Of a stretch of 64,000 nt of DNA, positions 1 through 64,000 are shown in pieces. The stretch lies in the NCBI GenBank assembly GCA_000827495.1, contig KN817522.1:434001-498000 (forward strand), given 5' to 3'. Position 1 is the stretch's first letter; each line of letters starts with the position of its first letter. Both the position numbers and the translations under genes were made by a program. Source of the stretch: Hypholoma sublateritium FD-334 SS-4. Taxonomy: Eukaryota; Basidiomycota; Agaricomycetes; Agaricales; Strophariaceae. The notes beneath the pieces are model-generated. The model had not been told where the DNA came from, did no database searches, and saw only the letters and a program-made list of their open reading frames with translations.

Positions 1-735
1 GTGTACCATTTGTAAGACTTTTATATCTAATGATGATTGCAGTGCAAATCTAATCGCTAGTCATCCAGTCATATGTATACTCCGTCGTCTACATGGCCTC
101 GCATGACCCCTCAAGCTACCGCTTCAGCACGGCAGGCTACGTCTTTATCTATACCGTTCTCTGCACCGCCTACTACATGTACGGCCTATTTTGCTGTTCT
201 AATTTTCACACTCTGATGAAATGATCCACTTTTCAGCTGGGACACCGCAATGTCGCAAAAGAGTCGCTTCAAGATGCAAACCCAAGGAATTACTGAATTC
301 CGCAAGACGTTCCCCCAACTTCCCGGCTGTATTGTTGAAAACCCTACTTACATTCAAACTGCCCATGGGTGAGAAATCTTCTTGTCTATCATATATACAA
401 GGCAACTGTACTGACCTAATATGCAGTAACCGTCTCCTGACCAGTGGCTGGTGGGCCTACTCGCGCAAGCCCAACTACGTTGCCGATTGGATCATGAGTC
501 TAACATGGGGCGCCATCATTGGGACATGTACCATCATTCCCTACTTTTATTCCGTTTTCTTCATCACGGTCCTGATCCATCGGTGCACGCGGGACTTTGA
601 ACGGTGAATATCTGATCCATTCGTGTCCTAGATGCTCGTCTAACATGCTTCTTTAGATGTTCCATTAAATATGGAAAAGATTGGGAACGCTACTGCGAAG
701 TTGTGAAGTGGAAATTCATCCCTGGTGTTTACTAA
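1..735 (+). CDS. ERG4: Delta(24(24(1)))-sterol reductase, C-terminal part
   Basis: The 5' end is outside the window. Exons read 1-11, 69-178, 237-368, 427-602 and 657-735 with GT-AG introns. Visible motifs are VPF at the first junction, then YYIWDTAMSQKSRF, LTSGWWAYSRKPNY and KYGKDWERYCEVVKW, ending FIPGVY. The WDTAxSQK motif and the C-terminal GKDWxRYC block belong to the ERG4/ERG24 sterol reductase family. The WDTAxSQK form favours ERG4 (C-24(28) reduction, last step of ergosterol synthesis in the ER membrane) over ERG24. The piece holds the last membrane segments (around YVFIYTVLCTAYYI and IIPYFYSVFFITVLI) and the NADPH-binding C-terminus. It converges on the next gene, whose stop lies about 185 bp away. 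ERG24 remains possible. Confidence 0.85.
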
Positions 736-920
736 AGTGTACATCGGCATCAAAATACCTTATTGGTAGCATTGCTATCGCGTTATTTAACAAAATTTGT
801 AGACATTATGCCAAGTCTGGAGGCGTAGTGCCCCCGCGATAAATTCAAGGTAGGTGTACGGTACATGTACGAGATTGTAGATGCTACACGTAGGTGCGTA
901 TACACTCAATATGAGCATGA

Positions 921-3900
921 CTAGATAATACTATCGAAGAAATATATCTCTCCGCTGCAGTCACCACTGGAGAAGACATCAGCCAGAGCCGCAATAACAA
1001 ACATGAAGAAAACGTACACGACTAGACAATGTTCCCCTGCAAACGGATCGCCAATGGAGAAGTGCCCAACGTCAGAATTGACCTCTGCAATCACCGTGCC
1101 ATTCTTCGCATTGTCTGCAGATATTTGAGGATTCCACAAGCGGACGCAGCCTTGGAAAAAGAAGGCGGGCGGAAAATTCGACGCAGTCAGCATATGCGTC
1201 GTCAAGAAAGTGCGCCACCACGCACCATCTTCTCCGCCGGTGACCAGCCCGATGCGCCGCGTCCGCGCCGACTGTACCCACTGCGCTTTCACCACGCCGT
1301 ACCGGTCCGTGGTCGACGCCGCACGACATTCGCCCTTGTGCTCGTAGACATACATGGGCCCGCGCTGGAGAGAGCGCACATCGTAAACATGCGTCTGCCC
1401 GTCGTTCCGCGCGAGCGCGAGGAACAGGCCGTCCGGGCTGAATGCCGAGCAGTTGACCTCACCCTCGAAGCCCGCGTGGCGAGTGGCATACCTCTCGAGA
1501 CCAACAGTGGCCGTTGCTCGACCGTCGCGGCGGCCGATGTCGTACAGGCGCAAAATGGGCGTGTTCCCTCCGGCCCGCGTTGATAGGGCAAGCGTACTTC
1601 CTGCAGATTTCCGATTACAGTAGATGCACAGAGACTTATGCGGGGACAATTACCTGAAGGTCCTACGCAGAGTGCGTCGCCGGCCTCTCGGGCGTCAAAC
1701 TGGTACAGCACGGATTTACTTTGGAGGTCGTAAGCTTTGTGTAGCCCGTCAAAAATACCGTCGACTGTAGGCTCGGACGACGCGAAGAGATGGTTTGAGC
1801 TCGCATCTGACCCCCAAGCAATAGCCCCGATGTGGTGTGGCTCGTTCAGCCGGTGTATAGAGAAACTGCCGCGTTCTTCAGCTACCGAATCCGCCAACGA
1901 GTACAGGCAGACTTTCCTGCAGCATTGTCAGAAATTGTGCGCTGCAACTGTGATAAAGATGAAGAACGTACTTTTCACCAATTGCAAGAATCGAGGAATT
2001 GGGCTTGAAAGCGAGCTCGTGGGGGGCGCCCTTGAACGTGGATAATGCCTGTTTAACCCATCGCGGCCCCGTGGATTCAAGCGCGTCGTGTCCTGAATAA
2101 TTTGGGTCCTCGCCTTGATCGTAAAGGTGCCAAAGTAGGACCTTGTGGTCTGCTCCGCACGAGACAAATGTACCTCTGTTGAGCAGGCTCAGAGAAATAA
2201 TATAATTTAGAACTCCAATAGACGTACCCTAGAGGATCGAACTTGATATCGTGCACAGCATAGTGTTTTATGCGATCCGGATTGTACTTCTTTGCTTGGT
2301 GCCCAATTGGAATGTCGAGGTGACCATTCCACGTCATGAGTGAACCTTCTCGATTATGGGGATATGGTATCTCTGATCACATTAATGGTCAACGGAATCC
2401 AAGTGAACACATTACCACCACACACCATTGGGTACATCTGGTAGGCCGCCCAAACAGCCACTTGCAATCATTGTCCATTCGCCTTTTTGTTCAATCCTAT
2501 TGATGCCTATACAGAGAAGAAATATTGCTCTTTAGGGCCCAGAGTTATTTCAGAGGCGAATGCAAACTCACACCCAGGAGCCTTTTTCAGGCGATCGAAC
2601 TCAGACGGGTCATGAAAAGCGCGTTTCAGCCTGTGCAGACCGAATTCTTGATTCCACGGCGGAAAGAAGTGCCGCGAAGGCGGCACATATGCATGTGCCA
2701 ATGGCCGTCGTGGTACATATGTATTCACCGCCTGTGCAAGCTGTCGAGAGAAAATGTAAGGCACAAAACATTGCCAACGACGGGAAACGCGCGCACCTTC
2801 TCCCAGGTAAAACGTGGCGCCCCGCTGGTATACCCCCGCGCAGGAGTGCGGCTAAGCATGGCTGTATCGATAGGTTTGCACCGCAGTGGTGGGGGCACGC
2901 GCTCTGGCTGCGATTGCGCGATGTCGAGCTGCTCAAGCTTGTGTATAAGATTGTTGTCCGAAATCCTTTGGCCGTTCGTTGGCATAGGCTTCCACTGCAC
3001 AGAAAGCAGGAAACACAAAAATTAAGAGTGCCGTATGGTTCTGTGTAGAATTTATACCTACCCTATCTGGATCATTCAGGTCCATTCCCGGTAAGCCCCA
3101 ATCTTCATCGTCCGATAAGTCTGACTCTGAGGGTATCGGCGGCGGATCGTTCATTTCAGGAAGATAATTGGAAGGTGCTAGTTCTTCGTTGAAGTCCGGG
3201 TTATCGAAGTTGTCAGAATCTGACATTATCTCAATGGCGGAGGGTTGTGGAGTTCCTTTGGTCTTTTTCTTCAAAGAAATAATGCCACCAATGAACACGG
3301 TAAGCAGACGCAGTGATATGACAGACGCACCTTCTTGGTGACAGACAGAATCTCCATAACCTCCCCATCACTCGACAGCTCAATGACGTCGTGTGGCCTC
3401 TTTGCCTGCGTCTGCAGTTGTGTTGTTGCTTTCCCCGCCGCCGGTTTGCTCCGCGGCGCCTGGCTCTGACCAGACGGTGCCCCCGCATACGTGCTCTTGG
3501 GACGTTTACGGGCAGCATTGACATCGTCCGAAGAATCAGAAATAATCAGCACATCGTCGTCGTCCTCGACCTTGGCGACTGGCTTGCGCTTGAGCGGGCC
3601 GGAGGCATGCGGCGTCGACCGTGCTGCGGCAGGCGGCGGGGGCGCGGCCTTGTCACTGAGCCTGCTGGGCCCTGCGATGGGCTGTTCATGCCGCTGTGGT
3701 GGCGGTGGCGGCGGTGGCTGTCGGCGCTGATCTTGCTCGCCTACCCTGCGGCGCTTCGCCTGGTGCGGGTTGGCGGTCTGCTGGGCTTGCTGTGCGGCAA
3801 GCGCGCGTTTCTAGCGGGGGGACGAAGACGGGGCAGCGTGAGCGAAATCCCGGCCAAATAGTACAGGCGATATGGGCGCGGGGAAGATCGACAGATGGCC

Positions 3901-4570
3901 AGATGTGATGTACTGGCGCCGAGTGTTCGAAAGATGAACGGAGTGAACCAGAAGTCGAGACTCACCGCCTTCATAGCGCTGATGGCTGGGCCCACAGTCG
4001 ACGGGATGTCATAGGAGGCAGAGGCCGCCTGTGTAGCTTGATGTGTTCGCGCTGAGAACATGGCAGTTCGTTGACATCATTCAATAAACACAGGAAGAAA
4101 ACACACGTGCTGTGGCCGTTTCAGTAGCGGCCGGGGTCGCACACTGGGCGACTATCTCCACTTCGCCCTCACGCTCCTTGCCCTTGCTCTTCCCGCGCAC
4201 GCTCTGGCGGTACGTCGCCACATCGATGGGCAGAATTAGATCCTCCGGTTTCAACGAATATTTCCGCTCGTATAACTCGTCCACGTCAATTGGCTCCGAG
4301 TGCTTTGCTCGGCCCCGTGCCGGTGCTGGCTGAGTAGAATCTGTCATAGGATTGGGAATTTGTACGGGGGTATGGATGGGGTGCGAGCGACTTACCGCCG
4401 TGTCTGCGATTGGCCGTTGCCGCGAGAGGCGGGGTCGCTGCTGGCGTTGGGTTGGGGTTGCGCGCGTGGTTGCGCGCGGTGCTTGGTCCAGCAGCAGGCG
4501 CAGCACAGGCTTTTGCGAGCGCGGGTTTCCCGAGACCTGATTTTCTCATCGTGCACCGTGTCGGCTGCAT
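921..4570 (-). CDS. WD40-repeat protein with acidic, SIM-rich N-terminus
   Basis: Fourteen exons join in frame (4570-4396, 4340-4107, 4051-3966, 3810-3331, 3268-3062, 2994-2797, 2740-2572, 2506-2426, 2345-2228, 2175-1972, 1916-1654, 1600-1226, 1150-1018, 966-921) to 922 residues. The first ~460 residues are low-complexity and basic/acidic, with a proline run and the short hydrophobic-acidic motifs DDDDVLIISDSSDD, DVIELSSDGE and IEIMSDSD. The second half carries WD40-type repeats ending ADHKVLLWHLYD, KAYDLQSK, PILRLYDIG, THVYDVRSL, GCVRLWNP and GEIYFFDSII. WD40 propellers are scaffolds. The hydrophobic-acidic motifs resemble SUMO-interaction motifs, so a SUMO-linked nuclear scaffold role is inferred. 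I do not recognise a named orthologue. ATG 4549 is an alternative start. Two separate genes joined by mistake is possible but unlikely, because every phase fits. Confidence 0.75.
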
Positions 4571-5559
4571 AGTGCTAGCTAAAGCTCAGACGCCCCCGAG
4601 ACGCGACACTAGCGTTGTAGAACGTCTCCCTTGTCGGAGGACCAGAGCCGCTTTGTTGGGGAATGGGACCGGGCGGTGGGCGCGGTTGGTGGCACTGTGT
4701 CTTTTCTGTGCTCGTTGGGTTCGGAGCTGCCACGGTGGAGTGTGGCTGAATATTAAGAGGTGGAAGATGCTAATAGTATAAGATAAAGGCGGACTCGTGT
4801 AGCCTGTCAAGCACGCGGAAGGAAGGTGTTTCGCATGTGGACCCTGAAGCTTGACGTCGCGTCGGCGAAGGTTTATTTCAGGGTAAGGGTCGATTTTTCG
4901 GGTTCAGATCGGGGAGGAGCTCTAAATTAAGGCGTTTACCCGCTGAAAGTCCTGTACTTAGAAGTCAGGGTGAAGTCGCGTAGAGGTCGAGAGAAAGGTC
5001 GGAGAAGACGTTGAGCATTCAATTTCAGAAATGCCGCCGAGGCTGGTGAAGATAAGATTAGATTGCGACATATCATTGGCTGGAAATCAGTTCCCGCTGC
5101 CGCCTTTCCCCTAAGTACATGTTTTTTACAACTTCGAGTTCTCTGCACCATCTCTGTGCTGATAATTCCTCATAGATTTCAGCTCCCTACTCTCTGAGCC
5201 CGTTAAACTCGGGACTCCATACTAAGTCGTTTCTTTGAAGCTGATATTTATCCTTCTCAAGCGCTTCTATTACGTGCATGCAGTTTTGCACTCGGTTACA
5301 CGCACAGCGTCGCGGATCGCATACCCGCACCCCGCCCCAAAGCTCGACCTGCCGGCTGCAGGATGTTTGCGTGGAGATTTCTAAAAAAATTCGTATCACA
5401 TACGCAACCAACATCATGCAGCCCGCGTTCGTTATTCCCTTCGCACTTGCACCTCAGTCTCACAGCGCACACCGTTAGTATACAAAGCGTAGCTTATACC
5501 GCGCATAGGCGTCCGAAAAGAATTACGAAAGAGTATGCAATGCATACTAGGATCGTCGG
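4571..5559. other. Intergenic, no gene seen
   Basis: About 990 bp upstream of the WD40 gene. Open frames here are short, lack splice-supported extensions and show no motif I know. It must hold the WD40 promoter; no clear TATA box or repeat stands out. Confidence 0.5.
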
Positions 5560-5730
5560 ACAGCGGATCAGCGCCGCAAAACACGCCCACGAGCTATGAA
5601 CATACGCACCGTCGACCACCGCATGGACGCAACCCTCGCGTTTCCGGACGACGCGACGGCAAGCATTGCGCTCGAATTTTCCTTCATTCCCCACAAACAA
5701 ATCATACTCACCGAGAATTACGAGCGCGGA
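5560..5730 (+). pseudogene. Decayed fragment of a Gfo/Idh/MocA dehydrogenase paralogue
   Basis: At 5605-5675 the DNA closely matches 7128-7198 of the intact dehydrogenase downstream: it reads RTVDHRMDATLAFPDDATAS where the gene reads RNIDRRMEATFALPDDRTAS. Just upstream, in another frame, PQNTPTSYE matches PKNAPPDYV of the gene, so the similarity crosses a frameshift. After ASIALEF it weakens and no flanking exon continues it. A weaker echo around 5835-5860 (KVVYEI, compare the gene's KVYKG) may be further remnant. A duplicated and degraded copy is the simplest reading. Confidence 0.6.
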
Positions 5731-6098
5731 TGCGGGAACGCCCATGCGACACGATCAAACGATGCCATGAGCGCACGCGAAAAGACGGGCAGGCAGTGCA
5801 GAGCGGCGGCGGACTGTGGATGCACTGGAACAAACTGAAAGTGGTATACGAGATATGCAGGCCTGCGCTGGGGATAAGAAGCGCGCGATGGAGGAGGTGG
5901 AATCGTTGCGGGGGAAAGCACCGGTCCGGAGATTCTTACCCTGATACAAATAGGCGCCGTGCGGCCTGGAGTCGCCGGGCCCCTCTGCCATTCCCACGAC
6001 AGCTATAAAGTATTCTTGCATCAGTGCTCCCAAATACTTACCTCTCCCAAGTTCCAACACACCTCCCAAGCAGCGCATCCAACCCCCCGACCATAAAC

Positions 6099-7549
6099 AT
6101 GACCTCCGTCATCGGCCTCCTCAAGCGCCTCTACAACGTACGTCCCGGCCCCCCCACCCCACCACCCTGCATTCGAGAGGCGCCTCACCCGCTACTCATA
6201 CGTAGATCGCGTACCCGACCGAGGTGCGCAAGAGCGGCCCCTCGCCGAGCAACCAATCGACGCCCAAGCCACTCAAGTTCGGCATCCTGGGTGCGGCACG
6301 CATCGGGCCCGCGGGGCTCATCATCCCCGCGCGCTCGCACCCCGAGGTCGTCGTGCACGCCGTCGCGGCGCGCGATCTCGCGCGGGCGCAGGCGTACGCG
6401 GCGAAGCACGGGATAGCGAAGGCGTACGGGGGCTATCAGGGTATGGAATTGCGCTATTGTTGGTGGGTTGTGCGTGCTGACGGCGTGGTGGTCCGCAGCG
6501 CTTTTGGACGACCCGGAGGTGGACGTGGTGTATAACGCGGTGCGTCTTGATCGGCGTGTAAGAGAAGTGGGTTATTAATTGGATTGCAAGCTGCCTAATG
6601 CGCTCCATTATGAGTGGACGATGAAGGCGCTGGAGGCTGGAAAGCACGTACTCAATGAAAAGCCTACCGCGGACACGGCTGAGGAGACGCGCGCGATGTT
6701 CGACTTTGCGGAGAAGAAAGGCCTCGTTCTGCTAGATGCGTACCACTATAGGTGCGGTTGCTGACAATCTCTACTTGAATGGAGTAACAGAAGACTCGGC
6801 AGGTTTCATCCTGCGCTGAAGCGCGCCAAGGCCATCATCGACAGCGGCGAGCTCGGAAAGCTGAAGCACATAACAGTGAACATGATGGTGTATCAGGGAT
6901 ATTTTAAAGACGACGATATCCGGTATGACTTTGAGCTGGGCGGCGGCACCTTGATGGATATGGGCTGTGAGTCCTTTGCTCCACCCCTGCGAGGCGTTCG
7001 CGTTAATAGTTAGGCTACGCGATTAATTGCCTGCGGTACATGACATCTGCGGAGCCCACAGAGGTAATTGCGACCTCGCACGTCGTTTTCGAACCGAAGA
7101 ACGCACCACCAGACTATGTGCGCAACATCGACAGGCGCATGGAGGCGACGTTTGCGCTCCCGGACGACAGGACGGCGAGCATCGTGATCGACGCGGGCCT
7201 CCCGCCGATGCTGGGCTTCATCCCGCGGTTCCCGAACACGGGGTTCGTGGTGGAGTGCGAGCGCGGGCGGCTGGAGATGCTGAACCACGTTATACCGACG
7301 CTCTACCACTACATCAGCGTGAAGAACGACGGGCTGGGGGCGCGCGTGGAGAAGGTGTACAAGGGCGCGGGGAAGGGCGAGGAGTGGTGGCTGACGTACA
7401 GGCACCAGCTGGAGGCGCTGGTCGACAAGTTGCGGGGGCGCGAGCCGGAGACGTGGTTGACGAAAGAGGACTCGGTGCAGACGATGGAATGGATCGAGAA
7501 GGTGTATGCCAAGGTGTGTGAATTGCGATTAGAAGCGGCGCTGGGCTGA
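6099..7549 (+). CDS. NAD(P)-dependent dehydrogenase, Gfo/Idh/MocA family (D-xylose / dihydrodiol dehydrogenase type)
   Basis: Exons 6099-6137, 6206-6440, 6499-6539, 6591-6751, 6803-6966 and 7014-7549 give 391 residues, the usual length. The Rossmann part shows KFGILGAARIGPAGLI, then LPNALHYEW, the catalytic NEKPTAD (EKP motif), and DAYHYRFHPALKRAK. The C-terminal alpha/beta domain has GGGTLMDMGCYAINCLRYM and ends YAKVCELRLEAALG. This family oxidises sugars or trans-dihydrodiols with NADP+; fungal members of this type are usually called D-xylose 1-dehydrogenase (NADP+). The exact substrate cannot be read from sequence. The acceptor at 6802 was chosen over 6790 because it gives the family's YHYRFHPA motif. 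A decayed relative lies about 400 bp upstream. Confidence 0.88.
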
Positions 7550-7737
7550 GAAACATGCAGTCGGGCCTCGGCAGTCGCCCGCAGAGCGCGTATTTCCTGG
7601 CTTCGCGAGCGTAGATACATACTGTAGTAGATCCGAGAAGAAGAATTTCGACAGGGGTCATGGGAGAGTCGCGTGGGTCACGAGGGCGCGGGTGATGTCA
7701 TCTAAGTTTAGCGGCTGCTGCTGGTCGACCACGAACG

Positions 7738-9702
7738 ATGACCTCTGCCAGTGTGAACCGCCGCCTGTCTGCCCGCCGTGGCTCGAACGCGGCGCCCGAC
7801 CCGTTCGGCGTGCACGCCGGCGTCAACCTCAACCCGAACCGCTCGTCGAGCAGCACCCTCACCATCGTGCGCATCCCCGCCGCCGGCGCCGCCCCTGTCC
7901 CGCCCGCCCTCACCGACGCCCCGCCGTCGCCCGTCCTCAGCGCCCGCCGCAGCCTCCACCGCCGCCTCCCCCGCGACGCCCCGGGCGCCCCCGCCGCCGC
8001 CGAGCCGCCCGCCGTCCGCCTCAGCTTTGCGTTCTCGTCGTTCGGCAGCGGCGGCGGCGGGCCCCGTCCGTCGTCGCCGAGCAACCCCCCCAGCCCGTCC
8101 TCGTCCCCGCGCCTGCGCCCGTCCTCGCCCCACCTCGGCCCCTCGTACCCCGGCGGCGGCAAGCCCCGCCTCACCCCCGATCAGCTTGTCGATCTCGCCC
8201 GCCAGGCGACCCACCCCCGCACCGACCAGTGCGCCCCCCAGCCCGCCACCTTCACCCCCCTGCCCGACGAGATATTCCTCCCCTTCATCGACCGCACCGT
8301 CGAGGTCGCCGCCCTCATCTCGTCCCCGCCCGACGTCAAGCTCTTCACCCTCCTCGCCCAGACCTTCCCCAAGTCTCAGCCTGCCGTCGATCCGGTAACG
8401 GCCGTGGCGCTTGCCGAAACGCTGCTCCAGGTCGATCTCCCCCGCGATCCCACCCACTGGACGTACCCCCAGCTCGTGTTCCATCTCACAAAGGTCGATC
8501 GCGATGTCGCGCCGGATTTCATCTGGACCATCGCTGCACGTAAATGCATCCTTTCGCACTCGGAGCTCATCTGGGAGCGCATCAAGGGTGCGCTTGGCGT
8601 GCCCCCCGAGCTTGACGTCGAGTATGATTTCTTGGATGACGACCAGGACAGCCCCGACACCAGCGACATTTCGGATGACGAGGGCCGCGCGGCCAAAGGC
8701 CACTGGTCCGACTGGGACGAGGTCATGGATTCGCCGGTGTATTCCCGCCATCATCACAAGCGTCTCAGCATGGATTCGCCCTCTGCCAGCATCATATTGG
8801 CTGGGAAGCGCGAGGAGGAAGCTAAATTCCGTACACAGATCGAAGACCGCCTGCATGGCCTGCAGGAGTCAGGTTATGTGCAGTCTTCGGCGACCGCCAC
8901 GGAAAATATTACTGACGGCGGCGATGCGACCATTGTGCCCACCCCACATGCTGTACGCAGCCCCCACGACCCGGATCAGGGTGGCATCGTATTTGGCACA
9001 TTCAGTCCGCCGCTCATAATACACCGTGAGGCGGACGAGAATATAGACTACATCTCAATAGAACCGCTGCTTGCCCCGGTCCCAACGCCCTCCAGCTCCT
9101 TCAGCGGCTCCGGCGCATCTGCCGCCGACGGGCTGGGCGACATCGCAGAGGGCGCCGAAGAGGAGGACGAGTCGGCCACCGACGCCGCCTCTTCTGTGCC
9201 GCCCGCCACCAGCCCCGGCAGCCACGACATGATCTCGCCCTCGCAGATCCAGGGCCTGCGCATATCGACCTCGCCCCACCCAACGGGCGGGCCGAACGGG
9301 CACCACGCGACGCCGCCCGTGCTCTCCCCGGTGTCGCCGCTCCCGCCGTACCCTTCCTCCTCCGCGAGCTCGATCCACGGCGTGGGCAGCCAGCCGCAGG
9401 CGATCCCCGCGGCGCCGGGCTCGTACGGCGGCTCGCGCTCGCACTCGCGCGCGTCGTCGTTCTCCTCGATCGGGCCGTTCCAGCGCTCGGAGAGCACGGG
9501 CAACCTGTCCGCGTCGTGGATCGCGATGGCCGCCGCCGCCGCCGCCGCCGGCGAGGGGTCGCAGTACGCGGGCTCGGTGATCGGGAGCGACGCGGGGGAC
9601 AGCAGCGGATACCTGAGCGACGGCGACCGCGGCGCGGGCAGCCCGCTGTTCCCGAGCAACTTCGCGCGGCTCGCGGGCGGGCCGACGATGCGTGCTAAGT
9701 GA
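7738..9702 (+). CDS. Conserved-looking protein of unknown function, intronless, low-complexity ends
   Basis: A single 654-codon frame without introns, unlike its intron-rich neighbours. Residues 1-140 are Pro/Ala/Ser-rich and very GC-rich. Residues ~145-300 look folded (LTPDQLVDLARQA, DEIFLPFIDRTVEVAALI, WTYPQLVFHLTKVDRDVAPDF, ARKCILSHSELIWERIKGAL), followed by an acidic stretch (DFLDDDQDSPDTSDISDDEG). The C-terminal third is Ser/Pro/Gly-rich with an alanine run near residue 600. I recognise no domain. The middle part could be helical. The GC-rich coding strand creates long antisense shadow frames (for example 7708-8856 minus), which I did not call. Confidence 0.75.
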   Translation: MTSASVNRRLSARRGSNAAPDPFGVHAGVNLNPNRSSSSTLTIVRIPAAGAAPVPPALTDAPPSPVLSARRSLHRRLPRDAPGAPAAAEPPAVRLSFAFSSFGSGGGGPRPSSPSNPPSPSSSPRLRPSSPHLGPSYPGGGKPRLTPDQLVDLARQATHPRTDQCAPQPATFTPLPDEIFLPFIDRTVEVAALISSPPDVKLFTLLAQTFPKSQPAVDPVTAVALAETLLQVDLPRDPTHWTYPQLVFHLTKVDRDVAPDFIWTIAARKCILSHSELIWERIKGALGVPPELDVEYDFLDDDQDSPDTSDISDDEGRAAKGHWSDWDEVMDSPVYSRHHHKRLSMDSPSASIILAGKREEEAKFRTQIEDRLHGLQESGYVQSSATATENITDGGDATIVPTPHAVRSPHDPDQGGIVFGTFSPPLIIHREADENIDYISIEPLLAPVPTPSSSFSGSGASAADGLGDIAEGAEEEDESATDAASSVPPATSPGSHDMISPSQIQGLRISTSPHPTGGPNGHHATPPVLSPVSPLPPYPSSSASSIHGVGSQPQAIPAAPGSYGGSRSHSRASSFSSIGPFQRSESTGNLSASWIAMAAAAAAAGEGSQYAGSVIGSDAGDSSGYLSDGDRGAGSPLFPSNFARLAGGPTMRAK

Positions 9703-11333
9703 GCTTGCTTTTGGTTGGTTTTGTTGGGTGTACTTGTGCTGATGGTGCTGCGTGTGATAGTATTCCGGGGACGAGGAGCGGGGGTGCAATCCCGCACGCG
9801 CGGTACAAGGCGGGCGCGATGGGGCGCCCGGTCTCTGGCTCGGGCGTGGGCGGCGCATTGCGCGCCGGCACGACCCTCGCAGACAAGAGGCAGAGCTGGG
9901 GCGCAGGGTCGGTGCCCACCGGTGCATCGTGATCGGCCCGAGGGGTGGAGACAGGCATCCGTCGTTCATGAACAGGACTGCACATTACGAACAAGGACAC
10001 GAACACGAAAAGCGGAGACATTACACGAAAACGGGCGCACAGCGCACGATGCCGCGCTGCGGACATACATAAAAACATGCTACTTACAAACACGCGCCTC
10101 CTTCTATCGCGCTGCATTCCGTTTCTTTTTTTCCTTCTTGCTTTGGGCGCGCTGCTACTAGATCAGGGTTCTGTTGTAGGGTTCGTGTATGGGTGTATTG
10201 GAGGGTGATTGGGCAGGGACATTTGGGTATCCAGAAATACAGCTCTTGTGCGTATGTACTACAGGAAGTACGTTGATATGCCGAAGATTAAAATGTAGCA
10301 GGGTAAATGAGAGAGAGTGGCATGTAAATTCCGTGACGCTGCTTGTGTGGCGAAGATCCGGCGACGCGTCCCGCACGCGCGGTACAAGGCGCGGCGCACG
10401 CACGCCGGGGTCGCGCGCTGGAACCTGCTGGAACGACTCCTGCAGGGGCACAAGGTCGGTGCCGATTGGCGTATATTTCTGAAACGAGGTCCCGCGCGCA
10501 TGTTAAGGGATGGCGGGCCAATCATATGGCGTGCTTGAACAAAGGCCACGCATCGCGAGAAAAGCGAAGACAGCCCATGAAAACGGCGCGCGATGCCGCG
10601 CTGCGGACAGAAAACATGCTATTTGCATATTTCCCGGCGCTGGCGGAGATTTAGCGCCCTTCTCTCCCCGCGCTGTATTCCAACCTCCTTTTTCTTCTTC
10701 TTCCATGGGGTTTGTTGCTGCAGCTATCAAGATTCAGTAGCAGTACGTTTATCGATCATTAGGATGTGAATCGGTTACATACACGGGAAATTCGAGTGCA
10801 TGCCAAGCAAAGCCATTGTTTCCGCGTAATCACTGCAGGGACTGACATTTATATGCCGAAGACCAAATTGTAGCAGGGTAAATGAGATTGGCTGGTCACA
10901 CTCGTGGCCAAGTTGTGGCACGCTTCTCGGAGGAACACACTATTTTTAGGCAATTGATCCGTTGATCGCCGGACCGGTAACCCGGCGAGACCAAGTGCCT
11001 CTGCCAAAGGCTTTGAATTCCCATCCAATTTTGTGTGTGTCGTGAGCGCACTCTTCCACAGACCACACACATCGTCGCACAACGAGAAATGCGAATGCGC
11101 CGCCTCCAACCGCCACGAAATCGCGCGCCCCGGGGCGGGCGGACAGCCAGCACGTGAAAGCCGTCGGCGACCATCCGTCGAAGTCTAGATCTCGTCGGAT
11201 TTCCGCATTTTCAGGTGCATGGACACCGGCCCCAAGACTGTACACAGACGTCCACAAAAACTTTACAAGAAATGGCGGGCCATGTTCGTCACTTCGCGCC
11301 CCCTCACCGTGTTTCTTGTTTATCGATTGTACT
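9703..11333. other. Long intergenic region containing a tandem repeat
   Basis: No gene is supported. The stretch carries the diverged direct repeat listed separately and, at its right end, the 5' region of the MATE gene. Confidence 0.6.
9770..10905 (+). repeat. Diverged tandem direct repeat, period about 545-580 bp
   Basis: Three landmark blocks recur in the same order. The block cccgcacgcgcggtacaagg is at 9791 and 10370. The block gatgccgcgctgcggaca is at 10048 and 10592, each followed by a pyrimidine-rich tail. The block gtagcagggtaaatgaga is near 10295 and again near 10872. Spacings of 579, 544 and about 577 bp imply roughly two diverged units. Between landmarks the copies differ by many substitutions and indels. 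No terminal inverted repeats or coding capacity are visible. Confidence 0.65.
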
Positions 11334-13839
11334 ATGCTTCTCCCTAGATACGACGGCTGCCGGCCGGCGTCGCTGCCCACGTCCAGCCCGCTGCACACTG
11401 CGATCCGCCAGAGCGCCCGGACGCGCCCGGATCGCCTGCCCACCGTGTACGGCACAGCAACGAGCTCTGAGTCGTCGACGCCGTCGTCGTCCCGCTCGCC
11501 TTCGCCCACGCCGCCCATACGATCGAAGAGGCGGCGGCAGAGCTGTCCCCCGCGGCGCTCGTCGATATCGTTCGGCCCCCCTCGGACGCTCAGTGGCTAC
11601 CCGTATCAAGAGATCATTGGCATCGATCCCGGTGCGCTGCCCACTGAGGTCACCCCCCTCCTGAACCCCCCCTGCCGCTATGACGGGGCAGAAGCGCTCA
11701 AAACAACGGGCGAAAGCAGGTGGGACTCCTCGGTTTACGAGATGCGCATGCTTTTGAGGTACACTGGGCCTATATTTGGGTGCGTGATGAGTTCGAGCGA
11801 GTACTCCGGGTGGCGGTTAGTAACTCCTTGCAGGATCCATGTCTCGGAATACCTGCTGCTGGTCATCCCCGTTATATTCGTCGGCCATCTGTCTACGACG
11901 AGCCTCGCGGCGATCACGCTTGGGTCGATGGTGGCGACTATCACAGGCTTTTCCATTGTCCAGGGCTTCACCAGCGCGCTTGATACTGTGCTCCCGGCGA
12001 CTTGGACGTCTTCCCATCCCCAGCTTGTGGGCCTGTGGACGCAGCGCATGGGTACGTTCAGAATGCCTATGCTCCGTGCTGAATGTGTCTCACTTCATTT
12101 CGTTTGGTAGCTGTCGTCATGACTGCCTGCCTGGTTGTAAGCAGTGATCGCGTGCTAAAGACTGCACGCTACTGATTATGGTGCAGCCGATCATCATCCT
12201 TTGGTTCAACGCAGAGCCTATTCTTCTTTTTCTCAAGCAAGACGCTGAGGTGTCGCACCTCGTAGCTACTTATCTAAGGTGGATATCTATCGGTTTACCA
12301 GGTATTTCGCGCAATACGTCTCTTTCTTTTGGTAGTTTATGACATGAAAGCGTACACCTTTAATTATATTAGCAGGTATGTTGGTTAGCATGTTAAACGA
12401 TATACAACACTTACAAAGAGTCTACAGACGATACTATAAATCTCAAGGTACGATCCATCTCCCAAATGTGGAGAAAGTTTCCTGATTCTGACGTCTTGTC
12501 TGTAGGCAAATTCTCAGTCCCAACGAGAATTACGTTTATGATGGCCCCACTGAACGCCTTGTTGACCTATTTTCTCGGTGCGTTACTCGTCGCTCTCAAC
12601 TTAAATTCTCGCTCATACTTTTTCGTAGTATTTGGGTCAAAACCTCTCCACACCACACCCCTTGGCTTCGTCGGCGCTCCCATTGCCAGTGCGGCGTCCT
12701 TCAACCTAATGGCGTTGCTGTTTCTGCTCCACGGGGTCTTCTTCGAGCCCCGTACGGCATGGACGCCTCTCTCCCGCAGGATGTTCTCGAGGCTCGGCAT
12801 CCTTGTGCACCTTGGGTTTTGTGGTCTCGGGCAGATTGGGTTGAGGCTGTGGGCTTGGGAGTTGCTCACCCTCGCCGCATCGTTGTATGTGTATTCTTTC
12901 CGTTTCCTTGAGCAATACTTACCTTTGTATCGTTCTTTGGTACGTAAAGGTTGGGCCCTGTCTCGCTGGCGAGCCAGTCGATTTTGGTAATATTCGCCTC
13001 TACGATCTTTCGCGCGCCGTTTGCTCTGGGGATTGCCACCTTAGTTCGGCAAGTTTTTCTGCGCCTCTGCGATGTACATGTATTCATTCCCGTCGCACTA
13101 GAATTGGAAATCTCCTCGGACAGCAAGATGCCAGACGGGCTGAAATCGCGGCTCACACGGCACTGGGCATGGTCGTCATCTTGTCGACTTTTACTAGGTA
13201 CGTCTGCGTGCCCACCCGTGTATTTGTCTGACCTGTACTTTTCAGTATCCTTGTCACAGTTTTTGCCAAGTATTGGGCGTATATCTTCAACCATGATCCA
13301 GGTTTGTGGGATCACACTATACCTATCGGACTATATATTCATGAGCTTGCAGAGGTTATTCGTATCGTGACGAGAATCATGCCTCTCATTGCACTCTTCC
13401 AAGTTTTCCATGGATCGGCTGCTGTGACAGGCGCAATTGCACGGGCGCGCGGAAAACAGGTATGGTCTCCGAAGTCTATCCAATACATATAGCTTTATCT
13501 GCCTGCTTTAGCTCACCGGCGCTTTGGTAAATCTGAGCGCATATTACATGATAGGTTCGTGCTTTTTATGTTTCGCACATACTATTTCCCTAAAACATCT
13601 GTCTCCACTGCGTAGGTTTTCCGATAGGCATCTATCTTGCATTCAAGCATAGCTTGGGCCTCTCTGGCTTGTGGATTGGAATGACGATCTCACTAATATG
13701 TTGCGCGTCAAGTGGTATTTTTCTGTGTCTGAGGGTGAATTGGGATGTCGAGGTAGAAAAGGCGGTCAGTAGACTGAAGAGGGATCAAATAATTTGTGGG
13801 TGTGAGAGTGATGATGAGACTGTGGTAGAGACTTCGTAG
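11334..13839 (+). CDS. MATE-family multidrug/toxin extrusion transporter
   Basis: A hydrophilic N-terminus (~130 residues, Ser/Arg-rich) precedes a 12-TM MATE core: EYLLLVIPVIFVGHLSTTSL, GFTSALDTVLPATWTS, LWTQRMA, FSVPTRITFMMAPLNALLTY, GFVGAPIASAASFN, LLGPVSLASQSILV, VRIGNLLGQQDARRAEIAA, PLIALFQVFHGSAAVTGAI, ARGKQ. Both pseudo-symmetric halves are present. Such antiporters use a proton or sodium gradient to export organic cations from the cytosol or into the vacuole. About eleven introns are inferred. One, 13049-13101, has a GC donor (GCAAGT). The exon around 12377-12448, between LPG and RRYYKSQG, is longer than usual for the family and its left edge is uncertain. ATG 11334 was taken as start; an in-frame ATG at 11154 exists. 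The gene converges on the EXPERA gene with 138 bp between stops. Confidence 0.88.
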
Positions 13840-13977
13840 ACAGAGTTGTTTGTCATGTATTTTATTTGAGTGCTTTAGAAATAGACTTAGGGTTTTGGTT
13901 TTTGACGTTTTCCCCGGCGTCAACTTGGTCACTTTACAAGCGCAAATAATTGAATTTAGATGTCGACCTATTCTGAA

Positions 13978-14812
13978 TTATTTCCACTTCTGGTCCTCTT
14001 CTGCCTCAATGGCCTTTTGCACGAGATGTGAAAGGCGCATAGCCATATCGACTGCGATGAGCAGAGGAATAACAAAGAATGGGACATAGCTCGAGAGCAA
14101 GAGCCAACATTGCTGCTGGGTTATTCCAAGAGTAGCGCCCTCAGCAAGTGATGCCGGGAGGATGGGCGTTTGCAAGACAGTGACGAGGCACGCAAGAGTA
14201 GTGGTGGCCGAAGAAGCTCCATAGAGAGCAAGAAGGGGGTATATTTTGCGAGAGCCTGGTCCACGGGACGTAAGGAATTGGAAAGAGAATGGAAGGTAAC
14301 TAACAGCATACCGCGGTAAAGACCCAACAACCCCAGAACGAAGACAGGGACTTGGAATAGACTAGTAAAAATATGAGTATGCCATTGACATAGGGGTTGC
14401 TAGATAGCGAACGCACCCTTCGAGATATATGAAGGTCTTGAACCAAGCTAGATGTGCGTTGTCCCCAAACGCGCCAAAGAGTCCGCCGATCAGGGGATCG
14501 CGAGACATGCCAACGTAGAATTCAAGGAAGCCGCTCAGAACGGACGGGACAAATCGTGACGGGTATATGTATTGCAAGTCGACAAGCAGCGTAGCTGGGA
14601 GGTGCATCTAGCATTCAAAGAAATGTAATTTAGTAGGGATAAAGCGAGTGTGGTGCCGTAGGTTGGTGAAGTGCGTGGACAAAGAGCACATGATAATAAT
14701 TATGACTCACAGCAAAGAAAAGAAAATAGAGCAGATCGAGAGGGCGTGCCGTGAGGGGGAGCTGAGCGTAGTATTTGTAAACCCCAGTCTGCTTTTCGTG
14801 GTTGAGCAGCAT
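13978..14812 (-). CDS. EXPERA-domain membrane protein (TMEM97/sigma-2 receptor type)
   Basis: Exons 14812-14711, 14607-14417, 14361-14312 and 14255-13978 join to 206 residues with four hydrophobic segments. Motifs are ARPLDLLYFLFFA, MHLPATLLVDLQ, FLEFYVGMSRDPLIGG, NAHLAWFKTFIYLEG and SSYVPFFVIPLLIAVDMAMRL, the standard order of the EXPERA fold. Relatives include TMEM97 (sigma-2 receptor) and the sterol isomerase EBP. A sterol-binding or lipid-regulatory role at the ER is inferred, not shown. The gene is divergent from TRM82 with 289 bp between start codons, so the two probably share a promoter region. Confidence 0.85.
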
Positions 14813-15011
14813 CGTGAACGTCTTTCGGGACAGGTGGTGGGCTCAGAGTAAGTAATTGTCTAATTTCCCTGGAGTTTATAGTATGTGCAGCTGCAATTAT
14901 CTGTGCGAAAGGTAAGAACACGTATTGAGCGCGAAGGAAGACAGCCTACGTGGAGATTAGGGGACAAGCGCGCACGAAGTCATTTTGCAGGGACGCGCCG
15001 AAACGCACTAT

Positions 15012-15017
15012 CACGTG
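15012..15017. promoter_or_regulatory. CACGTG E-box in shared EXPERA/TRM82 promoter
   Basis: A CACGTG core lies 85 bp before the TRM82 ATG, between two divergent genes. Such cores are bound by bHLH factors of the Cbf1/SREBP kind in fungi. Function here is inferred from position only. Confidence 0.3.
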
Positions 15018-15101
15018 GCCACAATTTCATCCAAAGAATCTGCAGAAAAAGATCTCGTTCTTGCTTTCTTTCCAACCATACGCGACACACTTGCGACGAA
15101 G

Positions 15102-17193
15102 ATGCCCGTATTTCCTCACTCCCGTGTATTCGTCGGCCAAACGAAAGTAGTCGACATAACTGGCCCTCACATACAGATACTCGACAAGTCGTTTGTCTCA
15201 TTCGCTCCGTTCAATTAACTTGCGACTGAGCAACGACTAGAACCGGAGACGTACTATTATCGTCGGCTGGATTTCCTGAAGAACAGCAGCAATCCGTTCT
15301 GAAATCTGGATTAATACGATGCGCGGCTGTGGACTCCCAGATGAAATACCTCCTCACATCGGGGGAGGATAAGATCCTTAAGCTCTGGGGAATAAATGAC
15401 TTGAAACTGATCAATGAACGGTTCGTCATGCGTTCCAAAGTTATATTTGGGCTCACCGTAAAATTGCAGAGAACTTCCTAAAAAACCAACTGCAGTTGCT
15501 TTCACTAGTAACGCAGAAACTATCGTAGTTTCCGACAAGTTTGGCGATATATTCAGGTAGGATGCCTCTTTACCTATCATATTCTTTTGCCCGATTGACT
15601 GATACGCAGATGTTCCCAATTTTGGATTTCTGCGTCTACAGCTATCCGTTTGCGTACACACTGTTGAGTGAAGACGAACGAAAGGACAAAGAAAAGGCAA
15701 AGCCCAGAGATGCACTATCGTCGCACGAAAATCCTTCAGACGGTCAATTAATTCTGGGGCACGCCTCTCCCCTCAATGCCTTCATTTTCACCGCAGACGA
15801 GAAATTTATTGTGACCGCAGACCGCGACGAGCACATCCGAGTTAGCTGGTTTCCTAAAGGTTACAACATCGAAATGTATTGCCTAGGACATCTAAAGTGC
15901 GCGCACATATCTTTCCAACTGTATGGGTCACTCATGTAACTTAACAGGTTTGTTTCGGCCATTCATATTCCAAAAACGGACCCTTCGACCCTGATTTCCG
16001 GTGGTGGCGACCCAATGCTTAAAATATGGGATTGGGCAACAGGACTAATCAAGCATTCTTTACCGGTTCTAGATGCCGTCGAACCCTTCATTGTCATACG
16101 TGCTTCGAAAAAAAGGCGCGGTGAGGACGATGATGAAGGTGCACCCGAAGGGGCTGGAAAGAAAAGCAAGAGTCAGCGGAGAAAGGAAAACAAGAAAAAT
16201 GCCAATCTGAAATCGGCTGAAGTGGCTGGTGAAGAACCCAGTTCATCGGCTACTGCAACTGCTGCCCCCGAAAAGCTGGAAGAAGAATCTAAACTTGAGA
16301 AAATCCTTGTGATACATAGAATCGAGAGCATAGATTCTGATTCCGGCCCGTATATAGTCTTCTCAGCTGTCGGGTATGTGATTATACGCTTCAACTTTTG
16401 CTCTCTAATCCCAGGATGTATATCAGAGCCACGGCCATTTTCGCATTCCCCTATAGGATGGATGTTCTTATCAGTGATATCCAGTCGTTCGACTTTGGAC
16501 GACCTGTTTTGGATTTCTCTGTTGTCAATGGTTCGAAATTGGTTGTCATATTAGACGGTGCCTGGGTGGCAGAAGGCTCCCCTGCGGATTCAGACTCTCA
16601 CTCCATGGTAAAAGTGGTGAATGTTTGTGGAGGTCAGGTAAGTCTTCTCAAATTCTTCTCAGCTAGACATGGTGGAATGGCCTAACTTGAATTGCGCATT
16701 AGATTCAGGAAGATGCAGACACCTTCAAGCCGTTGGTCGATTCACTAAATTCAAAGGCATTACTACCAAGTCTGCATTCAGGTTTTTTATGTTTTTTATG
16801 TGTAACTCAATGCCACGATTTACAGCAAACGCTGAATCCCTCAAAAAAATTGACCTCTACTCTGATCTCGTATCCTTACCTAAATACGCAGACCCCGACG
16901 TTGAGGAGAACAACGAAGGCGCGCCAATGCCCATCGGCGCTCCAGAAATATCATCATCGGAAACTGCGAAGGCAAAAGGGAAGGCAAAGGCAGAGCTCAG
17001 CAAGAAAGAAATAGGCAGAATCAAGACGAAGCAAGCAGTGCTGGCGAAGGCGATGGAAGTGGACGGTGGAAAATTGGGCGCAGAGGGGGCGGAAGAAGAT
17101 GGCCCTGCAGGCAAAAAGGCGAGGGCTGAGGCTGCTGGCCCTACTTCAGAGACGGAGAGTCGGGATGGTGATGTACAGATGGCAGCCCCCTGA
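15102..17193 (+). CDS. TRM82: tRNA (guanine-N7)-methyltransferase non-catalytic WD40 subunit
   Basis: The product (~570 residues over several exons) is a WD40 protein of the TRM82/WDR4 family. It begins MPVFPHSRVFVGQTKVV and shows KYLLTSGEDKILKLWGIN, KPTAVAFTSNAETIVVSDK, GDIFSYPFAYT, QLILGHASPLNAFIFTADEK, IVTADRDEHIRVSWFPKGYN, EMYCLGHLKFVSAIHIP and ISGGGDPMLKIWDW. The last WD repeat is followed by a Lys/Glu-rich insert and a C-terminal charged tail. The GHxSPLNA and VTADRDEHIRVS blocks are diagnostic. TRM82 stabilises the catalytic subunit TRM8, which makes m7G46 in tRNA variable loops. An upstream in-frame ATG at 14985 exists, but 15102 fits the family N-terminus. Confidence 0.9.
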
Positions 17194-17503
17194 TTAATTC
17201 CGGAAATCAATTGTCTGTGTGTGCGGCTGACTGCAGGATGTCAAATATCTAATGAACAGGCCAAGTTAGGCTCGCCACTGATGATGGGTACGGTAAGCGC
17301 CAAATCAGCGACGCGTGCTTGACGCAACAAACAAACACGGACAATTGTCTCAAATACTGGTTTCACTCAACGCTTTGTCCCTCTCCGCTCTTTATCTAGC
17401 TCAACTGCGACCAAGCCTGCTCTAATCCTTGAACTCGCACTGAATCTTCTCCCGCTCAATAGCTCGCCGCATCTATATTTTCTATCTGCCTGCTGGTACT
17501 TGA
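17194..17503. other. Intergenic, no gene seen
   Basis: 310 bp between TRM82 and the MYND gene, both on the plus strand. It presumably contains the TRM82 3' end and the next promoter. A CT-rich stretch near 17378-17400 is compatible with a fungal core promoter. Confidence 0.4.
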
Positions 17504-19273
17504 ATGGATCGAGATACCCCTCCCATGGATTTCTCATTCGAATGGAGTGACGAAAGGCCCGACAAGAAGAAGGCACCCGCCGAATGGAACAAGAGCTGGG
17601 AATCAGACCTGCAGCAATACTATAGCGGCTTGAAATGCGGTTATTTTCCGCCACTCAAGGCTTCGCCCTTTTTGCAAAAACTTATGCAATTAGGCGAGCA
17701 GGACATGCAGTTCGCATTTCTCGGAGAGACACGGATTCTTTGCAAACTCCAGAAAGATATCAGGCAATTCGCCCTTCCCAAACTAGCGGCTGATAATCTC
17801 GAAGAATATTGGTGTGCACTCGATTCCAAACGCCGCGACGACGTGATTCTCCAGGCGCTTTGCAAGGCAGTGGGTGACTCCCCTGGCATGGAATTCTACC
17901 GAACATGGTGTCCGGAATTGACTATCGAAAACCTCGGAAAGGACAAAGGCCGTTACTTCATTGACCTGCTGAAGATCATCATTACTGAGGACCCTGACGT
18001 GACCGATGCGCAAGCCGTGCATGTTCCCAACCCAATGATCGAGCATATGTGGGGGGATTCCAGCTTCAAGGCATGCGGAACGGTGTTCGGTCGGCGGGTC
18101 CGGTCGAATCGAACTACGTTTATAAGTCTTGTTGTATGGTACATTCTTTTAACACTGGTACGTTGCAAAGCTATCGAAGGAGTAATTGCAGACTCACAAA
18201 ACTACGCAAACATAGTTCAACATCGAAAACCCCATCTACATAGGAAAACCTCCTAAGCATCACACAGCGAAGGCCATCGCAATAGCAAAACAGATCGGAG
18301 GAGACGAATGTGCACGCGGCGTTAAGCGCGCACTAAAACATAATAGTAAACTCGAAGTCAACGTTCAGAAGGTTGATGTGTGCTGGTATTGTGAACGAGA
18401 TCTATCGCGTCTTCCACCTGGTACCCAATTGAAGGCGTGCACTAGATGCAAAGGGATCGGCCGCACCATTCTATATTGCTCAAAGTATTTCTTTCCTTTT
18501 TCAGTGGGGCTAAACAGATCGTTAAATGATTTACTTGCCTGAAGGGAATGCCAAAAAGAAGACTGGAAAACCGGGATACCACGCCCACACAAAGAAATAT
18601 GCGGGAAGCCTATTAGCGACTATCCAGAGATTTCGTCCGCCACCCAACCGGAGTCCCCTAGTTTGCTGTCCTTGATGATACCAAATCCAGACCCGAACTT
18701 CAGGAGATCTCCAGCACTGTTACACCAGATAAAAATGTTAAAGGAAAATTTGGATGTCGATTATATGGTGAGCTCATTCTTAGAAATAATTACTTTTTAA
18801 TGATTATGGTGACTTTTTTCGTAGATCTTTCAAGGTGCACCTGCACCCGATGATGTGGGGATAAGGATCCCGCGTGCGTGTATCATCATTTATCTTCAAT
18901 GCCAGATTTATCGATCACCGGGCGCTAGTCGAGATGCGACCACTGCGTTTGAAGTTCCTGATGCTCAGACGCAGAGGTGAGTTGAATATCTTCGCTGTTC
19001 AAGGCTTACAGTAAACTGATGCATATTGGGGTGTTAGCCTTTCAAAGTGGTGACCAAACAGCAGTCAACGAGATGTTCGATGTCCTTCGTGGCTTTCTGT
19101 GCATAGGAGGTCTTTCTGTTTCCGACGCCGTAAGCCAGCTCACAAAGGAGTATGGGGTGACCATCACAATTCACCCAAGACAACGGACGGAGCGAGCTCC
19201 AGATTTCGTGGCGGAGGAATTGAAATGGGCGCACAGCTACCTTGACGCCCTTCAGTCACAAGGAGCTAATTGA
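17504..19273 (+). CDS. MYND-type zinc-finger protein
   Basis: The first exon is open from MDRDTPPMDFSF. It runs through a helical region (LEEYWCALDSKRRDDVILQAL) and NPMIEHMWGDS. Later exons give IGKPPKHHTAKAIAIAKQI and a MYND finger at about 18378-18600 split by an intron: CWYCERDL, then CTRCKGIGRTILYCSK, then ECQKEDWKTGI and HKEICGK. The Cys/His ligands of a C6HC MYND finger are all present. The C-terminal exon is ITIHPRQRTERAPDFV and ends DALQSQGAN. MYND fingers bind proline-rich peptides; basidiomycete genomes hold many such proteins of unknown role. The splice between ~18060 and ~18215 is the least certain. Confidence 0.78.
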
Positions 19274-19900
19274 ATATTTGTTCCGCCTGCGAAATCATCG
19301 ACCTAGAATATAATAACAGGTAAATTTTATCAGTACGGGTGCAATATCAATCTATAATACTGTGCCCTGAGTGACCAACCAAGATACTTGCCATCAAAGA
19401 TTATTCCAGGGACCGTAAGTACATGTTAGGCGCCCGGCAATGATGATAATGCTAAGCGTCTATGAGGATCCGATGAGTTGGAACCAGAAACAAAAACGAC
19501 AATTGTCTTGATGGCCGACACTTGATACCCTTCTTGCCTTCGCCCTAGAGCGCTGCAGCCCTCTCACTGATTCACCAGATATCTAAGGACAAGACGTCAA
19601 TTGACTGGTAAGTTGAGGCTTGGAAATAACTCCATGCAATGAATTGTGATGTATCCATATGTAGAGTTCTGTAGCAGATATGAACGGGGTGGGTGGGTGT
19701 TTTAATGAGTTTTCACGTGTCGGAGGCAGCTTGCAAAGAGATTTGGGGTTTTGTATCTTGAGCTCCTTAGGATGTACGGAAAGGAAAAGCTTTGGATGCT
19801 TTCAGGCTACTGAGATTTGCCTCGTAATGCCATTCAGTGTTTATCAGTATAGATACAGCGGTAGTTAAGTGATACAAATAGCCGACCAGAAAATTTGCCG
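19274..19900. other. Intergenic between convergent genes, no gene seen
   Basis: 627 bp separate the MYND gene from the stop of NNF1. The sequence is AT-rich with only short frames and no repeat or RNA gene that I can support. Confidence 0.45.
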
Positions 19901-20719
19901 TCATGAGCGTAAAGTTGATTTTAACGATTCTTCTGTTTGAACCGTCCAAGTCTCAATCTCATCTTGAGGCAATTCTTTCCATTTTTCATAGACCTGGTTC
20001 ACAATTGTCAAGTTAAAGGGTATGGGCATCCATATGCGTTACTCACGATGTCAAGTGTATCCAGTACTTCCAGCACATGTTCATTAGCGTCATCAGTTGC
20101 CTTCACATTATCCTGCAACTCTGATTCTAGTTGGCGATTTTCAGTTTCGAGCTAAGAAAGAATAAGATACTGCACTGCATTTCGAGGGCAAGGAATAATA
20201 ATGTACTTCAGCAATTAATTTTTGCAGTCTTCTTGCCTCTGAATTGAGAACCGGGACGGTACGCGCGCAAACTGCGACTTTGGGATCAAGGTTGTCTTTC
20301 CAGGTGTCCTTTCCATCCTCTCCCCGTGATTTCCTTTCTTTTGCATCATTGACGACTTTGTGAAGTATGTCTATACTTTCTTGGATGTTATAATCATTGA
20401 ATAACTTGTCGAGATCTCGCTGGGGCGCGTCAACATAAATCATGGCAAGGGATATATCTTCGAAAGCATACAAAGTTTTGAGCTTCAATGTACTCGGATA
20501 TGCTATTGAATGTTGCAGAGGACCCGTTCTTGTCGGATTCCACGTATAAAGGAAAGCATTCAGAGAAGTCCTCGAATCTGATGCCACAGGATGAGTAAGG
20601 ATTGTAGCATGATGTGTTATGAGCACGTACGTCCAATTGTGAGATGAGCGTTGGATCGCCAACTGAAGTGCAGAGTGAAAGTGAGTCCAACGCCTACTGC
20701 CTGATTGGTTACTAAACAT
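19901..20719 (-). CDS. NNF1: Kinetochore MIS12/MIND-complex subunit Nnf1-like
   Basis: Reading minus-strand exons gives MFSNQSGSRRWTHFHSALQL, then WTFEDFSECFPLYVE, SEYIEAQNFRDLDKLF, NDYNIQESIDILHKVV, NDAKERK, and a coiled coil LETENRQLESELQDN ending EKWKELPQDEIETWTV. The order FxxCFP, then a helix with EFxxIxxERNIxxxLxxLDxLI-like spacing, then a coiled coil is that of Nnf1/PMF1. This subunit of the Mis12 complex links inner kinetochore CENP-C to the outer Ndc80 complex. Length is about 200 residues, typical for the family. Four introns with good phases support the model. The start is 230 bp from the divergent TUL1 gene. Confidence 0.75.
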
Positions 20720-20850
20720 GTCAAGAGAGTTACGGCGTTTGTTTATGCGAATTTGTATGGGGACGCGTTGGCAGATATGTGAATGTCAAGACTGAAGAGT
20801 CGCGTCGCGGCAACGCGTCCGAAACGACCATGAACAAGGCGTGTGATTTA

Positions 20851-20864
20851 ATATCACGTGATAT
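20851..20864. promoter_or_regulatory. Perfect palindrome ATATCACGTGATAT in NNF1/TUL1 divergent promoter
   Basis: A 14-bp perfect dyad centred on CACGTG lies between the divergent NNF1 and TUL1 starts, 132 bp from the NNF1 ATG and 86 bp from the TUL1 ATG. The RTCACGTG core is the classic site of Cbf1-type bHLH factors. Its use here is inferred. Confidence 0.5.
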
Positions 20865-20949
20865 GATGAGCATGCTGCGGCGGCGACACGCGCTGGTAAG
20901 CGGTTAACTACTCTCAGCGTTCCAGGCTTGCCTTGAGCGCTGAACCTCT

Positions 20950-23900
20950 ATGGACGCCAATGCGCGCGATGAAGAGGCGGGTCCACCGACAAATCCGCCA
21001 GATCAACGGCCTCTGAATCGGAGCTCGCTTCCCTCATTTCTCTTCATAAGTTTCATGCTGTTCATGCTCACGAGCCACAACGGAGACGAATTCTTAGCCA
21101 GACATCAGTATCAGGATGCGCTACAGGAATTGACATATCAACACGCGAACTTCACTGCTTGGATGAATGGGACTGAGTCAAACTTCACATTGGTACGCTC
21201 TACTTAACGCCGAATTTGGTCGTTTATTCAGGTGTATCGTGCAGCCGGAATCCGACCCGTCAGTCAGACCTCTGCTGGACGCCCTGCATATCCAAGGAAA
21301 TGTCCTGGATTCAGATTTTGAATCATATTATTCTAATGTCACTGGTTTCATCCATGGAGATGCGATGTTCAGCAATATCACACTTTCGTCTCTGGAATCA
21401 AATGAATCCTCAGTAAGGTGGAAGCACGAAGCCGAAACCCTGATGAGTGGAGTAAATACTACCAACATGACGGGAAAGCTGGGCTCTTGGAATTGGGATT
21501 CCTCCACCAAGGTGGCTCTCAGTGTCCTAGAGAAGAGCTCCCCCGGGATTGATTCATCGTTATTTCCCAGTGGACCAATTGTTTTGATTCATGTAAGCTC
21601 AATATTTCTAACACTACGAATCGATCTTAATTAATGCGCCAATATATCAGGGAAGGATAGAATTGACTGATTCGTCAGAGGAGGATCTCCGACTCGAATT
21701 CGAAGGCATTCATTTTGTTGCTAATGGGTCAATCTATGGCTTCGCAGAGGTCGCGAGGTATGACTTCACCACTGTACCTTTCTATCGTATTTGTTCACTC
21801 TATTTAGGCATATCGATATTCGTATGCTGCCGTCGCTCGTTCCAGAGCATGTCAGAAATGAAACGGCTCGAGCGATTGAGCCGGAAATTCAAGCTCGAAT
21901 AAACAAGCTCAAAAGCCTTATTGACGCAGGAATAATCGATTCTGAATCTTCAGGAAACGGTGTGTTATAATACATACTCTCAGCCGAAGTTGAAGGATCT
22001 CATGGAACTCTAGACGAGGAACCAAAGACTACTTGTCCCTTCACATTACATGCACAAATTCACCCATCTCACATACCGGAATACCTTATGCAAGAGTTAG
22101 AAAGTGAAATTCAAAAACCAACAGGCATTTCCACTGTCGCTCCTCCGAAGTTGTCTATATCTGGGGTTTTGTTAAGCAAGGAGTGTGGAATCATGTATGA
22201 GCTGAAAAATACCGAAGGCCTCAGGTATATACGGGCGCGGTATACGAATTTATCCAGCTAATCATCATCCTTAGGTCGCGCATGTTCTTTCGAAAAGTGA
22301 CTACCTGTTAGTCATTATATTTTTGTACGATATCTGCACTGTTGACAATAATCTTCTCGTCTAGACGCTGGGCTTTCAACTCTTGCATATCTAACGATTC
22401 TCGTCCTATTCATGAGACAAGGGGAGCGAAGTCGTACCCCGTCGGGCATATCCCGCGTATCATGTTTCACCTTCCTGGCACAAGCTACCATGGACTCTGT
22501 TTCTTTTGCTGGTCACATAACTTTTGCCATTCTGGCAGAAGGTAGACCGTCCATTTCACTGATAGCTCCTGCTTTTCTTGCTTGCGTTGTATTTCTCCAC
22601 GAAGCAGTGAGTATCATTTTTACCAACCACAAATTTACTCCAATTGAAACAATTTTGCTAGCAATTTGCCGCACTCATCCACCAAATTCAAGCACCGGAA
22701 GACTATGTACCACCTCCGCCACCTGTTGCGTCACCCTCTCCTTCGCCACGGACCCCCACCAATGATTCGACGCAAGAACCTCTTTTACCATTACATTCTC
22801 CGTTACCTGTACAAGTACCTATCCTCAACACTACTCCCACAACAGCTACAACTACGATCTTTCAGGCTGCTAACAACAACGCCCCAATGTCATTTTTGGC
22901 ATTTTTTATCCACCATGTCCGCACAGACCCTCAAGCAAGATTGTGTAGGGACCAAATATTTTTCATCAAAGACCCCTCTCACACATCTGATAACAGGGCT
23001 TGGATTGGTTATCTTTCTGACGCTTATAGTCCGCGTCATACTTTCACCCTTACTTTCCGTCCTGTTTGTCGCTTTCACCTACTCTTCTATATGGCTCCCT
23101 CAGATTGTGAGATCTGTTCGTCGTGGCCGCAGTAGTGGTCTATCAAAAGAATATGTTCTTGGAACCACAATATGTCGACTCTTCAATGCACTTTGTGAGA
23201 TATCCCGCTCTTTTATCCGTTCAAATCCAAGCTGATAAAAATTCATAGATTTCCTAGCATGCCCTAAAAATGTTTTAGAAGTAGAGCCTCGTTGTAAGCA
23301 CTATAAGTTGATCTAATAGCGTACACTTACAGATGCAAACTTCAGCCTGGGTCTGGGTACTTGCAGCATTTGTAATTCTTCAAGCTTTCGTAGTCCTAGC
23401 ACAAGATAGCCTTGGCCCAACTTTCTTCTTGCCGAAACAAGTCAGTCTCGTTTGAACTAGCTTTTACACCAGAAGCATACTGATTTTCATTTAGTATTCT
23501 CACCCTAAATTGTACGACTATCATCCGCCAATGCCTTTGCCTGACCCCGAGTCACCCGAACCATCGTTGGGGGACTGTGCGATCTGCATGGACGCCATTC
23601 TAGTTGACTCTTTGCTACGTCCTCGCAGCAAATCGTTTGATCTACGAGACGCACACGATGAAATCGGAACGGGGCTTTCAAATGCGAAGAAAGGTAAAAG
23701 TGTCAGTGACATGCTGAGTGCCATGCAAATGGGTGTTGGTGCCGCACATGCCAGAAAGAACTACAGTCTAGCACCCTGCTCTCATCTTTTCGTGAGTTTA
23801 CTTTCACAATATATCTACCAATGACCCGTGTATTGATGCCTGCCAATAAAGCACACGGAATGCTTGGAAAAGGTTCGTCGTTTGCTCGGTGAATGTACCA

Positions 23901-24044
23901 CACATCTCACTGATACATGCCTTTAAATTATAGTGGCTAGCTATCAAGGTACGCGTCTGCTTGGCCTGTAAAATCTTCAGAACTGACTCTTACGCTTTGA
24001 AGAACATATGTCCTCAATGTCGGAGGCCATTACCTCCTCTATGA
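20950..24044 (+). CDS. TUL1: Transmembrane RING E3 ubiquitin ligase, Tul1/Dsc1 type
   Basis: The protein (~800 residues, about a dozen introns) starts MDANARDEEAGPP. It has an early membrane segment (FLFISFMLFMLTS) and then a lumenal region rich in N-glycosylation sequons (NFT, NGT, NVT, NIT, NMT). Several membrane segments follow (around 22380-23200), and a C-terminal RING-H2: CAICMDAI, CSHLFHTECLEKWL, CPQCRRPLPPL at the stop. This architecture is that of yeast Tul1 and fission yeast Dsc1, the catalytic subunit of the Golgi/endosomal DSC ubiquitin-ligase complex that sorts membrane proteins and, in S. pombe, helps activate SREBP. The RING contains a long insert between its first two ligand pairs. 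It shares a divergent promoter with NNF1. Confidence 0.87.
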
Positions 24045-24232
24045 TCTGGACGTCACACTGGACAACTACTACATACACCTAATATTTATACTACGGATTA
24101 ATATGTACAACGATTGACTTCACCTACCAACATCTCATAAATAAAGCATGCTTGGTTTAGTTGGCGGAAGGTGCATAAAATTCAAATTCCAAAACCTATA
24201 ATGTATTTAGTCAACCGGCTGCTAATGCAAGA

Positions 24233-24315
24233 TCTTTGTTAGTATATCGGTTAGTACACGCGCTTGTCATATTCAATGTCCGCGCGAAAGCTGGGTTCGA
24301 TTCCCAGACAGAGAG
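24233..24315 (+). tRNA. tRNA-Asp(GTC) with 11-nt intron
   Basis: The cloverleaf folds completely. The acceptor stem TCTTTGT pairs with ACAGAGA (one G-T), the D arm is GTAT/GTAC, the anticodon stem CGCGC/GCGCG and the T arm CTGGG-TTCGATT-CCCAG. The anticodon loop is TTGTCA then C, interrupted after position 37 by an 11-nt intron (24270-24280). The anticodon is GTC and the discriminator base is G, as expected for Asp. A T-rich run (tttatttttcttt) follows, suitable as a Pol III terminator. Confidence 0.9.
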
Positions 24316-24392
24316 TTTATTTTTCTTTCACAATTTTTTTACAAGTTGTCAGTATTTGGCTTTGTCAGTCCTGGAAGGCATTGGCTTTCCGT

Positions 24393-24799
24393 ATGCCACT
24401 TGGCGCGTCGCGACTCAACTGTATCCAAACTGGGTCGCCAATCTTTGTACAACATCAACTTCGTGAGTGCTATCAATTATTCTCAAAAGTTTGCTGCCTC
24501 CTGAGTTATGCCATTTTGAATTGTGCAGAGAGATGCGTCCGACAAAAGCCTGTCTTGTACGGGTGGTTCCGCGCAAACTGCTAAATGTCAGCGATTCAAA
24601 AATTTATATGCGACCCCGTACACAAACCGAGGAGAAGAAAGAACCAACGCTTATGGATACCCTTTTCGCGCAACGCGGGGAAGCCGGAGAGTCATGGCCT
24701 GCCAACATCCGCCTGGAACCTCAGCTGAAGAAGATAGTATTCAAAGGGGTGCAACCCAAGCTACGGACAGCTCTGAAGGCGATGACGAAGGAGCGCTGA
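24393..24799 (+). CDS. Small basic protein of unknown function
   Basis: Two exons are proposed, 24393-24462 and 24531-24799, giving 112 residues starting MPLGASRLNCIQTGSPIF. Alternatively the protein starts at ATG 24533 (MRPTKACLVRVVPRKLL). The frame is Lys/Arg-rich with SKIYMRPRTQTEEKKEPTL and IRLEPQLKKIVFKGVQPK, ending MTKER. The basic N-terminus lacking acidic residues would suit mitochondrial import, but this is only a suggestion. I recognise no family. It lies between tRNA-Asp and the decarboxylase gene. Confidence 0.4.
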
Positions 24800-25219
24800 A
24801 ACAGAGACAGCTGCTTTTGCAGGAGTTTGTCATGTTTCATTCGCCACCAGACATTTCGATTCACCCAGGTGGAAGAAACTTGGTCCTGGAGGCTCGGGGT
24901 GGATAGGGTGGGATGCAACGCGCTTCCGGGGCCCATACCCACGGTTTGGGGCGCCTGTGGCTTTCTGTGCGTCGTATCGAACGTTTGTTATCTGATGTAT
25001 AGCCTATCTGCCAATGGAGACTTGCCTTCAACTGCACGACAACTGCGCAATTTCTCGCGGTGGGTCTCGCTCGCGGTCCCGGCAGTTCAAGTGGGCCTTA
25101 GAGACGGAGTGCCTCGTCAGATGACCACTGAGGCTATTTCAGAGTATCCTGATCATTTATGAAATTGCCAGTATCCACACCACAGGCTGCACACTTGCAG
25201 CTCCCTTCCTCATTGCTTC
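24800..25219. other. Intergenic upstream of phosphatidylserine decarboxylase
   Basis: 420 bp with a 111-codon plus frame (24827-25162) that shows no recognisable motif and lies where the promoter should be. I do not call it a gene. Confidence 0.4.
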
Positions 25220-26909
25220 ATGGACAGCGACATGGGCTCTCTCTGCAGCCGTCCCGACCCCCCTGCGCCGTCGCCCACTGAACCCAAGCCCGTCGAGAAA
25301 ATCACGGCCGACGGCTTGCCAGGCGTTAAGCATGAAACTGTCGCGATGGCGCTCTCGGCCCTCGTTAAGCACTCTGCCGACAGCCCGAATGTGACGCACC
25401 ACATCCTCGCGCCGATGAGCGCCGTTGGGCAGCTGAGCTGGGTGCACAAACTTATCCCTGGTATCGAGCGCATCGCGGTTGAATACCACTGCGGGAATTA
25501 CGTCGTCGTGCGCGGGTCGAGCGAGCCGTTCTTCGAGTCCATGCCGCTCTACGCCCGGTGAGTGGGCTCCGCAGATTGTGCAATGCATGACGTGACTGGC
25601 GTGGGCAGCATAGGGATGCATCTCCTCTTTTACGGCAAGGAGCAGATCAAGCTGCTTGGGAATAAACATGTGGACGAGCTGCTGCGCGAGGAATCTGTCA
25701 AGGTTTGTGATGCGCCCGTACATATGGAGTGGGATCTGACATGATTGCTTATTTTAGCAAGGGGCCATCTATGATGACCCAAAGTCGGCGGCAGCCATTC
25801 CCCATTTCGTGCAGGCGTATTCAATACAGATAGACGAGCTTTTGGAGTCGGATATCACGAAATACAGAAATTTCAATGAATTTTTCTTCAGGTGCGCGCC
25901 TGCTTACATCTTCTAGGTCGGTCCTAATGTTTGGTGATCGACCATGTTAGGAAGCTGAAGCCGGATGCACGCCCCGTTGAGAACGCGAGCGACGAGAAAG
26001 GTGTATGTAGTTCAGCAGACTGTAGATTGACTGTGTACACGTCGGTTGATATGGCTAAGGCATTCTGGTGAGCACATTGGGTATTAACAATGTTAGTTCA
26101 GCCTATTCATTCATCTACCATTTTTTCAAGGGTTAAGGGACAGAATTTCAACATCCCAAACCTGCTTAACATCTCGACTGATTCACCTATACTTAAATCC
26201 TTCAAAGACGCGAGCCTCGCAATTTTCCGCCTCGCGCCAGCAGACTACCATCGTTTCCATAGCCCGGTCGACTGCGAAGTTGGCGATGTAGAGAATGTGG
26301 AGGGCAACTTTTACACCGGTAAGCAGATGTTTTGACTTCAGGAATGATATCTCACCGTGTGGTGGCACCCGCGTTGCTTAGTGAATCCCCAGGCCGTCAA
26401 TGAACCAGGCTTCGATGTGCTCACCGCTAACACCCGGTCGATCCTCTACTTGAAGCACAGGCCGACGGGCCAGCTCGTTGCGTTCGTCGCAATTGGAGCG
26501 CTGCTAGTGGGGAGCATCCAGTGGACGGGGGGAAAGCAGAAGGGCACGATCTTGAAGAGGGGTGATGAACTCGGGTATGCGGCCCTTTCTTCGTCAGTAT
26601 CCTTGCGCTGATCATCTCCTTACGTAGATATTTCGCGTACGGGGGAAGTACGATCGTCGTCGTGTTCCCAAAGGATGTCGTTGAGTAAGTATATCCGTTG
26701 TTCAGTCTGTAAAAGCTAACAATGTTGCGTTATAGGTTTGATGAAGATCTAGTTTCGAATTCGCAGAAGCCTATCGAGACACTTGTCAAGGTGCGTTGTT
26801 TGCCTCGGCCGTGGGCCTTGAGGGGTTATCATGTTGATGCACTATGGATTAGGTTGGGTACTCTATTGGGAAGGTCCCAGAGAAGAAATCTGGACGTTGG
26901 TTTTCTTAA
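25220..26909 (+). CDS. PSD2: Phosphatidylserine decarboxylase proenzyme
   Basis: About 400 residues across roughly nine exons. Motifs in order are HVDELLREESVKQGAIYD, NFNEFFFRKLKPDARPVE, ADCRLTVYTSVD, FWVKGQNFNIPNLL, ADYHRFHSPVDCEV, NPQAVNEPGFDVLTANTR, GSIQWTGGKQKGTILKRG and YFAYGGSTIVVVFP. The GGST motif is the self-cleavage site that yields the pyruvoyl group. DYHRFHSPV carries the conserved histidines. The last exon (26864 on) reads VGYSIGKVPEKKSGRWFS. The enzyme turns phosphatidylserine into phosphatidylethanolamine. The absence of an obvious mitochondrial presequence or membrane anchor, and the absence of a C2 domain, point to a soluble or endomembrane class II form. The PSD2 symbol is used loosely for non-mitochondrial type. 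Confidence 0.85.
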
Positions 26910-27289
26910 TGCATCTGAAGTCGCAGTAGAGTGTTGCGGATCGATAGGACGCTTGAACAGTAGTAGCGGTAACGGACAGTTGTCGGTCTAGGAGCCAGAA
27001 TTTGTTGCATGACGTTGCGGGTATAAATACCTGTATGGTGTTGAGTAGGGAATAGATTGCAAGGCGTGGTACACATCTGTGGTCGGCGAGGTTATCTTCC
27101 GTGCGACGAGTATAAGTGTATAAGCAAAGTGCATAGATGCCGCTCAGAATCGCGGGCTGGAACCAATTGTATCGCGTCGGAAGTTTGTGCACGACGATTG
27201 TGTTGGTGGGTGTGGTAGCATAACAGACGAAAACTAAGTTTGTCGGCGGTGGAGTTGCACGCGGCGCCTGCTCTTTCCGCCACTCCGTC
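26910..27289. other. Intergenic, no gene seen
   Basis: 380 bp between the decarboxylase stop and the Rho exchange factor start, same strand. No repeat or RNA gene was recognised. Confidence 0.4.
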
Positions 27290-30200
27290 ATGGACAAACC
27301 GCTGGGTCCCCGCCAACCGCCTCCAGATAAGCGTCATGCCGCTTATGAGTCGATATTCGGACGGCCAGGACCCCCACTACAGGCCCAGCAGATCCACCAT
27401 CCGCCTTACCAACCGCCGCTTTATCCTCAGCAGCCCCGCAGCTCCTACTATCCGCCCCCAAATCCCTCCCCGTATCCTTCCTTTCCCCCGACATTTGTTC
27501 CACCCCATAATCCTTCACTGGACAGAGGCCGATCTATCAACGGCCCCGCACTCACGCCTGCGCAGGCGTACCAGGCCCAGGTGTACATGAATGTCCCCGC
27601 ACAGAACCATTGGGGGCCCTCTCCTCCCCCATCTGTAGACCGTCCAACAATCGGAATAAGCTTAGAGCACGATGACGGCCGATTGGGAATCGACTTTACG
27701 GCGTCCAGTGTGAGTACCTCGAGCGATCTAGGCACGGATGAGGGCAGCAGCGAACTTCCTTGGACACGCTCAGAACCTGCCCGTATGTTATTGTCTTTAT
27801 ATCACGCTTCCGTGTCTTATTCAGTTTAGTGGCCAACAATCGTCACTTGGCTCCATCTCGCCAGCATCAACGACATTTGGAACCAATACCTGCTGTGTGT
27901 TACATCTTTCGTTCATTTCATTCATCCTCATCTCCCAATGCAGGTGCTGCCTCTACATGTTGACACCTTAGGTGCTCGTTCTTCCGTTTTCAGTTCATCT
28001 CCGTCTCCTTCATCCAACGCGGACCACTCTTCATCGGCTGCGTCAACCACCCTGGTTGACCATACCGCCGCTCGCCGCTCTTCTGACTCTTCGCGCACCG
28101 TTCCCCCAAAGTTTCCTATGAATTCCCAGCGACGCGACCGCACCGCCCAGGATCGCTCCATGTCTATGTCTGCTGCCCAGCAGAAGCGCACCTCTCGCCC
28201 TATTGCTGAAGGCCGTATCTCTCCAACTTCCCTCCGCAGCGGACCCGTACGCAAGACGCCCATTGTATACCCTGCCCTACTCTCGCGGGTTGCACAAGCT
28301 TTCCACGAGCGCATCCCCATCACCGATCGCATCAAGGACGGCCTCACATACAAAGATGCTTTCGACGGCCGCGAGGCGGTCGACAAGATTGCGTATATTA
28401 TCAAGACCACCGACAGGAATCTCGCGTTGCTGCTTGGCCGCGCACTGGACGCGCAAAAATTCTTTCACGACGTTACTTATGACCATAGGCTACGGGATAG
28501 CGCAAATGAATTGTATCAGTTTAGGACAAGACTACCGAGTCCGTTTGTGAGTGGCGAGTTGGGCCAGGAGCAGGGGACAGACTCACATGCATTCTTTGAG
28601 GTGTGTATTTTATTTCACTATAAACTATACTTGACGTCGTATCTAAGGGAGGGACCCCTGATGCGACACCAGGAGGGGTCTCACCCACGACAGTAGGTAT
28701 ATCGCCTACACCGTCACCCGCACCACCAATGCGGCAGCGAAGAGACTCTATGTCTTCGGATGAAATCACGCTGCCGTCAGGCGTGTTCACGCTGCTCACC
28801 GACTGCTACTCGCCCACATGTTCGCGGGACCAACTGTGCTATAGCATTGCATGTCCACGACGGCTTGAGCAAGCGGCACGGTTGAACATGAAACCGCAAC
28901 CAGGGCTGTCCAAACAGATCAGTAGGGACAGTCTGAACGATGTGCCGGTGAGCTGCTGTGTTTGTGGATGGTCATTGATGTGGCTAATAATGGGTTAGGA
29001 TGATGGGACTCTGTGGATTCACTCCGTACCCCAGGAGATTGTGAACAGTGTTTCAGATACCGAGAAGAAACGACAGGAAGCGATTAATGAGGTCATTTAC
29101 ACGGAGCGCGATTTCGTGCGTGATATGGAATACTTGCGTGATGTGAGTTTCCCATCCTTGTCATGATATCTCACACACTCAAACTTCGCAGTCCTGGATT
29201 AACCGCATCAAAGAGGCCGACGTGATCCCAGCTGCACGGCTGACCGACTTCTTGGCTCAGGTATTTTGGAACGTGCACGATATCCTAGCAGTCAATACAC
29301 GGCTACGCGATGCACTGTCAAAGCGGCAGAAGCAATACGCAGTGGTGGACCGGATTGGAGACATTTTCCTGGACGTCGTACCACACTTCGGACCATTCGT
29401 ATCGTACGGTGCGCACCAGCTGTACGGCAAGTATGAGTTCGAGAAGGAGAAGAGCGCGAATGCGGCGTTCGCAGCGTTTGTTGAGACGAATGAGCGGTTA
29501 CCCGAGTCGCGCAAGCTCGAGCTGAACGCATATCTAACGAAGCCGACGACGCGACTCGCACGTTACCCTCTACTGCTGGAGGCGGTGCTCAAACACACGC
29601 CAAACGACAGCAGCGACAAGGCTGCCCTGGCGCAGGTGGTCGTCCTTGTAAGGGAGTTTCTGGCAAAGGTTAACACGGAGACCGGGAAGACGGAGAACAG
29701 GTTCAATCTGCTGCAGTTGGATCAGCAACTGGTATTTAAGCCCGGTGAAGAGGTTGTAAGTGTACTTTTCCTCTCCAGATGACCGGATGGTGACCAGGCC
29801 GTAGAATCTGAGGCTGCGCGACGAGGGGCGCGAGATGGTTTACAAGGGCACCCTGAACAAGCGCGACGGCGAGATTCAGGTATACTTGTTCGACCATGCG
29901 CTTCTGTTCACGAAGTTGGTGAAAACGAAGCAGCACGAGCAATACAAGGTCTATCGACGGGTACGTGCGACTTTCGTGCATCAGCGCACCCTAATTGACA
30001 GCATACAGCCTATACCACTAGAGCTTCTCCTCGTCACAGCCCCGCAAGAGGAAATGAGCGGCACGATGCGTTCGCAACAGCGCAAAAACCAGACACTAGT
30101 TCGCAAGTCATCATTTGACAAGGGACGGGCGATGCCTTCTGTCGTCTCAGCCGTCGCCATTAAGAGTGACAACAAGACGCAGCACTCGATCAACTTTATC

Positions 30201-31897
30201 CACCTCGGCCGGAAGTACTACAACCTTGTGCTATGGGCATCGTCGCCACTGAGCCAGCGCAAATGGTATGAAATCATTTGGAAGCAACAGCAAGCCATGC
30301 GTGAACGTAGCGTGATCTTCGATACGGTCAACCTTAGTGAGGGGTTCTTCTCGGGACCGAATAAAGTCAATTGCGCGGCGCCGTATAGTGGGTGGTTTTA
30401 TCAGCGTCAACCATGGCTTCACTGATTGGGCCAACTTGTTCAATTATCTTTTTATTTGTCTATGATTCAGGCGGGGGCAGGAGGGTGGTGTATGGTACGG
30501 ACGATGGCGTCTACCTGTCGGACCTGCGCGACCCGAACCAGCACCCTGTGAAGGTGCTCGCGCTGCTTGACGTGCTGCAGGTCGATGTGCTGGAAGACTA
30601 CCAACTGCTCATCGTGCTCTCGGGTCAGTCTTAACACTTTTTATAGATGCCAGTACCGGCGCTTACAAAACTTCAACTTCACCTTGCAGAGCGTCAAGTG
30701 ATCACTTTCCCGCTTGAGGCACTGGACCCACATGACCCGATGGCAGGGCTCAAGCGTGCGAAGCGTATCTCGTCGCACACGTCTTTCTTCAAGGCCGGTT
30801 TCTGCCTCAACAAGGTGCTTGTGTGTATTGTCAAGTCAAGTCAACTGTCGAGCACGTTCAAGACCCTCGAACCGATCGACCAGAATATACGCGGCCGGGC
30901 AAAGCCGACGTTCAAGAAGCTGCTGCAGGGCGGGAATGACACGCTCAAGCTCTTCAGGGTGGGTTTAGTCTGGTTATGTGCGGCGCATTTTACGTACCAC
31001 TGACAATGGCATTACGGTATGCTGTTTACAGGAGTTTTACATTCCTGTGGAATCGACATCAATACACTACCTGAAGACGAAGATGTGCGTGGGGTGCTCC
31101 CGCGGGTTCGAGATCGTGGACCTCGAGAGCTTGGAGACACAGGGGTTGCTCGACCCCAATGACGAGTCGCTCGAATTTGTACGCAAAAGAGAAAATCTCC
31201 GGCCGATGGCGATTTACAGGCTCCAAAACGACTTTTTGCTTTGTTATGACGGTCAGTCTCTACGTGTTGCATTGGGCAATTATGGTGGACTAAGCATGGT
31301 CTCTCTTGTTCTCAGAATTTGCATTCTATGTCAACCGAAATGGCCGTCGCTCGCGGAAGGAGTTTATGGTGCATTGGGAGGGCACGCCCACAGGTTTCGG
31401 TTAGTAATTGGATATGCTTGCTGCTTTGTTTTCTCCGAAGTTAAGGATTTTTTCCAGCACTTCATGAGCCGTATGTACTCGCCTTCGAGCCGACGTTTGT
31501 GGAAATCCGACATATCGATACTGGGCTCATGTCGCAAGTCATACAAGGCTCGAACCTCCGGTTACTGTTCGCGGACACCCCGCCGTCCGTGAACAATTCG
31601 GCAGCTAACCATGGATACCAGCAGCCCAATCCATACCAACACGGGTATGTATTTCTCTTGTCCACCCTCTGACGGGTAGTTGAATGTAGTTTTGGATGCA
31701 GGCCTGGGTACAACCCATACGGGCCGCCACCACATCACCAATACCCCGATCAATATCCGCGGCACCCGCAGGGCGTCGGGCGCGACGAGATTTTGATAGT
31801 GTCTGACGACCGCGTGCTAGCATTGCGGCCGCGGGGTGGGCAGGGGCCCCAGCGCTACATGTCGGATAATGCCTCGATGGCGTCTATACCTCGATGA
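27290..31897 (+). CDS. ROM2: Rho1 guanine-nucleotide exchange factor, Rom2 type (DEP-DH-PH-CNH)
   Basis: More than 1,100 residues. A Pro/Tyr-rich disordered N-terminus (27290-28240) leads to a DEP domain (LSRVAQAFHERIPITDRIKD, DGREAVDKIAYII). The DH domain follows (EAINEVIYTERDFVRDMEY, WNVHDILAVNTRLRDAL, HFGPFVSYGAHQLYGKYEF, KPTTRLARYPLLLEAVLKHT), then PH (GTLNKRDGEIQVYLFDHALL). The C-terminal citron-homology domain has RRVVYGTDDGVYLSDL, FKKLLQGGNDTLKLFREF, KMCVGCSRGFEIVDLESL and NGRRSRKEFMVHWEGTPTGF, then a His/Pro/Gln-rich tail ending SMASIPR. This is the Rom1/Rom2 layout. Rom2 activates Rho1 at the plasma membrane and drives glucan synthesis and the cell-wall-integrity MAP kinase route. 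Splices in 27784-27950 are uncertain. Confidence 0.9.
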
Positions 31898-32389
31898 ACA
31901 CGTCTGCGAGGTTTGTTGTGTAATTTGCTTTCCTCTGTTCGTACTGCGTCTTTTTTTTCCTCTTCTTTTGTACCCTGTTGTTTGAGTATCTACCTGACTA
32001 CTACTACTACCTACACATCATTTCCAATCTTCGACTGATGTGCGCTGATAAGCATCTTCCGTGGTGCAGGCTCGACGTCGGTGAACAGTGCGTGTGAGAG
32101 GCTTTTTTGCGGCGTATTACATATGTTGCAGCCCTCTCGGTCGTGGCTTGCGCCAGAAGGCCGACTTTAGGAGGAGACGGCGACGAGGAGCCGTAGGATG
32201 CAGATCGGTAGTGCTCGGCAATTCGGCTGGGAAGTGTGGGAAATGGTCTTGGCAGGGCCAAGTGGGAGATATTTGTTGAGCTCGACAATTTGACCGACCG
32301 CTTCTTCCTCTCCTCCTCAGTGTCGTTTTTATAATCAGGCCTTTGCGCACCGTCGCCGTCGCGCGCCCACCCTCCTTTCAACCACAGTC
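31898..32389. other. Intergenic, no gene seen
   Basis: 492 bp between the Rho exchange factor and the first chitin deacetylase. Pyrimidine-rich tracts near 31940-31975 (3' end of the upstream gene) and 32300-32330 (likely promoter) are visible. Confidence 0.4.
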
Positions 32390-34458
32390 ATGAAATTGAA
32401 CGCTCTTCTCCTTCTCTCTACCCTCGGCCTTGGCGCGGTCAATGGTGAAAGGCTCAATCGGAGGCACATTGCCAAGAGACAAGCCGCAGCTGGCACTATC
32501 GTGACGACAACAGCGGTTACTAGCCCTGCGACCGTGGCGACCACCACCTCGACCCAAGCGTCGACGACCACAACGGCCGCGGCGCCTGCTGGAACGACTA
32601 CAAGCACCACCAGCACCGTTGCACAGGCCACAACCGCCGTCGTCGTCTCTTCTTCCACTTCCAGCACGACTGCGGCTGGGCAGGCGGGTCTGACGACGAC
32701 CGTGTCGTCGGGCCCGCCCGCTCTGGCCACGGGCACTACTATCCCACCTCTGTCGGAAATCACGCTAGGCATGCCGACGCGTGTGACCCTGGCTGCTGAG
32801 ACCACTATCACTGCAGGCGCGACGCCGCCCATTAGCGGCGCGCCCGTCATCCCAACGCCTGCAGCTAGCGATTGTATGTATTTATGCCGCTGCGCGCCTA
32901 TTTAAACTAATTGGCTAATCTTATCACAGACGTTCTCTCTTCTTGGCCGGCACAGGACAAGATCCCGCCTACTGGTAAGCATTGATAAATATAGTGCGAT
33001 AGTTATACTTAGCACCTTGGCAGACTCGACCGAAGTGCAGGAGTGGTTAAAAGAGCTTGATGGGTACGACATCCCCGATCTTTCGCTCACCGTCAACGGC
33101 TCGTGCGCTGCGTCTCCTGCTCAGGCGGCCGATGCCGCTAACCGCGGATGGTGGACATGTGGTGGATATACGCGCCTTACCGGTATGTTCTGAATGCGTC
33201 ATTATTCTTTCCGCTGTGGCTCAAAGCGTTCAGATATCGTCGCGTGCCCTACCAAATACGATTGGGGTGTTAGGTTCGTTGCCTGTGCTTTTCAATGACA
33301 TCACCCTGACTTTATATTGTAGTTTCGATGATGGCCCTTCCGGTTACAGTGCGTGGTAGTATGGCTTGTTTTCTAATTTTATGTGCTGATCATTGCATAT
33401 CTTTCAAATATAGCTCAGTGAGTGAACTAGTTTTAAATCGTCTGATGTTGCTCATAATCTCCATCAGGTACCTTCTTGACTTCCTCGAAGAAAAGGATAT
33501 CAGCGCCACCTTCTTTGTCGTTGGCTCGCGTGTCATCGAGCGCCCAGCCATTCTTCTTGAAGAATATATGGCCGGCCACGAAATCAGCGTGCACACCTGG
33601 TCCCATAGTGTGCGCCTTCCCCTCCCGTCAATGCATGTAGAGGCCTGACATTTTCAAATCAGGCTCTGACCAATTTGACCAATGAGCAAATCGTAGCCGA
33701 GCTGGGCTGGACTCGCAAAGCTATCAAGACCTTCCTTGGTGTTACCCCGACTACTATGCGCCCCCCATACGGTGATATTGGTATGCCTCTGTTCTTGCAC
33801 CGCGCGGAACGTTTCTCATCACTTTATGCAGATGACCGTGTCCGCGCAATTTCTTTGGCTATGGGCATGGTACCTATCATGTGGACCCGCTCACCCAGCG
33901 GTGCTCAATTTGACACTAATGGTTGGTTTTCCTCGAATATATCTTGCAAAGCACGTATCTGACGAGTAATATTAGATTGGCGCGTCGCCGGTGGACAGGT
34001 CGCCGGCAATGATTCTTTCGCCAGCTTCGAAGAAATTCTAGGTAATGCTACTCTCATTGACACCGGGTAAGAGATTTTCCTAGTATTATCAAAGCTCGTT
34101 CTCACTGCCCATTTCTAGTTTCATTGTTTTACAGCACGATCTCTTCGAAATCTCGGTCGACCTTGCTGTTGGCTATACTTTGGATGCTGCGCTTACGCAC
34201 AGCCCGGCTTTCGACTTGAAGTCCATCGGTTCATGTTCCGGAATTCCCGAGGGCAACATGTACTTGGAGACAAACACCAACACAACGTTCCCCTACAGCA
34301 ACAGCACCTCTGTCGATGTCTCTGGAGATGGAACAGTGGACACCCAATCAGGAACTTCTAATACCACCAGCGGTACCACCAGCGGAGCATTCACCAACGC
34401 TATTCCCTTCATCTCATCCATGGGTGTTGGTCTGGCTGCGCTGAGTGTTCTTCTCTGA
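32390..34458 (+). CDS. Chitin deacetylase (CE4), secreted, GPI-type; copy 1
   Basis: The product starts with a signal peptide (MKLNALLLLSTLGLGAVNG), followed by a Thr/Ser-rich, probably O-glycosylated stretch of ~100 residues. The polysaccharide deacetylase domain has GWWTCGGYTR, WGVSFDDGPS (motif 1, catalytic Asp and metal Asp), SATFFVVGSRVIERP, HEISVHTWSH (motif 2, metal His pair), MRPPYGDID (motif 3) and FIVLQHDLFE (late motif with His). The C-terminus TSGAFTNAIPF followed by a hydrophobic tail fits a GPI signal. The enzyme deacetylates cell-wall chitin to chitosan. It sits directly before a tandem paralogue on the same strand. Confidence 0.9.
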
Positions 34459-35167
34459 TCCTGCTTTACATCGCTATTTTGTTATGACTGTTTGTTACCA
34501 CACTACCTATCATGACCGGTGACGCTGTTTGGAACTTGGGAAATGTTGGACTATTATCTATCTTATTGAACAATAGGGATAATGTTGGGTGCTTATTGGT
34601 ATATAGCACCTTGAGGATTTGCATTGCATACTTAGCTGCGTATCTACTTACATGGATTCCAATGGACTTCGTTCAGTGACAATTCAGTGCAGGTTTATTC
34701 GTGCGTTGGTCTACTCAAGGTCCACCTCGAGGTTACTGGGCAACCTGTGACAAGCGCAAGACGCAAGCGCATAAAGCTTCGGCGGCAATTGGCACAGAGT
34801 TACTACCACATCATCTATACAGGCCCCTGAAACGTTTGAGCTAAACTGGGCAACTTTTGCCATATTGGACGATATGCTGGCAGTGTAACAAAAAGCGCAA
34901 CTAAATATGTTTGCCCAGCGTTTGCCCAGCTGGAGGCTGACTTCACGGAAGTTGAAGGAACTCGACGGCTGGCGGGATTTCGCTTCAAGGAGTCCGGCGA
35001 TTGGCGATCCGTTACCACAAACTCAGCCGTGCGCTTGGCGTATGATGCCATGGAAAACAACGTTCTCCACTAAGTAAAGTTGATTCTCGGCGTCGTCTCT
35101 TATAACATATCCTCTCTATATAATTTGCTCGGCGCTGTCCTCTGTCACTCTTTTGCTCCCACCTATC
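34459..35167. other. Spacer between the two chitin deacetylase genes
   Basis: 709 bp with no gene. Short repeated words (ttgcccag at about 34909 and 34921) occur but no larger repeat is apparent. It should contain the promoter of copy 2. Confidence 0.45.
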
Positions 35168-37244
35168 ATGAAGTTTGCCGCTTCCGTGTTACTGCTGTCT
35201 GCGCTGCAGTTCGCAGAGGCTCACATCGACAAAGACCTACATGCCCGCCATGTCAAACGCCAAGTGACCACGGCAGACGCCGCCACGACGAGTGGGTCCT
35301 CCACCATCGTGGCGACTGCCTCTGGGTCTGCCACTGGAACCGCCACTGGGAGTACCACGACTGCGACGGTGACAAGTACTGGTACGTTGGTCTCTGCGTT
35401 CGGAGTATACAGTTGCTGTAACTGTGCTTCCCTCAGGCGCGCCCGCTCAGGCCACCTACACCACCATACCCCCCATCGAAAGCATCACCTTCGGTATGCC
35501 CACTCGCGCCATCACCGCATTTGTCGGGACGCATACACCTGGCGAGACACCGCCCATTTCCGGCGCGCCTGCTTTGCCTTCTACTTGTGAGCACCGAACG
35601 CAATCTCCGTCACACAACCAGACTGCTGACGGCTGACCCAAGTGGCCCTCGTTGGCTGGCCGGCACAGGACAAAATTCCTCCCACTGGTGTGTAACTCTT
35701 TTAGGCGGCTAAGGGGTTTATTCATATTATTCTTGCGCAGATTCGCCTCAGGTAAAGGAGTGGCTGAAGGAGTTGGAGGGGTTCGACATCCCCGACCTTG
35801 CCCCGACGAAGGACTCTACCTGCGCGGGCGATCCATCGGCTGCCGCAGATGCCGCGGCACGCGGATGGTGGACGTGCGGCGGGCATACACGAAGCACTGG
35901 TGCGTTCTTTCATCTGTAGATAGGGGCTTCTTTGCTGACATACTGCAGATATCGTATCTTGCCCTACCAAATTTGACTGGGGCATGAGGTAGGCGGATTT
36001 TTTGCCGGGATATGCGTTTCCTGACGGTTTTAAAGCTTCGACGACGGTCCTTCGCCACAAAGTATGTTGTCTGATTTTACTTTTCATTTGTGCCTTGCTG
36101 ATCAACCCTTTTATAGCACCGTTAGTGCCATTTTAAGACATCGCCGTGGTTTCCGGCAAACGCTAAACACTATTTCTTTTCCAGCACTCTGCTTACAAAA
36201 CTCAAGGAAGAAAATCTCCACGCTACTTTCTTTGTCGTTGGATCGCGTGTCATTGAACGTCCTGCCTTGGTTATCGAAGAATACATGAGCGGCCATGAAA
36301 TCAGTGTCCACACTTGGTCCCACAACGTCAGTTTCTGGAAATAATTTCCCCTTGCGGCTAAGCTAAATGGCCTTGTTTTGCAGACTTTGACTAAATTGAC
36401 AAACGAGCAAATCGTCGCTGAGCTCGGATGGACTCGAAAGGCTATCCGAGACGCAATCGGTGTCACCCCAACCACGATGCGTCCTCCTCAGGGTGATATC
36501 GGTCAGTTTGCAGGCGGCTTCGACTGCAGTGATATCGCAGCAATGCTGAAGATGAGTTAGATGATCGCGTCCGTGCTATCTCCATGGCCATGGGTATGAT
36601 TCCCATTATCTGGACATCGACACCGGACGGTGGCAAGTTCGATTCTAACGGTATGGTCATTGGTCATATTTCTTGGATAATACATTGATTGTCGACAGAT
36701 TGGAGAGTGGCCGGTGGTCTCCTCACTGGAGTTCAGGCCGTCGATACCTTTAAAACCATTCTCTCCAATGGAACGGCCCTTGATACCGGGCAAGTCGCTC
36801 AGTATCGGGCTTGCTTATTTTATCGACTGATAGGTCGTCATGATACCTAGATTCATCTCTCTGCAGCACGATCTGTTCGAGATCACTGTCGACATCGCTG
36901 TTGGTTACACTATTGACCTCGCCTTGACACATGAACCCAAGTTTAATGTATGTTGTTGCATATAGTTCACCATTTATTTATTTCTGAAATGTTTTGACAT
37001 GACTTAGCTGCAATCCATCGGCGAATGCTTGAATTATCCCGCTGGAAATCTCTACCGGGAAACCACCGCTAATGCGACTTTCCCATATACCAACCTCACA
37101 GCGGGCGGTCTCGACGTCGACGGCGACGGTACAATCGACATCAAAACAACTGCAAGTACCAGTAAAAGTGCTGGTTTTGTCGTGTCTATTTCAATCCGCT
37201 TGGCAGTCGCAGTCGCTGCTCTGGGACTTCTCGGCCAACTGTGA
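35168..37244 (+). CDS. Chitin deacetylase (CE4), secreted, GPI-type; copy 2
   Basis: This is a paralogue of the preceding gene with the same exon pattern. Signal peptide MKFAASVLLLSALQFAEA is followed by a shorter Ser/Thr-rich linker. The CE4 core has GWWTCGGHTR, WGMSFDDGPS, HATFFVVGSRVIERP, HEISVHTWSHN, NEQIVAELGWTRKAI, MRPPQGDID and FISLQHDLFE. The C-terminus SKSAGFVVSISIRLAVAVAA is hydrophobic and fits GPI anchoring. Motif 3 reads RPPQGD where copy 1 has RPPYGD: the aromatic residue of the active-site groove is replaced by glutamine, which may change activity or substrate preference. Catalytic Asp and metal ligands are kept. Confidence 0.9.
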
Positions 37245-37617
37245 ACCGTTCAGTGGGAAGCGGGGGTTCGGCAATGGACTTTGATACACCTACCTATACA
37301 CTATACTGCATGCGCTTATGTGCGCAAGCATACAGACATTCGTTATTAAATAATGACATGAGCCATTCGTTAAATACTTAGATGTAGTGTGCGGTGGTGA
37401 TAGATAAGATTGCTTATTATTGGCTTATTACCGGCAGTAGCCGTCGTGTGATGGGATGGAGACGTGAAAGGAAGGACATAACCCTAACAGCTATTACGGG
37501 TCGTTTCTCGTCTTGACCTCCTTGTCCCTTCTCCACCATCTTGGCGATGGCGTCGTTGATTAATCTTGTGCGGAACAGTATGACAATCTAGCTCGCAGCC
37601 TCTATGATACATGCTGA
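37245..37617. other. Intergenic, no gene seen
   Basis: 373 bp between chitin deacetylase copy 2 and SEC1. It is AT-rich in its first half and no feature is supported. Confidence 0.4.
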
Positions 37618-40517
37618 ATGGCGCTTTCTACAGAGTTTCTGGAGGTGTTGCGCTCCGTCAGACCCCCTTCGGGGTGGAAGATTCTAGTGGTCGACAGCCA
37701 CTCCCAGGCGCTGCTGGGCGCTGTCCTCAAGCAGTTCGACATCCTCGCGGAACACGTCACTTGTGCGTCGTAGAGTCACCACGCCGCTGCTCATTGTCGC
37801 TGACATCATTGAGCGCAGTGATCGAGTCCATTGCGAGCTACCGCGAACCCCAGCCCGACTTCGAGGCGCTCTACTTGGTGATGCCTACGACGCAGAACGT
37901 CGAGCGCATCATCAAGGACTTTACTGGCCGTAGGCAGTATGCCGCCGTGCACTTATTCTTTGTCGAGGGTGCGTCACTCACTGTTCAAGGTTCCCCGCCT
38001 GATTGATAGCTGATCGTGCGTTCACTAGGCGTCTCGGACAGTCTCCTCGAACGCCTGACGACGTCTCCTGCGAATCCATATCTTGCGGAGGTGAAGGAGA
38101 TGTTTCTGAATTTTCATGGTCCGTCGTCGGCATCTTATTCCTCGCATGGGCGGCGTCTTGACCCTGCAGCACAGCTATCGAGGCGCAGGCGTTCTCTGTA
38201 CGCGAGCCGAGCTATTTCTTCAGCATGTACAGCCCACCGCGCACGGAGGCCGCATACAAGCTTGCGCGCGTCCGTCTAGAGGAGGACTTGCGCTTCGTCA
38301 GTCAGATGGTACGTCACGTCCTATGCAGTACTCTCATCCGCCTCATTGCGTCGCTTCGCAGATCACAAACGTCTGTGTGTCCCTGAACGAGTTCCCGTAC
38401 ATCCGCTATTATATGCCCTCGACGCATCTCCCCCTCGGCCCATTGAAGCCCGTCGCGCAGAATCGCCCGCCGCCTCCGCCAGAAGGATCCAGTCGCTGGC
38501 GGACAAACCTCGCGCGAGGCTCGGAAGCTCGCGCCTATGAATCGGTGGAGAGCGATTTCGTGACTAAGCTTCTAGCTTTCATGGTGCAAAGCAACCTGGA
38601 AGAGTACAAGAACTCAAACGCAGACTTTGGGGTATGAATCTCATACACCGACGCGTCTTATTTCTTATCGCCCTATTCTAGAAAGTGGATCCTTCCCGAC
38701 CCCGGGCGACTCTGCTAATCACAGATAGATCCATGGATCTTCAGGCGCCATTTGTACACGAATTTACGTATCAGGCAATGGCAAATGACCTACTACCCAT
38801 CGAGGACGGCACCAAATACTCGTGCGTGCTAATGCGGATGGTGGATGTACCCACACTAATTGGTGGACGCAGCTACAAATTCCAGTCATCTTTAGGCGCA
38901 TACGAGGACAAAGTTGCTGTATTGTCTGATGCCGATACTGTTTGGACCGCCGTACGGCACATGCACATGAGAGAAGCAATTGACAAGCTGATGCTCGACT
39001 TCAATAAATTTCTGGAGGAGAATGCCGTGTTCAAGGGGTCAATATATCTTTCTGTATTGTTGTGCTTCTTACTAACATGTATCTTATTCCACAGCGAAGG
39101 TGCCGCCAATCTGAACGACATGAAAGACATGCTTGCCAGTCTCCCGCAATACCAGGAACAACGAGAAAAAGTGAGTCTTTTGATGCGCGAAAATACGCCG
39201 GAGCTTACTTGCAATTAGTTCTCATTGCATCTCAGTATGGCGCAAGACTGCATGGAACTTTTCGAGAAGGCCAAACTTTCGGAGATCGCATCCGTTGAAC
39301 AGGTATGCATTCCCAACACTTTTCTACTTACTCGTACCTGAACTTATTACCTGAAGTGTTGCTCAACTGGTTTGACGGCCGAGGGGAAAATGCCGAAGGG
39401 ACTTGTGGAGGAAATGGTACCCCTTCTGGATAGCAGGGATGTTATGTGAGTGCATCCCAGCAAGATTATAAACTACAATAGACTGATAATGTATCGTTCT
39501 AGTAATATGCGCAAAGTGCGGATCATCGCTCTGTATATTCAATATCGTGATGGCGTGCCAGATGAGGATCGACGGCGATTGTACCAACACGCAAGGCTGA
39601 CTCTTGCAGAGCAAGATGTTGTTAACGCACTTGTGCACTTTGGCGTCAGGATTTCTAGAGTATGTTCATTTACGACGACAATTGTTCATATTCTAAACAT
39701 TAAAAAGGGACCAACCGATAAAGATACGAAAAAGAAGATCAAGCAGAAGGTGAACATTGGGGACGAATATGAGCTTTCCCGTTTCAAACCTGCTTTAAAG
39801 ACTGTTTTAGAGGTATGCATTTACATGCCACTGATGGTGACGCAGGTATAACACCATGATTGTAGGAGCAAATTGCTGATAAACTGGACACTACCCTATT
39901 CCCCTACGTCAAAGAAGCCCCTTCTGCGATGCCCCTCTCTCCCCGCTCACCTCCACCTCAGGCAACGTCTTTGCGAAGTCAGAAACCTGCTTGGCACAAA
40001 GCTCCCAGAGCGACTCCCGTTGATAATCGTCAACGACTTATCGTGTTTGTGGCAGGAGGGATGACGTATTCGGAGATGAGAGAAACATACGCGTTGTCAA
40101 GTTCCTTGCAGAAAGACATTTATATTGGTCGGTGCCTATATCGACAAGTGGTTTGCTGTACTCATCTTCCTTCCGATAGGATCAACCCACGTCGTCACTC
40201 CCAAAGGGTTCATTGACGATCTCAAGGTTCTCGACCTTGGAGGTGCAGGATCCAAAACTCTGCCCAATGGTCTGAGGGATATGCGAGGGGAGCCGAAGAC
40301 GCACCAGATGCTATACGATGAAAAGTATTTTGTGCAAGACGCACCACCGCCGCAGCGGCAGCCTATACCCGGAAAGAATCTTGCTCCACCTCGTACAGAG
40401 AAATTCGCTCCCATTCAGCCTTCGCCGACAAACTCTTATCAGGGATCTGTCAACTCCGCCACGCCTTCTGGGAAAGAGGAGAAGAAGAAAAAGCGTGGCC
40501 TATTCCGCTTTGGTTAA
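37618..40517 (+). CDS. SEC1: Sec1/Munc18-family protein, exocytic SM protein
   Basis: The start MALSTEFLEVLRSVRPPSGW has an in-frame TGA just before it. Exons then give WKILVVDSHSQALLGAVLKQ, IESIASYREPQPDFEALYLV, PTTQNVERIIKDF, FNFPYIRYY-like NEFPYIRYYMPS, RATLLITDRSMDLQAPFVHE and FTYQAMANDLLP. Later blocks are DDRRRLYQHA-like EDRRRLYQHARLT, RLIVFVAGGMTYSEMRETY and SSSLQKDIYIGSTHVVTPKG. This is the SM fold: three domains and a late GGxTxxExR motif. SM proteins clasp assembled SNARE bundles and drive plasma-membrane fusion; the long Pro-rich, Lys-rich tail (EEKKKKRGLFRFG) suggests exocytic Sec1 rather than Vps45 or Sly1. About 700 residues. It converges on RPT4. Confidence 0.9.
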
Positions 40518-40772
40518 GCCCGCCATAGTAAACTGGGGGACTGGGGTTGTAATTATAATAGTTGGATACTCATGTAATGTGGACGATTACCTTGGATGGA
40601 TTAAATTAAGTTTATTACGCTCGCTGCATGCTCCGATGTGAAGCCACCAGTGGATGAAATACATGTATGAATGAAAAGGGTATGTACAAGATAGTAAACT
40701 ATGTGGAATATTCCATCTTGGCTGTGAAAGGAATTGATCAGAATGCAACTCCGCGACCAGAAAACAAATGGG

Positions 40773-42291
40773 CTAACTTTCGTGTTTCTTGGCCTCGCCA
40801 ACCTTGCGAGCAGCTTTGGTCAAATCTTCTTGGTTGACATACTCTCGCTCATCTCGAATGGCGAACATGCCAGCCTCCGTGACGACGTTACGCAAATCAG
40901 CACCGTTGAACCCATCGGACAGCTATTTATGACTTGTTAATATTTGTGGAGATCAAGTGATAGGATACAAACCTTGACGATGGCTTCGTAATCAATCTCT
41001 CCACCCTTGTTTACAGGAGCGGTATGGATTTTGAGAATTTCCAAACGACCTTGTTCATTCGGTAGAGGTACTTCAATCTTGCGATCCAGACGACCAGGAC
41101 GAAGAAGAGCGGGATCGAGGGTATCAGGTCGGTTCGTGGCCATGATTAGCTTGGTTTTGCCTAATGAGTCGAAGCCATCCATTTGGTTGAGAAGCTAGAT
41201 GCAATTGTGAGTACAAATTAGAAATTATTTGACGGCACCAGTCAAACAAACCTCCATGAGCGTGCGCTGGATTTCGCGATCGGCACTCGTTCCTTCAGAG
41301 AACCGGCGACCACCAATAGCATCAATCTCATCCATGAAAATGACACATGGTTCATGATCCTTGGCGTAGCCGAACATTTCTCGCACTACACGGGCACTCT
41401 CTCCGATGTACTTGTCGACAATAGCCGACGAGACGACCTTCAAGAAGTTGGTGTTCAGCGTTGCTGCCACCGCACGCGCCAATAGTGTCTTGCCAGTTCC
41501 TGGAGGACCATACAGCAGAACACCTTTTGGAGGCTTAATTCCAACGCGAATAAAGAGCTCGGGGTTCATCAGAGGCAGTTCGATAATCTTTCATGTGCCA
41601 GCCATTTGTTAGAGCAATGTAAGGAGGGATGAAGTATAGTCTTCTTTCGACATACCTCCCGCAGCTCCCGAACCTGCTCGCCCAATCCTCCAATTCCGGC
41701 AAACGATGCACCTCCAGGGTCTTCCAAGCTCATCTTGTACACTAGCGGGTCGACTTCGCGAGGCAGAATTCGCATTATCGTTAATGTCGTCATATCAAGG
41801 GAGACACGCGTTCCGGTCTTCAGCTTCTTTACTGGTAAGGTTGGGCGATAAGAGACAACGTATCGTGGCCCTGAGGATGCTTTCACTATAACTGAGAAAG
41901 ATATCAGTACAAATCACAGTTGCCGCGGGTAATATAGACGTACACCTATCCGAATCCAGCTGCTTCATGACTTCGCCAATAATCTGGCCCACAGACTGGA
42001 CAGCTTTAATATCGTCTTCTGTCTTGTCATAAGCCTTGTTCAAGTCCTTAATCGAGAATCTAACTAGAAAGTAAAAATACCATCAAGTTAGGTTCAATGA
42101 ACAGCGGGAAGACACCAACGGTTTTTGAGGCTTTCACTGCTAACTTCATGGTCGCGCAATTTCTGGTACTGTCGTGAGCTTGCAAGCGAGGGATAATTTC
42201 AAGATCAGAAAAGTACCTCTCTATAGGTCTTTAGCGCGTCTTTCTTTCTCTGATCCATGGCTCCAGAGGATGTTGAAGGTTGAACGTCCAT
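40773..42291 (-). CDS. RPT4: 26S proteasome regulatory subunit Rpt4 (AAA ATPase, S10b/PSMC6)
   Basis: Minus-strand exons give [20 protein letters not shown], an N-terminal coiled coil, the OB domain ([39 protein letters not shown]) and the AAA domain. The latter has [20 protein letters not shown], Walker A GPPGTGKT, Walker [36 protein letters not shown] and [20 protein letters not shown]. The sequence DPLVYKM and the [19 protein letters not shown] loop fit Rpt4 among the six Rpt paralogues. About 395 residues. Rpt4 is one of the ring ATPases that unfold substrates into the 20S core. Its 5' end lies only 118 bp from a divergently oriented tRNA-Pro gene. Confidence 0.92.
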
Positions 42292-42409
42292 GGTGAAATA
42301 AGGAAAGATGACTGAGGACGCGTAAGTGCCTGACGCGTTCTCACCATTCCCAATCCGGAGGAACAGCCCCTTAGATAATCTGGTGGCCTGGAAAATATTT
42401 AATTTCATC

Positions 42410-42496
42410 GGCCTGATGGTCTAGTAGTATGATTCCTTGTTAGGGCGTCTAACGCGCAATTCGAGGAGGTCCCGGGTTCAATTCCCGGTCAGGCCC
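42410..42496 (+). tRNA. tRNA-Pro(AGG) with intron of about 15 nt
   Basis: The acceptor stem GGCCTGA pairs perfectly with TCAGGCC and the discriminator base is C. The anticodon stem CCTTG pairs with CGAGG, and the loop TTAGGG...T gives anticodon AGG. An intron (about 42447-42461) is inserted after position 37. The T arm is CCGGG-TTCAATT-CCCGG. An oligo-T run (aatttttg) lies about 10 nt downstream as a likely Pol III stop. Confidence 0.88.
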
Positions 42497-43455
42497 ATTG
42501 ATAATTTTTGCAGTATTCTGCTCAGAGCGTCAGCAAAAACGAAATGATTGATTATTGAATGGAGTGACGAGTCTGGACTCTGGACTCTAGAGACCCTCCT
42601 CAGTCTACCTGTCCGCGGCCGGGCAGTGGACAGTCGACTTTTTAAGTTGTAAGTTGTAAGTGTCGTCCCTTGCCGTCTGGAAACACGAGTGAGTAGTAGT
42701 GCCTATTTCTATTTGAAGACTACTCAGGAGTATTCAATTGGAGGCGTTCCCAAGTACCTCGTTTTAGGAAAATGAGGACTCAATGCGCCGCAACTTATAC
42801 CAACGTTTAACCACGACAATTGTGTCGGTAAAGTTACCACGGGAGAGGGAGAACTTGACGGATTAGTCTACTAGCAAGGGAAATCACAGAAAGTAGATGG
42901 TCTATGTCAGACATGAGATAGGTAGTAGTCAGTACAAAAGAATCGGTCAACATAAGCAGATACTTGGTACAATGTAATACGTATTTTTAGCCTCGATTGC
43001 CCGTCGAGAGACGAACGGGACAATAAAGAGCAAGTTGGGTATGGCTAGAGCAGGATATAAAAGTGAAGATGATGAGACGAAACTTTACAGAAAACAATAT
43101 TTGTGTTGATAACGGATATCAATGGGATGATGGTGCGATGAGGATGGGTGGTAGTACAAGCATGACAAGACCGTGAGGGGTATTATAGATATGAAAATAG
43201 TGCAACAGAGAGCATGAAGGCCATAGATAGAGATAAAAGATAGAAAACAGAAGGCAGTTAAAACAGAAGGGATACGTGACCGGTGAGGACGGGGATCAAG
43301 AATACGTCAAAGGGGTGGATCTTCGAGAAAGACGACAGAGTCGTAAATATGAATGGGCGAACGGGATGCTCGGATAATAATGTTTTCGGAGTGCGGGGTT
43401 GACACCATCCCCTGCGGCAGATACAAACCCACGTTTGGAAGAATGTAGTTGTTTT
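42497..43455. other. Intergenic, no gene seen
   Basis: 959 bp with only short frames. A few tiny direct repeats (taagttg twice at 42644-42660; ctggactctggactcta at 42572-42588) are present. The right half is purine-rich and probably the 3' region of the minus-strand gene that follows. Confidence 0.45.
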
Positions 43456-46029
43456 TTACACGGCATGCGGTGCCTGCCATTCCTCGACTTGCTGCGGCGG
43501 GGAGTCGTCGAGCAAGTCAATAGGAGAGGTGAAATTCACCACCTTCCAAAAAGAAAATTAACGATGGTTAGAGGTAGCACATTGGATGCACTTACGTATG
43601 GATGGAGATGTGATGGAAGACTTTCGCGTTCCCGGTTGCTTTGCCTGGGCCCTCCATTAGACTGACTTTCGTATGTCGTTCTGCTTGAATTATTCGGCAG
43701 TGTTGGAATAGTGGAGACGACAACGCCTTCACTGTTATACACAAAGGGCCCATCGGAGCGAGGGCGCTTCCTTGTTTTCAAGGACGATATAGGCAAGGGC
43801 TCGGCAAGTCCTTGGGTATGTGGGAATGGATACTCGTCTGGGCGCTCCCAGACCGTGTCATCAGACCGCCCCCCAGAGTCCGGCCGCGAAGTCCCCGTAT
43901 GCATGTCCGGTCGTCGAAACGATCTCTGGTGGAATGGCACTGTTGGTGAGGGCGCCATCCCAAAGCTTTCTGCGTCCGACTCGTATCCCGGTGAAAGTTC
44001 ACCCTCGCTATCCAGTGCGACTCGAGGTGCTGACCTCCTGGCGTTTCTAGAGTATTCGGCCACATCATGGTCAGGTGGGTCATTTGCGTATCGGAAAGAG
44101 CCCATTTGCATTCCTGCCTGGCTGGGATCACCATAATGTATTTTGGGCGATGATTGATCTCGTTCCTGGGGATAATAGTCCTGAGGTGAAGTCATACTGG
44201 GTGCTTTGGCAGGGCTGGAAGACGAGGAGGCAGCTTTCGCCCCATAGCCTGCTTCCTGGGTGATTGAGCGAGGGAAAAAAATCTACATCATTGTCTTCTT
44301 AGTTGTCAAGTTTGCGGCCAAAAACAAAGGTACTGACCAGAAGGGTGATGGCAGAAGATATAAAGCATCCAATGCCGCCCATCATCAGAAGGAAATCTTA
44401 AGAAGAACCTTAGTACTGAGCTTGTTTGATTAAGATTGGCCGTACACATACCCACAGCAAATCTAGTGCGGTGTTAGTATCCATGCAAAAATAGATTATT
44501 CAACGTAGAACTTACGGATTACCAATGATTGGGTAGGGTCCACTGAGGGCGTCAATGCCAATCATGAGAAGTGGGACTGTAAACATGAAGCGAAATATCA
44601 CACGAATACGCTGCATTCATTGAGTGGGTGGCCCAAGTCGTTAGATCGGCAACCATGTAGAACCATAGTTTGCACTCACATTGAGCTGATAGAATGTTGC
44701 CAGTCGCACGACTACATCAGGCTCTGCACCCCCGTCCTTTACATACAAGATAAACCCGGGGAAGCGTGCCAAGACGTAGAGAAAGCACACGGTTGTCGTT
44801 GTGCCAGCGGATGCTCCTGCGAGGAAAATCCATGGCAGGACCTGAGTAGAAAGTAATTAACTGAGGGACAGGACACTATCGGCCGACAACAATGACTGAC
44901 TCGTTCTATTTCTCGTCGGGTTACCAGCGTAACCAACGGCATGCCCAGAACCGACACCATGCTTCCTGGATACAGTAGCATATGTGAGCTGAATGAAGTC
45001 TAGATGAGAGAATCGATATACCGAGGTACCAAATCCTAAATTCCCAACTTTCAAACCACTCACGCTTTCCTGGCCCCTGATGTAGAAGGAATAACCAAAA
45101 TGCCAATTCTGTTCCGACATCAGTACAAGTGGTGAAGAGTAATCGTTGGAATTACCCTCCAAGTGTGTGACTCTAGATGCAATGGTGAAAGATTGGTGAG
45201 AGTGCGCAAAATATCTGGAAACAGGAAACGTACAACTCCAAAGACCAACCCGTGCTAAGCACAAAATAGAGGGGTAGTAGCCAATGCCTATCACCAGTCG
45301 CCCATAACTCTAATGGACGCGGGGCAACTATATATTTATCAATTAAGATTCAACAGCGAGTTGTTGAAGCACTGACTTGACCCATCTGCCAACATAACAT
45401 AGCCTGCAGAAGATGATCAGGGGTCGCAGCACGATACGCAGCAAGAAAGCAACATACCTGCTTTGAACTTGAAAACCGTCATTGCTACGCCGAAGACGAC
45501 AAGAAGAGGAAGGGTCCCTATATACGAGTAGCTAGGAGGTTACGCATGAGCCGATGTGAATGCACCATGCGGGCCATCGGGACCCTCATGGTCAGAAGGC
45601 GGTAGAATAAACATACGTCATAACTCTCTTGAAAGCACCTGGCTGTCTACCAGAATCCCATTTCAAACAGTTGAACCGATCATACGCCCAGAGATGAAGC
45701 AATAAGAAGGCGAGAAACTGAGTTGGAGCGACGCCAGCAAGGACGTGTACCACATGAGCCGATGTCGATCAAGTAGCGAAGATCAGAGTACTCACAATGC
45801 AGGCAAGTATAGCCCATAACAAGAAAGCTGTAGGGGATCCGTCGCTCATGAATAACCAGTTGACTGTCGACGTCGCCGCGCAGCTGGGGAAAGTGAAAAT
45901 GCCAGATTGATACAAGTTCAGAGAGTGGGACTACTTACTGCAGACATCACCAAGTAATTCAAAGCTACACTCTCGGCCGTTGCCACACATCACACCCCTG
46001 ATTATTTCCCTTTTCGGAAAGTCGTACAT
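43456..46029 (-). CDS. Seven-transmembrane (GPCR-like) membrane protein with long cytosolic tail
   Basis: Many short exons encode hydrophobic segments. In order they read PTAFLLWAILACI, LAFLLLHLWAYDRFN, YIGTLPLLVVFGVAMTVF, RLVIGIGYYPSILCLARVGL, ELAFWLFLLHQGPGKREWF, YPGSMVSVLGMPLVTLVLPW, TTTTVCFLYVLARFPGFIL, RIRVIFRFMFTVPLLMIGI and DFLLMMGGIGCFISSAITLL. The two main 3' exons then give a hydrophilic tail of ~250 residues rich in Ser/Pro/Arg, with a last exon VVNFTSPIDLLDDSPPQQ ending WQAPHAV. The layout resembles fungal 7TM receptors, but I cannot name the class or ligand. The start (ATG 46029, MYDFPKREIIRGVMCGNG) and splices at 45370-45970 are unresolved. One exon, 44452-44462, is only 11 nt. 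Confidence 0.6.
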
Positions 46030-46263
46030 CAATCCAGCGTTAAATAAATACATCGTAAATTATGGCAGACAATTATGGCAGACAGATATCAAGGTCGTTA
46101 GTGCTCATCTAGAGCCCTAGGTTATGCAATAATGTTAAAGGTATGTATACGTCGTGCAAAGTCCGAATTCAAAATCATAGCTCGCTCTGCGCTTGGCAGG
46201 TGGGCTGGAAGGGCATCAATAAAATATTAAGTAGAGGTCGCAGTGGAACGGATCAGTGCTCTT

Positions 46264-49025
46264 CTAATTGTTATCGCGTTTGAAGTACGTGGGCTGAGCT
46301 GTGGCGATAAACGTCTTCCAAGCGGCGCGAGTGGCGGTTGGGAATAAATAGGTGGATTGAGTTTTTCCGCCCCCGCCGTTTCCATAGTATATCGGATCTG
46401 GCCCAGGGATGATGCCTGATAGGTCTTTCTGTTCACCACCGACGACCGAGACGGCGCCTGATCTGCTCTTCACAACAGAGCCTTGCGGATTAGTTCCCAG
46501 AACGAATTCGCGCAGGAATGTGAATGCCTGCACGATCAGGATATTAGCAAATGTTGTTAATAAATTCCCGTGAATGCGTACCGAAACCGGAGCATCCTGC
46601 CCGACCAAATGGCCAGCATTCAAGAAAAGTACATATTGCCACCCACGCTCTTGATGGACGACACCGGCGAGCTTCCCTTGGTCGTTATACCAGGGGGTTG
46701 ATGGTTTGCGCGTAAATCCTTGTATACCGCCAAAGGTGGTGTTCTGGATTGCAACTACTCGATGTCATGGAGTAAGAAGCTGTTAAAAGAGATGGGGGTC
46801 TGCAAAATTCACCTTCCGTGCCGTGGTGAGGAATTAGAGCATCGTCGTTGCCAGAGAATAGCATAATCCCCACACCCGCCTTGGTCGCATTGGCAGCAAG
46901 ATCGTTGAAGATGTTAATAGACATCGGACTGCCATCGTTAGGATCTGTAAGAAGGATTAGGACATGTCGATATTCATAGAGAACACGACACTCACCAGCA
47001 CCGAATGGGAAATCAAATTGCATTTGCCAATCTTCGACAGTCGGAGCATGGAAAGCAGCTCGCACGCGAGGATCTGAACAAAGAACTTAGCCCCTTCTAC
47101 CGCGAAGAACTCAGATGAATTTACCGTTCATGAACACACTGGCATCTCTTGTGACCTTAGGATTCAATGCATCGGGAATATCATAGACCTTTGGGAACAA
47201 TGTTATGTTGGCTCCTCGATTAAGACAACAGATGAGCATACATTGAAAGAAAAGCCAGGTTGATCAGTCAAGCCTAGTCAAGAGGGTCAGGAAAGATCAT
47301 GAATGGAAATAGAGAGACGCTCACTCCATGGGAATGTATAGTTGAGGGCGTAATCGATGAACATGTCCAGCAGGAAGCAGCCATACTAATGAAACATTCA
47401 TCAGCTCTACCACCATCGCGACTTCAAAGGAATATCCTTACCCAAGGATCAATAGTACCATTAGCTCGCAGAGACAGATCACGCTTCCAGATCTGCCTTT
47501 CGATTTCTCTGTCTTCGCGCTTCCTCAGTGAGATAGAAGAGGACTCTTCTGCTATGCGTCGAGTAAGTTTCTGCTTGAAGGTCTTGCGAGACAATTTTTG
47601 CGCCCAGGGAATGAAGCGTTCAGAGGGGAAGGTAAAATTCACGTCTGGGATTATACCGTTCTGGGGGTATGTAAGGGAGATATTGAAGCCACAGAGATTA
47701 GTTCTTCGGAGGAAATCAACATGGTGCATTTCCGCGATAAATGGACTAGCTTACTGTTCTATAAAGTAATTATAAACGTCTTGGTCGTAGCCAATAATTT
47801 GAGGGTAAGTGGTAAGAACGCTGAGCTATATGAAAAAGACATGCTTGAGCCCAGGTTCTATAAAGTACGCCGGTCGGCAACGTACAGCGGGGAGGAGCTC
47901 GAAAATCTGCTCAGATGAGTACGTTCCATCACCCATGGATATCTTCGCAACTTTAACCGGAGGGTTAGGCATATCGAAATACGCTTTTAAAATGTACGGC
48001 TGTGGAGAAAGATTAGAGTGAATAACATATATAAGAGGAACGACGAACAATATACTGTCCAGCGTAACTTTCTCCAGTGATGTGAAGGGGACGAGTAGCG
48101 AGACTGGGGAATACTTTCACAAGATTGCCCAAGAATCCCATCTACAGTTCGGATTAGACACTAGTGGTGATAAGTCGCGATGTGTACGTACAAAATCTTG
48201 ACCGATCTGAATTTCATCAGGAGCTATAGACCGAAGAAAAATAAGCTGACGAATTATTGAAAGTGGCAGAAGTTCAACGAAACATACCATAACCATTTGC
48301 ATCTGCAGTTGAGTAACCGACGCCACTGCAAAATAAGATAAGAATATGCAAATAGCTACCTAACAAGTTGCCTACACTGGTTGATCGATCCAGAAGTAAT
48401 CTGCCAGCTTGTTCCAACTGTACTGGTTGGGTTTGGCGGAGTAGTCGCTTTGAAGTTGAATAGGTCCGTTCTGACCGCCGAGGTAAATTTCAACGGAAAC
48501 CAAACGCGTATTGAATGGCGCATACCTCGAAAAATGCGCCATACATACTCGAAGAGCCAGGACTATTGATATATGGGTGTTTAACGCGTGCGCACCACGG
48601 TAACATGATAAGAAATTCACCCTCCGTTTAGCCAGATGCCCCAAGGCTCCTGATTCCTTGGATCAGCAGGGCCCGTAAGTGAACCTGTGGACTTCTCGAA
48701 TCCAAGGAAGAACAGTGTGTTGTTGGGGTGTCCGACGCGTTGAACTGGAAGATTTCCAGCAAAGCTCCTCTCGACATTCCAAGTAACATTGGGTAGCTTG
48801 TCCGTCACTTGAAAATCTGAGGACAAAACGTTGAGCGTCACGTATGCGCCCGCAATGGAGAAAACACAAACAGCTTTGCCACTTTGGACTATAGACGCCG
48901 GATGGTTGTCCTGGGTACACATGAGGCCAGGTGCTCGGAAGAGCAGTACTATCTTGCGAGGCAACGAAAGGCGTAGATGAGAGGAGCGCGAATGCGCAAA
49001 AGGCAGCAAGGCGTCGGTAAGTCAT
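46264..49025 (-). CDS. Secreted serine carboxypeptidase (peptidase S10)
   Basis: Start MTYRRLAAFCAFALLSST gives a signal peptide. Then come NVTWNVERSFAGNLPVQR, NNTLFFLGFEKSTGSLT and WGIWLNGGPGSSS (oxyanion region). The nucleophile motif HITGESYAGQYI is near 48080. The catalytic Asp lies in LFSGNDDALIPHHGTE (46840s) and the His in LNAGHLVGQDAPV (46600s), followed by FTFLREFVLGTNP. All three triad members of clan SC family S10 are thus present. The protein removes C-terminal residues at acidic pH; in fungi it is secreted or vacuolar. N-glycosylation sequons are frequent. Around a dozen introns are present and inner splice sites between 47100 and 48600 were not all resolved. Confidence 0.85.
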
Positions 49026-49678
49026 GTCGGAATGAGATGAATGGCTCCTCCTGCGAACTTCAGCTGTTGAACGGATCGCTGGTAGCTAACGTCTGTCGTT
49101 GAGGCCGATTGCTTTTATACGGACGCGACGCGGCTTGACGCGGCCCCGCTCCCGAGCAATAGCCACATGGTTTTTGCCCTGAGCACAATTGAAGTCTGCG
49201 TGTATTTTTGGTGTTGCCGATTCAGATACTTCTGTTGGTGTGTATGTCCGCATCTTCTGAAAATAGAGACACGACTTGAAGCATGCCAGTTAGCTTATTG
49301 TCATTCTATTGTCTGCTCCAGCCTGCCGAAGGTGAGTAAGACGTGATCCGTTCAGACGAATCGGAGGCAGAACGCCTAAGAGGCCGCGAGCATTCTTGCA
49401 TGATCATCATCAGACTCAGAGTGTAGCTTGACAATAAGTGCCTCAGCTCGCCTCATGATGTAACGTCCAAATCGGGATGATATATCCGGCCATATTCCCT
49501 CGCTTGTCCAAGGAGTCCGAAGACTCTGTTGACTGCTTTCCAAGTTCGCCTGGCACATCCTTGGGGCGAAGTATCTATTATCATATGTATGTCAACCAAG
49601 AATGTCTCCATCTGACGCTGCGCTGGGCCATCATGAATGATCCGCAGTTCGCTACAGATTCCATAGACTTTGGCCGCG
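49026..49678. other. Divergent intergenic region
   Basis: 653 bp between the start codons of the carboxypeptidase and NAD+ synthetase genes. Small frames on both strands (for example 49453-49713 minus) overlap the NAD+ synthetase start and have no motif, so they are not called. Confidence 0.45.
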
Positions 49679-52600
49679 ATGGGCCATCTCATAACACTGG
49701 CTACGTACGGCACTCTGATTCAGATGTTCTCATATGCTGACTTCGATCTGAACATTGCTCAGCTGGTAGCTACTTGACCATTACGATGTCAGAGCTACAT
49801 TGATTGTGTCTTCCACCAGTTCTCTTAATCAATGGGCGCTAGACTTCCAAGTTCGTTTATCTCTCTGACCTTCGAGGATGTTCACCAGACCATCTGTCTT
49901 CAGGGTAATTATGAACGGATAATGGAAAGCATCGAAATTGCGAAAGGTCGTGGAGCAACCTTACGTGTCGGACCCGAACTTGAAATACCGTCAGTCGTAG
50001 AATCTCATTCTAGGAGGTCATTGAAAACGAATCATAATATCCATCGACAGCGGATATGGATGCTTGGATCATTTTCTTGAAGGTATTGCATAGCCATATC
50101 TACTCTCGTACAAACTGACGGGGAATATTTTCTATAGGCGATACAGTGCTTCATTCATGGGAGGTTCTTGCGAAGATCTTGGCTTCCGATGCAACGATGG
50201 GTATCGTCTGCGACATCGGGATGTGCGTACGACATACTATTCCGCAACTGGAAATTGATGTTCACCACATCCAGGCCAGTCGTTCACAAGAATGTGATCT
50301 ACAACTGTCGAGTCATCATCCATGATAGGAAAATCCTGCTCATCCGGCCCAAAATGTGGCTTGCAAACGATGGGAATTATCGCGAGTTACGTTTCTTCAC
50401 CCCTTGGCAAAAGCACCGCCAATGGGAGGATCACTATCTCCCTCGAATCATCCAAGCCGTGACCAAACAGGTTGGCACCTACCCTTTCCCTGTTATGGTT
50501 GTCGAAATTAGAACGTTCTGACTGTGTTCCCTTAGATCAAGGTCCCGTTCGGAGATGCAGTGGTCAGTACGGTTGACACTTGCATTGGCGCAGAACTATG
50601 CGAGGAATTATTCACACCTGCCAGGTACTAATCTTTCGTTCTTGTGGCAATATATGTTACTTATATCCCTTAGCCCGCACATATTGATGGGGCTTGATGG
50701 TGTGGAAATATTCACCAACTCCAGTGGAAGCCACCACGAGCTCCGTAAACTTTATAGACGCGTAGAACTGATTAAAGAAGCCACTCTCAAGGTATTCGAC
50801 TTGCCACCTAATGCAATCGGCAGACTTATATTTCAATATTTCCAGCTAGGTGGCATTTATCTATATGCCAATCAACAAGGATGCGATGGCGATCGACTTT
50901 ATTACGACGGATGCGCCATGATCGCAGTCAATGGAAGAGTAGTTGCACAAGGATCTCAGTTTTCTTTGAACGATGTCGAAGTGGTAACTGCGACGGTCGA
51001 CATCGAAGACGTCCGGGCCCACCGCGCCGTCTCTAGCAGGAGTATGCAAGCCGCATCTGCCGAAAGATACCATCGGGTGGAGGTCGATTTTGCCTTGACA
51101 AGCGGAAAGTTTGACGAGGTCAGTGAGGCAGATATGGTTGGGCTAATCGGCAGCAAGTCCATCCCAGTTCGGTACCATTCCCCCGAAGAAGAAATCGCGT
51201 ATGGTTTTTCTCTTGTGTGTGCCTGCCTCGATTAATTTTTACCTCGTTTTAGCCTTGGACCTGCTTGCTGGCTCTGGGATTATCTTCGACGCTCAAGGAC
51301 GCAAGGTTATTTCATCCCTTTGAGTGGGGGCATTGATAGCTGCGCGACTGCCGTCATCGTGTACTCGATGTGCCGACTGGTATCCGAAGCCGCTGCCAGG
51401 GGTGGTAGGTTGCCTATATAATTCTTCACAGCTCCATCCGAATGTTTTCAACAGACATCCAAGTAATCTCCGATGCACGACGCATAGCCGGGGAGCCTGA
51501 AGACTCCGACTATATTCCGATCGATCCAAAGGAATTTTCAAGCAGAATTTTCCATACATGCTACATGGGAACTGAAAACTCCAGCGTCGAGACCAGACGG
51601 CGGGCCAAACAATTAGCAGAAGCCATTGGAAGGTAATATGAATGTTAGGTTTTTGGATTGACGCTGAAGCTAACACGAATCTTAAGTTACCATACCGATT
51701 TAAACATGGATTCAATTGTCACCGCTGTCCTAAATTTATTTTCGTTTGTTACAGGCGCTCGCCCGCAATTTCGCTCCCATGGTGGCTCAGCCGCAGAAAA
51801 CCTTGCGCTGCAAAACATCCAGGTGACGCGTATATATCTGCTTGACAGGTTCCAAATTTAACCGATCGGAATCTGCAGGCAAGGTTGCGCATGGTTCTAG
51901 CATACATGTTTGCACAGCTCCTCCCATGGGTCAGAGGGCGAAATGGAGGCCTTCTAGTCCTCGGAAGTGCCAACGTCGACGAAAGGCAGTGCATCTTCTG
52001 ATTTTGCACTCATCCACAGAGCTAACGCAGTCAACAGTCTGCGAGGTTACTTGACCAAATATGATTGTTCTTCCGGTACCGATTCCGTGCTCCCGTCGTC
52101 TGATTTGAATTGAGCATTCTGCAGCGGATATCAACCCAATTGGAGGGATCAGTAAGACAGACCTCAAGAAATTCATTGCTTATGCAGAGGGTGCATTCGA
52201 CCTCCCCATTTTGCGAAGGTGCGTATATTCATACACAATGTTATGTTGTAAAAATACTTACTATCCATGCGAATCAGCTTCTTGGATGCCGTACCCACGG
52301 CCGAGCTGGAACCCATAACCGAAAACTATGTACAATCAGATGAGGTATTTACCTTCCTGAACGAAGTTCTACGACGTTCTCTGAGATTGAGCTCCAGGCG
52401 GACATGGGTATGACATACGATGAATTGTCCGTCTTTGGCCGCCTCCGCAAGGTCGATAAATGTGGACCGTACAGCACTTTCACCAAGCTCATTCATGAAT
52501 GGGGATCCTTCCTTTCTCCTCTCCAAGTCAGACTTTTTCCTTGCTCCGTTTGGCTGTCCTCTAAACAATTTTTAGATCGCTGAGAAAGTGAAGTTATTCT

Positions 52601-52929
52601 TCTTTGAACACGCCAGGAATAGACACAAGATGACAACGCTAACGCCTGCCTACCATGCCGTCAGTTCTGTTTTCTCCTTTTTTTTTTGTTCTTGGTTGCA
52701 ATAATTTGATGCATCTAATAGGAGTCGTACAGCCCCGATGACAATAGTAAGTCATGACTTCTGAAAGGTTTGCAATCCTTCTGAATTAATGTTGGACACA
52801 GGGTTCGATTTGCGGCCATTCCTTTATCCTTCTCGTTTCCCTTGGCAATTCAAGAAAATCGACGAAGTGGCAGCAGCTCTTCCAGATAGGTCTAACCAGG
52901 GCGCAGTGAACAAGACAAAGATCGAGTAA
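49679..52929 (+). CDS. QNS1: Glutamine-dependent NAD+ synthetase
   Basis: Exon 1 is only 26 nt (49679-49704, MGHLITLAT). Exon 2 (49820-49850) and the next (from 49902) give [16 protein letters not shown], the family N-terminus. The nitrilase-like glutaminase domain shows [19 protein letters not shown] (Glu), [18 protein letters not shown] (Lys) and [13 protein letters not shown] (Cys). The synthetase domain has [19 protein letters not shown] (P-loop), [64 protein letters not shown] and [19 protein letters not shown]. The last exon ends [12 protein letters not shown]. The enzyme makes NAD+ from deamido-NAD+ with ammonia tunnelled from glutamine. The intron at 51986-52037 has a GC donor. It converges on SEC6 with 130 bp between stops. 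Confidence 0.92.
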
Positions 52930-53059
52930 ATAGATACAGGAGGAAAGCAATAAGTTAAGAACGGGATGTATGAGGAATCGGAGCAAGCTCGGTGATATAA
53001 AGATACAGATGAGATGGATCCAACACGAACAAAAAAGAAACATGCTATGCTATTAGTAC

Positions 53060-55484
53060 TTATGTCCGAAGGAATCGAGTGAATGAATTTTGCACGTTAA
53101 CTTTCTTCATAATGGTTGGATCAGGTGCTAGATGGTTGGCTGGTGAGCATAGGAGGTACGGAGACAGGCAATCTGCATGAAACTTACGATCTGAAAGCCC
53201 TTCATCTTTCACTTTACGCTTCACGCTATCCATAATCTCGCCGACAGCCGAGCGGTCGAAATCGCTCCTTGCCTTCATCAATCCCTCCACAAATGCTATG
53301 TTTGGTCCATGTACCTTCGCAAACGACCAGAATGACAGGAATGCAATGTCTTTAGATGCCTCCAGCATAGCGAGAATCATTTCGAGGACTTGGAATCGGG
53401 CATCGACATCTGCCGGCGGAGACAAGGTAATGAAGAAAGCGTAGACCTCCGTAATATCCTCCTTGAAACGCTCTGCGGCAGCAGGCATCTTGAGTTTCGC
53501 GGAGTTGGCCAGCGAGTTCAGATAAGTGAGAAGGAAGGTGTCCGTAAGATCTTCTACCAGTAAATCCAGTAACACCGGGTTGAGATAGCTTTGGTAGTCC
53601 GTCATGTAGTCCCGCATCGTCTCGACGACTTGCCGCATGATACCGTCGTACCAGGGAGCTTGGAATAAATTCTTGGTCGCGGGTTTGAGATCGTTGAATA
53701 TAAGATCGATCAAGGTTTGCATGCATTTCTTCGCAATGTCCAGATAACCGTCAATGGCGTTGTTGAGGCGTTCGTTGATCGTGCTTTGATATTTCGCTGA
53801 TACCAAAGGTTCCACTCGAGCCAGAAGTGCTTCGCAGAAGTCGGCAGATTTAATCTGGTCATTGGCCAATGCGATACAATACTCCACCAGACCACCTACA
53901 ACCTCTTCAGGTTTCTCCATCTGCTTCTTAAACTCTGCGTCAATGATCTGTGACCATTGCGCCTGTATTCCTCGCATTACACGATTGGTTTCCCCAACAA
54001 CACGGGCTAGAATCGCGCCTTGTCCACTCTCTGTCGCCAGATCAATCTGTTGGTTGACCATTTGGAACAGAATCACGCCGCCCTGTGTACCATACAGACC
54101 GTCGCTATCGACTTCTGGGGGTTCCTCGCGTTTGATAAACTCGGCAACTTCAGTTTTCATGAGGTTTGTCGACCATTCATCTAGTTTTTGTATGATGAGT
54201 TTGACGTAGTCTTCGATGAGATCCTGTTCCTTTCCGTCCAGCAGAGGTGGATCCATTAGTTCTGGGGCAATGTTGAGTTCTTTCATGTTCCCTTTGTAGT
54301 CTTTTAGCCACTCGTACAAAGTCAAGAGAACACTAGCTTCTGTCTTCATGCTAGCTATTGTTTTGACGATGGTGTTAAATGCTTTGTGGTACTCCCGTAT
54401 ATATAGTGAAAATATGTCGTAGTCGGCCGGGAAGCATGGAACGACGTCAGTTTCGACGCGGAGGATGTCTTGATATAGCCACGAAGAATTTGCGAGGAAG
54501 GCAACAGGATTGTCTTCGCAGTTTTTGTACGCATCCTGAACTTTATCGTGCAGAGATTGGGTGATGGCTTTGATGATCTTCGATCGGTAGTGTTTAAGAA
54601 CTCGTGCTTCTGCTTGCAAAGATTTAAATTTGAGAGCGGCGTCTAGTTTGGCTGCTTTCTTCACGAAGCGCATAACCACTGTCTACGATAACCGCCTGGT
54701 AAGTATCAAGCAAAGTTGAGATGAACACAACAGATAATACCTTTTCGTCCTCCTTCCCTTCGACCTCAGCTACTTTGAGCATCCTGACGACGACATCCGA
54801 GTATCCTGCGCGAATCAGATTCAACACATTCTTCGCCAGTTGAATGATATATTCATCGAACTGGACAATGAGTTTGTTCAGACGTTCGAACCATCTAGTC
54901 AACGTTGCCTGGGAGCTGGGAGAAGCTTTCTTGGCTTGATGCATCGTAGTGTTTCTGAAACGCTCCAGCTGGTTGAGTTGGAAATGAATAATAAGAAGAT
55001 TAGGCGCCGGGCCAACAATTTCTCTACTATCCTCGGCAAGCATTAGCTCCAAGTCGTCCAATTGGGCAGCCATATCGAGAAGATTATTGACCATCTCTTC
55101 CGTAGATTCAAAGTTCCTGTGGACCAAAGACACCTAGACAGGATCTCAACACAGCAATGCGAGAAACGCAATTCAATGGTCTCTCACCCTACTGATTTGG
55201 TCGAAAGTGGCGACACGGACTGAAGGATCGTCACATTCCTTCTCTATGGACATCATTTCGTCCTTGATCGCCTGGACATTCTGCCTAGTACTCAAGAGTT
55301 TTCTGAGGCCCAGCCGAGTAGCTTGCAATTGCTCCTTGACTCCGTTGTTTAGTCGCGTGTCTATTGATGCCTTCTCTTTCTCTAGTTTCTTTCGGAAAGC
55401 GGAGACTTTGACAAGGTCATCAGGTGATTGCAAGTATTCTCCGATGGCCTGCGCTGCAGAGACTGGGCCAACGGGAGCCGCCAT
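53060..55484 (-). CDS. SEC6: Exocyst complex subunit Sec6
   Basis: The start is MAAPVGPVSAAQAIGEYLQS at 55484. The N-terminal coiled coil (VSAFRKKLEKEKASIDTRL, SIEKECDDPSVRVATFDQIS) and SLVHRNFESTEEMVNNLLDM lead to a long helical region, mostly in one 1.6-kb exon (54679-53170). It includes FFCCFPADYDIF-like VVPCFPADYDIFSLYIREYH, YGTQGGVILFQMVNQQIDL and DLLVEDLTDTFLLTYLNSL. The last exon, reached through a small intron after LSD, ends DPTIMKKVNVQNSFTRFLRT. About 750 residues, normal for Sec6. Sec6 is a core subunit of the exocyst that tethers secretory vesicles and binds the SM protein Sec1, which is also encoded in this window. It is divergent from COQ6 with 139 bp between ATGs. Confidence 0.93.
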
Positions 55485-55623
55485 AAGCCACCAGAGAAAG
55501 CTAACGGCGGAGAGGAGGGTTGATAAGATTGAACAATAAGTTCGTCGCCTACTTGAATATTACTTACAAGCGTTTCCAAGCACGTGTCCCTCATCCAGTC
55601 TCGGTTACGCTCATTCCTTGACA
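55485..55623. promoter_or_regulatory. Short divergent promoter shared by SEC6 and COQ6
   Basis: Only 139 bp separate the two start codons, so both 5' UTRs and core promoters must overlap here. No TATA box is obvious; a CACGTG core is present near 55581. Confidence 0.45.
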
Positions 55624-57609
55624 ATGGCCGTGACGTCCACAAGAGCTGGTCGCGCTGGATTAAACCTGTTCAAATATTCACCTCACCCATCTAAAACGAG
55701 AGCGTATTCCACCGGACTGAATACCGAAATCCTCGAAAGTGATGTGGTGATTGTAGGCGGTGGGCCTGCAGGTCTCGCTCTCGCCAGCGCGTTGGGTACG
55801 TTCTCGTTTCCTCTCAGTTGGATGCATCGTTGAAGAGTCTTAGGCTCATCCTCTCATGTACGGAAAAATATTCGCGTCACCTTAATTGAGGGGGGAGATT
55901 TGAGCAAGATTGAAGCCTGGCAGCCAACACCAAATATGTTTTCCAATCGCGTAGTTTCGCTCACCAATGCATCACAACGTTTCCTGAGGGGTAGGAGACG
56001 CTCTGATTGCAGCTGAAATGCATCTCATAGCGTGTATTCTCTTAAAGATACTGGGGCATGGAACTATATCGAGACAAGTCGCACTTGTGGAGTGGAACAA
56101 CTTCAAGTAAGTGCTGTGCTGCACAAATAGTATGATTCTAAGCTATCGTATTAGGTTTGGGATGGTATATCAGATGCGCGTATTGAATTCTCAGCTGCTG
56201 AACTTGTTCAACAACAAGCTTCTGTGCCTGAAATGTCTCGCCTAATAGAGAATTTCAATCTGCAACGCGGACTTCTACGGCACCTTGGTAGCATTCCAGA
56301 AGTTCGAATATTACAACGGACGAAAGTTGTCGCCATTGACCAAGATTCGGAGGCACGGGGAGGATGGCCTTTGATTCACCTTGATAATAGCCAAAGTATT
56401 CGGGCAAGATTACTGGTGAGGACCGCTGCTTTCCATTCCCGACCACATTTATATTGAACCGACACTCATAGGTTGGCGCCGATGGGTTTAATTCCCCTGT
56501 TCGATCGTTTGCCAAAATACCTTCTTTTGGCTGGGCCTACGATGCGCAAGCAATTGTCGCTACCATGAACCATCATCCTCGTGGTGCCTATGAGAGTCCC
56601 AACACAACCGCATACCAACGATTCCTACCCACCGGGCCGATTGCTTTCCTTCCGCTTTCTCCGACTACTTCTTCGCTTGTGTGGTCAACGAAACCTTTTC
56701 TCGCTGCTGCTCTGCTCGCTTGCCACAGCGATGTTCTCGTGAACATGGTCAACGCTGCCTTCCGCCTGCCTGATGTTTCGATGAAATATCTACATCAATT
56801 AATTCTGGATCGACATTCTAGCGGGTCATCTGTGACCCCAGAGGAAATACAAGAGGAGATTAACTGGCGCGAACAAGCTCATGGTATCGACCCTCATTCT
56901 GCTTATATATCAGCCGTAGTGAAAACCGACCGGGTCGGTATTCCACCTGCGGACTCAGAAGCTGTTCCTCCTCTCGTCACCGACATTCAGGCCAAGTCGG
57001 CGGCATCATTTCCTCTGCGTTTCAGTCATGCGGAATCTTACATTGGCGAAGGCCCTGGTGCGCGAACGGCTTTAGTGGGTGATGCTGCCCATACCGTTCA
57101 TCCCCTGGCCGGTCAAGGCTTGAATCTGGGACTGTACGATGTCGAATGTCTTGCTAGGTGCATAAAGGATAGCTTACTCACGGGCGGAGATATCGGTAGG
57201 TACTTCCAATCCGCGTTGTTTTTCGACACTAATATGATCTGCGCTTCTCAAAGGTTCTTATACAGCTCTCCTCCCATACACCCAAGAACGCTACCTCGCT
57301 AATCACACTCTCATGTCGGCATTTGACAAACTGCACAAAATCTACTCAACTGATAGTCAACCCATTGTTTGGGCTCGTTCAGTTGGCGTAGAGGTATTAA
57401 ACGAGCTGGATTCAGTGAAGGCTGCAATTATGATGACAGCTGGAGCGAAGACGACAAGAAGTTCTTCCTCGGGTTCAACGGCCTGGAATATAGCTGGAAG
57501 CGCAGTAGAAACAATGGCTTCCACTGTACATACTGCCGGTGCTATCGGCGGAGCGATCGGAAATGCTTTAGGTTCAGCACTAAAGAATTTTAGCAGGAGA
57601 ACGAGTTAG
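55624..57609 (+). CDS. COQ6: Ubiquinone biosynthesis monooxygenase Coq6
   Basis: The N-terminus MAVTSTRAGRAGLNLFKY is Arg/Ser-rich and suits a mitochondrial presequence. Next is the FAD dinucleotide fold ESDVVIVGGGPAGLALASAL. Further blocks are PNMFSNRVVSLTNASQRFL, SVPEMSRLIENFNLQRGLL, GWAYDAQAIVATMNHHPRG, NTTAYQRFLPTGPIAFLPL and the second FAD motif ALVGDAAHTVHPLAGQGLNL. The last exons read LLPYTQERYLANHTLMSAF and LYSTDSQPIVWAR-like IYSTDSQPIVWARSVG, with a Gly/Ala-rich C-terminus. About 540 residues. Coq6 hydroxylates C5 of the ubiquinone ring precursor in the mitochondrial matrix. The second FAD motif is intact, so the gene is probably functional. Confidence 0.9.
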
Positions 57610-57911
57610 TGTAAGACGCGTAGAATAGTGAAATTTGCTTTTCTTTTGACTCAAAATCAGTTTATTTAAGTAATGATCATAGTAATTATCAGCAACATTC
57701 TACTGACTTCACATACAGTGCCTTAGTCCCAGCTCATGCTTGAATGTTTGAACATTTGCTTGATGATATTCGTCTCACGTGTAAAGAAACGGCTATCGTC
57801 GTTGCAGCTGCCAAGTCCAAGTTCACTCTACTTAATCGAACACTGGGATACTCAGATACTGCCACTAGTAAACATAAATCTTCACTTTAGTCTAAATTCA
57901 GGTGTAGGCAT
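57610..57911. other. Convergent 3' regions, no gene seen
   Basis: 302 bp between the stops of COQ6 and the old yellow enzyme gene; AT-rich, no feature recognised. Confidence 0.4.
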
Positions 57912-59531
<1,620 letters not shown>

Positions 59532-59861
59532 GGTGAGATGGAGAAGGCGAGAAGAGCGCAGATGGGCTTTCTCTCAGACTCAGATATGAAAGCATTAGTC
59601 AACGGCACTATCGAGCACGTCATTATTGAATTGAGTCCCATGGGACGCAAATGGGACGACGTGGAAGAGAGATAAAAAGGAAGCGCAGCCGCCACGGATC
59701 AGTTGACCGCGTGAGCTGGGATCCCGTAATGACGTAAATCATGGTCAACCGTCACACGCACGGTCGTAACTCGTTTGTTAGCAGCGTACGCCGCACTAGT
59801 CTGCTTCCAAACGCGCATGGTTTACTAGGACCTCGGTTAATACTGTATTAGGTAAGATACA

Positions 59862-60013
59862 TGTCCACCCGAAAACGGCGGCCGTAGGCCGCGACACTCA
59901 GAAAAATATATATCAGTGTCCACCCGTTTTGAACACATTTTGCCCCCTCAGGTAAGGAGAAATTGTCCACCCAGATTTGGCTCACATTGTCCAGGGTCAG
60001 ATGTTGTCCACCC
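59862..60013 (+). repeat. Subterminal repeat array, TGTCCACCC x4 plus a variant
   Basis: Exact TGTCCACCC is at 59862, 59917, 59964 and 60005, all on the plus strand, plus TGTCCAGGG at 59988. Starts are 55, 47, 24 and 17 bp apart. Two copies are preceded by GGTAAG 11-13 bp upstream. Same-strand short repeats at an element end typically serve as transposase binding sites. Confidence 0.65.
59878..59892. repeat. GC-rich hairpin GCGGCC-GTA-GGCCGC
   Basis: A perfect 6-bp inverted repeat with a 3-nt loop, embedded between the first two TGTCCACCC copies in otherwise AT-balanced DNA. Confidence 0.5.
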
Positions 60014-60271
60014 GACACCATCGACCGATTTAGTGCTGCATTGAGACGGGCCACCAATAACTGATTGCAACTTTGGCAATCCGTGGCCGAGAAGTGGCCT
60101 CCAATTTTTTTCTCTGTAGAACAAGGGAGCCACTTGCTGCCACCATTTTTTTGAGTAAATTTCGGGTGAAATAGAAAATCCATGTAGCGCAGAACAGCGC
60201 AGAACCTGTTGAATCTCTATCTCTCTGTTTCTCGGAATCTTAAAAACTTTCCTCGGTGCTTAGTGCATGAA

Positions 60272-63200
60272 ATGGCAGAGAACTCTCTACCAATAACAAC
60301 AGATTCTGAACCTTCAAGCACATGTATTCTTGCCTCTTCTAACGACCTCTCAAGTTGGATTGGAACAGGGAAAATATATGAGGATGTCCCATCCTGTGTT
60401 TCTCGAGAACTACTCCGACGGCTTGAAGTTCCCCACAGTTCTATAAACCTTCTGCCAAGTGACAACTTATCAATATCTGCCCTTATCGCAACCAAATTTC
60501 CACCAGTAAAAACCCTCCATCTCGTCCTACCATCTTCTTGCTTCTCGGATAAAGAACCTAATACCAACCTCGATATTCTCCGGAGACAGCCTGTCCCATC
60601 GCGAGAATTTATCAAGAAGCTTCGTGATCTTGCAGGCCAAGCAATGCTCGATGGAAAAATCTCTATCAAAGACTGGACACAGAAGGAAAACGAAATATAT
60701 CTTCCATTTAGTTCTCTCAAATTTTGGTCCATACTTCTTGATTCTATCTCTACGAAATTATCCTGGACCCGAGCCATCATTTGGTTAAAACAACATAAAC
60801 TATCCCCAAATTCAATTTCACGCGTCGAATCAACAATCGAGAAAATACCCTGGAATGGATCAATTCGATCTTTAGGCGGATTTGTTACTATCACAGACAT
60901 GGCTTTATTTTTGTCTGATGAAATGCTTTCTGAAAGCCATGTTGACGCAATGTTGGCCGTCCTGAAGCAACGCATCTTGAAGTCACATCCCAATAAAGAT
61001 TCTATTATTATAGCGCACACAGCATTTGGACAAGCTCTTACAGGAATACCACAGTATAGATCTGCCTACCCTCACGGTGCTGCAGATGTTCTGATCAAAA
61101 GTGCAGTTCAGTTAAAAGATTTGAAAGCTCCAGCTCAGCTACTATCTGTGGCGCACTCGCACCCTGTCCACTTTGGCGCACTTCTGATTGAGAAGTCAAC
61201 AACTGGCTTCAAGGTTCACTGGGGTGATTCAATCCGACGTCCACAGCCAGCGAAGATGGTTAAAGGACTCAAGTCATGGTTTTCCCATCATTTTAAAGGC
61301 GATCGATTATCATTTTCAGAAGACATCAAATGTGCAAAACAGGAAGATGCCTACTCATGTTCGGTAATTGGTGTCAACACACTCAAGAATCACCTGTTCG
61401 GAGATCCTTCTTGGAACTCAAAAACACGCGAAGCGCTCCGTGTAGAAGAATTCTTAGAAATCATGCAATATCATTCTAAACATCTGGATGTTCATTCACC
61501 AGGACGGGTTACAGATGCCACCATGCCGGTGTCGCCGGGCCTCATGATCCCAAGTCCGGTTAATAATTTGCCATCTTTGGAAAGCCTACATACTCTGCTA
61601 TCTACGTGTGGTGCAAAGCGAGCTGCAAGCCTAGTTGAAAGCTGTCCGCCAGCAACTTCAGAACTTCCTCCACCGACTAAGAAGCAACGCACTAATACAC
61701 CCATACCGTTTGGCTATTCAAGCAAAGCTTCTGTTCAGCCGCCGTCAAACACAGCTCCCCCCAAAATACCCTTGAAGTCAGCAAGTAAAAAGAAGATAGA
61801 AAAGCGCTCAATGGCTTCAAAAAAACAGCTGAACGGTTCTGTTTTTGATGGGACATTTGAACGACATCCCGTTCAGTGGGAAAAATATAAAAAGAAGCTT
61901 CAAGCCCTTGATCCATACTATGAGGTCGACGAAAATGATCCTACTCGGGCGCGGTTAGTCAGACATTCAAGATGTGCAAAATTTATTATCATGTCAGTTC
62001 CATATGACATTAACCGATTTAAAGAACACTTAGCAACATGTAAAGCAAAAGTAAATCTCTCGGTGACAGCCAATACACGAACATTAGATGCTATGTTTTT
62101 CTCATCAAAGCTAGGTCAACAGCGCAGTGAAGATCCTTCATGCCAGTCGGAAGCAAATACCATCAAACTCTGGCCATGTCCAGGACTTACAGAAGCAGAC
62201 GACGAACGCATTAACCAATATCTGGGACGCACACAGTTGGGCTCGGGAGGTGGGATTAGTGAACGCATATTGGCTGATGAGATGTTTGGAAACCTATACT
62301 CAAGTCTAAATCCGTCTCAAAAGGATGCTGTTACACTGAGACAGCAGCAAACACATCGATGGCGGAATGACCACCTACATCAACGTATTTTTGCCATTGG
62401 CGAGACAAAGTGTTCTGAGAATGTAGGCGCATCAGTCGATGGAGACTCGGATGGCAATACCACCATCAAGCCTTGCATTGGATGCAAAGCATTGCTCTCT
62501 TTTCCCGCATTCCTGACTGCAATTACGAAACAGCAGCCCAGCGACAGAAATAGAGCATTTATTCCCCGTAGACATCAGAACACTGCTATCGGAAATATGC
62601 ATATCAAGATTCTTGGCCTTGGGGATCTATTATCCGAAGTAAGACTGCATATCTCTTTCTCAGCGAGAAACTGACAAATAAAATTATGTACAGGAAAGCG
62701 ACGATAGTATACTGTTGCGTTTTGCGCGCTCTTATGCAGAAGGCAAATTTGACAAAAATCAGGCCTTTCTGGAAATGCTCAGCGTTATGGTCTCACGCGC
62801 CGACCGTGAACAGAAAGGTCGTGGATTGCAGAACATGTACTATCCTCCGGCATTTGATGAATGGTGCCATGAACTTTTCTGCATCAGACCTGAGGCGTAC
62901 CGTTCCTTTCAACTCGCATTTGGTGGTCGATCTGAAAGAAGCTTTCGTCAAATGCGCTCATCTAAGCCAGCATTTTCTCAGGGAATAGGCGCTCATACAC
63001 TTGATCGAGCAAGAGAATACCTCAAGGACTATGGCTACCCACCAGAGGGACCACTAGCAACAGGGGTTGATGATACAAAGCTTCTTGAATCTTTCCGACC
63101 GTACTATGATGGCAGTCAGAAAATGTGGTTTCTCGTCGGTGGGACAGGCGAACCGATACTTGTTGGCAATATTGAACAACTCCAGGCTGATATTGACAAA

Positions 63201-64000
63201 GCAAGAGACCTCAAAGCAACAAAATTGCGTCTTTGGACTATGAGCATCCCTCTTCCTCGAATGCCTCCACTGATTCTCGCCGCAATGCCTATTTCCTCCA
63301 AAAATAGTGCTATTGAGCTTGCAAAAATGGAGGAGAAGCTACTTCGGCTCTTACTATCTTCTGGGGATAATTTCAACATCATCTCTCTCGGCTCCGACGG
63401 AACAAGTGTAGAACGTGAAGCTCGCCGTGAGCTCGTTCGGTCAAGATTTGCTAAGCCAGTCAAATATCAAATCCCGCACCCTGCGTCAGATTTTGGTTGT
63501 CCACCAATTGTTATTGAGTTGCTAAAGATCGGGGAAAGGACAATGGCATCTATTCAAGACTCTAAACACCTTCGGAAAACAACACGGAATAATTTGTTCA
63601 CGGGAGCTAAAGCTCTTATTCTTGGTCGCCATTTTATCTGTTTTCAGCAGATATGGGAAATTGCATCACTGCCAAACTCACCCATCTATGCGCGAGACGT
63701 CAAAAAGCTGGACCGACAGGATGATCGTGCGGCGGCACGGCTATTTTCTGCATCTACACTTGAATTCATTATTCAACACAATTCTACCAACCTTGGCTTG
63801 ATTGCGTACCTTTTCGTCTTTGGAGAAATGGTTGATGCTTATCAGAATCGGAAAATGTCGCACTTAGAACGAATAAAGCTCCTTCTCCGTGCTAAATTCT
63901 TCAAAGAAATCTGGAAGTCCTTCCTCAAAGAGGCGGGGTATAGCACTTGTCGCCACTTTATTAGCAAAGAAGCCGATGATATCATGGATATTGTTATCGA
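60272..64000 (+). CDS. Ulp1-like protease / zinc-binding / RNase H-fold transposase fusion, 3' end outside window
   Basis: Exon 1 runs from ATG 60272 (MAENSLPITTD) to 62638. A 55-nt intron (62639-62693) follows, and exon 2 is open from 62694 to the edge: over 1,220 residues. Residues ~290-400 match a Ulp1-type cysteine protease: His in HPVHFGALLIE, Asp in HWGDSIRRP, Gln-Cys in KQEDAYSCSVIGVN. Residues ~570-600 hold CAKFIIMSVPYDINRFKEHL followed by ATC, a C..H..C zinc-ligand pattern. Exon 2 has ATGVDDTKLLESF, NIISLGSDGTSVEREAR and QDSKHLRKTTRNNLF, resembling the first two acidic residues and the D-x-x-H-x-x-K-x-x-x-RNN motif of P-element/THAP9-like transposases. Domain names are inferred from motifs. 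An alternative is a KDZ-related element, which also occurs in mushrooms. Confidence 0.65.

Follow-up and report, generated by a model that had tools for sequence, protein, structure and literature searches.

A mushroom gene that carries protease motifs and transposase motifs in one frame raises three questions: whether it encodes a single protein, whether it belongs to a mobile element with definable ends, and what a protease might contribute to such an element. The gene lies in a 64,000-nucleotide stretch of the Hypholoma sublateritium FD-334 SS-4 genome (the window), which corresponds to C5:434001-498000 in an assembly of 46.1 Mb and 281 contigs. A sequence-only reading had proposed a fungal DNA transposon joining a Ulp1-like protease to a P-element-like transposase core. 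P elements are a classic animal transposon. With a probability of about 0.8, the locus holds a cut-and-paste DNA transposon that is intact and potentially autonomous, from a P-superfamily-like lineage of mushroom-forming fungi.

Gene and element boundaries

The earlier reading claimed a spliced frame of more than 1,220 codons; the window holds 1224, running from an ATG across one 55-bp GT-AG intron. All the motifs that it listed are present, starting at residues 297 (HPVHFGALLIE), 317 (WGDSI), 356 (KQEDAYSC), 568 (C..H..C), 913 (GVDDTKL), 1020 (SLGSDGTSVER) and 1077 (QDSKHLRKTTRNNLF). Extended coordinates continue the window numbering past 64000; a position in the downstream sequence L002 equals the window position minus 63500.

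60272..62638, plus strand: exon 1 of the protease-transposase gene, codons 1-789, ATG at 60272
62639..62693, plus strand: intron 1, GT-AG, 55 bp, also supported by alignment to relatives
62694-64633 extended (62694..64000 in the window), plus strand: exon 2, frame open at the window end
64687-65224, 65280-65421 and 65480-65871 extended, plus strand: exons 3-5, outside the window
59827-66123 extended (59827..64000 in the window), plus strand: whole element, 6297 bp
59827..59859, plus strand: left terminal inverted repeat, 33 bp, 29/33 bases matching the right end
66091-66123 extended (L002:2591-2623), outside the window: right terminal inverted repeat
59819..59826, unstranded: left copy of the 8-bp target site duplication GGTTTACT, a perfect match of both flanks
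66124-66131 extended (L002:2624-2631), outside the window: right copy of GGTTTACT

The complete gene has five exons and 1792 codons and ends at 65871 (L002:2371); introns 2-4 are also GT-AG. All four splice junctions coincide with alignments to close relatives that have few or no gaps. The homology search, which scored the 7991 candidates sharing most words, returned 44 homologues, with E values from 0 to 1.2e-116. Since these proteins exist and the junctions match them, the frame is not a chance one, and sequence comparison confirms it as real. A gene-model artefact fusing two genes was also considered. It was rejected: the protease and the zinc-finger-like region share an uninterrupted exon 1, and in 39 of the 45 sequences, the query among them, most of the protease columns and most of the core columns are occupied. 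P0042 is counted among the 39; its alignment shows no protease residues.

The left inverted repeat opens with AGGACCTCGGTTAAT at 59827, and the last base of its partner is 66123. Extension of the contig, proposed earlier as a way to locate the right end, thus found both an inverted repeat and the 8-bp duplication there. The start previously given, 60272, is correct as the ATG; the element itself starts 445 bp upstream.

Left of the insertion, window positions 58187-59017 hold a gene for a flavin oxidoreductase (PF00724) on the minus strand. On the other side, less than 100 bp from the right end of the element, an open frame (L002:2718-4850) carries DEAD and Helicase_C domains and is RecQ-like by eye. 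This helicase frame was rejected as part of the element because the inverted repeat and the duplication end before it.

Domains of the fusion protein

The domains that fall within the window are as follows.

60341..60781, plus strand: N-terminal helical domain, residues 24-170, no known family found
60794..61480, plus strand: Ulp1/SENP/Den1-like protease domain, residues 175-403, with H300, D319, Q357 and C363
61937..62047, plus strand: zinc-finger-like (BED-like) region, residues 556-592, with C568, H586 and C590
62829..62966, plus strand: region where relatives match the P-element HTH, residues 835-880 approximately
63054..64000, plus strand: P-element-type RNase H core, with D915/D916, D1024 and D1078xxH1081

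The proposed Ulp1-like protease is borne out by profile and by structure. The family profile of the domain matches yeast Ulp1, with the His-Asp-Gln-Cys set aligned to that of Ulp1, and the predicted fold matches SENP and Den1. Each of the four catalytic residues is retained in 35-39 of 39-41 sequences, against a mean identity of 25% over the domain. The set is complete, as had been claimed; the catalytic His is most likely H300, the second His of HPVHF, judging by its conservation (39/41 aligned). The query carries Phe301 and Ser364 where most relatives carry Trp and Gly. The Pfam model PF02902 has no match in the query exons within the window at E up to 10; at E 0.1 it matches 15 of 24 distant relatives and two of 20 closer ones, and is above its cut-off in, for example, P0022 and P0035. 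The protease domain probably deconjugates some ubiquitin-like protein.

The zinc-finger-like region is strongly conserved among sequences with letters there (C568 in 42/44, H586 and C590 in 43/44 each), and zf-BED matches one relative below its cut-off. A glycine-rich stretch lies between this region and the core, at residues 657-661 (window about 62240-62254); its G660 is kept in all 44 sequences with a residue at that position. The N-terminal helical domain is modelled confidently over most of its length.

The structure model of the core is that of a relative, P0020, and not of the window copy. In this model the RNase H core is arranged as in P transposase, with D on beta-1, D at beta-4 and E on alpha-4. 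Its fold matches 6P5A/6PE2 far above all other structures. Residues 657-828 of P0020 are mostly helical, as for a helical insertion that splits the RNase H core; the definition comes from the available part of PMC7776569. GTP binding by this insertion is a further trait by which the P superfamily is recognised. The P superfamily definition includes a [C/D](2)H motif directly after beta-5, according to the accessible text of PMC8230255; D656/H659 follow the strand 649-655 in the P0020 model. In the family alignment, the equivalent D1078 and H1081 are present in 45/45 sequences. The third catalytic acidic residue, E1255, lies beyond the window end; it is replaced by Lys in three of 42 sequences.

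Sequence profiles retrieve none of the P element chains in the PDB. PF12017 (P-element HTH) was found in five of 24 distant relatives, once above cut-off; it was found in none of the 20 closer relatives and, at E up to 10, in none of the query exons within the window. The fold match together with the one PF12017 hit above cut-off upholds the claim of a P-element-like core. Structure prediction, which had been suggested as a check, thus recovered both the Ulp1 and the RNase H fold, the latter via P0020. The locus is almost certainly a transposon bearing both enzyme folds.

With regard to subgroup, no THAP domain was found in the query exons at E 10 or in the 44 relatives at E 0.1; the element is therefore not filed in the THAP9/animal P element subgroup. 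This agrees with the available text of PMC7776569, in which THAP domains are not found in fungi. The ends also resemble those of the P superfamily: the window copy and a derivative at C66 (below) have terminal inverted repeats and an 8-bp duplication, while a derivative at C13 has no duplication. Other superfamilies such as hAT or KDZ (Zisupton) also make 8-bp duplications, and the element could in principle belong to one of these and not to P. The Kyakuja-Dileera-Zisupton transposase domain exists as a Pfam model; it is absent from the 44 relatives at E 0.1 (complete lists) and from the query window exons at E 10. A placement outside P is very improbable.

Copies, subterminal sites and proposed role

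DNA matches in the assembly occur at four places for the left 374 bp and at three for the right 244 bp, while the 1-kb piece 63000-64000 matches only itself. At the DNA level there is one full-length copy; the copies at four places are a lower bound. The search for further copies with the same ends, as proposed earlier, yielded deletion derivatives whose ends are either the same or of a sister type. One of them, at C13:67961-68544, measures 584 bp; it has retained both ends (353 bp at 85%, 232 bp at 91%), and no target duplication can be seen around it. Another, at C66:24597-26037 on the minus strand, measures 1441 bp and derives from a sister family; its end reads AGGACCCGGG, and GCTACCAG flanks it as a perfect 8-bp duplication. 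The codons left in it match residues 25-153 at 62% and 1691-1792 at 65% identity. A copy at C89 is identical to C66 over 623 bp, differs in its left flank and then runs into N.

The inverted repeats, the duplication and these derivatives bear out the claim of a DNA transposon, and a single-copy gene without element termini is not what was found. Recent activity had been suggested from the intact frame. This finds support in the sister family, which probably moved recently, since the C66 and C89 stretches are identical at different flanks; for the window copy the support is limited to the intact frame and the perfect duplication.

The C66 deletion fuses N-terminal residues (about 1-153) to C-terminal residues 1691-1792 and keeps the reading frame. 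The resulting open frame has 238 residues, with three ambiguous codons; the chance of staying in frame is one in three. Internally deleted P elements make truncated repressors, which this frame recalls.

A search with the 15-base repeat end, allowing two mismatches, gave 49 sites and its reversed control 78; single sites of this kind therefore carry no meaning. Sites on C22, C12, C10 and C70 did not extend and were rejected as copies, whereas the C13 site did extend.

The ends also contain a repeated short motif.

59862..60014, plus strand: four TGTCCACCC sites at 59862, 59917, 59964 and 60005, in one orientation, left end

Of the five occurrences of TGTCCACCC in the 64-kb window, four belong to this array; shuffles average 0.31, and 0/100 reach five. 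Counted from the left end, TCCACCC sites lie at 38, 93, 140 and 181 bases; counted from the right end, three more lie at 60, 96 and 135 bases (L002 about 2483-2565). All seven are on one strand. Sites agree in offset to within about 1 bp at 7/7 positions in C66 and 6/7 in C13. The two arms are not mirror images, and the offsets are kept in three copies. The array is most readily interpreted as a set of transposase-binding sites with non-mirror left and right arms.

Sequence and models establish the element's ends, its 8-bp duplication and deletion derivatives, the two folds and the conserved catalytic residues of both enzymes. On this basis a single chain very likely contains a Ulp1-type protease, a zinc-finger-like region, a P-type transposase (a putative HTH, and RNase H split by a helical insertion) and a C-terminal sequence. 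In the proposed mechanism, the zinc-finger-like and HTH regions would bind the subterminal TCCACCC sites and the inverted repeats, and the DDE site would cut the element out and insert it elsewhere. The fusion would bring the protease to the element's own ends; there it may strip SUMO or NEDD8 from the transposase or from silencing or repair proteins, so that transposition proceeds.

As the main purpose of the protease, relief of SUMO-dependent silencing is a tentative proposal, and protecting the transposase or assisting repair is an equally tentative one. For Ginger elements, the available text of PMC2836005 carries the authors' proposal of a possible role for Ulp1 and OTU domains in activating repair factors while the element transposes. 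The protease might instead be a maturation enzyme that cuts its own polypeptide after Gly-Gly and frees the transposase from the N-terminal part, much as the adenovirus and ASFV proteases of the same clan do. Such self-processing seems improbable as an explanation of the domain. Equally improbable is that the domain is a passenger which binds SUMO or NEDD8 and has no enzymatic role: Phe301 and Ser364 deviate beside the catalytic residues in the query, but all four catalytic residues persist in most of the family despite the low mean identity.

The whole locus could also be a domesticated host gene, as THAP9 is in mammals, that retains the ends of a dead transposon. DNA search does find a single full-length copy, with its frame intact. 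Against this stand the perfect duplication and both inverted repeats, the derivatives with the same ends, the identical sister copies at different flanks, and the strong divergence of close relatives (50-68% identity for the best three). Domestication is therefore most unlikely, and the mobile P-like element remains the preferred reading.

Relatives and comparison with known systems

Named members of the family (43 of 44), all from Agaricomycetes, include Flammula, Pholiota, Galerina, Psilocybe, Lactarius, Russula, Pleurotus, Mycena, Trametes, Ceratobasidium and others. The closest of them point to a dark-spored member of Agaricales as the likely host. A search for relatives in viral contigs gave 187 pattern matches, none of them confirmed. 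Protease and core distances correlate across 39 of 45 sequences, six with gaps being dropped (r 0.88, rho 0.69; r reached in 0/2000 permutations). This fits early joining and joint inheritance of the two parts. Speculatively, the capture of a SUMO/NEDD8 protease by a fungal P branch may have been a single ancient event, after which the enzyme stayed active. Each transposase molecule would then carry a deconjugase in cis to the element's ends via the same-orientation subterminal array and remove SUMO marks that silence the element or hinder its transposition, in parallel to the TET dioxygenases of other mushroom transposons.

The Drosophila P element and THAP9 carry a THAP domain; here there is none, and a Ulp1-type protease and a zinc-finger-like region stand in front of the transposase. 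The mushroom element also differs in its 1792 codons, its fungal host and its same-orientation subterminal site array. With Ulp1, SENP and Den1/NEDP1 (C48, PF02902) it has the fold and the His-Asp-Gln-Cys set in common; in contrast to these, its protease lies inside a transposase protein and has Phe301 and Ser364 in the window copy.

Ulp1 domains are known in Mutator elements and in Ginger1, where they lie within the transposase, according to the available part of PMC2836005. These are also DNA transposons with a Ulp1-type protease, but their transposase families are unrelated, and the protease is C-terminal in Ginger1, whereas it is near the N-terminus here. Fungal transposons (KDZ and others) carry TET/JBP dioxygenases, as far as the accessible text of PMC12730594 goes; these mushroom elements likewise bear an enzyme able to undo a silencing mark, with other transposases and another enzyme. 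Helitrons with VTD-type deubiquitinases (PMC9741609, available sections) also carry a deconjugating protease, but are rolling-circle elements with another protease family and a different active-site layout.

A 2014 survey, in its available part, lists insects as carriers of PF12017 and names distant homologs in one amoebozoan and one chromalveolate (PMC3985635). As far as the open-licence literature shows, the fusion of a P-type transposase to a Ulp1-type protease appears to be new, as does the spread of a P-type lineage in mushrooms. The lineage would be less new if surveys of fungal transposons or the founding KDZ/Zisupton papers list fungal P elements. Muszewska and colleagues reportedly surveyed cut-and-paste transposons in fungi.

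Since the mushroom family has complete ends, derivatives and an intact gene, transposition is directly testable. The fusion turns an open question, why unrelated DNA transposons gained deconjugating proteases, into a one-mutation test (C363A).

[VIL]KxE motifs are absent from the query (1.5 expected) and number 27 in the 45 proteins, compared with 47.3 in composition shuffles; this deficit is set aside as evidence because the sequences are related and the control is crude.

The core-only profile finds 423 proteins at E 0.01; among the best 120 of these, a Laccaria protein (P0082) is automatically named 'THAP9-like helix-...'. Such names indicate that databases already sense the P-like part. 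At least ten family members have a UniRef name starting 'Ubiquitin-like pr...'. P0018 and P0036 are publicly named 'Methionine--tRNA ligase, mitochondrial'; these are probably misnamed or fused gene models.
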